From an uncultured bacterium (lineage in GTDB: Bacteria; Bacillota; Clostridia; Oscillospirales; CAG-272): a DNA stretch of 39,904 nt. The stretch is taken from contig CAMEJM010000014.1 of the NCBI GenBank assembly GCA_945920215.1, positions 1 through 39,904 on the forward strand. The letters are read 5' to 3'. The notes below the pieces were generated by a model. The model saw nothing but the letters and a program-made list of their open reading frames with translations. It was not told the origin of the DNA and ran no database searches. The position numbers and the translations under genes are program-made. Positions 1 through 39,904 of the stretch are shown here, piece after piece. The number at the start of each line of letters is the position of its first letter. Within the stretch, counting starts at the first letter, position 1.

Positions 1-131
1 GTTTCAAAGTGTTTCTTAACGAGATTCCTCACACTGCTCATCAGTTTCTTACCAAATGTTCAGTGATACGAAATTCTGTTGTCCAATTTTCAATGACCAA
101 GCTCGCCACGGTTTTTACCCGCGACTTTTTT

Positions 132-160
132 ATTATACAGCGTCGCCCCGCTTCTGTCAA
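132..160 (-). promoter_or_regulatory. Consensus downstream promoter, leftward (rRNA-type)
   Basis: The minus strand reads TTGACA (155-160), a 17-base spacer, then TATAAT (132-137), a perfect sigma-A consensus. The leader that follows (1-125) contains TTGAAAATTGGACAA (79-93), resembling the TTGAAAACTGAACA-type motif common in leaders and spacers of Gram-positive rRNA operons. The transcribed gene lies left of the window. An rRNA or tRNA operon is an inference from the promoter pair and this motif; no mature RNA is present. Confidence 0.7.
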
Positions 161-259
161 GCGTTTTTCACAAATATTTTTTGGTTATTTGTGAAGTCTG
201 CGCGCTGTCACAGCCTGTCCGATGTCCCTCATGCCGAGGTCTTTTAAGGCTGCTCCGGT

Positions 260-289
260 AGTATATCATAGTAAAAAGCGCTTTGTCAA
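260..289 (-). promoter_or_regulatory. Upstream promoter of a tandem leftward pair
   Basis: On the minus strand TTGACA (284-289) is followed after 18 bases by TATACT (260-265). It fires leftward, away from yqhQ. It lies about 120 bases behind a second, perfect promoter, an arrangement typical of rRNA operons in Clostridia and Bacilli. Confidence 0.7.
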
Positions 290-465
290 GCATTTTTTCA
301 AGATTTCGATCACCTTTTTTCGACAAGTGCGGAAAAAAATGTTTTTCCCTGATTTTCTTGCCGTTTCCGACTGATTTCTCCGTCTTGAAAAGCATTCTAC
401 GGCACCCCCGCGTACGCCCGCGCCCGCTGCGCGCCGCTTTCTCTGTGATATTTACAAAATAGCAA

Positions 466-494
466 TTCCATTTTTCTTTGTTTTATGTTATACT
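466..494 (+). promoter_or_regulatory. Probable promoter of the yqhQ operon
   Basis: TATACT (489-494) is preceded after 17 bases by a weak -35 TTCCAT (466-471). It lies about 50 bases before the yqhQ start, in an AT-rich pocket. The region between this site and the divergent rRNA-type promoters holds no gene I can support. Confidence 0.5.
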
Positions 495-546
495 GTTTTT
501 CTAATAGAGAACGATAATTGGGATATAGACAGAAAGAAGAGATAAA

Positions 547-1716
547 ATGAAAGAAAAATGCACTCTCGTCCCAGAACGGCTGAACCGCGTCGGCGGTGAG
601 GCGGTTCTTGACGGCGTGATGATGAAAGCGGGCACCGCATGCCCCACCGCCGTCAGAATGCCAAACGGGAAGATCCGCGTCCTGCCGCGGGAATTCCATT
701 CCGTCAAGGAAAAACACAAATGGATGAATCTCCCCGTCCTGCGCGGGGTCGTGGGCTTTATTGAAACCATGAAGCTCTCCATGAGCGTCCTCACCGCATC
801 CGCCGAGGTCGCGGCGCAGGAGGAAATCAAGGAAAGCAAATGCGACAAATGGATGAAGGAGCACCTCGGCTTCTCGCTGATGGGCATGGTGAGTTTCTTT
901 TCCGCCCTGCTCGGCATTGCGCTGGCGCTCGCTATGTTCATTTATTTGCCCAATCTCGCCTCCACCGGCATTGAACGCCTGTTTCACATAGAGCTGGGCG
1001 TATGGAAGGCGGTAACCGGGGGTGTGTTCAAAATCCTGATTTTTGTTTTGTATATTTATTTGGTTTCTTTTATGCCGGATATCCGCCGCACCTTCCGTTA
1101 CCACGGCGCGGAGCACAAATCCATCGCCTGCTTTGAATCCGGCATGGACCTGACCCCGGCAAACGCCAAGAAATGCACCCGTTTTCATCCCCGCTGCGGC
1201 ACCTCTTTCATGTTCGTCATGATTCTTTTGGGGATTGTTCTCTCCCTTGCCGTGCGTGCGGTTTTGGAAATAGGCTTTTCCATCGATTTCGAAGTGATGA
1301 CCCGCAATGCGCTGGGCGTCAATCTGGAGCCTCTTATCTACACCGGCGTGGGTCTGCTGCTTTTGCCCTTCGTCATGGGGCTGGGGTATGAATTCCTGAT
1401 GTTCGCCGGCAAGCACCCCTCCAACCCGCTTGTGCGCGTTTTTTCGGCGCCGGGGCTGTGGATGCAGCGCCTGACCACCAAGGAGCCGACCGAAGAACAG
1501 CTTGCTGTTGCCATCACCTCCATTTGCTATGCTCTGCCGGAATTCTTCCCGGACTTCCCGCGTGAAAAATATGCGTCCGAAACCGGGTACCTGCCGGACG
1601 AGGAGCAAGCCGAACCGCAAAGCGCCGACGCGCCCGAGGAAACAGAGGTCAAAGACGCGCCGACGGATTCGGACGCCGTTTCCGCACAGGAGAGCGCCCC
1701 GCATGACCCTGCATGA
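547..1716 (+). CDS. yqhQ: YqhQ / DUF1385 family membrane protein
   Basis: This 389-residue integral membrane protein belongs to the DUF1385 (PF07136, YqhQ) family, conserved in Clostridia and Bacilli and of unknown biochemical role. The N-terminus has the family signature NRVGGEAVLDGVMMK, followed by PNGKIRVLPREF. Four hydrophobic spans follow at about residues 112-140, 155-180, 215-240 and 258-280. Between spans two and three is a polar loop with the family motif YHGAEHKSIACFE and then CTRFHPRCGTSF. The acidic C-terminal tail of about 45 residues is low complexity and probably disordered. The start at 547 follows a GAAAGAAGAG ribosome site. It opens an operon: prmC begins 14 bases before its stop. 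In many Clostridia yqhQ lies next to prmC and prfA, which supports the assignment. Confidence 0.93.
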   Translation: MKEKCTLVPERLNRVGGEAVLDGVMMKAGTACPTAVRMPNGKIRVLPREFHSVKEKHKWMNLPVLRGVVGFIETMKLSMSVLTASAEVAAQEEIKESKCDKWMKEHLGFSLMGMVSFFSALLGIALALAMFIYLPNLASTGIERLFHIELGVWKAVTGGVFKILIFVLYIYLVSFMPDIRRTFRYHGAEHKSIACFESGMDLTPANAKKCTRFHPRCGTSFMFVMILLGIVLSLAVRAVLEIGFSIDFEVMTRNALGVNLEPLIYTGVGLLLLPFVMGLGYEFLMFAGKHPSNPLVRVFSAPGLWMQRLTTKEPTEEQLAVAITSICYALPEFFPDFPREKYASETGYLPDEEQAEPQSADAPEETEVKDAPTDSDAVSAQESAPHDPA

Positions 1717-2524
1717 ACTGACTGAAGCTCTGCGCGAGGGCGGCATTGACAACGCCGCGGGAGAAGCGCGAGAACTCTTCTTGCACTTCGGGGGGTTTAC
1801 CCCCGCCGCACTTGTCGGGCAGGACCCGTCGCTTTGGGACCCGCGCCTCTCTGACGCGCTGACCCGCCGCCTTGCGCATGAGCCGCTTCAATACATTTTG
1901 GGCGAATGCGCGTTTTTCCGTGAAACTTATGATGTCTCCCCCGATTGCCTGATTCCGCGCGCAGACACCGAGCTGCTGGTGGAACAGGCAATTGCCCTGC
2001 TCCCGCAGGGCGGCTGCTTTGCCGACCTGTGCACCGGCAGCGGCTGTATCGCCGTCTCGGTGCTCGCCAACCGCACCGATTTGCGGGCGCACGCATATGA
2101 TATTTCCGAGAACGCATTGTCCCTTGCCGAAAGAAACGCTCTGCGTAACGGCGTGGGCGACCGCGTCGCCTTTCACGCCTCGGATCTGCTTCGGGAGGGC
2201 ATTACAGGCACCTTTGACGCCTTGCTCTCCAACCCGCCCTATATCCGCACCGGGGTCATCGATTCTCTTGCGCCGGAGCTGGCATACGAACCTCGCTTGG
2301 CGCTTGACGGCGGAGAAGACGGCATGGTATTTTACCGCGCCATTCTGAGTAACTGCCTCGGAAATCTTGCCCCGCGGGGCGTGATTCTGTTTGAGATCGG
2401 CTACGACCAGGCGGAAGCCATCACCGCTCTTGCCCGCGCATACGGTCTGCACGCGGATGTGCTGCGGGATCTGGGCGGGAACCCGCGCGTGGCGAAACTT
2501 ACCGGCGGCGGCACAAACGCCTGA
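1703..2524 (+). CDS. prmC: Peptide chain release factor N5-glutamine methyltransferase
   Basis: PrmC (HemK) methylates the glutamine of the GGQ motif in RF1 and RF2, using S-adenosylmethionine, in the cytoplasm. The 273-residue length matches the family. Visible are an N-terminal helical substrate domain (about 1-75), the motif YILGECAFF with PRADTELLVEQA, the SAM-binding loop FADLCTGSGCIAVSVL (about 108-123), and the catalytic LSNPPYI (NPPY, about 178-184) that contacts the target glutamine. The start at 1703 (MTLHELTEA) lies inside the end of yqhQ, overlapping by 14 bases with a CAGGAG site upstream, so the two are translationally coupled. A longer in-frame reading upstream is only a shadow of yqhQ. 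Confidence 0.95.
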   Translation: MTLHELTEALREGGIDNAAGEARELFLHFGGFTPAALVGQDPSLWDPRLSDALTRRLAHEPLQYILGECAFFRETYDVSPDCLIPRADTELLVEQAIALLPQGGCFADLCTGSGCIAVSVLANRTDLRAHAYDISENALSLAERNALRNGVGDRVAFHASDLLREGITGTFDALLSNPPYIRTGVIDSLAPELAYEPRLALDGGEDGMVFYRAILSNCLGNLAPRGVILFEIGYDQAEAITALARAYGLHADVLRDLGGNPRVAKLTGGGTNA

Positions 2525-2659
2525 CGTATTGTCCGCGCGCAAGCGCAGAAAATCGTTTCCCCGCGCCGACAGGGTGCCCGGAAGCCCCCGGAACTGCAAA
2601 AACAAAAGAAATTTCAAGCCTGACGGACGTCTCCCGCACTTTACCCGCATGGAGGCTCC

Positions 2660-3676
2660 ATGAAGCATTTGACGGTTGCCCTGCTGTTCGGGGGCAGAAG
2701 TAACGAACACGAAGTCTCGGCGCGCAGCGCGGCCGCGATTCTGAAAGCCCTGCGGGAAGCGGGGCACCGCGTGCTGCCCATCGGTATTCGCCGCGACGGC
2801 GTTTGGTATCTGTGGGGCGGCGGCGCAGACGCGCTGGCAAGCGGCGCATGGGAGAGTTCCCCAGCCCTTTCCCGTATCTGGTTCGGCACCGGCGGCAGCT
2901 TTTTCACCGAAAGCGGGCGCACCTACACCCCCGACGTGGTATTCCCCGCCCTGCACGGGCAGTATTGCGAGGACGGACGTCTGCAAGGCTTCCTCGACTA
3001 CTGGGGGGTGCCCTATGTCGGGTGCGGGGTGGAGTCCTCCGTGCTTTGCATGAACAAAGCTCTGACCAAACGCCTTGCGGCAGACGCGGGAGTCCCGGTT
3101 CTCCCCTGGGTCGCCACCGGGCGTGACGGCGCGGAGGAAGCCGTTCTGCGCAAGTTGTCTTTCCCCCTCTTCATCAAGCCCGCCCGTTCCGGCAGCTCTG
3201 TCGGGGCGGCAAAGGCGGAGTCCCGCGAGGAGCTGAAGACCGCCTTGGATACCGCCTGCGGCGTTGATTCGCTCGTGATGGCGGAACCTCTGTTCCGCGG
3301 GCAGGAGCTGGAGGTCGCCGTGCTGTCCGAGCCGGGGCTGACCGTCTCCCGCGTGGGCGAAATCTGCTGTAAGGCGCCGTTTTACGATTACGAAACCAAA
3401 TACCGCACGTCGGACGCCGAAACGCGCATTCCCGCGCAGATCTCCGATGCCTGCGCCGCAAAGGCGAGAGCGTATGCGGAAGCCGTATTCCGCACTCTGG
3501 GGTGCCGCCACCTTGCAAGGGTGGATTTCTTTGCGAGCGGAGAAGAACTCTTCTTCAATGAAATCAACACCATGCCCGGCTTCACCTCCATCAGTATGTA
3601 TCCCGCCCTCATGCAGGACGCCGGGATCCCTCTACCGGAGCTTCTCACGCGCCTTTTGCGCGCGGCGCTTGTATGA
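2660..3676 (+). CDS. ddl: D-alanine--D-alanine ligase
   Basis: Ddl joins two D-alanines with ATP for the peptidoglycan stem peptide. The 338-residue protein has the N-terminal LLFGGRSNEHEVSARSA motif, the ATP-grasp segment FIKPARSGSSVGAAKA, the omega-loop FYDYETKY typical of D-Ala-accepting ligases, and the magnesium-binding end FFNEINTMPGFTSISMYP. An intact KY in the omega loop argues against a D-lactate ligase of VanA type; a D-Ser specificity cannot be excluded by eye. The start at 2660 follows GGAGG by four bases. The 135-base gap after prmC has no promoter I can see. The stop overlaps the murI start (ATGA), linking two peptidoglycan precursor steps. Confidence 0.93.
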   Translation: MKHLTVALLFGGRSNEHEVSARSAAAILKALREAGHRVLPIGIRRDGVWYLWGGGADALASGAWESSPALSRIWFGTGGSFFTESGRTYTPDVVFPALHGQYCEDGRLQGFLDYWGVPYVGCGVESSVLCMNKALTKRLAADAGVPVLPWVATGRDGAEEAVLRKLSFPLFIKPARSGSSVGAAKAESREELKTALDTACGVDSLVMAEPLFRGQELEVAVLSEPGLTVSRVGEICCKAPFYDYETKYRTSDAETRIPAQISDACAAKARAYAEAVFRTLGCRHLARVDFFASGEELFFNEINTMPGFTSISMYPALMQDAGIPLPELLTRLLRAALV

Positions 3677-4440
3677 TAGGGGTATTTGACAGCGGCATCG
3701 GCGGTCTGACCGCGGTGAAGGAATTGCGCCGCCTGCGCCCCGATCTCGATATTGTATTTTACGCCGATACCGCGCGGATTCCCTACGGCACCCGCTCCCC
3801 CGAAACCATTCGGAAATACGCCGCGCAGGCGCTGACCTTTCTCGCCGCGCAGGGGGCGGACGCCATTCTGATCGCCTGCGGCACCGTTTCCTCGGTGGCT
3901 CTGCCCGCCATCGCCCCCACTTTCCCCTTGCCTCTTTGGGGCGTGGTGGAGCCGGCAGCCGTGTTGGCTTACCATTATTCCCGCAACCATACCATCGGCA
4001 TCATCGGCACGCAGGCGACCATTGAGAGCCACTCCTTTGAAAACGCGCTTTCCCGTCTCGGGCGGGTCAGCACCTGCTCGGTTGCCTGCCCCCTCTTTGT
4101 CTGTCTCGCCGAAAACGGATTTACGGCGGCGGACGACCCGGTGGCGGCGGCGGCAGTCAACCATTACCTATCCGTTTTGCGCCGCACCGAAGCCGACACC
4201 CTGATTTTGGGATGTACGCATTTTCCCCTGCTCGCCGCGCCGATCGCGCGGTATCTGCCGCGGGTGCGGCTTGTCGGGGCGGGAGAATCCGCCGCCGCGG
4301 CGCTGTGCGCGTCAAACCCGCGCGTGGGGCACGGAAACCTGACGGTTTACACCAGCGACAGCCCGTCGGATTTTGCAAAACGCGCCGCGCGCTTCCTCGG
4401 CGCGCCCCTGCCCTGCCGCGTACAGCTAAAAGGCTCGTAA
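3673..4440 (+). CDS. murI: Glutamate racemase
   Basis: MurI interconverts L- and D-glutamate, supplying D-Glu for peptidoglycan. The 255-residue protein has GVFDSGIGGLTAVKEL at the N-terminus (catalytic Asp-Ser), then YADTARIPYG. The two cysteine motifs are ACGTVSS (first catalytic Cys) and LGCTHFPLL (second Cys with His). In most MurI proteins the first motif reads ACNTAS, so Gly replaces the usual Asn here, while Cys and Thr remain. It starts at 3673, overlapping the ddl stop by four bases (ATGA), so coupling with ddl is likely. Length and order of motifs are normal. I expect it to be active, with the Asn change worth a check. Confidence 0.93.
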   Translation: MIGVFDSGIGGLTAVKELRRLRPDLDIVFYADTARIPYGTRSPETIRKYAAQALTFLAAQGADAILIACGTVSSVALPAIAPTFPLPLWGVVEPAAVLAYHYSRNHTIGIIGTQATIESHSFENALSRLGRVSTCSVACPLFVCLAENGFTAADDPVAAAAVNHYLSVLRRTEADTLILGCTHFPLLAAPIARYLPRVRLVGAGESAAAALCASNPRVGHGNLTVYTSDSPSDFAKRAARFLGAPLPCRVQLKGS

Positions 4441-4519
4441 AAAATGCGTGTAAAACGCGCGGTTTTATGTTAGAATAGATACAGAAGAAAGACCCCCCGA
4501 AAGAAAAGGAATTTACATC

Positions 4520-4897
4520 ATGGCAAATTACAGAAGAAACAGAATCAACGACGCCGTCGCGCAGGAGCTTTCGGTTGCGCTGCGCAATGTGCGCGACCCG
4601 CGTATCACCGCCGACCTTGTCTCCGTCACACGGGCGGAGGTTGCGCCCGACCTGCGCAACGCCACCGTCTATTTCTCCTGCATGGGCGACCCGCGCGAGG
4701 TGCGTACCGCCCTGATAAAATGTACCGGTCTGCTCCGCCATCATCTGGCGGAAACCGTCAACCTTCGCCTGACCCCGCAGCTTGTCTTTGTGCATGACGA
4801 TTCCATTGCGCACGGCGCAAGAATCGCGCAGCTGCTGGACGAAATCAAAACCGACGAAACCGACGGGGAGAAGCCGCATGAAAGCGCTGACGATTGA
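4520..4897 (+). CDS. rbfA: 30S ribosome-binding factor A
   Basis: RbfA binds immature 30S subunits near the 16S 5' helix and helps late maturation, notably in the cold. The 125-residue protein has the single KH-like domain of the family: the N-terminal YRRNRINDAVAQELS, then the conserved VRDPRIT, followed by SVTRAEVAPDLRNATVY and a C-terminal VFVHDDSIAHGARI. An AAAGGA site precedes the start. An AT-rich gap of 79 bases after murI holds a TAGAAT hexamer (4471-4476) that may act as an internal promoter. The 3' end overlaps nrnA by 20 bases; rbfA-nrnA adjacency is common in Bacillota and supports both names. Confidence 0.95.
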   Translation: MANYRRNRINDAVAQELSVALRNVRDPRITADLVSVTRAEVAPDLRNATVYFSCMGDPREVRTALIKCTGLLRHHLAETVNLRLTPQLVFVHDDSIAHGARIAQLLDEIKTDETDGEKPHESADD

Positions 4898-5849
4898 CGA
4901 AGTCTGCGCGCGCCTGTCCGGTGCGCGCGACCCCCTGATCCTTGTGCATACAAAGCCGGACGGAGACGCGCTCGGCAGCGCCGCCGCGCTGTATCACTTT
5001 TTCCTTGCCCGCGGGCAAAAGCCCGCCATCGCCTCGCCCGACCCCATTCCCGCGCGGCTCTCTTTTCTGACCGACGGGCTTTCCCTCTCGAACCAACCCG
5101 AGGCGGGGCGCACGGTCATCTCGGTAGACGTCGCCTCCCCCTCACAGCTCGGTGCCTTACAGGAAACCTTTCTGACGGACGCAATCCGTCCCTCTCTGAT
5201 GATCGACCATCACGCCGTCGGTATTCCGTTTGCAGACCACTATGTCCTGCCGGAAGCCGCGGCGACGGGTGAGGTGCTGTGCGGCGTCTTTGCCCATCTG
5301 CACGACAGCGCGCTCTGGACAACTCCTCTGTGTACTTCCCTGTATGCCGCCATTTCTTCGGATACGGGTTGCTTCCGTTATTCCAACGCCACCCCTGCCA
5401 CGCACCGCGCCGCGGCACAGCTTCTGTCCTTCGGCGTGGACGGCGCCGCCGTCAACCATCTGCTCTTTGACAGCAAAAGCCGGGAGCAGATTGCGGCGGA
5501 AGGAATTGTGGCGGCAAAGATACAAACTGCCGCGGGAGGCAGGATCGCCTACGCGGTGATCAGCCGCGCCGACATCGACGGCGCAGGTCTTGCCGACGAG
5601 CATTTTGAAACCGCCATTGACATTGTTCGTTCCCTGCGGGGGGCGACCGTCGCCTTTACCCTCAAGGAGCAGAAAGCCGGCGGTTACCGCGCCTCCCTGC
5701 GCTCCACCGGCGCGGACATGGCAAGCGTTGCCGCCGCCTTTGGCGGGGGCGGACATCTGCGTGCCGCCGGCTGTTCCCTCACGGGCATGACCGCCGAAGC
5801 GGCGGTCGCGGCGCTGCTTGACAAGCTCGCCCCCGCGGCATTGGAGTGA
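4878..5849 (+). CDS. nrnA: Bifunctional oligoribonuclease / pAp phosphatase (DHH-DHHA1)
   Basis: NrnA degrades 2-5-base RNA oligomers and dephosphorylates 3'-phosphoadenosine 5'-phosphate. The 323-residue protein contains the DHH phosphoesterase motifs: VHTKPDGDALGSA (metal-binding Asp), the central Asp in ISVDVAS, DHHAVG (the DHH motif), and SSDTGCFRYSN. The DHHA1 substrate domain ends with GGGGHLRAAG, which grips the nucleotide. The start at 4878 (MKALTIDE) follows GGGGAG and lies 20 bases inside rbfA; a longer in-frame reading begins within rbfA and has no ribosome site. It is the last gene of the operon; a strong terminator lies 65 bases beyond. Confidence 0.93.
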   Translation: MKALTIDEVCARLSGARDPLILVHTKPDGDALGSAAALYHFFLARGQKPAIASPDPIPARLSFLTDGLSLSNQPEAGRTVISVDVASPSQLGALQETFLTDAIRPSLMIDHHAVGIPFADHYVLPEAAATGEVLCGVFAHLHDSALWTTPLCTSLYAAISSDTGCFRYSNATPATHRAAAQLLSFGVDGAAVNHLLFDSKSREQIAAEGIVAAKIQTAAGGRIAYAVISRADIDGAGLADEHFETAIDIVRSLRGATVAFTLKEQKAGGYRASLRSTGADMASVAAAFGGGGHLRAAGCSLTGMTAEAAVAALLDKLAPAALE

Positions 5850-5913
5850 TTTCTCGGGGCGTTTGTTTGCCCATCCCCGTTTTCCTCCGCGCAATTTACC
5901 CTGTATAAATGAG

Positions 5914-5944
5914 AGAGGCGGCGCCCGCGGGCGCCGCCTCTTTG
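5914..5944. terminator. Bidirectional terminator between nrnA and the CNNM gene
   Basis: A 12-bp perfect GC-rich stem (5915-5926 with 5929-5940) with a two-base centre is flanked by A/T on both sides. It sits between convergent genes, so it can serve both transcripts. Confidence 0.8.
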
Positions 5945-5981
5945 AATTGCTTTATGTGAAGTCAATTGTGGAAAATCGAAG

Positions 5982-7271
5982 TTATACCTTTTCCTCCTCG
6001 CGGATCTCCTCTTTCCCGTGCTTCTCTTCCTCCTCTTGGGAAGGCTCGTGTCTGACCACCTGCACGAAGGTCGGGCGGTGCGCGTCCGCTTCCACCACGG
6101 TCAGATCAAGGTTGCGGTACGAAAAGGAGTCTCCCACGGCGGGGATTTTGTCCAGCATCTCGGAAATCCAACCGCCGACGGAAACGCTCCGGGAGTCGCT
6201 TTCCACGTCAAAATAGTCGCAGAAATCGTCCAGCGTTGCCGTGCAGTCCACGCGGTAGGTATCTTCCCCCGTCTGCTTGAATTCCTCGACCACCTCGTCG
6301 TGCTCGTCCCAGATTTCGCCGACCAGCTCCTCCAGGATATCCTCCATGGTCACAATGCCGAGCGTGCCGCCGTACTCGTCAATCACAACGGCAACATGGG
6401 ATTTACTGCTTTGCAGCTCCCGCAGCAGGGTGCGGATGCGCTCTGTCTTGTGAACGAAAATGGGCGGCGTCATCAGCTGCTCGATTGGCTTGTCGGTAAT
6501 CCCGTTTTCGGTGTAGAAGTCCTTTTGGTGCAGCACCCCGATGATGTGGTCGATGTTCTCGTCATACACCAGCAGGCGGGAATACTTTGTTTCATAGAAC
6601 AGACGGGAGATCTCCTGCTTGGAGGCACCCTTTTCAAAGCCCTCGAGATGGACGCGGTGCGTCAGAATATCCTCCGCCCTCAGCTCGGTGAATTCAATCG
6701 CGTTGCGCAGCAAATCTCCCTCGGTGTTGTCAATGCTGCCGTCCTGCTGCACCTCTTCCACCAGCATCAGCAAATCCTCCTGCGACATCTTCGTATCGTC
6801 CTTGGTACGAAAGATCTTGGAGAGCAGTTTTTTCCAAAGGATGAACAGGAAATTGACGGGCGTAAATACCCAAACAAAGAACTGAATCAAAGGCGCCGAA
6901 AATATCACAAAGCGCTCGGCGTTGTCTTTGGCAAGACTCTTCGGGGAAACCTCTCCGAAGATCAGGACCGTCACGGTCACCACGACGGTCGCGACCGTCG
7001 CGCCGATATCCTGCAGCGCCTGCACAAACATCACGGTCGCAACCGACGTCAGAATAATGTTGACAATGTTGTTCCCGATCAGAATGGTGGAGATCAGGCG
7101 GTCGTAATTCTCGGACAGCCTCAGCGCCAGCGCCGCCTGTTTGCTGCCCTTTTCCGCGCGGGTGCGCATGCGCGTTTTATTATAGGTGGAAAACGCCGTT
7201 TCGGTGGCGGAGAAATAGGCGGAGAGTAACAGGCATACCGCCATGGCGGCAATGTATCGCGCGTAACTCAC
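5982..7271 (-). CDS. CNNM / CBS / CorC-HlyC family transporter (hemolysin-like)
   Basis: This 429-residue membrane protein belongs to the CNNM (DUF21) family, linked to magnesium or cobalt efflux and often mislabelled hemolysin. The N-terminal DUF21 domain (about 1-165) has family motifs [22 protein letters not shown] and [12 protein letters not shown] with three or four membrane spans. Two CBS domains follow (about 185-310, with [19 protein letters not shown] closing the second), then a CorC_HlyC domain (about 325-405). The tail is rich in Glu and Lys. The start is GTG at 7271, preceded by GGGAGG. A leader of about 180 bases, with its own promoter and a terminator-like hairpin, precedes it, so metal-responsive attenuation is possible. 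The exact ion is not shown by the sequence. Confidence 0.9.
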
Positions 7272-7318
7272 AGGCAGAACACCTCCCAGCCGGGCTGCGC
7301 CCTGTTTTCCGAAAAACG

Positions 7319-7365
7319 CAAAAAAGGCATACCTGTACCCTGCGATACAGATATCCCCCGGTATG
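7319..7365 (-). promoter_or_regulatory. Attenuator-like terminator in the CNNM leader
   Basis: Reading leftward, an 8-bp stem with one mismatch (7346-7353 with 7330-7337) is followed by TGCC and a run of six T (7320-7325). An alternative pairing, CATACC (7360-7365 on the minus strand) with GGTATG (7328-7333), uses part of the same terminator arm. Terminator and alternative helix therefore exclude each other, as in riboswitch or attenuation leaders. I do not recognise a known riboswitch class (no M-box core seen). Confidence 0.5.
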
Positions 7366-7458
7366 TATTCAGATTCATACAGTTCGCGTCACAATTGCCA
7401 CTACTGTCGCCGTCCATTTGGATGAAAAGTCCCTCACTTTTTGTTTGATAGTATCTTT

Positions 7459-7487
7459 ATCATACCAAATCTCTCGCCATTTGTCAA
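7459..7487 (-). promoter_or_regulatory. Promoter of the CNNM gene
   Basis: Minus strand TTGACA (7482-7487), 17-base spacer, TATGAT (7459-7464). The predicted start near 7452 gives a 5' leader of about 180 bases before the GTG at 7271. The promoter lies just outside the left island element. Confidence 0.75.
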
Positions 7488-7498
7488 GGTGGCAGACA

Positions 7499-7741
7499 GG
7501 GATAGCGGCGCAGAACAAAATGCGCGAGGGTAAATTTGCAGAGCATAGTAATAGTATAAAAAGGCTTCAGCGTTCTTGATAACTAAATCTGAGGTAGGAA
7601 AGCGCCGTTTGACGCTTTCCTTTTCATTGCGCATTTTTAGCCGTCTTTCCGCGCCTCATCGTACACAGGTACGCCTCACGGCTTGAAAGACGGCTTCTGC
7701 ACCACTCTGCCTGTCTGCCACCGCTTTGGGATAGCGGCGCA
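7499..7741 (+). repeat. Left boundary element of the accessory island (copy L)
   Basis: A ~220-bp structured element. In order it has GGGATAGCGGC and AACAAAATGCGCG (7499-7527), a terminator-like hairpin GGAAAGCG/CGCTTTCC (7597-7620), the block GCGCATTTTTA, a long hairpin with outer stem AGCCGTCTTTC/GAAAGACGGCT and inner CGTAC/GTACG (7638-7695), then CTGCACCACTCTGCC. GGGATAGCGGCGCAG occurs again at its right edge (7729). Two inverted copies of the element lie at 11690-12131, so it brackets the island. Confidence 0.7.
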
Positions 7742-7770
7742 GAGTTGACAAAGAAAGGAAATGAGAGTAT
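7737..7770 (+). repeat. 34-bp leader repeat before the Ntox50-like gene
   Basis: Identical to 10429-10462, before the second toxin gene. It carries a GAAAGGAAATGAG ribosome region. ATG at 7761 opens a nine-codon mini-ORF that overlaps the toxin start at 7774, which may throttle toxin translation. Confidence 0.75.
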
Positions 7771-7773
7771 TCT

Positions 7774-8277
7774 ATGAGTATCAAGGATAAGGAGGGGAAC
7801 CTCCACAGCGAAATAAACGGCAGGTTTATACCGAAAAATGCAAATACATATCAGCAATCGCGAGATATGAAATATCTGACTGTGGAAGAAATCAGTCGGA
7901 TGATGGAATACAACAAAAACCCTGACGAAGTACTGCATCATCTGATAGATGTAGGAGCGGTAAACCTGAATATAAAATGGGGTCTTCAAAACAAGCACAT
8001 AGAGGGGACAAAAAACTACCAACAGGAAATAGAACGCGGAAGAAACCCCAGTATTCTGACGGTAGACCCTGAGGATCTGATACGTAGAAAAGCGGGGACA
8101 GGAAGCGTGGTTTTATCTCACTGTGAAACTTGGTATAATAGAGAAACCATTTCCGACAATAAACAGATAGGATTTGTTGTAGATGAGAAGACCGGGGAAC
8201 GGAGAAACACAAATAGCGCAACAATTCATTATTCAAACGACGGCGTTCATGTAGTACCGAGAAAGGATGGAAAGTGA
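7774..8277 (+). CDS. Polymorphic toxin, type 50 (Ntox50-like) domain
   Basis: The 167-residue protein ends in a domain I recognise as polymorphic toxin type 50 (Ntox50, PF15542), a predicted RNase toxin. Visible motifs in order are LQNKHIEGTKNY (about 84-95), GRNPSILTVDPEDLI with KAGTGS, VDEKTGERRNT, and the final IHYSNDGVHVVP (about 151-162). The N-terminus has no signal peptide but carries INGRFIPKNA, resembling linkers that join toxin domains to phage MuF or portal proteins. So this looks like a stand-alone toxin cassette lacking its carrier. It is followed, with a one-base stop/start overlap, by a 65-residue partner that is probably its immunity protein. Base composition is AT-richer than neighbouring core genes, suggesting transfer. 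Confidence 0.75.
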   Translation: MSIKDKEGNLHSEINGRFIPKNANTYQQSRDMKYLTVEEISRMMEYNKNPDEVLHHLIDVGAVNLNIKWGLQNKHIEGTKNYQQEIERGRNPSILTVDPEDLIRRKAGTGSVVLSHCETWYNRETISDNKQIGFVVDEKTGERRNTNSATIHYSNDGVHVVPRKDGK

Positions 8278-8474
8278 TGAATTTTTTTGAATATGAAGGG
8301 AAGCAGATTAGATTAAGCAGTATTGACGGAAAAACCTATGAGGGGAAAGCAGAAATATACTACGACGAAGATGGAACAGAAAAAAACTATTTGATGCTTC
8401 CATTCCAAGAAAAAAACTGTCTTGTTATATTCGATGAAAAAGACATTGAAAAGATCGAGATTCTTTCCGACTGA
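8277..8474 (+). CDS. Probable immunity protein for the Ntox50-like toxin
   Basis: A 65-residue acidic protein of predicted beta strands (IRLSSIDGKTYEG, then YYDEDGTEKNYLML, ending KIEILSD). The pattern loosely resembles small Sm-like barrels, but I do not recognise a named family. The stop of the toxin overlaps its ATG (TGATG), with AAAGGA nine bases before, so the pair is translationally coupled. A GTG three bases earlier is an alternative start. A diverged paralogue lies at 8735. Position behind the toxin is the basis for the immunity call. Confidence 0.65.
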   Translation: MNFFEYEGKQIRLSSIDGKTYEGKAEIYYDEDGTEKNYLMLPFQEKNCLVIFDEKDIEKIEILSD

Positions 8475-8565
8475 CTTGCCTTGACAATCGTTCAAAAGCG
8501 AGTAAAATAAAAGAGGTCTCCCTTTGCGGGAGACCCGGAGGAACACTATAACGGTGGCGGTTGCT
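8436..8565 (+). repeat. 130-bp direct repeat (A) shared with 8888-9017
   Basis: Covers the last codons of the 65-residue gene and the start of a type I toxin module. By eye it differs from 8888-9017 at a single base. It makes the two immunity paralogues identical at their ends (KIEILSD) although their bodies differ, so recent duplication or gene conversion is likely. Confidence 0.85.
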
Positions 8566-8692
8566 CCTTTCACAGCAATGTTGAAAGGAACAAGATTTCT
8601 TTTGCTCCTTTCAAATCCATGAAAGGAGATGGTGCCTATGATTTCAGATTATATGCACTTACGTTATCCGAAATGGTTACATACGAAGCGCT
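8476..8692 (+). repeat. 217-bp copy A of the type I toxin module (5' half only)
   Basis: Matches 11196-11412 (copy C) with two differences by eye. It holds the promoter TTGACA-16-TAAAAT (8481-8508), the 5' hairpin GGTCTCCC/GGGAGACC (8515-8535), the 5'UTR, and the first seven toxin codons. Homology stops abruptly at 8692. The 3' half with antisense promoter and terminator is missing. Confidence 0.85.
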
Positions 8693-8738
8693 AAATGAAG
8701 GGGTTCATGTTGTTCCGAGAATGGAGGATTATCAATGA
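8619..8738 (+). pseudogene. Scar ORF: type I toxin start fused to a lost Ntox50 tail
   Basis: From 8673 the frame reads MVTYEAL, the first seven residues of the hydrophobic toxin at 11393. It then switches to NEGVHVVPRMEDYQ, closely matching the end of the Ntox50-like toxin (NDGVHVVPRKDGK). The junction is at 8692/8693. A deletion between a toxin module and a second Ntox50 gene explains this. The reading frame survived, and the stop overlaps the start of the following gene at 8735 (ATGA), just as an intact toxin would. The peptide has lost the membrane span, so it should be inactive as a holin-like toxin. Confidence 0.75.
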
Positions 8739-8926
8739 ATATTCGTTCATATGTAGGGAAAAAAATACGCGTTACCTGTAAGGATAAAGAAATATTCCAA
8801 GGAAATGCCAGAGTTCATTTTGATGAAGATGATACAGATGAGTACATTTTCCTGTTTCCGAAAGAAGGGTGTCTAATAGAAGTTCACGAAAAAGACATTA
8901 AAAAGATCGAGATTCTTTCCGACTGA
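8735..8926 (+). CDS. Paralogue of the Ntox50-associated immunity protein
   Basis: This 63-residue protein aligns along its length with the protein at 8277 (GKKIRVTCKDKEIFQGNARV against GKQIRLSSIDGKTYEGKAEI; both end KIEILSD). A GGAGG at 8723-8727 precedes the ATG. Its toxin partner is gone; only the tail remains in the preceding scar ORF. It may persist as an orphan immunity gene giving protection against a related toxin, which is an inference. The last codons are nearly identical in DNA to the first copy, unlike the rest. Confidence 0.65.
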   Translation: MNIRSYVGKKIRVTCKDKEIFQGNARVHFDEDDTDEYIFLFPKEGCLIEVHEKDIKKIEILSD

Positions 8927-9017
8927 CTTGCCTTGACAATCGTTCAAAAGCGAGTAAAATAAAAGAGGTCTCCCTTTGCGGGAGACCCGGAGGAACACTA
9001 TAACGGTGGCGGTTGCT
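8888..9017 (+). repeat. 130-bp direct repeat (B) shared with 8436-8565
   Basis: Second copy of the 130-bp repeat; carries the end of the orphan immunity gene and the 5' part of type I module B. After 9017 the sequence diverges from copies A and C while keeping the same hairpin design. Confidence 0.85.
8933..8985 (+). promoter_or_regulatory. Promoter and 5' hairpin of type I toxin module B
   Basis: TTGACA (8933-8938), 16-base spacer, TAAAAT (8955-8960). The predicted transcript begins almost directly with an 8-bp hairpin GGTCTCCC/GGGAGACC (8967-8987), a 5' cap of the kind that stabilises type I toxin mRNAs. Confidence 0.7.
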
Positions 9018-9048
9018 TCCCTTAACCGGGAAGCGTGAATTTCTTTTG

Positions 9049-9067
9049 CCTTCCCGAAGAGGGGAGG
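9049..9067 (+). promoter_or_regulatory. Hairpin hiding the Shine-Dalgarno of toxin B
   Basis: CCTTCCC (9049-9055) pairs with GGGGAGG (9061-9067), the ribosome site nine bases before the toxin ATG. Copy C has a different sequence with the same effect (11325-11348), so the structure is kept while bases change. Confidence 0.65.
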
Positions 9068-9075
9068 TGGTGCCC

Positions 9076-9165
9076 ATGTACATAACTTGGGAGCAGTTGC
9101 TACTGCTCGGCGCGTTTGTCGTTGCCGTCATTGAGTTAGTGCTGACACATAACAAAAAGAAATAA
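9076..9165 (+). CDS. Type I holin-like toxin peptide, module B (29 aa)
   Basis: The peptide starts MYITWEQLLLLGAF and ends THNKKK: a short polar N-terminus with an aromatic pair, one membrane span of about 18 residues, and a Lys-rich tail. This is the layout of the putative holin-like toxin family (Hol_Tox, PF16935) and of TxpA-type peptides that damage the membrane when overproduced. A GGGGAGG ribosome site lies nine bases before the ATG inside a hairpin. An antisense RNA runs against the end of the gene and its 3'UTR, so this is a type I toxin-antitoxin unit. The gene is too short for usual annotation. Toxicity itself is inferred from family and architecture. Confidence 0.75.
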   Translation: MYITWEQLLLLGAFVVAVIELVLTHNKKK

Positions 9166-9238
9166 CCGCCCGCAACCTGACAAGTTAGGCGATTATTTCT
9201 TAACTATCGAGGGGAGCAACCGTCATCGGTGTTCCTCT
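9150..9238 (-). ncRNA. Antisense antitoxin RNA of module B
   Basis: A perfect promoter (9245-9273) predicts a start near 9238. Transcription runs leftward and meets a terminator: a 13-bp stem (9158-9170 with 9188-9200, one G-U pair) followed by T5 (9153-9157). The RNA of about 90 bases is complementary to the last codons and 3'UTR of the toxin mRNA. Its 5' end carries GAGGAACAC and CGGTTGCTCC, the same sequence as the toxin 5'UTR, so it mimics that segment. The ends are predicted from the sequence only. Confidence 0.7.
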
Positions 9239-9244
9239 GTTATG

Positions 9245-9273
9245 ATTATACGCGAGGCATTTCCGTTTGTCAA
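9245..9273 (-). promoter_or_regulatory. Consensus promoter of antisense RNA B
   Basis: Minus strand TTGACA (9268-9273), 17-base spacer, TATAAT (9245-9250): a perfect consensus, stronger than the toxin promoter. This fits an antitoxin made in excess. Confidence 0.8.
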
Positions 9274-9286
9274 CCCCCAATTGAAT

Positions 9287-9323
9287 AAAAGACGATAGCC
9301 ACTTCACACGGCTACCGTCTTTT
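9287..9323 (+). terminator. Terminator of toxin module B
   Basis: AAAAGACGATAGCC (9287-9300) pairs with GGCTACCGTCTTTT (9310-9323) with one mismatch, followed by further T. It ends the rightward toxin mRNA. Confidence 0.8.
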
Positions 9324-9364
9324 TCTTGTGTAAAAGATTGACAGAGATATGGAAAGATGGTATC

Positions 9365-9784
9365 ATGAAACAAAAGTATTACATTAAAGACGATATAGAA
9401 TACCGGTTCACCGCGAACGGGAATCATATTCCTGTTAAAGCGGGACAGACGAGGGAAGAAGCCCTGAACGCGTTTCTCAAAGAACACGGAGACCCGCGCG
9501 GAAAAAGTGTTGGAGAACTCCGGCGGGAGCAGGCTCTCGGGCAGGACGGTCTGACCTCGGAGGAGCGGCGCATCTGGCGGGAAGCTTGCGAGCGGATCGC
9601 CCGCGGGTTCAAAGGGATTGCGCCTAAGGTCGGCAGGCAGTATTTTGTATCCGTCGGCAATCGAAAGATAGCCATTACATCAGGTAAATATCCGGATTTT
9701 AGAATTAAACGGGTTTTCAAATACGACAATTCAGAAGATCAAGAGGAGGAATTAAGGCGATTATGGGGAAAAACGCAAAAGTAA
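9365..9784 (+). CDS. Small cassette protein, probable toxin of an unknown type
   Basis: The 139-residue protein is basic, without signal peptide or membrane span. Its N-terminal 40 residues contain ANGNHIPVKAGQTREEAL, a leader I associate with toxin domains on phage-like elements; the other two toxins of the island have comparable motifs. The C-terminal half (GRQYFVSVGNRKIAITSGK, then an acidic end) matches no family I can name. The 3' end overlaps a small acidic-leaning partner by 22 bases, the usual layout of toxin and immunity genes. The start at 9365 is chosen over a GTG at 9326, which lies in the previous terminator region and has no ribosome site. The toxin role is inferred from context. 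Confidence 0.5.
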   Translation: MKQKYYIKDDIEYRFTANGNHIPVKAGQTREEALNAFLKEHGDPRGKSVGELRREQALGQDGLTSEERRIWREACERIARGFKGIAPKVGRQYFVSVGNRKIAITSGKYPDFRIKRVFKYDNSEDQEEELRRLWGKTQK

Positions 9785-10008
9785 TCAATGAGATTATCGA
9801 CCAATGCGAAGCATATAGCTTTACAAAGGCGGAAACTCATGTGATCTGTTTGTTGTCCGGATCAACCGATGCCGCAAAACAATACGGAAATACAAGCGCG
9901 TCCTATCAAAAAACGCTGGAAATCCTATCGCAATACAAGACTTTTGCAGAAGTCGTCAAGCAGATAGAAGAAGAACTTGGTTTTGACACCGGTGATTTGA
10001 CGGAATAA
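9763..10008 (+). CDS. Probable immunity protein partner of the 9365 gene
   Basis: An 81-residue helical acidic protein (ends EEELGFDTGDLTE). No family recognised. An AGGAGGA site lies at 9744-9750 inside the upstream gene, and the overlap of 22 bases implies coupling. It is followed by a clear terminator, so the two genes form a closed cassette. Immunity function is inferred from this position and size only. Confidence 0.5.
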   Translation: MGKNAKVINEIIDQCEAYSFTKAETHVICLLSGSTDAAKQYGNTSASYQKTLEILSQYKTFAEVVKQIEEELGFDTGDLTE

Positions 10009-10030
10009 CCCACAACAATCAAATATTCAG

Positions 10031-10075
10031 AGAGCGCGACCACCGACCACAAGGCAACGGTGCAGCGCTCTTTTT
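10031..10075 (+). terminator. Terminator of the third toxin/immunity cassette
   Basis: AGAGCGC (10031-10037) pairs with GCGCTCT (10065-10071); inside it CACCG pairs with CGGTG. T5 follows. Confidence 0.8.
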
Positions 10076-10237
10076 ATATTCCCCGAGCCGCGCAGGGGTA
10101 AGCGTAAGGGCGAGCGAACAGACGCGCAGCGCCGAAAAGGTCAAAGACCGATTAGGCGAGGCAAAGCGAGCCGCAGACCCGACAGGCGAAAACAATCGTA
10201 TACGAAAAAACACAAAAACAGAGAAAGGAAAAGAAAC

Positions 10238-10426
10238 ATGGCACTTTTATACTACACCGTTGCTTCCGACCTGCCGCAGGAGCTTCCGAACGGCTCCGGG
10301 AAGTGGAAGCATGACCTTTCTCTGATAGAGCTGACGAAGCTACTGGAGGGCGTGGCTTGCCAAGCGGTGACGTTCACCAACGGAAACCCGCAGGTATTTG
10401 CTTCCAATCAATGGGTCGTGGAATGA
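10238..10426 (+). CDS. Hypothetical 62-residue protein
   Basis: A short protein beginning MALLYYTVASDLPQE with no family I recognise and no membrane span. It has a convincing AGAAAGGAAA ribosome site. The 150 bases before it are purine-rich and contain no other gene. Its stop lies directly before the 34-bp leader repeat of the next toxin gene, so it may share that transcript. Its role in the island is unknown. Confidence 0.5.
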   Translation: MALLYYTVASDLPQELPNGSGKWKHDLSLIELTKLLEGVACQAVTFTNGNPQVFASNQWVVE

Positions 10427-10428
10427 GC

Positions 10429-10462
10429 GCGCAGAGTTGACAAAGAAAGGAAATGAGAGTAT
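10429..10462 (+). repeat. 34-bp leader repeat before the second toxin gene
   Basis: Identical to 7737-7770. Here the mini-ORF opened by ATG at 10453 has five codons and its stop overlaps the toxin ATG at 10467 (ATGA), which could couple the two. Confidence 0.75.
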
Positions 10463-10466
10463 CATT

Positions 10467-10961
10467 ATGACAGAGTGGGACGAAAGCAAGCACCCGCGCG
10501 ACGGCAACGGGAAATTCACAGAAAAAGGCGGGCGCAAAGAGTGGGCTTTGCGCCTCTCAACTTCGGAATTAAAGCAGGCGCTGTTATTGGATGAAAAGAT
10601 GAGACGAATTCCACTTGACTTCTTTTCATTGCAAGACAAATACGTATCGAAAAGCGATATTCCATATACAGTATTTGGATTTTCAACAAAAGAAAGGAAG
10701 AATACATCTCATCATATTGCACACGCGAAAGAAATGGGATTCCAGAATCAATCAGAATACGAAAGGGCTGCAATTCATTTTTGGGAACATGGGAATGGTG
10801 TTCGCTATATATCAGAGTTAAGAAACAGATATTATCAATACGACCCAAAAACAGAACGCTTTTTGTCTATTGATGCCAATGGGTGCATAAGAACTTTTAT
10901 GATTTACAAAAAAGAGAAGTTCAATGAAAAGATAGAAAAGGAGAAATTGGAAAATGTCTGA
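10467..10961 (+). CDS. Small toxin, possible BECR-fold RNase
   Basis: The 164-residue protein begins with DESKHPRDGNGKFTEKGG, a linker typical of MuF or portal-linked toxins on phage elements. The C-terminal part has SHHIAHAKEMGF (about 95-106), YERAAIHFWE, ELRNRYYQYDPKTERFLSID and IRTFMIY. This spacing of an N-terminal His, an Arg-Tyr strand and a final T-F strand recalls Barnase-EndoU-ColicinE5-RelE (BECR) nucleases, as in contact-dependent toxins. That fold call is from pattern memory only. It overlaps by eight bases with a Cys-rich partner. Together with the shared leader repeat this supports a toxin/immunity cassette. Confidence 0.5.
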   Translation: MTEWDESKHPRDGNGKFTEKGGRKEWALRLSTSELKQALLLDEKMRRIPLDFFSLQDKYVSKSDIPYTVFGFSTKERKNTSHHIAHAKEMGFQNQSEYERAAIHFWEHGNGVRYISELRNRYYQYDPKTERFLSIDANGCIRTFMIYKKEKFNEKIEKEKLENV

Positions 10962-11184
10962 TATTGATTCTTATATAACCACCTGTCGAGTTTGCGGAAC
11001 AGTATTTGATGCGAACAATGTTGAAGAAGATGATGTTTGCCCTTACTGCGGGTGGATGAACAATTATGATTTTGAAGAATCAGATGATTTCTACAGTGAT
11101 GCCAATTTAATGACGCTTCAGCAAGCTAAGGATTTGTTATCAAAAGGACTGAATATATTCGGCGAGCCGTTGCCGAAGCGATAA
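10954..11184 (+). CDS. Zinc-ribbon (CPCC-like) probable immunity protein
   Basis: A 76-residue acidic protein with two CxxC knuckles, CRVCG and CPYCGW, set 20 residues apart, then SDANLMTLQQAKDLLSKG. The zinc ribbon followed by an N-x-M-[ST]-L-x-x-A segment resembles the Cys-rich CPCC family (PF14206), often found as immunity proteins next to nuclease toxins. An AAAAGGAG site precedes the ATG, which lies within the last codons of the toxin. The likely role is binding and neutralising the 10467 product. Confidence 0.6.
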   Translation: MSDIDSYITTCRVCGTVFDANNVEEDDVCPYCGWMNNYDFEESDDFYSDANLMTLQQAKDLLSKGLNIFGEPLPKR

Positions 11185-11195
11185 TGCGGCTTTCA

Positions 11196-11412
11196 TTGCC
11201 TTGACAATCGTTCAGAAGCGAGTAAAATAAAAGAGGTCTCCCTTTGCGGGAGACCCGGAGGAACACTATCACGGTGGCGGTTGCTCCTTTCACAGCAATG
11301 TTGAAAGGAACAAGATTTCTTTTGCTCCTTTCAAATCCATGAAAGGAGATGGTGCCTATGATTTCAGATTATATGCACTTACGTTATCCGAAATGGTTAC
11401 ATACGAAGCGCT
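11196..11412 (+). repeat. 217-bp copy C of the type I module 5' half
   Basis: Two base differences from 8476-8692 by eye. Promoter TTGACA (11201-11206) and TAAAAT (11223-11228), 5' hairpin and 5'UTR as in the other copies. A 9-bp hairpin CTCCTTTCA/TGAAAGGAG (11325-11348) buries the ribosome site. Confidence 0.85.
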
Positions 11413-11473
11413 GTTCGCGTTTACGATGGTACTTATTTCCCTTGTGGCGTTGTTCATCAACTGCCGCAAGTAG
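11393..11473 (+). CDS. Type I holin-like toxin peptide, module C (26 aa)
   Basis: The peptide MVTYEALFAFTMV... ending INCRK has the Hol_Tox layout (PF16935): a polar N-terminus with aromatic residues, one hydrophobic span, and a short basic tail. Unlike module B, this ATG is not directly behind the ribosome site. The exposed candidate after GAAAGGAG is ATG 11358, which opens a different frame of 44 codons (stop 11490-11492) overlapping the toxin. In the toxin frame an earlier ATG at 11339 overlaps the ribosome site itself. So either the toxin is read by coupling to the leader ORF, or a 35-base insertion has separated it from its start signal. Copy A shares this leader. Confidence 0.6.
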   Translation: MVTYEALFAFTMVLISLVALFINCRK

Positions 11474-11477
11474 TAAC

Positions 11478-11566
11478 GGAAAAAAGAAATAACCGCCTCG
11501 GCTCACAACTGAAAGCGGTTATATCTTAATCGTTTTTTGGGGAGCAACCGTCATCGGTGTTCCTCT
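11478..11566 (-). ncRNA. Antisense antitoxin RNA of module C
   Basis: The promoter at 11573-11601 predicts a start near 11566. Its terminator is a 12-bp stem (11485-11496 with 11515-11526, one mismatch) followed by a run of T on the minus strand. The RNA covers the 3'UTR of toxin C and repeats the toxin 5'UTR motif at its own 5' end, as in module B. Ends are predicted only. Confidence 0.65.
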
Positions 11567-11572
11567 GTTATG

Positions 11573-11601
11573 ATTATACGCGAGGCATTTCCGTTTGTCA
11601 A
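11573..11601 (-). promoter_or_regulatory. Consensus promoter of antisense RNA C
   Basis: Minus strand TTGACA (11596-11601), 17 bases, TATAAT (11573-11578). Same as in module B. Confidence 0.8.
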
Positions 11602-11614
11602 CCCCCAATTGAAT

Positions 11615-11658
11615 AAAAGACGATAGCCACATGATACGCTGCGGCTATCGTCTTTTTT
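11615..11658 (+). terminator. Terminator of toxin module C
   Basis: A 14-bp perfect stem (11615-11628 with 11643-11656) followed by T. The homologous stem in module B has one mismatch. Confidence 0.85.
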
Positions 11659-12131
11659 GTTCCGTGCCGCTATCCCCACCGGGCGAGGGAGAGGTGATGC
11701 AGAAGCCACCTTTCAAGCCGTGAATCGTACCTCCGTACGATGAGGCGCGGAAAGGCGGCTAAAAATGCGCACAAATGAAGAAAAGCGGCTTGCGCCGCTT
11801 TTCAACCTTAAAATATTGTTTCAACAGAACATTGTAGTTGTCGTCTCAACTATGCCCATAAAACTATTCTTGCGCATTTTGGTCTGCGCAGCTCTCACCG
11901 CCCGGAAAGCGCGCGGCGGCAGAGTGGTGCGGAATCCCCACCCGCGCAGGCGTCGGCGTACAGGCGTACGACAGTCCAAGCGGGCGGGGATAAAAATGCT
12001 CATCAAATGAAGAAAAGCGGCTTTCGCCGCTTTTCAACCTTAAAAATGGCTTCGATAGAACACTGAAACTGCCCTTAACACAATGCAATTACAAATTAAC
12101 ACCGCGCATTTTGTTCCGTGCCGCTATCCCC
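11655..12131 (-). repeat. Right boundary block of the island (inverted copies R1 and R2)
   Basis: Two tandem copies of the left boundary element, both inverted: R1 about 11690-11895 and R2 about 11915-12131. The block is delimited by identical 23-bp direct repeats at 11655-11677 and 12109-12131 (core GTGCCGCTATCCCC). Each copy has the hairpin GAAAAGCGGC/GCCGCTTTTC (11779-11802, 12012-12035), the GCATTTTTA block and a long hairpin around CGTAC/GTACG. The outer stem differs in R2 (CCCCGCCCGC with its partner) yet still pairs. No gene is supported here; R2 begins just after the aspS stop and its hairpin may terminate aspS. Confidence 0.7.
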
Positions 12132-12141
12132 GCCGGGAGGG

Positions 12142-13425
12142 TCACGGCGTGAGACGATTCGGCCCGCGAAACAGGAATTCAGCCTCTTTGATAGACAGCC
12201 CGAGGAACAGCATGGTCAGGCGGTCAATCCCCAGCCCGAACCCGCCGTGCGGAGGGCAACCGTAACGGAAGAATTCCAAATAGAACGCCACGTCGCGCCC
12301 CAGACCCTTTTCCTCCGCCTGTTTTTTCAGAATCTCATAGCGGTGCTCACGCTGTGCGCCGGTGGTGATCTCCACGCCGCGCCAGATCAGGTCATAGCCC
12401 TGCGGCACGCCATGCTCGTCTCTCATATGGTAGAACGCGCGCTCCTTAGCGGAATAGTCGGTCACAAACAGAAACTCATGCCCGTACTTCTCCTTGGAGA
12501 ACCGCGCGCAAAGCCGCTCCGCGTCGGTCGTCAGGTCTCCGTGCAGCTCCTCCGGCACCGAGTATCCGTAGCGCTCCTCCAGCTCCCGATAGAGGTCTGC
12601 GAGCTTGATGACGGGGAACGGAGTTTCCGGCACAATGACCTCGTATTCCTGCCCGAACAGCGCCACGATTTCGTCGCCGTGCTTTTCCTTGACGGCTTTC
12701 AGCGCCGCCACAAGCAGCTCCTCCTCCATTTTCATCACGTCGTACATAGAGTCGATATAGGAGAACTCAAGGTCAAAGCCGGTGAATTCGGTGGCGTGCT
12801 TGTTGGTATAAGACTTTTCGGCACGGAATACGGGACCCGTCTCGAAAATGCGCTCCAAGCCGGCTGCCATCGCCATCTGCTTGTAGAACTGGGGGGATTG
12901 CGCCAGATACGCCTTAGTATCGAAATACTTCACCTCAAAGACATCGGAGCCGGACTCGGAAGCCGCCGCAATGAGCTTGGGGGTGTGAATCTCAATGAAG
13001 TTGTGCTGCAAAAGGAACTCACGCATGGCGGCGGTCAGCGTGGTTTGCACTTTCATCATGAGTTGGTTCTGCTCACGGCGCAGGTCGATCCAGCGATAGT
13101 CCATGCGGGAATCGATTTCGGAATCGTCCGCAATGGGCAGCGCCTCCGCCATGGATTCCACCTTCATGGTGTCGGGCGCCACTTCCTTGCCGCCCAGCTT
13201 GACGGACGGGTTGGCGTTCAGGATTCCCTCCACCGTCATGACGGAATGCGCGGTGACATTCACAATCTCCGGGAATTTCTCTTTGTCAAAGGTGACCTGC
13301 ACCTTGCCGGTAATGTCGCGCAGGACCACAAACGCGCCCCAGCGCATCTGACGGATCGCGTCCACAAAGCCGGAAATACGGTAACGGTTACCGGGCGTCA
13401 TGTCGCGGATGTATGTTCTTTCCAT
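12142..13425 (-). CDS. aspS: Aspartyl-tRNA synthetase, archaeal (probably non-discriminating) type
   Basis: This class II synthetase of 427 residues is far shorter than the ~590-residue bacterial AspRS and lacks the GAD insertion domain. It has an N-terminal OB fold for the anticodon (about 1-100), motif 2 around FRAEKSYTNKHATEF, and motif 3 GGFGLGIDRLTMLFLG, ending RGPNRLTP as in archaeal enzymes (RDPKRLRP-like). Such enzymes often charge both tRNA-Asp and tRNA-Asn, with GatCAB amidating Asp-tRNA-Asn. So the gene may be an Asn-route enzyme beside a standard AspRS elsewhere. AGGAGG precedes the ATG at 13425 and a consensus promoter lies about 45 bases upstream. Confidence 0.88.
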   Translation of the reverse strand: MERTYIRDMTPGNRYRISGFVDAIRQMRWGAFVVLRDITGKVQVTFDKEKFPEIVNVTAHSVMTVEGILNANPSVKLGGKEVAPDTMKVESMAEALPIADDSEIDSRMDYRWIDLRREQNQLMMKVQTTLTAAMREFLLQHNFIEIHTPKLIAAASESGSDVFEVKYFDTKAYLAQSPQFYKQMAMAAGLERIFETGPVFRAEKSYTNKHATEFTGFDLEFSYIDSMYDVMKMEEELLVAALKAVKEKHGDEIVALFGQEYEVIVPETPFPVIKLADLYRELEERYGYSVPEELHGDLTTDAERLCARFSKEKYGHEFLFVTDYSAKERAFYHMRDEHGVPQGYDLIWRGVEITTGAQREHRYEILKKQAEEKGLGRDVAFYLEFFRYGCPPHGGFGLGIDRLTMLFLGLSIKEAEFLFRGPNRLTP

Positions 13426-13469
13426 GGTTGCCTCCTCTGAAGCCTTTGATAAATCAATGTTACTCTCTC

Positions 13470-13498
13470 ATTATAGTGACCTGACCGCCCCTTGTCAA
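13470..13498 (-). promoter_or_regulatory. Promoter of aspS
   Basis: Minus strand TTGACA (13493-13498), 17-base spacer, TATAAT (13470-13475): perfect consensus. Confidence 0.85.
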
Positions 13499-13539
13499 GC
13501 GCAAGCCGCCTCTGCGGCAGCGTTCGCAAATAGAAAGTT

Positions 13540-13569
13540 GCGGCGCAGCAAATACCTTTGCTGCGCCGC
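13540..13569 (-). terminator. Hairpin after htpG
   Basis: A 13-bp perfect stem (13540-13552 with 13557-13569), loop of four. It lies 20 bases past the htpG stop. The T tract is weak. Confidence 0.65.
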
Positions 13570-13588
13570 TGAATACCGTGAAAAACTG

Positions 13589-15475
13589 TTATACCATCAG
13601 GTTGCATACCAAATCACTGTATGCGGCGGGGTCGTCCACGCCCATACCGCTGACAAGGCGCGCCTGCGCCCACAGAATCTTGGCGTAGTTTGCCAGCCGA
13701 TCGCGGTCGGTGACGTACAACTCCTTGACCTTGGCGGCGATGGGGTGAGACAGATTGATCTCCAGCACGGTCTGCGCCTTGGGCGCTCCCTGCTCGTTGC
13801 CGGGCATCTTGCTCAACACCCGCTCCATCTCCAGAGACAGCTCGCCCTCGGTGGAAAGCCCCACGGCGTGATCGCCCAGCGTATTGGCAAAGCGCACCGC
13901 CTTGACCGCGTCGCCGATGCTGTCCTTCATGAATTTCAGGATTTCCTCGTTCTTGGTGTTTTCCTCCTTGACGGTTTCCTTTTCCTCATCGGAGGCGATG
14001 TCGAGGGCGTCGGTGCATACATTGGAGAACTGCTTGTCCTTGTACTCGCGCAGCATCTTGACGGCAAACTCGTCAATGTCGTCTGTCAGATAGAGTACCT
14101 CATACCCTTTCGACTTGACGGATTCCACCTGCGGCAGGCGGGCGATCTTCTCCGCGGTCTCCCCGCAGGCATAATATATCTTGTTCTGCCCCTCTTTGAC
14201 GCGCTCCGTATACTCGGCAAGCGTCACATATTTCCCCTCATTCGAGCTGCGGAACAGGAGCAGATCCTGAAGCGTGTCCTTATGCGCGCCATAGTCGGCG
14301 TACACGCCGTACTTGAGCTGCATTCCGAACGCTCTCCAGAACGCCTCGTACTTCTCGCGTTCGCTCTCGAGCATCTTGGTCAGCTCCGCGGTAATCTTCT
14401 TTTCCACCGCCTTGGCGATAACGCGCAGCTGGCGGTCATGCTGAAGCGTCTCGCGCGAAATATTCAGGGTCAGGTCGGCGCTGTCCACCAAGCCGTGGAC
14501 AAAGCTGTAATAATCCGGAAGCAGGTCCTTGCACTTGTCCATGATCATCACGCCGTTTGAATAAAGCTGCAAGCCCTTTTCGTAGTCTTTGGTGTAGAAG
14601 TTATAGGGCGCGTGCGCGGGGATAAACAGAAGCGCCTCAAAGGTCGCGGTGCCCTCGGACTTCTGGCGGATCACCTTGGCGGGCGCCTCCCAGTCAAAAA
14701 ACTTTTCGCGGTAGAATGCCGCGTATTCCTCGTCGGTCACCTCGCTCTGCTGCTTCTTCCACAGCGGCACCATGCTGTTGAGGGTCTTGTCCTCGGTCAC
14801 CGTCTCATATTCGTCCTTGCTGCCCTCTTTGAGCTGTTCGCGGGAGGTCAGCATACGGATCGGATAGCGGATATAGTCACTGTACTTCTTCACCAGCTCT
14901 TCAATGCGCCATTCGTCCAGATACTCGCCGTACTTCTCATCGTCGCCGTCCGGCTTGATGTGCAGGGTGATCACCGTGCCGTTGGTTTCCTTTTCACAGG
15001 GCTCGATCACATATCCGTCCACGCCCTCGGAAACCCAGCGCCATGCCTCGTCGGCGCCCCATGAGCGGCTCTCCACCGTGATGCGGTCGCTGACCATGAA
15101 CGCAGAGTAGAAGCCCACGCCGAACTGCCCGATAATGTCCACCTCGCTCTGCTCGCCCTCGGTCCGCTTGAAATCGAACGAACCGCTCTTCGCAATGGTG
15201 CCGAGGTTGTTTTCAAGTTCCTCGCGCGTCATGCCGCAGCCGTTGTCGGCAATGGTCAGGGTGCGCGCCTCTTTGTCGGGGGTAATACGGATTTCGTAAT
15301 CCCCGCGCGTAAGGATCACTCCGTTATCCGTCAGAGAACGGTAATAGAGCTTATCCACCGCGTCGCTTGCATTGGAAATGAGTTCACGCAGGAAGATTTC
15401 CTTATGCGTGTAGATCGAATTGATCATCATGTCCAAGAGCTTTTTGGATTCTGTCTTGAATTGCTTTTTTGCCAT
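13589..15475 (-). CDS. htpG: Molecular chaperone HtpG (Hsp90)
   Basis: HtpG is the bacterial Hsp90, a cytoplasmic ATP-driven dimeric chaperone. The 628 residues match the family. The GHKL ATPase domain shows LRELISNASDA (catalytic Glu and metal-binding Asn), then IADNGCGM, NLGTIAKSGS and GQFGVGFYSAFMV. The middle domain contains LYSNGVMIMD and DLTLNISRE with the conserved Arg. The C-terminal dimer domain ends the protein without the eukaryotic MEEVD tail. GAAAGG precedes the ATG. A TTGACA-16-TATAAT promoter drives it; no CIRCE element (heat-shock operator) was found upstream. Confidence 0.97.
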   Translation of the reverse strand: MAKKQFKTESKKLLDMMINSIYTHKEIFLRELISNASDAVDKLYYRSLTDNGVILTRGDYEIRITPDKEARTLTIADNGCGMTREELENNLGTIAKSGSFDFKRTEGEQSEVDIIGQFGVGFYSAFMVSDRITVESRSWGADEAWRWVSEGVDGYVIEPCEKETNGTVITLHIKPDGDDEKYGEYLDEWRIEELVKKYSDYIRYPIRMLTSREQLKEGSKDEYETVTEDKTLNSMVPLWKKQQSEVTDEEYAAFYREKFFDWEAPAKVIRQKSEGTATFEALLFIPAHAPYNFYTKDYEKGLQLYSNGVMIMDKCKDLLPDYYSFVHGLVDSADLTLNISRETLQHDRQLRVIAKAVEKKITAELTKMLESEREKYEAFWRAFGMQLKYGVYADYGAHKDTLQDLLLFRSSNEGKYVTLAEYTERVKEGQNKIYYACGETAEKIARLPQVESVKSKGYEVLYLTDDIDEFAVKMLREYKDKQFSNVCTDALDIASDEEKETVKEENTKNEEILKFMKDSIGDAVKAVRFANTLGDHAVGLSTEGELSLEMERVLSKMPGNEQGAPKAQTVLEINLSHPIAAKVKELYVTDRDRLANYAKILWAQARLVSGMGVDDPAAYSDLVCNLMV

Positions 15476-15538
15476 CTTTCATCACACCTTTCGCGTCGGT
15501 ATGGCACAACCGATGTCTTTTTCTATATAGTGATAAAT

Positions 15539-15566
15539 ATTATAATGGGAGTTTATGTTTTGTCAA
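15539..15566 (-). promoter_or_regulatory. Promoter of htpG
   Basis: Minus strand TTGACA (15561-15566), 16 bases, TATAAT (15539-15544). Confidence 0.8.
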
Positions 15567-15586
15567 TCACTTTTTTGTGAATAAAG

Positions 15587-15616
15587 AATGACAGCGGGGA
15601 GCCTCCCGCTGTCATT
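15587..15616 (-). terminator. Terminator after the nucleotidyltransferase-family gene
   Basis: A 12-bp stem AATGACAGCGGG with its complement, centred at about 15601, followed leftward by CTTTATT. Confidence 0.65.
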
Positions 15617-15651
15617 GTAAATTGCTTGAAAGGCAGGCGCATACCTGCGTT

Positions 15652-16773
15652 TCATTTTTCCGTATTTGTGCCGCCGAGGTCAAGCCCCGTGATACTGCAA
15701 ACGCGTTCGCGCGTCTTGACGCTTCTCAGCGTTGCCTCTCTGCCGCCCTCGCGCCGTATCTTGTCGCGGTGGCGTGAGAAAATGCAGGCGAACCCGCGCA
15801 CCGCCCAAAACACAGGGAGCAGAACGGGGCAAAGGCGCAGTACCGGGTACCGCCGCTTCATCACATGATAAGGCGGGAAAATTACATAAATGCGGCGCTT
15901 CTTGGAATCGTCCGCGTCTGCGGTGTATGCGCTGTTGGAGGCGATGTAACTGCCGAGCAGCATGAGGTCGTCGGTCTGCTCCGCGCCGCCGAACCACACC
16001 TCGCACAAAGCCTCTATCGCATGCGCAAAGCGCAGGATCCCCAGTTTTTCAAGCTCGGCCTCCAGCTTCCCGCGGTCGAGGTTCGGCTTGGCATTCCGGT
16101 ACACGTACAGGTCCAGGATCATGCGGATGCTGATCCGGTCGATCACCATCAGATAGCTGAGCTGGGTCAGTATATACAGGCAGTAATCCTCGTCCGTCAT
16201 GCGGTATTCCACGCCGTCGTCGGTTAGGAAGCGCTCCCACGCATCGCCGAAATAAGCGGTGACCGCCTCCGATATGGGTATCAGTGCGGTGTGCAGTATG
16301 ATACGCACATGATCCAGCGCCCAGACCGCCTCGGTCTCGGTTACGGCAACGCAGTGAAAGCCGTAGCCGGACAGGATTTCTCCCAGTTCCTCCAGTTTTT
16401 CCGCATCGCACAGCAGTTCCAGATCGCCGGAGGTGCGCCATGTCGGCTCCGGGTACAGAGCGCGCATACACCAACCGCGCATGGGCATATAGCGGATCTC
16501 GCGCCGGTGCAGTTCCTCAAAGAGCGCCCGGGCATAATGCTCCTGCCGGATGTGGTCGCCCACTGCGGTGAAATAAATGGTTTCAATCTGTTGTATCTGC
16601 GCGGGGGAAACGTCGTTGCGCCCGGAAATGCAGCGGTACACAAAGCCCGTCAGTCGGTGGCGCTGCGCCAGCTCGATCAGGCGCCCCCAATGTATATGTG
16701 CAGGCAGCGCGGTGCCATGCAGCACATGGTTGACCGCCGCGATCAGTTCGGTATAAATCTGTCTCTTTTCCAT
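15652..16773 (-). CDS. Nucleotidyltransferase-family protein (NTP_transf_5)
   Basis: A 373-residue protein of the PF14907 type, predicted nucleotidyltransferases that often accompany polysaccharide or peptide gene clusters. Visible are the N-terminal helices (YTELIAAVNHVLHG; GRLIELAQRHRLTGFVY) and the core ALYPEPTWRTSGDLELLCD, where R-x-S-G-D-L-E-L supplies the acidic pair. The family usually has R-x-x-x-D-[ILV]-D, so Glu replaces the second Asp here. A basic C-terminal segment near FWAVRGFACIF may touch the membrane. Start at 16773 (MEKRQIY) with GGAG nearby; a TTG reading from 16905 starts too close to the transcript start. The sugar transferase next door suggests a surface glycan role. Confidence 0.75.
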   Translation of the reverse strand: MEKRQIYTELIAAVNHVLHGTALPAHIHWGRLIELAQRHRLTGFVYRCISGRNDVSPAQIQQIETIYFTAVGDHIRQEHYARALFEELHRREIRYMPMRGWCMRALYPEPTWRTSGDLELLCDAEKLEELGEILSGYGFHCVAVTETEAVWALDHVRIILHTALIPISEAVTAYFGDAWERFLTDDGVEYRMTDEDYCLYILTQLSYLMVIDRISIRMILDLYVYRNAKPNLDRGKLEAELEKLGILRFAHAIEALCEVWFGGAEQTDDLMLLGSYIASNSAYTADADDSKKRRIYVIFPPYHVMKRRYPVLRLCPVLLPVFWAVRGFACIFSRHRDKIRREGGREATLRSVKTRERVCSITGLDLGGTNTEK

Positions 16774-16918
16774 ATTCTCCGTTATCCGTAAAGAGAGATG
16801 AAGCGGAATACCCCTCCGAGGGGGCGGTTGGCTGTCCGCCACACCGCATATACGTCTATCTTTCACCGTACTGTGTACGGCAGATTCATTGCATGGTTCT
16901 ATCAAAATAGTATAACTG

Positions 16919-16947
16919 ATTTTATCATTCTATACAAGATTTGTCAA
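16919..16947 (-). promoter_or_regulatory. Promoter of the nucleotidyltransferase-family gene
   Basis: Minus strand TTGACA (16942-16947), 17 bases, TAAAAT (16919-16924). The leader to the start is about 140 bases. Confidence 0.65.
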
Positions 16948-17029
16948 CACCTCTTGCCACACCGCGGTCGGCAACGTGTCAGCACGGGCAGGATGCGCAC
17001 TGCGGCGATTGTTTCCGGAGAAATCAAAA

Positions 17030-17052
17030 ACCGGGGCGCTTGCGGCACCCCG
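17030..17052 (-). terminator. Terminator after the sugar transferase gene
   Basis: CCGGGGTGC and GCGCCCCGG pair around a short loop; T5 follows leftward. T-runs lie on both sides, so it may work in both directions. Confidence 0.8.
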
Positions 17053-17063
17053 GAATCCTTTTT

Positions 17064-17924
17064 TTATTTTGCGCCTTTCCCTTTCAGCACCGAAGAAATG
17101 GTCTTGAAAAAGATCTTAACGTCCAGCAGGAAAGAGCGGTTCTGCGCATAGTACAACTCCATCTCCTGGCGTTTTCCCTCGGCATATCCCACGTCATTGC
17201 GGGCATACGCCTGCCAATAACCGGTGAGCCCGGGTTTGACGGATAAAAATACGTCGCGCTTGTTAAAATACTGTTGCGTTTCCTCTTCGACAACGGGGCG
17301 GGGACCGATAAGGGACAGCCGTCCGGTGAAAACATCCCATATCTGCGGCAGCTCGTCCAGACTGGTACGGCGGAGCACATTCCCGATTTTGGTGATACGG
17401 GGGTCGTTGTCGATCTTGTATTCCGTATGGTACTGATGCAGTTGCTCCGGCGTGAGCATGGAGGCAAGCTGATCGGCGTTTTTCTTCATACTGCGGAACT
17501 TGTGGATATAAATGACCTTTCCGCCTCGCCCGATACGCTTGTGGCTGTAAAAGACCTTTCCGCCGTCGTCATGCTTGATCAGAATGGCGATGACGATATA
17601 CACCGGCCAGATAACAAGCAACAGCAGCCCGGACAGAATGATATCCGTCAGCCGCTTGAAAAATGCATAGAAAGGCTTTTTGCGGTAGGTGTAGGGAAGC
17701 GCGTTGATAAACGCTTCGGTCTCGGCACGCTGTGCCGCCTCGCTCTCGGAAAGCCGCTTTGCCTCGCGGTCAGCCGCGGTGTCGTTCTCCCGATCGCCCT
17801 CCTGCGCTTGTCCTGCCTCTGCCACGGTTTTCTCCTGTTCCCCGGCGGCGGAGTCCGCCTCTGTATTTTGTCGCTCCAAAGTGGCGGTAACGCCCGACTC
17901 TGTATCGTAATTCATGTATGACAT
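17064..17924 (-). CDS. Polyprenyl-phosphate sugar-phosphate transferase (WcaJ/ExoY type)
   Basis: This 286-residue membrane enzyme starts exopolysaccharide or glycan synthesis by moving a sugar phosphate onto undecaprenyl phosphate. The bacterial sugar transferase domain (PF02397) is clear: FKRLTDIILSGLLLLVIWP (membrane helix, about 88-106), FYSHKRIGRGGKVIYIHKFR (catalytic basic segment), the D-x-R-I-T-K-I-G pattern DPRITKIGNVLRRTSLDELP, LIGPRPV and LSVKPGLTGYWQ. The first 75 residues are acidic, low complexity and probably disordered, unusual for the small ExoY class but without the extra spans of WcaJ. A consensus promoter lies upstream, with AAAGGA before the ATG. Confidence 0.92.
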   Translation of the reverse strand: MSYMNYDTESGVTATLERQNTEADSAAGEQEKTVAEAGQAQEGDRENDTAADREAKRLSESEAAQRAETEAFINALPYTYRKKPFYAFFKRLTDIILSGLLLLVIWPVYIVIAILIKHDDGGKVFYSHKRIGRGGKVIYIHKFRSMKKNADQLASMLTPEQLHQYHTEYKIDNDPRITKIGNVLRRTSLDELPQIWDVFTGRLSLIGPRPVVEEETQQYFNKRDVFLSVKPGLTGYWQAYARNDVGYAEGKRQEMELYYAQNRSFLLDVKIFFKTISSVLKGKGAK

Positions 17925-17988
17925 CCTTTTGCACTCGATTTGCGCGGCGGTTTGCCGCGGTTACGTTTGCTTCTTATCCGCTATCTAC

Positions 17989-18017
17989 ATTATAGTTTGT
18001 ATTCTGTTTCTTGTCAA
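17989..18017 (-). promoter_or_regulatory. Promoter of the sugar transferase gene
   Basis: Minus strand TTGACA (18012-18017), 17 bases, TATAAT (17989-17994). Confidence 0.85.
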
Positions 18018-18144
18018 CTCCCGCGCCTGATCCGACGCCTTCGCTCTGCTTTTATTGTCCCCCGCGCGGCGCCTTCTTAACACAGGCGTGCGACGGCAAT
18101 ATCCCCGTTTTTTTCCGTAAAAACGCCGCCGGTACATATACAAA

Positions 18145-18166
18145 AAGCCGGGCGGTTCCCCGGCTT
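18145..18166 (-). terminator. Terminator after the L15-like membrane protein gene
   Basis: AAGCCGGG (18145-18152) pairs with CCCGGCTT (18159-18166), followed leftward by T5. Confidence 0.8.
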
Positions 18167-18192
18167 CTGTTTTGATTTTTCGGAAAAAACAA

Positions 18193-18864
18193 TCAACGGG
18201 ACGACCCGTACCTGAGTTTTACCGCTCTGCCCCCGGTCAGGGAGAGCATCTTCACCGCAGTGAGTGAAAAATCGTCCGCCGCCACCATCAGCGGCTTGCG
18301 CAGCACCCCGCGCGCCTCCACCGTCACGGCGCTGACAGTCTCGCCTATCAACCCCTGCTTTCTGAGGATACTCAGGTCCACATAAGAATACGGAGAAAAA
18401 CTGTCGGACAGCACGTCGGTATAAATGAAAGCGCGGATCTCCTGCTCCGGCGCCCCGTCGCGGAATACCACGGCGCAAAGATTGTTCGCTTTTTCGTCGG
18501 AGAGCAGAGCGTCCGCGTCCTCCGCGCGCACACAGCTGCGCACGCTGACCCCGTCCCTTGCTTCCTCCACGAAGCTCACCATGTTGGAAAGCGTGCCGGG
18601 CACAGGCATGAACACCGTCGGCCTTTCGGGCGGTAATTCCTCCTGCGGGACCACGCGCACGTCGGCGCTCATCTCCTGCGGCTTAGGCGGATCGAGCTCG
18701 CGTCGCACCTCGTCCTCCAGCGCGCGGTCATGGCGGCGGCGCAGGATAAGCACCGTGACCGCCCATACAACGGCAATCACCGCCACAGCCCCCGCCACGG
18801 CAAGATATAAGACCGATCTTTGCAAAGCGAACGTCAAAGCGAACGGATGCGTCAGTGCAGGCAT
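18193..18864 (-). CDS. Single-span membrane protein with L15-like C-terminal domain
   Basis: The 223-residue protein has one N-terminal membrane span (about 18-42), a basic stop-transfer stretch ILRRRHDR and a Pro/Glu-rich linker. From about residue 155 the sequence reads VDLSILRKQGLIGETVSAV, then GVLRKPLMVAADDFSLTAV and SLTGGRAVKL. This follows the end of ribosomal protein uL15 (L15: a V-D-L-x-x-L-x-x-x-G-L-I helix, then a G-x-L-x-K-x-L-x-V strand, A-x-x-F-S-x-x-A and G-G). The protein is not the ribosomal L15, which lacks a membrane span and sits in the spc operon. What the domain binds at the membrane is unknown. GGGGGAGG precedes the ATG. Confidence 0.6.
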   Translation of the reverse strand: MPALTHPFALTFALQRSVLYLAVAGAVAVIAVVWAVTVLILRRRHDRALEDEVRRELDPPKPQEMSADVRVVPQEELPPERPTVFMPVPGTLSNMVSFVEEARDGVSVRSCVRAEDADALLSDEKANNLCAVVFRDGAPEQEIRAFIYTDVLSDSFSPYSYVDLSILRKQGLIGETVSAVTVEARGVLRKPLMVAADDFSLTAVKMLSLTGGRAVKLRYGSSR

Positions 18865-18943
18865 AGGATCCTCCCCCGGTTTCCGCCCCGTTTTGGGGCG
18901 GCGGCTCCCCCGCCCGTGGGCGGTCGCCGTTTTTTATGAGATG

Positions 18944-18972
18944 AGTATAGCATATCTGCCGTGTCAAATCAA
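18944..18972 (-). promoter_or_regulatory. Promoter of the L15-like membrane protein gene
   Basis: Minus strand TTGATT (18967-18972), 17 bases, TATACT (18944-18949). Between it and the gene are two GC-rich hairpins. The rest of the divergent gap to 19249 (about 280 bases) shows nothing beyond the HPr ribosome site. Confidence 0.6.
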
Positions 18973-19249
18973 GGGGAGCAGTGGCGGCGGCGATCCCCTT
19001 TTTCCCTGTCTCCGCTACGCTTTTTCGGATGTTTCCCGCGCATTCCCGTGGGTGTCATATCCTGCTGTTTTGCCGCATATGATGTTGTTAAAAATGCACA
19101 GTTGAATTTTTCCTTTTTATTTCACATTGCGCAAAACGACGATTTTTGTACCGTAGTTTATCTTACGGTTGATTTTGCGTTGGGTGCTGTGCTAAACTTA
19201 GACTGATAATTATCCGATTTTCCTATTTCCGAATAAGGAGCAATCAAAA

Positions 19250-19513
19250 ATGATCACCCGTAATGTTGAAATAACCAATCCCATCGGGCTGCACGCCAGC
19301 CCCGCTTCTTTCTTCATTCAGCAGGCGTGTTCGTTCCAAAGCACTATCTGGGTCGAAAAGGGCGACCGCAAAGTCAATGCCAAAAGTCTGCTCGGCGTGT
19401 TGTCTATGGGCATTCGCCAAGGCGAGACGGTTACCTTGATTGCCGACGGCGCCGATGAAAAAGCCGCGCTCGACGGTTTGATCGACCTGCTCCACAACAA
19501 GCTCGCCGACTGA
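19250..19513 (+). CDS. HPr family phosphocarrier protein
   Basis: An 87-residue HPr-like protein of the phosphotransferase system. His15 lies in IGLHASPAS and Ser46 in AKSLLGVLSMG, the site of HPr kinase. Both phosphorylation sites are present, but Arg17, which in HPr follows the active His (LHARPA) and stabilises the phosphohistidine, is Ser here. This may lower phosphotransfer from enzyme I and favour a regulatory role like Crh, though Crh itself lacks His15. AAGGAG precedes the ATG. It is a single-gene unit with its own terminator before uvrC. I leave the symbol empty because ptsH or a paralogue cannot be told apart. Confidence 0.88.
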   Translation: MITRNVEITNPIGLHASPASFFIQQACSFQSTIWVEKGDRKVNAKSLLGVLSMGIRQGETVTLIADGADEKAALDGLIDLLHNKLAD

Positions 19514-19563
19514 TTTGCCGGGAGGCGCACTTCCCCTGTCGCCATCCCTCATGCCGGTATATA

Positions 19564-19588
19564 CGCCGCGGTACGTCCGCGGCGTTTT
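19564..19588 (+). terminator. Terminator after the HPr gene
   Basis: CGCCGCGG (19564-19571) pairs with CCGCGGCG (19577-19584), followed by TTTTG. Confidence 0.85.
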
Positions 19589-19598
19589 GCTTTGCAAA

Positions 19599-19627
19599 TT
19601 GACAAGGCAGGCGGGGAATGCTACAAT
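19599..19627 (+). promoter_or_regulatory. Promoter of uvrC-rsmD-coaD
   Basis: TTGACA (19599-19604), 17 bases, TACAAT (19622-19627). Confidence 0.8.
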
Positions 19628-19689
19628 GAAAGAAACACATTGCGGCAAGCAATGAACACCGCGGGACGACCCGAAGCAAAGGAGGCGCC

Positions 19690-21522
19690 ATGAATCCACA
19701 CCTGACAGAGCTGCGGCAAAAGGCGGCTTCCCTGCCCCTGTTGCCGGGCGTATATCTGATGAAGAACCCCGAGGGCGAGATCATCTACGTCGGGAAATCC
19801 CGGAAGCTCCGCAACCGCGTCAGTTCCTATTTCAACGGCGTGCCGGAGCAATACAAAACCCGTAAAATGGTTTCCCATGTGGCGGACTTCGATTATATCG
19901 TATGCGACGGTGAAATGGAAGCGCTCACGCTGGAAAACACGCTGATCAAAAAGCACGCCCCGCACTACAACATCCGCCTCAAGGACGCAAAGTCCTATCC
20001 CTATATCAAGGTCACGAATGAAGCCTATCCGCGGGTGATCGTCACCCGCCAGCGGGTCAGCGACGGCGGGAAGTATTACGGCCCGTACGCCTCGTCCGCC
20101 GCGGCGCATGAAGCGGCGGATACCGTCAACCGCATTTTCGCCCTCCCCACCTGCCGCCGGGTGTTCCCGCGTGACATCGGACGGGAGCGCCCCTGTCTCT
20201 ATGCCCAGATGGGGCGGTGCGTCGCGCCCTGCGCCGGCGGGGTGGAAACCGGGCGGTACGCCTCCCTTGTCCGCGCTGCGGAGGGGGTTCTTGCGGGCAA
20301 CGTGCGCGAAACAGAGGAACTGCTGACCGCTTCCATGGCGCAGGCGGCGGAAGCCGAGCAGTATGAGCTTGCCGCGCATTACCGGGACGCCGCCCGCGCC
20401 CTTGCAAGGCTCTCCGACAAACAGAAGGTGGTGGGGGACGCGCATGAAAACCGCGACGTCTTTGCTCTGTGGCAGGACGAGCTTTGCGGCGTGCTTGCGG
20501 TCCTGACAGTGCGCGACGGGAAATTGCAGAAGAAAAGCGAGTTTCTGTTCTCCGCCGCCGCCCTCGCCGAAACCGAGGATCTCCCGGCGCTCCTGACCGG
20601 GTTCTACGACGGCGCCGACTGCCCGCCGCCCGAGGTTCTGCTTGCCTTTGAACTGGAAGAAAGCGAATACTCCCTGCTCTCGGATTACCTCTCCGCACAG
20701 GCGGGGCGGCGCGTGCGTGTCTGCACCCCGCGGCGCGGGAAATTGCGGCACCTCGCCGACATGGCGCTCACCAACGCGCGGGAGCGCGCGGCGCTGTGGC
20801 GTACCGAAACCGAGCGTGAAAATTCCGTAATGACCACCCTTGCTTCTCTGCTGGGGCTTTCCGCGCCGCCGATGCGCGTCGAAGCGTACGACATCTCCGA
20901 AATCGGAGAAGAGTATATCACCGCCGCCATGGCGGTCACGGAGGGCACAAAATTCAAAAACAGCGATTACCGCACCTTCCGCATGAAAACCCTCTCCGGC
21001 GTGGACGACTGCGGCGCCATGCGGGAAGCCCTGACCCGCCGCCTCTCCCATATCGGGGACGGCAGCCCCTCTCTCGGCACGGCGCCCGATCTGATTTTGC
21101 TGGACGGGGGCGTCGGACAGGTGAACGCCGTCCGGGGGGTTCTGCGGGAGATGGGGCTCGAAATCCCCCTCTTCGGCATGATGAAAGACGACTACCACAA
21201 GACCCGCGCGCTCACCGACGGGAAGCGGGAGCTTTCGGTCGCGGGGGAGCAAGCCGTCTATGTCTATCTCTATAAATTGCAGGAAGAAGTACACCGTATC
21301 GCGGTGCGCTCGGTCATGAACGCCAAGCGCAAAACCCTGCGCCGCTCCTCCCTTGAGGATATTCCCGGCGTGGGAGCCGCCAAGGCGAAAAAACTGCTCG
21401 CCTGTATGCCCGTTTCCCGCTTGCGTGAAGCCAGCGAGGAAGAAATGCGCGCCGCGGGCGTAAGCGAAAAGGACGCAGCGCGCGTATGGCAATTCTACCA
21501 CGGAAAGGACGAAACACAATGA
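19690..21522 (+). CDS. uvrC: Excinuclease ABC subunit C
   Basis: UvrC makes both incisions in nucleotide excision repair after UvrA and UvrB locate damage. The 610-residue protein opens with the GIY-YIG nuclease (GVYLMKNPEGEIIYVGKSRK, about 18-37) for the 3' cut. A Cys-containing segment follows (CRRVFPRDIGRERPCLYAQM, then CVAPC). The UVR motif binding UvrB lies near 200-235, and the RNase H-like domain for the 5' cut has EAYDISEIGEEY and LILLDGGVGQVNAV. Tandem helix-hairpin-helix motifs close the protein (LEDIPGVGAAKAKKLL). AAAGGAGG precedes the ATG. Its stop overlaps the rsmD start (ATGA). Confidence 0.97.
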   Translation: MNPHLTELRQKAASLPLLPGVYLMKNPEGEIIYVGKSRKLRNRVSSYFNGVPEQYKTRKMVSHVADFDYIVCDGEMEALTLENTLIKKHAPHYNIRLKDAKSYPYIKVTNEAYPRVIVTRQRVSDGGKYYGPYASSAAAHEAADTVNRIFALPTCRRVFPRDIGRERPCLYAQMGRCVAPCAGGVETGRYASLVRAAEGVLAGNVRETEELLTASMAQAAEAEQYELAAHYRDAARALARLSDKQKVVGDAHENRDVFALWQDELCGVLAVLTVRDGKLQKKSEFLFSAAALAETEDLPALLTGFYDGADCPPPEVLLAFELEESEYSLLSDYLSAQAGRRVRVCTPRRGKLRHLADMALTNARERAALWRTETERENSVMTTLASLLGLSAPPMRVEAYDISEIGEEYITAAMAVTEGTKFKNSDYRTFRMKTLSGVDDCGAMREALTRRLSHIGDGSPSLGTAPDLILLDGGVGQVNAVRGVLREMGLEIPLFGMMKDDYHKTRALTDGKRELSVAGEQAVYVYLYKLQEEVHRIAVRSVMNAKRKTLRRSSLEDIPGVGAAKAKKLLACMPVSRLREASEEEMRAAGVSEKDAARVWQFYHGKDETQ

Positions 21523-22088
21523 TGCGGATTGTCACCGGCAGCGCCAAAGGCGTGCGCCTGAATACCTTGGAGGGGGACGCCACCCGTCCCACCTCGGAGC
21601 GGGTGAAAGAAGCCGTCTTTTCCTCCCTGCAATTCGACCTTGCCGGGCGGCGGGTACTGGATCTGTTCGCGGGCAGCGGACAGCTCGGCTTGGAGGCCAT
21701 GTCCCGCGGCGCGGTGAGCGCCATGTTTGTGGATGCGGCGCCCGCGGCAATGGCAGTGGTCAAGGAGAACGCTGTAAAAACAGGCTTTTTCTCCTCCTGC
21801 CGCTATCTGATCTCCGACTATCGCTCCTATATCCGCAAGGCGGGCGGGCGCGATACATGGGACTTGATCTTCATCGACCCGCCGTATGCGTTGCACTGTG
21901 TCGGGGACGCGCTGGCGCGCATCCTGCAAGCGGGGATTGCCGCGCCCGGCTGTCTTTTCGTGTGCGAGAGCGGAGAGGAAGACATTTTCGCGGGGCAGCC
22001 GGAGTTGGCAGCCCGCTTTGAACTTGTGAAAGCCGCAAGGTACAGCATTACCTATATTACCATTCTTCGTCTCAAAGAGGAGCCGTGA
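21519..22088 (+). CDS. rsmD: 16S rRNA (guanine-966-N2)-methyltransferase RsmD
   Basis: RsmD methylates G966 of 16S rRNA during 30S assembly. The 189-residue protein starts MMRIVTGSAKG, with RPTSERVKEAVFSSL, the SAM-binding loop VLDLFAGSGQLGLEAMSRGA, and the catalytic LIFIDPPYA (D-P-P-Y) motif. The start at 21519 overlaps the uvrC stop; a reading from 21486 lies inside uvrC and is not needed. It ends one base before coaD; rsmD-coaD adjacency is widespread in Bacillota and supports both. Confidence 0.94.
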   Translation: MMRIVTGSAKGVRLNTLEGDATRPTSERVKEAVFSSLQFDLAGRRVLDLFAGSGQLGLEAMSRGAVSAMFVDAAPAAMAVVKENAVKTGFFSSCRYLISDYRSYIRKAGGRDTWDLIFIDPPYALHCVGDALARILQAGIAAPGCLFVCESGEEDIFAGQPELAARFELVKAARYSITYITILRLKEEP

Positions 22089-22089
22089 T

Positions 22090-22575
22090 ATGAGCGAAAA
22101 AGTATTGATCGCCGGCACCTTTGACCCCATCACAAGGGGGCACCTTGACCTGATCGAACGCGCCGCCGCGGAATACCCGCAGGTATCTGTCGGCGTGTTT
22201 GTCAACGCCGAAAAAACCTGTCTGCTTCCCCTTTCCCTGCGCCTGCGCCTGATCGAACTCGCCGTCGCCCCCCGCGCGGGCACGGATGTAGTCGTCTCGG
22301 ACGGCTACACGGCGGATTTTGCCAAAGCGCACGGCTACACCTTGCTGTTGCGCGGCTACCGTGACGAGCGGGACCTTGCCTACGAAAACGAAATCGCCGC
22401 ATTCAATCTTGCCCGCGCGGGGATCCCCACGCGGCTTGTCCGGGCGGACCCCGCCCTGACCTCGGTCAGCTCCACCCGCGTGCGGGAGGCGGTTGCCGCA
22501 AAGGATAAGGCGGCGCTGGCGGCGCTGGTTCCGCCCGCCTGCCTGGACGAGCTGCTTGCATATCTGCGCCTGTGA
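22090..22575 (+). CDS. coaD: Phosphopantetheine adenylyltransferase
   Basis: CoaD transfers AMP from ATP to 4'-phosphopantetheine, the fourth step of coenzyme A synthesis. The 161-residue length is typical. The nucleotidyltransferase motif AGTFDPITRGHLDLIERAA contains the T/HxGH signature, RGYRDERDLAYENEIA binds substrate, and SSTRVREA is the C-terminal ISSTxVR motif. The start follows GAGGAG. Third gene of the uvrC operon; a strong terminator follows. Confidence 0.96.
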   Translation: MSEKVLIAGTFDPITRGHLDLIERAAAEYPQVSVGVFVNAEKTCLLPLSLRLRLIELAVAPRAGTDVVVSDGYTADFAKAHGYTLLLRGYRDERDLAYENEIAAFNLARAGIPTRLVRADPALTSVSSTRVREAVAAKDKAALAALVPPACLDELLAYLRL

Positions 22576-22628
22576 TCCCGCCTCCGCGGCGCCCGCTCGG
22601 CTTTTCTGCCTCTGAACACTCCTCACCG

Positions 22629-22664
22629 CCCCGCTTTTTCGGGGAAAAAGTGGGGGGTTTTGTT
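22629..22664 (+). terminator. Terminator after coaD
   Basis: A 12-bp stem (22629-22640 with 22644-22655, one G-U) followed by GGTTTTGTTT. Confidence 0.85.
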
Positions 22665-22738
22665 TATTTTTGGGGTGTTTTCCTGTTTCTTCCCGCCATA
22701 TTTCTACCACTTGCCAAGCAAAATATTTGCATAAGAGG

Positions 22739-22767
22739 TTGCAAACGTTTTCCGTTTATGCTACAAT
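22739..22767 (+). promoter_or_regulatory. Promoter of the flippase-like gene
   Basis: TTGCAA (22739-22744), 17 bases, TACAAT (22762-22767). The leader to the start is about 90 bases. Confidence 0.7.
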
Positions 22768-22858
22768 AGCAACAATATAATATATATCATGTAGTTTTAT
22801 GCCCACGCGTGCCTGTGCGCGCACAGGCGTGAACCAATGCTCTGCGAAAGAAAGGCAC

Positions 22859-24058
22859 ATGATGGCAAAGATGAAAAGCGCGAAGAAGCGCAACAAAGCC
22901 GAAAAAATGTTGTCGGCACGCTCTCAGATGTTGAATATTCTGTTCAGCGTTGCCATTCTGACATTCACCATCATATATCTGTTCAACAGTATCTATGATA
23001 AAAACCACCCGATCAAGGCGGCGTATTTCGCGGACCTGAACTGGTGGTGGTTTCTCCCCGCTGCCCTCTGCATGGTCGCTTCCGTGATGTTTGAAACCAT
23101 GAATCTGTGGGTTTTGTGCCGCGCGGTCAAGTACCCCCGTTCGGTGCGCCAGTCCATGGTGTACGCTTCCTCCGATATTTACTTCTCCGCCATTACTCCG
23201 TCCGCCACAGGCGGTCAGCCCGCGGCGGCATACTATATGACCAAAAGCGGCGTTCCCCTTTCGCTTTCCACCGCGGTTCTGGTGCTGAACGTCACCATTT
23301 ATACCATCGGCTTGCTTGCCGTTGCCGGAATCGCCTTTCTCATCCGCCCCGGCTTCTTCATCAGTTTTTCGGGCATGGAAAAGGCGTGCGTGCTGATCGG
23401 TATGGGCTTCCATGCCATCCTCATCATCGTTTGCCTGATTTGTATGTTTTCCCGCCGCGTGGTCTTTTGGCTTGGCGACGTGGTGATCGGGCTGCTTGCG
23501 AAACTGCACATTTTCAAGAACAAAGAGGAGCGAGTCGCTTCTTTCCGCGCCGCGGTAACCAACTACCGCGATGCGTTTTCCATTGTCCGCAAGCATCGTT
23601 GGCTTCTTCCCTGCCTGCTTTTTAACGGCATTATGCAACGCGTCATTCTGGCGCCGATTACTTTCTTCGTGCTGCGCGCGATGGGGATGGACCAGATTCC
23701 TTTCTTTGAGATCATTTCCATGCAGCTCTACTGCACGGTCGGCGCCTCTGCCATTCCGCTGCCCGGCGGGGTCGGTATCGCCGAAACACTGTATATCAAC
23801 GTCTTCGATACCTTTATGCCGGGGCAGGAGAATCTCTGCTTCTTCTCCATGCTGCTCTCCCGCTCTTTCTCCTCTTATCTGTCTATTGTCTTCTGCGGGA
23901 CGCTGACCATGGTACACCATACGCGCATGAAACGCGCGGAGTTCAACCGCCGCCGTATGGCGCCGGCATTTGATTCGGTTTCCGGCGCGGACGACGAAGA
24001 TGACATGAATGTCATCGCACAGCAAGCGCACGATACGGATATGACGACGAAAGAATAG
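22859..24058 (+). CDS. MprF-like membrane protein (lysylphosphatidylglycerol synthase TM region, UPF0104)
   Basis: This integral membrane protein of about 399 residues matches the flippase domain of MprF (PF03706) without the cytoplasmic aminoacyl transferase domain. Eight or so membrane spans are visible. Family motifs include SDIYFSAITPSATGGQPAAAYYM (given here only as its position, about residues 103-125), with P-S-A-T-G-G-Q-P at its core, and AIPLPGGVGIAETLY in the penultimate loop. The N-terminus is very basic (KMKSAKKRNKAEK). Such proteins may flip lipids or export precursors, but the substrate cannot be read from the sequence. AAAGG lies before two adjacent ATGs (22859, 22862). It is a single-gene unit followed by hairpin array 1. 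Confidence 0.85.
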   Translation: MMAKMKSAKKRNKAEKMLSARSQMLNILFSVAILTFTIIYLFNSIYDKNHPIKAAYFADLNWWWFLPAALCMVASVMFETMNLWVLCRAVKYPRSVRQSMVYASSDIYFSAITPSATGGQPAAAYYMTKSGVPLSLSTAVLVLNVTIYTIGLLAVAGIAFLIRPGFFISFSGMEKACVLIGMGFHAILIIVCLICMFSRRVVFWLGDVVIGLLAKLHIFKNKEERVASFRAAVTNYRDAFSIVRKHRWLLPCLLFNGIMQRVILAPITFFVLRAMGMDQIPFFEIISMQLYCTVGASAIPLPGGVGIAETLYINVFDTFMPGQENLCFFSMLLSRSFSSYLSIVFCGTLTMVHHTRMKRAEFNRRRMAPAFDSVSGADDEDDMNVIAQQAHDTDMTTKE

Positions 24059-24086
24059 TACAGTCGAATCGTGCGCGCTGTGCAAC

Positions 24087-24292
24087 TATATTTGCCTGAC
24101 GGCAAGTAAGATGCCTGTCGGCGTGATATTCCACTTCGTGGAGTGATATTTCGCCTGTCGGCGAAGTTCAGGCAAATATAATATCTCTTTCGCCGCAAGG
24201 CGAAAATATCGTTTTGCAAAGCAAAATATCACTTCGGCGCAGCCGAAATATCTCTTTCACCGTAGGTGAAATGATCACTGCTTGCAAAGCAA
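24087..24292. repeat. Hairpin array 1
   Basis: Nine small hairpins with 3-4-base loops, e.g. TTCGCC-TGTC-GGCGAA (24150-24165), TTTCGCC-GCAA-GGCGAAA (24188-24205), TTTTGC-AAA-GCAAAA (24212-24226), TTCGGC-GCA-GCCGAA (24233-24247) and TTCACC-GTA-GGTGAA (24256-24270). Spacers read GTGATATT in the left part and AATATCNC in the right part. The left four hairpins are enclosed by a 13-bp perfect inverted repeat, TATATTTGCCTGA (24087-24099) with TCAGGCAAATATA (24168-24180). This unit recurs inverted in array 2. No gene lies in this stretch. Confidence 0.85.
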
Positions 24293-24356
24293 TCTCTCTT
24301 TGTTTAGAGCATAAGCGCAGAAGAAATTATGTTATCCATAACTATAATGGTGTGCA

Positions 24357-24731
24357 ATGAGTGAGAGCATTTTAATAAAGAAAACAAAAGAGTTTGCCAA
24401 AAACATTGTTGTATCGATTCGTGAAATTAAGGAAAGCAAAAGAGAAAACGTGTTGACAAACCAGCTTTTGCGTTCCGGTACAAGTATCGGTGCAAATATT
24501 CACGAGGCGCATTATGCTCACAGCGCTGCTGATTTTATTGCCAAACTTGAAATTGCACTCAAAGAATGTTTTGAAAGTGAGTATTGGCTACAGCTTTTAT
24601 TTGAAACAGGCTATTTAAGTAGCGAAGAATACAAAAGACTTATCAACGATTGCGGGGTCATCAGAAGAATGCTTATTTCATCCTGCAAAACTTTGAAAGA
24701 AAGAGAAAATGAATTGCATCCCATAAAGTGA
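24357..24731 (+). CDS. Four-helix-bundle protein (S23 / 23S rRNA intervening-sequence protein family)
   Basis: The 124-residue helical protein has family marks KTKEFAKNIV near the N-terminus, NQLLRSGTSIGANIHEAHYA (about 36-55) and SEYWLQLLFETGYL (about 73-86). S23 proteins (PF05635) were first found as ORFs in intervening sequences of 23S rRNA. They share the fold of Avd, the accessory protein of diversity-generating retroelements, and are thought to bind nucleic acid; no reverse transcriptase is present here. A TATAAT at 24343-24348 ends nine bases before the ATG and no ribosome site is visible, so the mRNA may be nearly leaderless. The gene is much AT-richer than its neighbours, a sign of transfer. 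It sits 65 bases after hairpin array 1. Confidence 0.88.
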   Translation: MSESILIKKTKEFAKNIVVSIREIKESKRENVLTNQLLRSGTSIGANIHEAHYAHSAADFIAKLEIALKECFESEYWLQLLFETGYLSSEEYKRLINDCGVIRRMLISSCKTLKERENELHPIK

Positions 24732-24844
24732 GCATTATATACCTAACCTTTACATAAATAGCGAGAACATAGTTTTCTATCAGTCTCACTTTTTATGTCT
24801 CCATTCCAATAATCAACCAATCTGCTCATTCAAGGAGACCTGTC

Positions 24845-25441
24845 ATGAAACGTGTGACTGCCCTCTTGCTCGGCGCTGTCCTTGCGTTGGCGGCGCTTCT
24901 GTCTTTTGCCGCCTGCGGCAAAAAGGAACCCGCCCCCACCTATTCCAACTTCGTCACCATCGAGGTGCAGGACTACGGGGAAATGCGGATTGAGCTGTTT
25001 CCCAGATATGCCCCCATGACGGTGGCAAATTTTCAGAAGCTTGTCAGCCAAGGCTTCTATAACGGTCTTACTTTCCACCGTGTTATCCCGGGTTTTATGG
25101 TTCAGGGCGGCGACCCCCTCGGGAACGGTACCGGCGGCTCCCCCAATACCGTCACGGGAGAATTTGCAAGCAACGGTTATACCAACCCTATGACCCACAA
25201 ACGCGGCACCATTTCGATGGCGCGAAGCAACGATTATAACAGCGCTTCCAGTCAGTTCTTTATCGTGCATAAGGATTCCCCTCACCTTGACGGCGAATAT
25301 GCCGCGTTCGGCAGGATCGTAGACGACGAGAAGTACTGGGAGACCCTTGATAAGATTGCCGCCGTTCAGACGGATCTCAGCGAAGGCAAAGGCGGCAAGC
25401 CTCTGACCCCCGTGGTGATCACCCGCATTTATTTTTCATAA
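24845..25441 (+). CDS. Peptidyl-prolyl cis-trans isomerase, cyclophilin-type lipoprotein
   Basis: A 198-residue cyclophilin with a lipoprotein signal: basic start MKRV, hydrophobic core, and lipobox SFAAC with the lipidated Cys near residue 24. It should sit on the outer face of the membrane and speed folding of exported proteins. The domain shows GLTFHRVIPGFMVQGGDP (catalytic Arg in FHRV), the Ser-rich SASSQFFIVH and YAAFGRI. AAGGAG precedes the ATG. It is closely related to the cytoplasmic copy at 29827 and lies between hairpin arrays 1 and 2. Confidence 0.93.
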   Translation: MKRVTALLLGAVLALAALLSFAACGKKEPAPTYSNFVTIEVQDYGEMRIELFPRYAPMTVANFQKLVSQGFYNGLTFHRVIPGFMVQGGDPLGNGTGGSPNTVTGEFASNGYTNPMTHKRGTISMARSNDYNSASSQFFIVHKDSPHLDGEYAAFGRIVDDEKYWETLDKIAAVQTDLSEGKGGKPLTPVVITRIYFS

Positions 25442-25454
25442 GCCTCATAACCAT

Positions 25455-25505
25455 TTGCGCAGTATCGGCTCAGTTACCCTCACGCCGGTGCTGCGCAATT
25501 CTGTT
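25455..25505 (+). terminator. Terminator after the PPIase lipoprotein gene
   Basis: TTGCGCAG (25455-25462) pairs with CTGCGCAA (25491-25498), with inner CGGC/GCCG; a T-rich tail follows. Confidence 0.75.
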
Positions 25506-25582
25506 TCTTTTCCTTATACGAAGCAAACCCGGATATTCAAACGAAATGCAACGTATCCACACCGGGATTTCTTGGGTCTATC

Positions 25583-25790
25583 TTAGCCCCCCCGGAGGGA
25601 GCCACGTCAGCCTCCCTCATCGAGAAAACGATATGCGCGGCGCTCTCTTTGCCTCCATTATCGAGGGAGGGAGCCTATGGAAAACAATGAAAAAGAGGGG
25701 CGGCAAAACCGCAGTTTCCATAGGGATTTTAGTAATAAATAAAATATAGCACACTATACTTCGCAGTCGCGAAACGTAGTGTGCTTTTTT
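25583..25790. repeat. Composite palindromic element (MITE-like)
   Basis: Contains GGAGGGAG and CCTCCCTC inverted blocks (25588-25672), then CCTATGGAAA (25674-25683) pairing with TTTCCATAGG (25715-25724), then AGCACACTA (25748-25756) pairing with TAGTGTGCT (25777-25785) around an inner TTCGC-AGTC-GCGAA hairpin, followed by T6. Blocks of the GCTCCCTC...GAGGGAGC kind are common dispersed palindromes in Oscillospiraceae; another lies near 29391-29410. No transposase is present. The last hairpin could terminate transcription. Confidence 0.5.
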
Positions 25791-25821
25791 GTCCACAAAA
25801 GACTATTGCGTTAAGTTATAT

Positions 25822-26023
25822 TTTTAGCCTTGCGGCTAAAAGTGTTATGCAAAGAGCTTGCGTTATATTTTGACTTTCAGTCAAAGTGATATTATATTTG
25901 CCTTAACTTCCCCGACAGGGAAAATATCACTTTGCGTTAGCAGAATATCACGCCGACAGGCATATCACTTGCCGTAAGGCAAATATAGTTGCGGAGTAGC
26001 GATAATCACTATCGCTACTCCGC
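25822..26023. repeat. Hairpin array 2
   Basis: Eight hairpins, e.g. TTTTAGCC-TTGC-GGCTAAAA (25822-25841), TTTGACT-TTC-AGTCAAA (25869-25885), TTCCC-CGACA-GGGAA (25908-25922), and a last long one of 14 bp (25991-26023). Spacers include GTGATATT and AATATCAC. 25893-25987 is a diverged reverse-complement copy of array 1 unit 24087-24180, enclosed by its own 13-bp perfect inverted repeat TATATTTGCCTTA/TAAGGCAAATATA. No gene lies here. Confidence 0.85.
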
Positions 26024-26044
26024 TAAAGGCGCAGCCCTGTTGGG

Positions 26045-26101
26045 TTTCTCATCTGAGTTTCCTCATTTGAGATTTTCCATTTGAGAGATTCAATTTGCGT
26101 T
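26045..26101. repeat. Short decaying tandem repeat
   Basis: Four imperfect 14-base units around CTCATCTGAG, CTCATTTGAG, CCATTTGAG and CAATTTGCG follow array 2. The first two are small palindromes. Confidence 0.4.
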
Positions 26102-26125
26102 TTCAGATTTCCGCCGTACGGGCAA

Positions 26126-26260
26126 TCAGAAGTTGTCGATCGGCAGAGTCTGAATTTTTTCGATTGTGGGTTCGCTGGTGGCGATCACATCCTGTGCGTC
26201 AAACGCAATGATCTCTACCACAGGGGTCGTATAATCGGGAGTATTCTTCATATCTTTCAT
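26126..26260 (-). CDS. Small conserved-type protein (44 aa) after the GLUG protein gene
   Basis: The peptide starts MKDMKNTPDYTTPVVEII and continues with FDAQDVIATSEPTI, ending PIDNF. The pattern P-x-[VL]-E-I-I-x-F-x-x-x-D-V-I-x-T-S is one I have seen in many short unannotated Clostridia proteins beside surface or secreted protein genes. GGGAAAGGGG precedes the ATG at 26260, and the start is 21 bases past the stop of the large secreted protein, so they share an operon. No membrane span or signal peptide. Function unknown; a RiPP-like precursor or a secretion-linked regulator would fit the size, but nothing proves either. Confidence 0.6.
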   Translation of the reverse strand: MKDMKNTPDYTTPVVEIIAFDAQDVIATSEPTIEKIQTLPIDNF

Positions 26261-26281
26261 CTCTGTTTCCCCTTTCCCGTT

Positions 26282-28969
26282 TTACTGCATTGCATACGCT
26301 CTGACAGCGTACATATAAATGGCGGCTGCTTTTGCAAGATTCTGAACTTCGACGGTGTACTCGTCATTGAGATAGAGTGCGAGGAAGTTACCGACGGAAT
26401 AAGTCCCGGTTGCCAGCGAATTGCCGTCGCTGTCAAGCAGCGCCAAGGTCAGCTCGTTGAGCAGCATCCCTGCGTGCAGGTCGGTCACGGTCGCTTCGCC
26501 GTCTACAAACTCGTAATCGTAATTCTGGTCGTCAACAGTGACTCTCAGTTTCGCCGCGCTCTGACCTTCTTTCAGCTTCAGCACCATGTTCACGCTGCTG
26601 TCCAAGTTGGCAGCCACCGTCACGTATGTGTTGAGGTCAGCCGCAGATACGCCCGAAAGCGTCATTTTAGAGGCATTGTATCCGCTGACGTCAATGGTGC
26701 CCTCATAACCGGTCGCAGCTATGAAGTCCGCAATCGCGGTGGAGGAGCCGTATCTGTTGATCTGTGCGGCGTCCACATATCCCACCATGCCGATCAGCAG
26801 CTTCTGTAAAGCGGCGGTGCCGCCGTTGTACATACGTTGTGCGTAAGCCATCGGAGAGTAAGCTTTGATCACAAGCGACTCATAGGTAATTTCGTTCACA
26901 GTTACTGCAAGGTGATAGTCACGGAGCTCTGCCATGTCAGCTGCACTGATGCCGCCTACCACAAAGGTGTAGTAGCCCTCGGTTTCATTCAGCACTCCCG
27001 CAAAGGTGTTGCCCAAATTGTCCTTGAGTGCAACGGTCGCGCCGTCCACACTGGGCATCTTCGCCGCAGCAAGCTTCATGTTCAGCGTCATCTCACCGCC
27101 GAGCGACAGGGTCGCACCGGAGAGAGCCAGCGCAAAGGTCATCTGCTCGGGAGCAGTGGTTCCCTGCACCCAAGGTGCATAACCATTTGCTTTGGCGTAT
27201 GTATTCAGCTTGCCGAGCACCGTCCCGTCGGTCAGATCCGATGCGTTACCCGTGGTCAGCACTGTGGTATAACCGGTTCCTGTCGTATCATATGCGGAGT
27301 AGACGCTCTCCTGTGCTGTTCCTTTCACGGTTGCCGTCACAAGGAACGAACTGTCAGTGGTATTAAGATTGTATACAACAGTCTTCGAACTTACTAGGCT
27401 TGAAGGAGAGAAGATCGCCACTCTGCCGCCTGCCTTCGAAACGGACAGGTCCGCTTTCATATACGAATTCTTGAAAGCAATGTTATAGGAAGATTTGTTG
27501 CCTTGAGAGAGTTTCGCACAGCCGATGACCGCAGCTGCATAGTCTGTTGCCGTAACGGTACCCATGAGAATGCCGTTGTTAAACGTCAGCGCAGCGGAAC
27601 CGTAAGCGCTTTCCAAATACCCGGCAAACAAACCGGCATAACTGCCGCTCGCCGTCACGTTGCCGTAATTGGCGCAGTTATTTACCACAGGGTCGATCGC
27701 GGCCCAAGCCTGCCCGCTGAGATAACCACAAAAACCGCCCACGTAATCCGCGCCGCTGATATGACCGAAGTTGGCGCAGTTGGTTATCTTAATTGCCGGT
27801 TTGATGCCGGTTGCCCTACCGATCAGACCGCCTACGTTGCTTCCCGCAGTGACATTGGCGCGGTTGACGCAGTCGGTCATCACAATTGTTGTATCCGTGC
27901 CGCCTCCGTTGCCCGCGTATGCCAATATACCACCCACCGTTGCAGCAGCGCCCGCATCAATGGTACCGGTGTTTTCGCATTCACTGATTGTGAAGGTCTT
28001 TATGCGATTTGTATAACCGATAATGCCGCCCACCTGACCGTCTGCAGCGGTCGTAGTCGTGGTGAGAGCCCCGGTGTTGCGGCACCCCTGAACGGTAACT
28101 TTGTTAATAAATGCAGAGTCGCCGTTGGATATGTCACCGACAATGCCGCCCAATCTTGCCGCCGTAGAGGTGATATTCGCCGTATTCACGCAATCGGTAA
28201 TAGTAAAAATACCCAAAGAAGAATTGGAACAACCCAAAATACCACCGCACGTGGAGGTCGCTGTTATGGCGCCGCCAAAGGAGGACTTGTCGATAGTAGC
28301 GCCTGTCGTTGCGCTCGCCACACTTGCATAGGTCACAAGTCCGCCGACCGTCGTTCCGCTCAGCGTAGAGTCGTACACATGGCAGTTTCTGATGACAGCT
28401 CCGTCGGTCAAGGATACGGCAAAGGTTGCAGCAGTCCCTTGGGTCGTAAGATTCAGCCCGCGGAGGTTCATATTCTCAACCGTGCCGTTTATGGTATTGA
28501 ACAAAGCGTTGGTTGCACTGCTTGAGGACGAAGAAGAAATCACAAGATTGTAAAGAGTGTACTCTCCGCCGTCAAGGTAGCCGGAGAAGACCTGCCCTCC
28601 GCTCAAGGCGGAAAGCGCATTCATCGTACTACCGTCCTCGCCCACATAATTCACGTCGTTGAAATACAGGTCAGCGGTAATCTTATAATACTTGCCCGCT
28701 GTCGTTTCAGCGGTCGCGTTGTTGCGGAAATAGACAAAGTCGCCGGGCGTTTGGATCAAATACGGCGTTGCTTCCGCCCCGTCGCCCTCCAAAGTCTCGG
28801 AGACCGTGCCGTCCCAAACAGTCGCACCACCGGGCAGTGCTGTTGCCGTTCCGGGCACGTACTCATCTGCGCTCGCGGTCACGCCAAGGGCGACCACCGC
28901 GCTCATCAGCATTGCCGCGACAAGGACAAGGCTGAAGAGTCTGCTCACTTTTCCGTTTTTCTTTTTCAT
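26282..28969 (-). CDS. Large secreted protein with GLUG-type repeats
   Basis: An 895-residue exported protein. It starts MKKKNGKVSRLFSLVLVAAM with a signal peptide cleaved near VTASA-DE. Residues about 60-110 form an entry domain (ATPYLIQTPGDFVYFRN) seen before GLUG repeats. About 190-470 holds six or more repeats of the type [CN]-x-N-x-[GA]-x-[IV]-x-A...[VI]-G-G-[ILF]-[IVL]-G-Y, as in CENTGTIDAGAAATVGGIL, expected to form a beta helix. The C-terminal 280 residues are a Clostridia-type domain (LSLGGEMTLNMKLAAAK). There is no LPXTG or dockerin, so anchoring is unclear. GAGAGG eight bases before ATG 28969 decides the start over a GTG at 28978. Confidence 0.85.
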   Translation of the reverse strand: MKKKNGKVSRLFSLVLVAAMLMSAVVALGVTASADEYVPGTATALPGGATVWDGTVSETLEGDGAEATPYLIQTPGDFVYFRNNATAETTAGKYYKITADLYFNDVNYVGEDGSTMNALSALSGGQVFSGYLDGGEYTLYNLVISSSSSSSATNALFNTINGTVENMNLRGLNLTTQGTAATFAVSLTDGAVIRNCHVYDSTLSGTTVGGLVTYASVASATTGATIDKSSFGGAITATSTCGGILGCSNSSLGIFTITDCVNTANITSTAARLGGIVGDISNGDSAFINKVTVQGCRNTGALTTTTTAADGQVGGIIGYTNRIKTFTISECENTGTIDAGAAATVGGILAYAGNGGGTDTTIVMTDCVNRANVTAGSNVGGLIGRATGIKPAIKITNCANFGHISGADYVGGFCGYLSGQAWAAIDPVVNNCANYGNVTASGSYAGLFAGYLESAYGSAALTFNNGILMGTVTATDYAAAVIGCAKLSQGNKSSYNIAFKNSYMKADLSVSKAGGRVAIFSPSSLVSSKTVVYNLNTTDSSFLVTATVKGTAQESVYSAYDTTGTGYTTVLTTGNASDLTDGTVLGKLNTYAKANGYAPWVQGTTAPEQMTFALALSGATLSLGGEMTLNMKLAAAKMPSVDGATVALKDNLGNTFAGVLNETEGYYTFVVGGISAADMAELRDYHLAVTVNEITYESLVIKAYSPMAYAQRMYNGGTAALQKLLIGMVGYVDAAQINRYGSSTAIADFIAATGYEGTIDVSGYNASKMTLSGVSAADLNTYVTVAANLDSSVNMVLKLKEGQSAAKLRVTVDDQNYDYEFVDGEATVTDLHAGMLLNELTLALLDSDGNSLATGTYSVGNFLALYLNDEYTVEVQNLAKAAAIYMYAVRAYAMQ

Positions 28970-29174
28970 GATGTACACCTCTCTGTGTTCTCAGTGGTTT
29001 CGCAAAAAATGAATCTATATGACTTTTTTCCCTGCGCCGCTTCCGCTTCAGAAGCGGGCAACGAAAAAGCAATATACAGAAGTATGTAGAGTGTGAATAA
29101 AATATGTACTCTCCACTCCCGCGCGCTATATTATATATAAAACAGTACGCAAATGTACGCGATTGTCGCGTATA

Positions 29175-29318
29175 ATGGAAAAAATACGTTTCTGCATCAA
29201 AACAGATTTGTGCAAATTGTACAACGACCCGTCATACCGCAATTTGCAGAGCTTTCTGCAAGTCCGGGAGCAGGAGAAAGAACTGTTTTTATACGATTCC
29301 GCACTCATGAATGCGTAA
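29175..29318 (+). CDS. Possible small protein (47 aa), doubtful
   Basis: Starts MEKIRFCIKTDLCKLYND and ends DSALMNA. The charged helical composition looks protein-like, but no ribosome site precedes the ATG. TATAAT at 29171-29176 overlaps the start codon, so it would have to be truncated at its 5' end or read from a TTG upstream. It may be the remnant of a larger gene. Confidence 0.25.
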   Translation: MEKIRFCIKTDLCKLYNDPSYRNLQSFLQVREQEKELFLYDSALMNA

Positions 29319-29781
29319 TTTTCTGCGTTTTTACCAAATGCTTCCGTTCTTCCATATGTCGGAGCAACTCCGGCTGCGGGTGCGTGCGCATGGCTCCCTC
29401 GGTGAGGGGGCTCATTCATTAACGGACGACTTCTGCACTTTTTAAAAGCACGCCTGCGTACTTGCCTACACTTTTCTTTGAGTTTATTATAATAATATTT
29501 CGAAACATTTGATACGTTATATTAACGTATCGCATGCAAATTGTAGCAAATTGACGGCAAACAAGGATGTGATTTGTATATCTTGTACGCGTATTATGCT
29601 CTCCTGCAGCAAAGGTTTTCCGGGAGAACGCGCAGTAGCCGCCGGGGGGTAGCTTCTCCTATGTGCTATCCCTTGCCGTCCATACGCTGCATTATATGCG
29701 CTGCGCGGTAAAAATTGTGTCGAAGTGTGAGAACCTGCAATCCTTATTCGCGTGTTTAATGCGGCGCACTATACAGAAATC

Positions 29782-29805
29782 CCCCGGCTGCCGCGGCAGC
29801 CGGGG
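29782..29805 (-). terminator. Terminator after the second PPIase gene
   Basis: A perfect 11-bp stem CCCCGGCTGCC/GGCAGCCGGGG with a two-base loop, 20 bases past the stop. Confidence 0.75.
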
Positions 29806-29826
29806 AAAATACGGATTCTGAGCCGC

Positions 29827-30300
29827 TTACGCCAGATACATCCGGCGGATCACCTGCGGGATGCGGGGTTTATCGCGCAGATCGGTCTGCACCGAAGCGA
29901 TGCGGTCCACCGCCTCCACACCCTCCGTCACTCTGCCGAACGCGGCGTACTGCCCGTCAAGGTAAGGGGCGTCCTCGTGCATGATGAAGAACTGGCTGGA
30001 AGCCGAGTCCGGCATGGAGGAACGCGCCATGGAAATCACGCCGCGGGTGTGCTTTAACGTGTTCTGTGGGAAGCCGTTGGCGGCAAATTCACCGGGGATC
30101 GTCTCATCGGAGCCGCCCATACCGTTCCCGAGGGGGTCGCCGCCCTGAATCATAAAGCCCGCTATCACGCGGTGAAAGGTCAGACCGTCATAAAACCCTT
30201 CTTTCACCAGCTTTTCAAAATTCGCAACGGTTTTGGGGGCATATTCCGGGCAAAGCTCGATTTTCACGACGTCCCCGTTCTCCATTTCCATAATGACCAT
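29827..30300 (-). CDS. Peptidyl-prolyl cis-trans isomerase, cyclophilin type
   Basis: A 157-residue single-domain cyclophilin without signal peptide, so cytoplasmic. It has GLTFHRVIAGFMIQGGDP with the catalytic Arg, the conserved SASSQFFIMHEDAPYLDGQ and YAAFGRV. It is closely similar to the lipoprotein cyclophilin at 24845, so the two form a cytoplasmic/extracytoplasmic pair. GAAAGGA precedes the ATG. The 348 bases between this gene and the next (30301-30648) are divergent upstream DNA in which I see no further gene. Confidence 0.93.
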   Translation of the reverse strand: MVIMEMENGDVVKIELCPEYAPKTVANFEKLVKEGFYDGLTFHRVIAGFMIQGGDPLGNGMGGSDETIPGEFAANGFPQNTLKHTRGVISMARSSMPDSASSQFFIMHEDAPYLDGQYAAFGRVTEGVEAVDRIASVQTDLRDKPRIPQVIRRMYLA

Positions 30301-30648
30301 CGTATGTGTTCCTTTCCGTCTCGCCGTCCTTTTTTCCCGCTTTTGAGTGGCGGGATAATCGGCGATTCCTATACATATACTAAATCAAAATTCCCGCGCC
30401 GTCAACCGTTTTTCATTCTCTGACCCGGCGGCAGCGCCCCCGGCGCTCCCGGCATGGCCGCCGCACTGCGGTGGCATGGTCTTTCCGGGAGAGCATTTTC
30501 ACGGTGTGGAGCCGAAAAACAAGCGTTCGCGCCGTCCAACGCGCTAAATGACGGCGGGCGGCGGGAATACGGCACGGCACCCCCTCGCGTTGCCCGCACG
30601 GTGCGCGGGGAGACAGCGGAATGCCTGACGGGAAAGGAGGCACGGAAC

Positions 30649-31767
30649 ATGGACGGAAAGCCGAAAAAGAATGTGCGCGACTGGGCGGCGTGGCTTCTCT
30701 GCATTGCCTTCGCCTTGGTACTCGCATGGCTGTTTTTCCGATATATTTTCGGGCTGCTCCTGCCCTTCCTCGTGGGCTGGGCGCTCGCGTTTTTGGTGCG
30801 CCCCGCCGCGGCGCGGGTCGGGAGGGGCACCTGTATTCCCAATCGGGTTCTGCGGCTCATGTTTGTCCTCGCCGCGTTTCTGGCGCTCGGTGCCGGCGTG
30901 GTTCTGCTCGGCGTGCGAGGTGTGCGGGAGCTGCAACGGCTGCTCGCGGCTCTGACCTCCGGGGGCGGCGCCCTGCCGCCGACCTTGGAAACCCTGACGG
31001 CGCGCCTGCGCGCACTCGGCGGGGATCGCGCCGTGGCATACTTGCAGGAGTTTATCAGCGGCGCCATCCGCGCTCTGACAGGAGTGCTGCCGGGTCTTGT
31101 CGGCAGGCTGATCTCCGGGGTGCCCCGCATTGTACTGGCGCTGGCGGTCACGCTGATCTCCGCCGTCTATTTCTGCCTGGATCTGGAGCGCATCAACGCC
31201 GCCATGCTTTCTCTTTTGCCGGACAGTTGGAAAAAGCGGGTCACCTCCCTCAAAAACGGGATTCTCCGCATGGCGGGGAAATATCTGCGCTCCTATCTGA
31301 TTTTGATGGCGATCACCTTTTCCCTCTTGCTCCTCGGCTTTTTGGTCATACGGGTGGAGTACGCGGTACTGCTCGCCTTTCTCATCTCGCTGGTAGACCT
31401 GTTCCCCGTCCTCGGCGTGGGGACGGTGCTGGTGCCCTGGAGCCTTTTTTGCTTTATCAGCGGGGTGCCGGGGCGCGGCGTGGCGCTGCTGATCCTGTGG
31501 GGCGTGGCGCTCATCATCCGACAACTGACCGAGCCGCGGGTGCTCGGCGGCAGCCTCGGGGTCCCGCCCCTGCTGACCCTGCTCGCCATGTATGCGGGGC
31601 TTCACCTTATGGGCGTGTTCGGTATGCTGCTTCTGCCCGCCCTGTGCGTGCCGTTGGCTTCCCTGCTGCGCACGCTCAAAGGCGCGCCTCCCCCCGCGCC
31701 GGAGTCCGAGACTGCACAGCACCGCGCCCCGCCCTCTTCTGCCGACGGCGCAAAAAGGCACGTCTGA
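30649..31767 (+). CDS. AI-2E / YtvI family permease
   Basis: A 372-residue protein with seven or eight membrane spans, of the AI-2E transporter family (PF01594). Clostridial members include YtvI, a sporulation membrane protein; which one this is cannot be decided here. Typical features are paired N-terminal spans with FGLLLPFLVGWALAFLVRP, a large polar region (about 95-145), and C-terminal LVDLFPVLGVGTVLVPW plus LTEPRVLGGSLGVPPLLTLL. AAAGGAGG seven bases before ATG 30649 fixes the start; the open frame extends to 30454 but without a ribosome site. The short tail is rich in Pro and Ala. Confidence 0.85.
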   Translation: MDGKPKKNVRDWAAWLLCIAFALVLAWLFFRYIFGLLLPFLVGWALAFLVRPAAARVGRGTCIPNRVLRLMFVLAAFLALGAGVVLLGVRGVRELQRLLAALTSGGGALPPTLETLTARLRALGGDRAVAYLQEFISGAIRALTGVLPGLVGRLISGVPRIVLALAVTLISAVYFCLDLERINAAMLSLLPDSWKKRVTSLKNGILRMAGKYLRSYLILMAITFSLLLLGFLVIRVEYAVLLAFLISLVDLFPVLGVGTVLVPWSLFCFISGVPGRGVALLILWGVALIIRQLTEPRVLGGSLGVPPLLTLLAMYAGLHLMGVFGMLLLPALCVPLASLLRTLKGAPPPAPESETAQHRAPPSSADGAKRHV

Positions 31768-31899
31768 ATCCTCCCTGCTCCCCTCTGTTTTCCTCCCCTG
31801 TCCGTCACGGTGCCCCGCGAATGACAAAAAATGCGCAAAGCACTTCCCCTGCACGAAAAAGTGTGCTATAATACCCAAAAACATCGGCGGAGGGCGGAT

Positions 31900-32739
31900 A
31901 TGGATTTCAATCGTTCGATTTTTGAGAACAGAAAGGCGCTGGGGCGCCCTTTTCTGGCAGCGCACAGAGGGGTTTGCGGAGCCAATATCCCGTGCAATAC
32001 GCTTGCGGCGTATCGGATAGCCGTTCATGCGGGCGCGGACGTGGTTGAAATCGACGTCAGCAAGAGCCGGGACGGCAAATACTTCGTGTTTCATCCGGGC
32101 ATGGAACCGGTGTTCATTCAATGCGGGCGGTATCTGAGCGATATGACCGCGGAGGAGATACAGCAGTTGACGCTCCGTAATTCCGACAGCGTGCCGACCC
32201 ACTATCGGATCCCCACCTTGGCGGAGGTGCTGGCGTTTTTGAAAGACAAGGTCTATATCAATGTGGATAAATTCTGGACGGACGTGCCCGGCATTACGGA
32301 AGAGATCCGCAAGGCGGGCGTGGAGAAGCAGGTTATCGTCAAAACCTACGCGGATGAAAAATCGTGGGACGAGGTGGAAGCCTACGCGCCCGATCTGATG
32401 TATATGACAATGGCGTGGCACAAGGACGAGACCACCGAAAAACTGGCAAAGAGAAATATCCGTTATATCGGTATCGAAGCGCTGTTTGACAAAGAGACGG
32501 ACGAGATCGCGTCGGACGAGTATATCCGCTCCATGCACGAAAGAGGGCTGCTTATCTGGCACAACGCCATCGTGTACAACGAGAAAGACGTCATTTCCGC
32601 CGGTCATACCGACGACGTCTCTTTAACCGACGACCCGGCGCTCGGCTGGGGATGGCTTGCGGATAAGCAGGCGGACTTCATTCAGACCGATTGGCTGTCG
32701 GAGTTGAAATCGTATTTGGAGAAAAGGGAAAACCCGTAA
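31900..32739 (+). CDS. Glycerophosphodiester phosphodiesterase family protein (atypical)
   Basis: A 279-residue TIM-barrel protein of the GDPD family, which cleave glycerophosphodiesters. The start of the active site, FLAAHRGVCGANIP, and VVEIDVSKSRDGKYFVFHPG are clear. Two usual residues differ: the family E-N-T reads C-N-T here, and the second His is followed by Pro rather than Asp (H-P for H-D). Related Clostridia proteins share these changes as far as I recall, so this is a subfamily, possibly with another substrate. GGCGGAGGG before ATG 31900 decides the start, and TATAAT at 31867-31872 is a likely -10. No signal peptide, so it acts inside the cell. Confidence 0.8.
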   Translation: MDFNRSIFENRKALGRPFLAAHRGVCGANIPCNTLAAYRIAVHAGADVVEIDVSKSRDGKYFVFHPGMEPVFIQCGRYLSDMTAEEIQQLTLRNSDSVPTHYRIPTLAEVLAFLKDKVYINVDKFWTDVPGITEEIRKAGVEKQVIVKTYADEKSWDEVEAYAPDLMYMTMAWHKDETTEKLAKRNIRYIGIEALFDKETDEIASDEYIRSMHERGLLIWHNAIVYNEKDVISAGHTDDVSLTDDPALGWGWLADKQADFIQTDWLSELKSYLEKRENP

Positions 32740-32841
32740 GCCGGCTTTCACGGATTCCCTCTTTATGACAAATCTATATCCTGTAACTTCCGTTGCGGGA
32801 AGCCGCCGGTTCGTCCCCCAAAATATTTTTTGTGTTGGGTA

Positions 32842-32870
32842 TTGCATTTTCCGGCTGGCTATGATATAAT
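32842..32870 (+). promoter_or_regulatory. Promoter of rpmB
   Basis: TTGCAT (32842-32847), 17 bases, TATAAT (32865-32870). Confidence 0.75.
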
Positions 32871-32953
32871 GACCTCTGCTGTTTAGCGATTTATTGATTG
32901 ATTTGATATAAAAGCGGCGTCGTGAGACGCGAATGTTTCAGGAGGTGTTCGAA

Positions 32954-33139
32954 ATGGCAAAGTGTGAGATTTGCGGCAAGGGCATGGTGTTCGGCAACAC
33001 TGTATCCCACTCCCACCGCAAGACCAACAGAACCTGGAAGCCCAACATCCGTCGGGTGAAAGCAGTTGTCAACGGTAACCGTCAGAGCGTGTATGTCTGC
33101 TCTCGTTGCCTGCGTTCCGGAAAGATCGAGCGTGCGTGA
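32954..33139 (+). CDS. rpmB: 50S ribosomal protein L28
   Basis: A 61-residue bL28. It has [10 protein letters not shown] and [14 protein letters not shown], two Cys pairs of the zinc-binding type of L28, with [18 protein letters not shown] between. AGGAGG precedes ATG 32954; a longer reading from 32933 is not needed. It is transcribed alone, from a near-consensus promoter to a terminator at 33199-33240. Hairpin array 3 begins 150 bases on. Confidence 0.96.
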
Positions 33140-33198
33140 GTCGTATGCCTGACGGTTTGCCCGCGGCAAGCCCAAGCGAAAAGTGAAGATCGCTTCAA

Positions 33199-33246
33199 AC
33201 AAGTTGCAAAGTGCTTCTTTTCTGTGCTTTGCAGCTTGTTTTTATT
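33199..33246 (+). terminator. Terminator after rpmB
   Basis: AACAAGTTGCAAAG pairs with CTTTGCAGCTTGTT (one mismatch), followed by TTTATTTTT. Confidence 0.85.
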
Positions 33247-33296
33247 TTTCGGTTTAGCCTTTGCGGGAGGTCTTGTACTCTGCCGCGAAGTAAGGT

Positions 33297-33614
33297 TGCT
33301 TGGCTCACGCAAGCAGTGATATTTTCACCTACGGTGAAAGAGATATTTCGGCTATGCCGAAGCGAGATTGCTTGCCGGCGCAAGCAGTGATATTTTCACC
33401 TGCGGTGAAAGAGATATTTTGCTTTGCAAAGAGATATTGTTTGCTGTCGCAAACAGTCGAAGACGGTGATTGAAAATCAACTTTTCCTTATCTCCGCGAA
33501 GCGGAATATCTCTTGCCGTCAGGCAAATATCACTTCGCGAAGCGAAATATCTCTTGTCGTGAGACAAATATCACTTTGTCCACCGGGCAAAATGTTACTC
33601 CGCCGTCAGGCGGA
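33297..33614. repeat. Hairpin array 3, the longest (13 hairpins)
   Basis: Thirteen hairpins: 33297-33315, 33323-33339, 33347-33361, 33369-33386, 33394-33410, 33418-33430, 33438-33455, 33493-33505, 33513-33526, 33534-33546, 33554-33567, 33575-33591 and 33599-33614. Stems are 5-7 bp (TTTCACC, TTCGGC, TGTTTGC, TCCGC, TTGCC, TTCGC, TTGTC, TCCGCC) and loops 3-4 bases, up to 7 in the first. Left spacers read GTGATATT or GAGATATT; right spacers read AATATCTC or AATATCAC. The polarity switches at 33456-33492. No gene is supported in 33140-33723 outside rpmB's terminator and this array. Confidence 0.9.
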
Positions 33615-33654
33615 ATATCGCCACGCTGCGCCGCGGCGCTTCTCCCCTGCCCAC

Positions 33655-33683
33655 TTGAAAACGCGGGGGCAATCTGTTACAAT
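33655..33683 (+). promoter_or_regulatory. Promoter of the 33724 gene
   Basis: TTGAAA (33655-33660), 17 bases, TACAAT (33678-33683). It lies about 40 bases beyond the last hairpin of array 3. Confidence 0.7.
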
Positions 33684-33723
33684 AAGAAACGGAAAATCCG
33701 TTTTGAAAAGAAAGGTTCCGGAT

Positions 33724-34665
33724 ATGCTCAAATCATACCGAAAAACCACATACGAGGACGCCTGCAACCGGGGGCGCGAGATTCTCGAACGCCTGCGCGC
33801 GGAGGAGGATTTCATACACGTCCGTGATCGCGCCGCGGCGCTCGGCGTGGATATCGTCTGCGATATGCGCCATACCGTCACGGAGGATTACGAGGGCGGA
33901 TATATTTTCACACAGGAGCACGAGGGACAGCTGCCCCACGGGTACGCGCTGGAGCTGTGGTTTGACCTGGTGCGGGACGGCTATGTGCTGTGCAGCGCGG
34001 GGGAGGACAAAATTCAGCTCTCCTATTCCGTGCCCGTCGTCACCTATGTCAATTTGCTGTTGACGCAGCGCTTTTCTTTTGCGGATTACGAAACCGTCAT
34101 GCAGGAAAACCCCGTGTGCGCCGTACTGGAGGATTATCTTGACCGCATCGAGGACGAGGGCGCCTGCCCGTCCCCGTTTGTGCGCGACAGTCTCTCTCCC
34201 ACCGCGCCGCGCGGGGAAGAAGGTCTGATTGTCGGGCGGGAAAATGTGGGGGACGGCTCCTATGTGGAGATTTCCTCGCACCCCTACGACGGGACCGTCG
34301 GCGCCGAGGATTCCCTGTATTTTTCGTCGGACGCCTTTCTTCCGTACCACCTGTTTCTTTTGGGCGTGACCGCCCCGGCAGCCGGCAGCGCCTTTACCGC
34401 GCCCCTGACACTTTCGACGGAGGAGATGAACGCGTACGCCGAGGTGTTGGAGGAACTGCCGCGCCATATGCGCGCCTGCCGCTGCTTTACCGAGCTGCTC
34501 AGCGCCGTCGGCGTCGCCGCATACGCCCCTCCCCCGCGCGCGGAGGCGCTTCTCGATGAGGTAACCTATCTGCGGGAAAAAGAATTCCTCGCGGACGCCG
34601 CACGCCTTGCCGCTCATCTGCGCGACTGCGCGGAGGCAGATACCCCCGTCACCCTGATCCCCTGA
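33724..34665 (+). CDS. Hypothetical protein, 313 aa
   Basis: I do not recognise a family. The protein is acidic and soluble, with no signal peptide or membrane span. It starts MLKSYRKTTYEDACNRG and alternates helices with beta-rich stretches (ALELWFDLVRDGYVLCSAG; VVTYVNLLLTQRF). Cysteines are scattered and do not form a metal motif. AAAGG precedes ATG 33724; the open frame to 33424 crosses hairpin array 3 and is not coding. It is transcribed alone, with a GC-rich hairpin (34696-34723) after it. Confidence 0.7.
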   Translation: MLKSYRKTTYEDACNRGREILERLRAEEDFIHVRDRAAALGVDIVCDMRHTVTEDYEGGYIFTQEHEGQLPHGYALELWFDLVRDGYVLCSAGEDKIQLSYSVPVVTYVNLLLTQRFSFADYETVMQENPVCAVLEDYLDRIEDEGACPSPFVRDSLSPTAPRGEEGLIVGRENVGDGSYVEISSHPYDGTVGAEDSLYFSSDAFLPYHLFLLGVTAPAAGSAFTAPLTLSTEEMNAYAEVLEELPRHMRACRCFTELLSAVGVAAYAPPPRAEALLDEVTYLREKEFLADAARLAAHLRDCAEADTPVTLIP

Positions 34666-34695
34666 CAAACCCAAGCCGGGCTCCCCGCCCGCCGG

Positions 34696-34723
34696 AGTAT
34701 GCGGCGGCATACCGCCGCATACT
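34696..34723 (+). terminator. Hairpin after the 33724 gene
   Basis: A perfect 12-bp stem AGTATGCGGCGG/CCGCCGCATACT with loop CATA. There is no T tract, so termination is uncertain. Confidence 0.5.
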
Positions 34724-34792
34724 GATGATTATCACCGTGCCGCCGAGAAAATAAGGCGCCGCACCGTTTTTTCACAGGAAAGGAGAAAACCT

Positions 34793-35134
34793 ATGCCGCA
34801 CATCGCCACGTATACCACCTGCCCCATCTCCGATACGCAGGAAACCATTCTGAAAACCCGTCTGGGAGAAGCCATCACGTGTCTCAACGGCAAGACCGAA
34901 CGGTATTTGATGCTGTCCTTCCACGGGCAGGAGCATCTGTGGTTCGGCGGGGACAACGCGCCCGCTGCCCTGCTGGAGGTCGACGTGTTCGGCTCTCTTG
35001 ACCATGCCGACTGCGAGAAGCTGACCGCCCGCCTGTGCGAGATTGTGGACGAGGTGCTTTCCATCCCCGCCGACCGCGTCTATGTGCGGTACTCCTCCAC
35101 CAAAGAGTGGGGTTGGAACGGCGTTCAGTTCTGA
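34793..35134 (+). CDS. MIF / phenylpyruvate tautomerase family protein
   Basis: A 113-residue protein of the macrophage migration inhibitory factor superfamily. After removal of Met the N-terminus is Pro, the catalytic base of these tautomerases. Further signs are TERYLMLSFHGQEHLWFGG (the lid segment) and the end VYVRYSSTKEWGWNGVQF, resembling the W-x-x-N-x-x-x-F end of MIF. The protein forms trimers in known cases; the natural bacterial substrate is uncertain. AAAGGAG precedes the ATG. A terminator (35165-35190) follows. Confidence 0.85.
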   Translation: MPHIATYTTCPISDTQETILKTRLGEAITCLNGKTERYLMLSFHGQEHLWFGGDNAPAALLEVDVFGSLDHADCEKLTARLCEIVDEVLSIPADRVYVRYSSTKEWGWNGVQF

Positions 35135-35164
35135 CTTTTCCCACGCAAATCACCGAACAGTCAC

Positions 35165-35190
35165 GGCGCGGCGCTCCCGCGCCGCCTTTT
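35165..35190 (+). terminator. Terminator after the MIF-like gene
   Basis: GGCGCGG (35165-35171) pairs with CCGCGCC (35177-35183), then GCC and TTTT. Confidence 0.65.
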
Positions 35191-35234
35191 GAAAATCCGC
35201 AGGAGCAAAGCAATCATTGCCGGGAGGGGCTGTC

Positions 35235-36164
35235 GTGCGTTATTTCACCGCTTCCGCGTGGCGTGAAAACGCCCCGCGGATACTTGCCCGCCTGAAAGAG
35301 GCTTGTACTTCCCGTTATTTTCCCCGCCCCGGAGGCATCTCTCTCTATGTCGAGACGTACCGTCCCGAACAGCCGCGCGGCGGCGTGGTCATTTGCCACG
35401 GCTACGGGGAAAGCGCCCTGAAATACAGGGAACTGACCTTTTATTTCCTCACGGCGGGATACACCGTGTTTATACCGGAGCACCGCGGGCACGCCAGATC
35501 CGCGCCGGACAACCCCGCCACTATCCACATCGACCGCTTCCGGCAATACGCCGACGATTTCGCGGCGGTCGCAAATTGGGCGAGAGAGGAAACGGCGGGA
35601 ATGCCGCTGTACCTCTTTTCCCACTCCATGGGCGGCGCCGTCGGCGCGCTGGTTTTGGAGCAGGAGCCGACGCTCTTTGACCGGGCGGTGCTGTCCTCCC
35701 CGATGATCGCCCCTTATGCGGGGGATAAACCCGCATGGTTGCTGCGTGCGATCTGCACGCCGCCGCTTTTCTTCGGTAAGGGCAAAAAGCCGATTCTCGG
35801 GCGCCCCTCCGCCCCCGCCTCATTTGAAAGCTCCTCCTGCAACACCCGCGCGCGGTACGACGTATACCGCGAGGAGTGCGCCGCGGACCCTGCTTTCACG
35901 CGCCGCCCCAGTTCGTGGCGGTGGTACTATGAGGCGCTGGGCGTCACCCGCCGTCTGATGAAGCGCGCCGACAGGATCAGAGTCCCGCTCCTGATTTTTG
36001 AAGCCGCGCTTGACCGCAAGGTCAGAAACGACGTCACGGATGCCTTTGCCGCCAAGGTCGGCGTCACCCCTATTCTGATGAAAGGATGCAAGCATGAGCT
36101 ATTCACCGCGGACGACAAGTCCCTCGGTGAATACCTTGACCGGATTTTTGCGTTTTTCGGATGA
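35235..36164 (+). CDS. Alpha/beta hydrolase, lysophospholipase / monoacylglycerol lipase type
   Basis: A 309-residue Hydrolase_4-type enzyme. The oxyanion loop GVVICHGYGESALKYRE, the nucleophile elbow FSHSMGGAVG (catalytic Ser), a probable acid in FEAALDRKV and the final His in KGCKHELFTAD complete the triad. Between elbow and acid lies a lid of about 90 residues. The start is GTG 35235 with GGGAGGGG upstream; a TTG at 35217 is the alternative. It is probably cytoplasmic (no signal). Its stop overlaps the mutY start (ATGA), so the two are coupled, though a functional link with DNA repair is not obvious. Confidence 0.87.
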   Translation: MRYFTASAWRENAPRILARLKEACTSRYFPRPGGISLYVETYRPEQPRGGVVICHGYGESALKYRELTFYFLTAGYTVFIPEHRGHARSAPDNPATIHIDRFRQYADDFAAVANWAREETAGMPLYLFSHSMGGAVGALVLEQEPTLFDRAVLSSPMIAPYAGDKPAWLLRAICTPPLFFGKGKKPILGRPSAPASFESSSCNTRARYDVYREECAADPAFTRRPSSWRWYYEALGVTRRLMKRADRIRVPLLIFEAALDRKVRNDVTDAFAAKVGVTPILMKGCKHELFTADDKSLGEYLDRIFAFFG

Positions 36165-37393
36165 GCAAACAAAAAACGTCTCCGCCGCGCGTCACCCCTG
36201 CACAGGGCAGCGCCCCCACCGGCGAGGCGGTGCCGCAATTACCTGATTTTTCGCGGCTCCTCCTTGACTGGTACAGACAGAACCGCCGCCGCCTGCCGTG
36301 GCGCGAAAACCCGACGCCCTACCGCGTATGGGTATCGGAAATCATGTTGCAGCAGACGCGCGTGGAAGCGGTGAAGCCCTATTTCGCGCGCTTCATGGAA
36401 GAGCTGCCGGACGTGCGCGCCCTCGCCGCCTGTCCGCCCGACAGGCTCAACAAGCTGTGGGAGGGCTTGGGCTACTATTCCCGCGTGCGCAACCTGCAAA
36501 AAGCGGCGCAAACGGTGGTGGACGAATACGACGGCGAAATTCCCTCCTCGCCCTCGCTCCTGCTGCGCCTGCCCGGCGTCGGCTCCTATACCGCCGGGGC
36601 AATCGCTTCTTTCGCTTTCGGCGTCCCCGCGCCCGCCGTGGACGGCAACGTCCTGCGCGTGCTGGCACGCGTACTGGGCGATGAGCGCAACATTCTCGAC
36701 CCGTCAGTCAAGCGGGATTACGAAGCCGCCGTCCTCCGTGCGATTCCGGAGAAAGAGGCGGGAGACTACAATCAGGCGCTCATCGAAATCGGCGCGACGG
36801 TCTGCGGCCCCAACCTGCCCCCGCAATGCGACTCTTGCCCGCTTGCCGGCTTCTGCCGTGCGCACCTGGACCGCCTGACGGACAGAATCCCCGTGCGCGA
36901 GAAAAAGAAGCCCCGCAAGGTGCAGGACAGAACCGTCCTGCTCGTGCGCGACGGCTCTCACACCCTGCTTCACCGCCGCCCCGACAAGGGGTTGCTCGCG
37001 GGCTTGTATGAATTTCCCGCTTTGGAGGGCGCCCCGGAGGAAGCAGAGCTTCTCCGTTTTGTCCGCGGGCTCGGGCTGGAGCCCTTGCGCATCTCCCCTC
37101 TCGGCGCCGCCAAGCATATCTTCACCCACGTAGAGTGGCGAATGCAGGGGTATGAGGTCATGATTGCCGATACCGCGTTGCCGGTCGGAGAGCCGCTCTC
37201 CCTCTCCTCCGCAAAAGGTCAGACCGCGCCGAAAAGCCTTTCCCCCGCTCCGGGCGGAGCCTACGTGTTCGCGGACACCGCGGCGCTCACCGACCGTTAC
37301 GCCATTCCCTCGGCGTATGCCGCGTATCTGAAATGCCTGCAAGTCGAAAAAGGCAGCAAACGCCTGAAGCGGCAAGCGGCGCAAACCGAATAA
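36161..37393 (+). CDS. mutY: A/G-specific adenine glycosylase
   Basis: MutY removes adenine mispaired with 8-oxoguanine. The 410-residue protein shows LPWRENPTPYRVWVSEIMLQ with the catalytic Glu, the helix-hairpin-helix LLRLPGVGSYTAGAIASFAF, PAVDGNVLRVLAR with the catalytic Asp, and the iron-sulphur ligands C-x6-C-x2-C-x5-C in CGPNLPPQCDSCPLAGFC. The NUDIX-like 8-oxoG recognition domain follows (about 245-390). An N-terminal extension of about 27 residues is Pro-rich and disordered. The start overlaps the hydrolase stop by four bases. Confidence 0.96.
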   Translation: MSKQKTSPPRVTPAQGSAPTGEAVPQLPDFSRLLLDWYRQNRRRLPWRENPTPYRVWVSEIMLQQTRVEAVKPYFARFMEELPDVRALAACPPDRLNKLWEGLGYYSRVRNLQKAAQTVVDEYDGEIPSSPSLLLRLPGVGSYTAGAIASFAFGVPAPAVDGNVLRVLARVLGDERNILDPSVKRDYEAAVLRAIPEKEAGDYNQALIEIGATVCGPNLPPQCDSCPLAGFCRAHLDRLTDRIPVREKKKPRKVQDRTVLLVRDGSHTLLHRRPDKGLLAGLYEFPALEGAPEEAELLRFVRGLGLEPLRISPLGAAKHIFTHVEWRMQGYEVMIADTALPVGEPLSLSSAKGQTAPKSLSPAPGGAYVFADTAALTDRYAIPSAYAAYLKCLQVEKGSKRLKRQAAQTE

Positions 37394-37449
37394 ACAAAAT
37401 AATACTGCCGGTCAAATAAGCAGTCAAACAAGAAAGTGAGTCAAACGGT

Positions 37450-38613
37450 ATGGAAAACTTCACCTATTGCACCCCCACCAAGCTGATTTTCGGCAAAGGC
37501 GCCATAGAGCAACTCCCTGCCGCTCTGAAACCGCTCGGGCGAAAGATTCTTCTGACGTACGGGGGCGGAAGCATTCGAAAAATCGGTCTGTATGACGAAG
37601 TGAAACGTCTGCTTGCGGACTTTGAGGTGTACGAGCTTTCCGGCATTGAACCCAACCCCAAATACACCTCCAGCGTTCTCGCGGGAGTAAAGCTCTGCAA
37701 GGAGCACGGGATTGACGCGGTTCTTGCCGTCGGCGGCGGGAGCGTGCTGGACTGCTCCAAGGCGATCTGCGCGGGCGCCCTGTACGACGGGGAGCCGTGG
37801 GATCTGATCACCTATAAGGTCAAAGCCCAAAAAGCCCTGCCGCTGGTCGATGTCCTGACCCTCGCGGCAACCGGCTCGGAATACGACAGTGCCTGCGTGA
37901 TTTCCCGCACCGAAACCAACGACAAGGTGGGGTATCTGGACGAACACCTTTACCCCGTCGCCTCCATTCTCGACCCGCGCTACACCTATTCCGTCTCGAA
38001 AAAGCAGACCGCGGCGGGCGCGGCGGACGCCATCAACCACATCATGGAGCAGTATTTCTGCGAAAAGCACTCCGCCCTGACGGACGGAATGTGTGAGGCG
38101 GCAATCAAGAGTCTGATCAAAAACGCGGGAATCGCCCTGCGGGAGCCTGAGAATTACGACGCGAGAGGCGAATTCATGGTGGACTGCTCGCTTGCCTGCA
38201 ACGGCATTCTCTCGATAGGCAACAGCCCGTCGGGCTGGCCCTGCCACGGCATGGAGCACGCGCTCAGCGCCTATTATGACATCACCCACGGCGAGGGGCT
38301 CGCCGTTCTGACCCCGCGTTGGATGAAGCATATTCTGAGCGACAGAACCATGGAGCGTTTCGTCAGCTTCGGCACGCACATCTTCGGCATTGATTCCGCT
38401 TTGCCGGAGCAGGAGATCGCCGACCGCACGATAGCCGCCACCTATGCGCTGTTTGAGTCTTTCGGGATTCCGATGCACCTGCGCGACGTCGGAATCGACG
38501 AAACCCGCCTCGGAGAAATGGCTCACCACATCGCGGTGAACGAAGGACTGGACGGAGCATGGGCGCCGCTTTCGGAAGCCGATATTCTCGCCATCCTGAA
38601 AGCCTCCCTGTAA
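37450..38613 (+). CDS. Iron-containing alcohol dehydrogenase (butanol dehydrogenase-like)
   Basis: A 387-residue group III alcohol dehydrogenase of the BDH / YqhD type, reducing aldehydes with NAD(P)H. The start TPTKLIFGKGAIEQL is diagnostic; LLTYGGGSIRK and AVGGGSVLDCSKAI bind the cofactor; DVLTLAATGSEYDS marks the family. Metal ligands are expected in DAINHIMEQYF, GMEHALSAYYDITHGEGLA and nearby His residues. A role in fermentative redox balance is likely but the substrate is not shown. Spacing from mutY is 57 bases, with a weak AAAGTGAG site before the ATG and no clear promoter. Confidence 0.92.
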   Translation: MENFTYCTPTKLIFGKGAIEQLPAALKPLGRKILLTYGGGSIRKIGLYDEVKRLLADFEVYELSGIEPNPKYTSSVLAGVKLCKEHGIDAVLAVGGGSVLDCSKAICAGALYDGEPWDLITYKVKAQKALPLVDVLTLAATGSEYDSACVISRTETNDKVGYLDEHLYPVASILDPRYTYSVSKKQTAAGAADAINHIMEQYFCEKHSALTDGMCEAAIKSLIKNAGIALREPENYDARGEFMVDCSLACNGILSIGNSPSGWPCHGMEHALSAYYDITHGEGLAVLTPRWMKHILSDRTMERFVSFGTHIFGIDSALPEQEIADRTIAATYALFESFGIPMHLRDVGIDETRLGEMAHHIAVNEGLDGAWAPLSEADILAILKASL

Positions 38614-38678
38614 CTCCTTTCGCAAACCTCTTTTCGCCATCGCCCTATCGTCACAGAATGAAAACCCAAATCCGCGTA

Positions 38679-38712
38679 TGCGGCGCAACGGTACTCTGAC
38701 TGTTGCGCCGCA
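38679..38712. terminator. Hairpin after the alcohol dehydrogenase gene
   Basis: TGCGGCGCAAC pairs with GTTGCGCCGCA (11 bp). It lacks a strong T tract. Confidence 0.5.
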
Positions 38713-38730
38713 CGAACCGCCGCAACAGAA

Positions 38731-38760
38731 AGACGGCGCCGCAGTCATGCGGCGCCGTCT
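38731..38760 (-). terminator. Terminator after the LRR protein gene
   Basis: A perfect 13-bp stem AGACGGCGCCGCA/TGCGGCGCCGTCT with loop of four, followed leftward by TTTCTGTTG; 31 bases past the stop. Confidence 0.7.
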
Positions 38761-38791
38761 CGGCGTTACCGGTTTCCCGGCGTGATATCAA

Positions 38792-39904
38792 TCAAAGGGT
38801 GATCGTCCCGTCGGTACAATAAACTTTCTTGATGCATCCATTCCAGTGATTCTCTTTGGAGATGGCTTTCCATTTCGCTTTTGTACCCTTGTAATTCACC
38901 GAGGTCAAGCCCGTGCAACCCTTGAACGCACCATTCCCGATGCTCGTCACGCTGTCCGGGATGGTGATGGAGGTCAAGCCCGTGCAACCGGAGAACGCAT
39001 ACATCCCGATGCTCGTCACGCTGTCCGGAATGGTGATAGAGGTCAAGCCCGTGCAATGGGAGAACGCACCACTCCCGATGCTCGTCACGCTGTCCGGAAT
39101 GGTGATGGAGGTCAAGCCCGTGCAATGGGAGAACGCACCACTCCCGATGCTCGTCACGCTGTCCGGAATGGTGATGGAGGTCAAGCCCGTGCAACCGGAG
39201 AACGCCCAGTCCCCGATGCTCGTCACGCTGTCAGGGATGGCGATAGAAGTCAAACCTTCGCAGTCCTTGAATGACCGATATTCAATTGCCTTAATTGGCT
39301 TGCCTTTCACATACGGCGGAATGACGATTGCTCCCCCGTTGCATGCTCTTATTTTTTTCTCATTTGCGCCGACAATGCTCCACCCTTGCGGGCTTTTTTT
39401 CAATTCCAGTATTTTTCGAATCTGTTTCTCGGTAAAATAGGCTTCTTCCGTATGTTTGAGAGCCTCATATTTTTCCTTTGCCCTCACAACGGTGGCTTCA
39501 ACTCCGGGATAGGCACCCCAGTCATTCAATTCTTGTATGATCTCTTGGCATTCGGCACTCAATCGGGCATTGTCAAGTCTCGCACATATCGTCTTGTAGC
39601 GCTTTTGTTTGACCTGCTCCGCCCGCGAGGTTGCCTGCCGGAGCAGCGCGGCAGCGTCCCGGTAATCCCCGAGCGTCCCAAACAACTTGGCGGCTGACGC
39701 ACACTGTACTTCCGTTTGCGCCTCTTGCAGCATTGTACAAGCCTTTTGATATGTCGGCAGTTTTTCCATATGTACAAGTGCTTCCGCTTTCTTTTGGTCC
39801 GCGTCCTTATAGCCCGGAATCTTCGCAAATATCCCGGCAGCCTCTTGGAAGGCGGCTTCGTCCTCTGCGGCTTCAAAAGAGTGCACGCCGTCTAAGTAAA
39901 TCTC
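38792..39904 (-). CDS. BspA-type leucine-rich repeat protein (N-terminus cut by window end)
   Basis: At least 370 residues; the frame is open to the window edge, so the real start lies outside (a GTG at 39886 has no ribosome site). The visible N-terminal half is helical, with repeats of the F-x-x-I-x-G-Y-K-D-A type (IFAKIPGYKDADQKKAEAL; LFGTLGDYRDAAALL), resembling TPR-like stretches after zinc-ribbon or membrane segments in Clostridia. From about residue 190 come five 23-residue LRR_5 repeats, GLTSITIPDSVTSIGSGAF-like, closing with YCTDGTITL. Such repeats often mediate surface adhesion; no anchor or signal is visible in this part. Confidence 0.85.
   Translation of the reverse strand, partial: EIYLDGVHSFEAAEDEAAFQEAAGIFAKIPGYKDADQKKAEALVHMEKLPTYQKACTMLQEAQTEVQCASAAKLFGTLGDYRDAAALLRQATSRAEQVKQKRYKTICARLDNARLSAECQEIIQELNDWGAYPGVEATVVRAKEKYEALKHTEEAYFTEKQIRKILELKKSPQGWSIVGANEKKIRACNGGAIVIPPYVKGKPIKAIEYRSFKDCEGLTSIAIPDSVTSIGDWAFSGCTGLTSITIPDSVTSIGSGAFSHCTGLTSITIPDSVTSIGSGAFSHCTGLTSITIPDSVTSIGMYAFSGCTGLTSITIPDSVTSIGNGAFKGCTGLTSVNYKGTKAKWKAISKENHWNGCIKKVYCTDGTITL
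38901..39245 (-). repeat. Five 69-bp tandem repeats coding the LRRs
   Basis: Units begin at 38901, 38970, 39039, 39108 and 39177, each one 23-residue LRR. Units 39039-39107 and 39108-39176 are identical base for base, and the others differ at few positions. This favours copy-number change by slippage or recombination. A diverged unit follows from 39246. Confidence 0.9.

Follow-up and report, generated by a model that had tools for sequence, protein, structure and literature searches.

Gut-1-like hairpin arrays of a Clostridia genome are part of dispersed elements associated with IVP genes and inverted heptamers

Results

Three hairpin arrays in the window

The window analysed here, 39,904 nucleotides from an uncultured bacterium of the Clostridia, carries three hairpin arrays, all of which sit between protein genes. 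The original prediction missed an IVP gene that adjoins the first of them. The features are as follows.

24083-24154, plus strand: Gut-1 match in array 1, above the gathering score (covariance model)
24087..24300, plus strand: array 1, two-sided, leader of the IVP gene (direct reading, hairpin finder, fold)
24087..24097, plus strand: arm X of array 1, TATATTTGCCT (direct reading)
24170..24180, plus strand: arm X'', AGGCAAATATA, exact reverse complement of X (direct reading)
24201-24280, minus strand: second Gut-1 match in array 1, sub-threshold (covariance model)
24357..24731, plus strand: IVP gene, PF05635 / TIGR02436 four-helix-bundle, 124 aa (profile matches)
25710..26023, unstranded: family B element, gene-less (copies in L040, L055, L070 and L072)
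25750..25789, unstranded: terminator-like hairpin inside the family B element (reading; conserved in the copy alignment)
about 25814-25990, unstranded: array 2, within the family B element (direct reading, fold)
25919-25991, minus strand: Gut-1 match in array 2, above the gathering score (covariance model)
25991..26023, unstranded: terminal 14-bp hairpin of the family B element (hairpin finder)
33297..33622, unstranded: array 3, looser family C (direct reading, hairpin finder, fold)
33297-33455 and about 33493-33614, unstranded: left and right halves of array 3
33360-33442, plus strand: second Gut-1 match in array 3, sub-threshold (covariance model)
33501-33576, minus strand: Gut-1 match in the right half of array 3, above the gathering score (covariance model)

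The predicted IVP protein, S23-like and of the kind encoded in 23S rRNA intervening sequences, has a relative of determined structure (PDB 2rld, E 8.6e-28). Arm X could pair either locally with GGCAA or over a longer range with X'', a layout common to relatives. In the alignment of family B copies, the stems of the terminal hairpin vary, with both arms still matching.

The presence of three arrays, as originally predicted, is borne out by direct reading and by folding, and lies far above chance. Every array folded better than all of its dinucleotide shuffles (array 1, z -4.8, 0/200 as good; array 2, z -8.3, 0/200; array 3, z -9.1, 0/100). The proposed counts of 9, 8 and 13 hairpins are reasonable, but the exact figures were not reproduced by a strict finder (stem at least 5, loop 3-6, no mismatch), which shorter stems escape and which returned 8, 5 and 12. 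Two of the 12 in array 3 (GAAAA..TTTTC and GACAAA..TTTGTC) look spurious.

Direct reading places the arrays at about 24087-24292, 25822-26023 and 33297-33614 and shows joints of the form ATATCNC / GNGATAT, nearly constant in all three, and stems that are variable and exactly self-paired. Genome-wide, the pattern AATATCNCTT matches 119 times, and the same pattern read backwards 3 times. A stem of at least 5 bp is present in 34 of 50 distinct units between ATATCNC joints (36 stretches plus the window), whereas shuffled units averaged 4.2 and never exceeded 8 over 50 rounds. Constant linkers joining variable, self-paired stems were correctly recognised and are the key feature, although constancy holds only within one element: the linker differs between elements, both halves changing together. 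The arrays are moreover two-sided, with reverse-sense joints on the left and forward-sense joints on the right, which the original prediction did not contain. Its suggestion of selection on structure, or of a copying mechanism, fits the data; stem differences were two-sided in 15 and one-sided in 9 of the unit pairs differing at exactly one stem position, these pairs not being independent. CRISPR was rejected, as that prediction had also argued, since CRISPR has identical repeats and unrelated spacers and here the stretches between joints are self-paired hairpins.

The linker is an inverted heptamer

The constant linker is a heptamer, and its left-half copies are reverse complements of its right-half copies. 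An unbiased heptamer test gave 40/51 versus 134/2474. When 80 array-like loci were tried with a finder of reverse-complement linkers, all left copies came first in 60/64; because the finder sought such pairs, pairing is built into this figure and only the order is informative. An arm test gave 2.55 of 5 paired, compared with a shuffle average of 1.41 and a highest shuffle value of 1.73; it used heptamers out of phase with the stems and is weaker than the test of inter-joint units.

Heptamers also accompany IVP genes elsewhere. Tandem repeats beside these genes have a period of 7 in 60/64 runs (Bacillota and cyanobacteria), and in other lineages inverted heptamers flank the IVP gene on both sides. 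Heptanucleotide repeats of cyanobacteria are known as STRR. ATATCAC and ACTTCAC pairs come to 23 and 0 in the window's own genome, and to 0 and 36 in its relative G016. ACTTCAC pairs number 72 in G011, 155 in G014, 36 in G016 and 85 in G032, all with an ACTTCAC-type IVP leader, and 0 in G000, G013, G034 and G036, where no such leader was seen; these eight genomes were picked after the counts were seen. A one-to-one match between heptamer and resident IVP gene was rejected, as ATATCAC breaks the rule (41 pairs in G013, 55 in G036): in neither genome was an IVP gene with an ATATCAC heptamer seen, despite many ATATCAC arrays.

Pieces of the arrays match Gut-1

Pieces of all three arrays match Rfam family Gut-1 (RF01706) at 51.2, 50.8 and 50.5 bits, only just above its gathering score of 50. 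The original prediction, which knew no name for the element, was to fall if the arrays matched an already described repeat family; because they match Gut-1 it falls in part. Weinberg et al. 2010 (PMC2864571) list Gut-1, which comes from human gut sequences, as a likely noncoding RNA; it has three consecutive hairpins and GUGAAAU-type joints. The window's arrays share this build and pass the family's cut-off. As described there, Gut-1 is a 77-position piece, whereas here it is part of a two-sided, dispersed and IVP-linked element with changing heptamers. The three-hairpin RNA Gut-1, until now an orphan, proves to be one piece of a larger whole.

Many dispersed copies lie inside terminators

In the 1.59-Mb genome the arrays are part of dispersed elements of about 300-350 bp, some of whose copies are 95-98% identical over 324-355 bp with unrelated flanks, and many of which sit inside the stems of intrinsic terminators. 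Using flanks outside the aligned ends (18 copies given, ends found by the script in 14; L052, L055, L070 and the copy of family D in L053 were lost before counting), the flanking inverted-repeat score was at least 9 in 10/14 copies versus 14/180 cross pairings, and 0/20,000 permutations reached the total score of the 14 copies. An earlier control over 39 clusters (mismatched pairs, mean 9.8; real pairs, 8.1) was discarded as unsuitable because its windows still contained element sequence. At rpiB, the terminator contains an element in the window's own genome and in G016, and several relatives have plain terminators. No clean split terminator was found at the window's three arrays: array 2 scores 5, and at arrays 1 and 3 this reading is limited by undefined ends.

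Element ends are common to the copies, yet the left and right ends differ from each other. No clear target duplication was found at the ends among the copies, and no insertion event was observed. To judge from the dispersed copies and the plain terminators of relatives, the elements appear to be mobile.

Arrays accompany IVP genes and tRNAs

The genome has two IVP genes (PF05635, four-helix bundle), and each adjoins an array; at the second, the C2 copy, the array follows tRNA-Trp. Among other Clostridia, an array lies upstream of 47/75 IVP genes, against 10/260 control windows, and downstream of 6/77; by the thresholds used, 23/75 loci have neither array nor inverted repeat. A tRNA lies upstream of 45/100 IVP genes versus 3/461 controls. 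In the IVP leader array, 12/29 predicted pairs are changed on both sides.

Across 22 good genomes the Gut-1 count tracks the number of IVP genes (rho 0.60, p 0.003, a statistic that ignores ancestry). IVP matches are absent from 11/69 genomes, and 13-22 Gut-1 matches are present in five IVP-less genomes (G030, G038, G044, G057 and G063; 57-85% complete). In the open-access literature, as far as its available text goes, no paper linking IVP genes with hairpin arrays or terminators was found.

Discussion

REP/REPIN, MITE and BOX-type repeats are short, intergenic, palindromic and present in many copies, and the hairpin is their conserved part. The present elements share the former properties; unlike those repeats, they keep the joint constant and let the hairpin vary, and no transposase is linked to them, RAYT alone having been tested for this comparison. 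The search for a transposase partner of the MITE kind covered RAYT and reverse transcriptase.

Closer likenesses lie elsewhere. The 23S rRNA intervening sequences, as described in the accessible part of PMC4990558, have the same protein family, complementary ends and insertion in hairpin loops. The S23/IVP reading frame is present in array 1 and the C2 copy and absent from gene-less copies; complementary ends with hairpin-loop insertion are found in 10/14 copies, and not cleanly at the window's three arrays. Intervening sequences sit in 23S rRNA helices, whereas the present elements lie in or behind terminators and tRNAs; unlike those inserts, heptamers in this group are spaced by variable hairpins, both halves being upstream of the gene. 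The same partial text reports heptameric repeats upstream of a Coxiella S23 reading frame, whose protein is probably not made from the 23S insert. The heptameric repeats of Xanthomonas and Nostoc are likewise intergenic tandem heptamers, often in inverted pairs in Xanthomonas; in the available portion of PMC4692102 they are treated as G-quadruplex repeats, and mention of S23 or four-helix proteins was not found there.

We consider it probable that these arrays form the structured portion of selfish IVP/heptamer elements that resemble the 23S rRNA intervening sequences, the gene-less arrays being non-autonomous. This reading builds on observed features: the layout, the agreement of left and right heptamers and the long-range stem, together with the dispersed near-identical copies and the link to IVP genes, tRNAs and terminators. 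A gene-bearing copy, often directly behind a host terminator, comprises arm X, its short local partner X' and left heptamers separated by small hairpins, followed by X'', complementary to X, right heptamers (reverse complements of the left ones) with hairpins between them, and the IVP gene. Gene-less copies (about 300-350 bp here), many inside the stem of a host intrinsic terminator, would be the non-autonomous form. The IVP protein may recognise its own heptamer, the hairpins may space and protect the heptamer sites, and the resulting complex could allow copying of the element into hairpin loops; an insert there would cost the host little, since its stem could still pair.

The upstream position of the arrays and the two-sided changes in the leader could also be explained by a cis-regulatory RNA that controls or protects the IVP mRNA, for example through autoregulation by IVP binding, with gene-less copies as decoys or relics. 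As a sole account this is unlikely, since it leaves unexplained the copies that lack the gene, keep their ends and lie at unrelated loci and within terminators, and the inverted heptamers on both sides of IVP genes in other lineages. The Rfam type of Gut-1 (sRNA) and its listing in the available part of PMC2864571 favour a free-standing noncoding RNA, which we regard as highly improbable given that the same layout precedes IVP genes as a leader, its heptamers changing and its hairpins differing in number, and that Gut-1-type arrays are dispersed in many copies per genome. The hairpins would suit REPIN-like movement in which a RAYT tyrosine transposase works on single-stranded DNA, and the genome has one RAYT-like gene (NF047646, 58.5 bits; cut-off 80). 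It is nonetheless improbable: RAYT matches occur in 27/69 genomes, 0 above the cut-off, and are absent from 12/22 good genomes, among them G011 with 42 Gut-1 matches; their relation to Gut-1 count is slight (rho 0.13, 22 good genomes); no array was seen beside the genome's own RAYT gene (2 kb read); and the array hairpins vary where a REP hairpin is conserved.

A reverse-transcriptase route, by analogy with Avd of diversity-generating retroelements or with group II introns, draws on a relationship of IVP proteins to Avd (seen for L081; available part of PMC10053308). We hold it very improbable, as RVT_1 is found in 11/69 genomes, with no match in the window's own, and runs against Gut-1 count in good genomes (rho -0.35). 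Block growth of some arrays (18 unit matches and a super-period of 87 bp in G002:C22) is consistent with local mutation, in which slippage and the templated correction of palindromes (quasipalindrome correction) would create arrays and make their units uniform on the spot, with no movement between loci. Near-identical elements with common ends at unrelated places require copying between loci; as a full account, local mutation is therefore largely refuted and has hardly any chance of being right, though it may play an additional part. A further candidate was the fold-back copying of host DNA during insertion: 9/11 loci behind tRNAs carry a second terminator-arm copy (7-15 exact nt) beyond the left heptamers, which by eye reaches the complement of the tRNA CC(A) in seven, and the stem in L088 and L093 includes the end of the tRNA too. 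Against it, element-less relatives have ordinary terminators at rpiB.

Taking the IVP/heptamer reading further, we propose, tentatively and at somewhat less than even chance, a bacterial class of minimal selfish elements, at least in Bacillota and cyanobacteria, for which an IVP protein, an inverted heptamer code and host enzymes would suffice for spread into hairpin loops (terminators, tRNA trailers and rRNA helices). Each lineage would read its own heptamer, the Clostridia arrays would be the hairpin-spaced form, and Gut-1, the 23S rRNA intervening sequences and the unexplained excess of heptameric repeats in bacteria would all be explained by this class. If this is true, one cause would lie behind an Rfam RNA that is so far an orphan, heptameric repeats that lack an explanation and a protein family whose function is unknown, and the old question of how 23S rRNA intervening sequences spread would become testable, with a small protein and with heptamer and kind of target both defined. 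The switch of heptamer between relatives offers a natural experiment in the co-evolution of protein and nucleic acid.

Hairpin arrays match Gut-1 and form dispersed families

The original prediction described three series of small hairpins with changing stems and near-constant joining sequences, and direct reading together with a strict hairpin finder confirmed them as described:

24087-24300, array 1
~25814-25990, array 2
33297-33622, array 3

All three fold far better than shuffled sequences. The array structure stands. The remark that no name was known for the element is partly wrong: Gut-1 (Rfam RF01706), a three-hairpin RNA, matches all three arrays, scoring narrowly above the gathering score in a covariance search. 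Gut-1 has been described as a likely noncoding RNA known solely from human gut sequences (PMC2864571). In the genome that carries the window, AATATCNCTT has 119 matches versus 3 for a reversed control pattern, and at least 51 Gut-1 matches were listed, at least 14 of them above the cut-off, with scoring covering 150 of 266 first-look candidates. Across the fetched stretches, 34 of 50 distinct units bounded by ATATCNC joints have a stem of at least 5 bp (shuffle mean 4.2). The top Gut-1 scores of this genome belong to two long, internally repetitive arrays on different contigs (L067:2511-2974 and L070:18-439), which share 97% identity over 359 bp. An array in a related genome (G002:C22:44216-44657) repeats a four-hairpin block with a super-period of 87 bp; it grew via block duplication.

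The arrays are parts of dispersed elements. When 36 stretches round array places were compared with each other and with the window, they sorted into families, within which the ends of the copies are conserved.

Families of elements among the compared stretches
A: L041, L042, L043, L046, L047, L048, L052, L053, L071 (one end divergent in L043 and L071)
B: window 25710-26023, L040, L055, L070, L072
C (looser): includes array 3
D: L041 and L053 (a second copy in each), L049, L050, L056, L066

Three family A copies (L046, L052, L053) are 95-98% identical across 324-355 bp, with unrelated flanks. Families A, B and D have in common a terminal hairpin and, at the opposite end, a hairpin of the TTCCC..GGGAA type; several stems vary among copies with both arms matched, as in the terminal hairpin of L072. 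As would be expected of repeats, eight fetched stretches (L054, L056, L060, L068, L070, L071, L073 and L074) have an array that reaches a contig end or stops no more than ~60 bases short of it.

Other repeats were also observed. A tandem repeat at window 38901-39253 (period 69, 5.1 copies, 91% matches) overlaps a long open frame, 38792-39886. Window 24992-25314, within a cyclophilin-type gene (24845-25441), matches 29933-30261 in opposite sense at 73% identity, and a direct repeat of 361 bp (96% identity) at L058:1787-2370 is related to window 11696-12116 (73% over 438 bp).

Many elements lie within terminators

Many elements sit in terminators. Just outside the aligned element ends, one host flank carries an A-tract and a stem whose matching half, together with a T-tract, lies in the opposite flank, as in the split terminator of L046, AAAAAGTGACCCC..GGGGTCACTTTTT. 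Of 18 copies entered, ends were located in 14; the flanking inverted-repeat score was at least 9 in ten of these and 5-7 in the remaining four (window array 2 scores 5), versus 14/180 cross pairings scoring at least 9, and the total was reached by 0 of 20,000 permutations. The stem of the rpiB terminator contains an element in the window's genome and in G016, the top-scoring relative in this comparison, with different heptamers in the two. Thirty rpiB loci were fetched out of 67 genomes with a match; among the part of these classified, array-like sequence lies near rpiB in L112 and, by eye, in L120 and L136, and a plain terminator in L117, L118, L124, L131, L133 and L137.

Arrays adjoin genes of the IVP family

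The reading frame behind array 1 encodes an IVP protein, a four-helix-bundle protein (PF05635/TIGR02436) of the 23S rRNA intervening-sequence (IVS) family; PF05635 has been reported to resemble Avd (PMC10053308). Both IVP genes of this genome adjoin arrays, the second following tRNA-Trp and its terminator, with Gut-1-type joints GTGAAAT/ATTTCAT. IVP genes occur in 58/69 genomes of the genus. At 31 fetched loci, at least four hairpins per 200 bp were found upstream (up to 400 bp) in 21, versus 5/62 far windows (up to 800 bp), and the clear array of L083 is undercounted by the strict finder. In a further set, the best 80 of at least 572 relatives, 47 of the 75 loci with enough upstream sequence have a dense upstream array, compared with 10/260 control windows and 6/77 downstream. 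Exact upstream/downstream inverted repeats of at least 14 bases occur in 6/75 versus 0/75 shifted pairings, and 23/75 of these best-matching loci have neither feature. One relative's contig (L267:1-9001) holds three IVP genes inside 7 kb, two with ACTTCAC heptamers and one with ATTCCAT.

A same-strand tRNA ends within 420 bp upstream of 45/100 IVP genes versus 3/461 control windows, and in the examples viewed, the start of the element is mostly a few bases beyond the tRNA terminator. In 9/11 tRNA-linked loci examined, one arm of the terminator occurs a second time, in the interval separating the left heptamers from the right ones. On plasmids, IVP genes occupy the cas6/cas4 interval twice (L250 and L254, both cyanobacterial) and lie once between ribonucleotide-reductase genes.

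Heptamer joints and leader structure

The joint is a 7-mer that varies from locus to locus (ATATCAC, ATATAAC, ACTTCAC, GCTTCAT, ATTTCAT, CAATTCA, CATCATT, TTTAGCT, TCATAAC and others). A right-half heptamer recurs at least three times in 51/95 loci; for 40 of these 51 the left half contains its reverse complement, versus 134/2474 for other loci's words. Tandem runs beside IVP genes were sought as the best of periods 4-12 with a score of at least 13 or 14.

Tandem runs of period 7 beside IVP genes
Genus loci: 14/14 runs, at 9/31 loci
Further Clostridia loci without dense array: 10/10 runs, at 7/27 loci
Bacillota loci: 20/22 runs, at 16/29 loci (reading frame misplaced in three)
Plasmid loci: 16/18 runs, in 12 loci (11 cyanobacterial) selected out of 30 records

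The other periods were 11, 11, 8 and 8; 20/1080 control windows had a run, 14 of them of period 7. Heptameric repeats have been reported as over-represented in bacteria (PMC4692102). Nine of the 12 plasmid loci carry an exact upstream-downstream inverted repeat of 13-27 bases, and no long inverted repeat surrounds the IVP gene in L255 or L261; in Pseudanabaena (L250) the two runs share the same sense. An intermediate form, with both-sense tandem heptamers 5' of the gene, occurs in L268, L273 and L280.

Thirteen ACTTCAC-type leaders align as a first arm (X), a short local partner (X'), left heptamers with hairpins, a distal partner complementary to X (X'') and right heptamers with hairpins. RNAalifold gave 29 pairs, 12 with two-sided changes, and favours the local X:X' hairpin with left-right heptamer pairing over X:X''. 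An exact long-range stem of at least 8 bp (span 50-170) is present in 59/59 selected array loci and crosses the midpoint in 58/59, versus 81/295 chimeras, a figure raised by shared heptamers.

Relation to intervening sequences and a candidate partner

Published work presents IVSs as selfish inserts with complementary ends that take the place of a tetraloop in a 23S rRNA helix. They carry an S23 frame, a solved relative of which forms a toroidal pentamer; the origin of IVSs is termed unclear, and the S23 protein is probably not produced in Coxiella (PMC4990558). The present elements probably work like IVSs, but outside rRNA, and the term 23S rRNA IVS is not applied to them because they lack the rRNA location.

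Reverse transcriptase (RVT_1) matches occur in 11/69 genomes, with none in the window's genome by profile search, and matches to RAYT, a tyrosine transposase, in 27/69, none above cut-off. The one RAYT-like gene of the window's genome, under curated cut-offs, lies at L140:1456-2232 (G000:C5 ~32086-32388), and the 2 kb inspected there showed no array next to it. Among 22 genomes with completeness of at least 90% and contamination of at most 5%, ancestry not removed, Gut-1 and IVP numbers are correlated (rho 0.60, p 0.003), but the Gut-1 count shows no such correlation with RAYT (rho 0.13, p 0.55) or reverse transcriptase (rho -0.35, p 0.11); over all 69 genomes, likewise with ancestry included, rho is 0.36, 0.21 and -0.15, respectively. 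The two IVP-less genomes among the 22 have 1 and 2 Gut-1 matches. The IVP protein is thus the best candidate partner.
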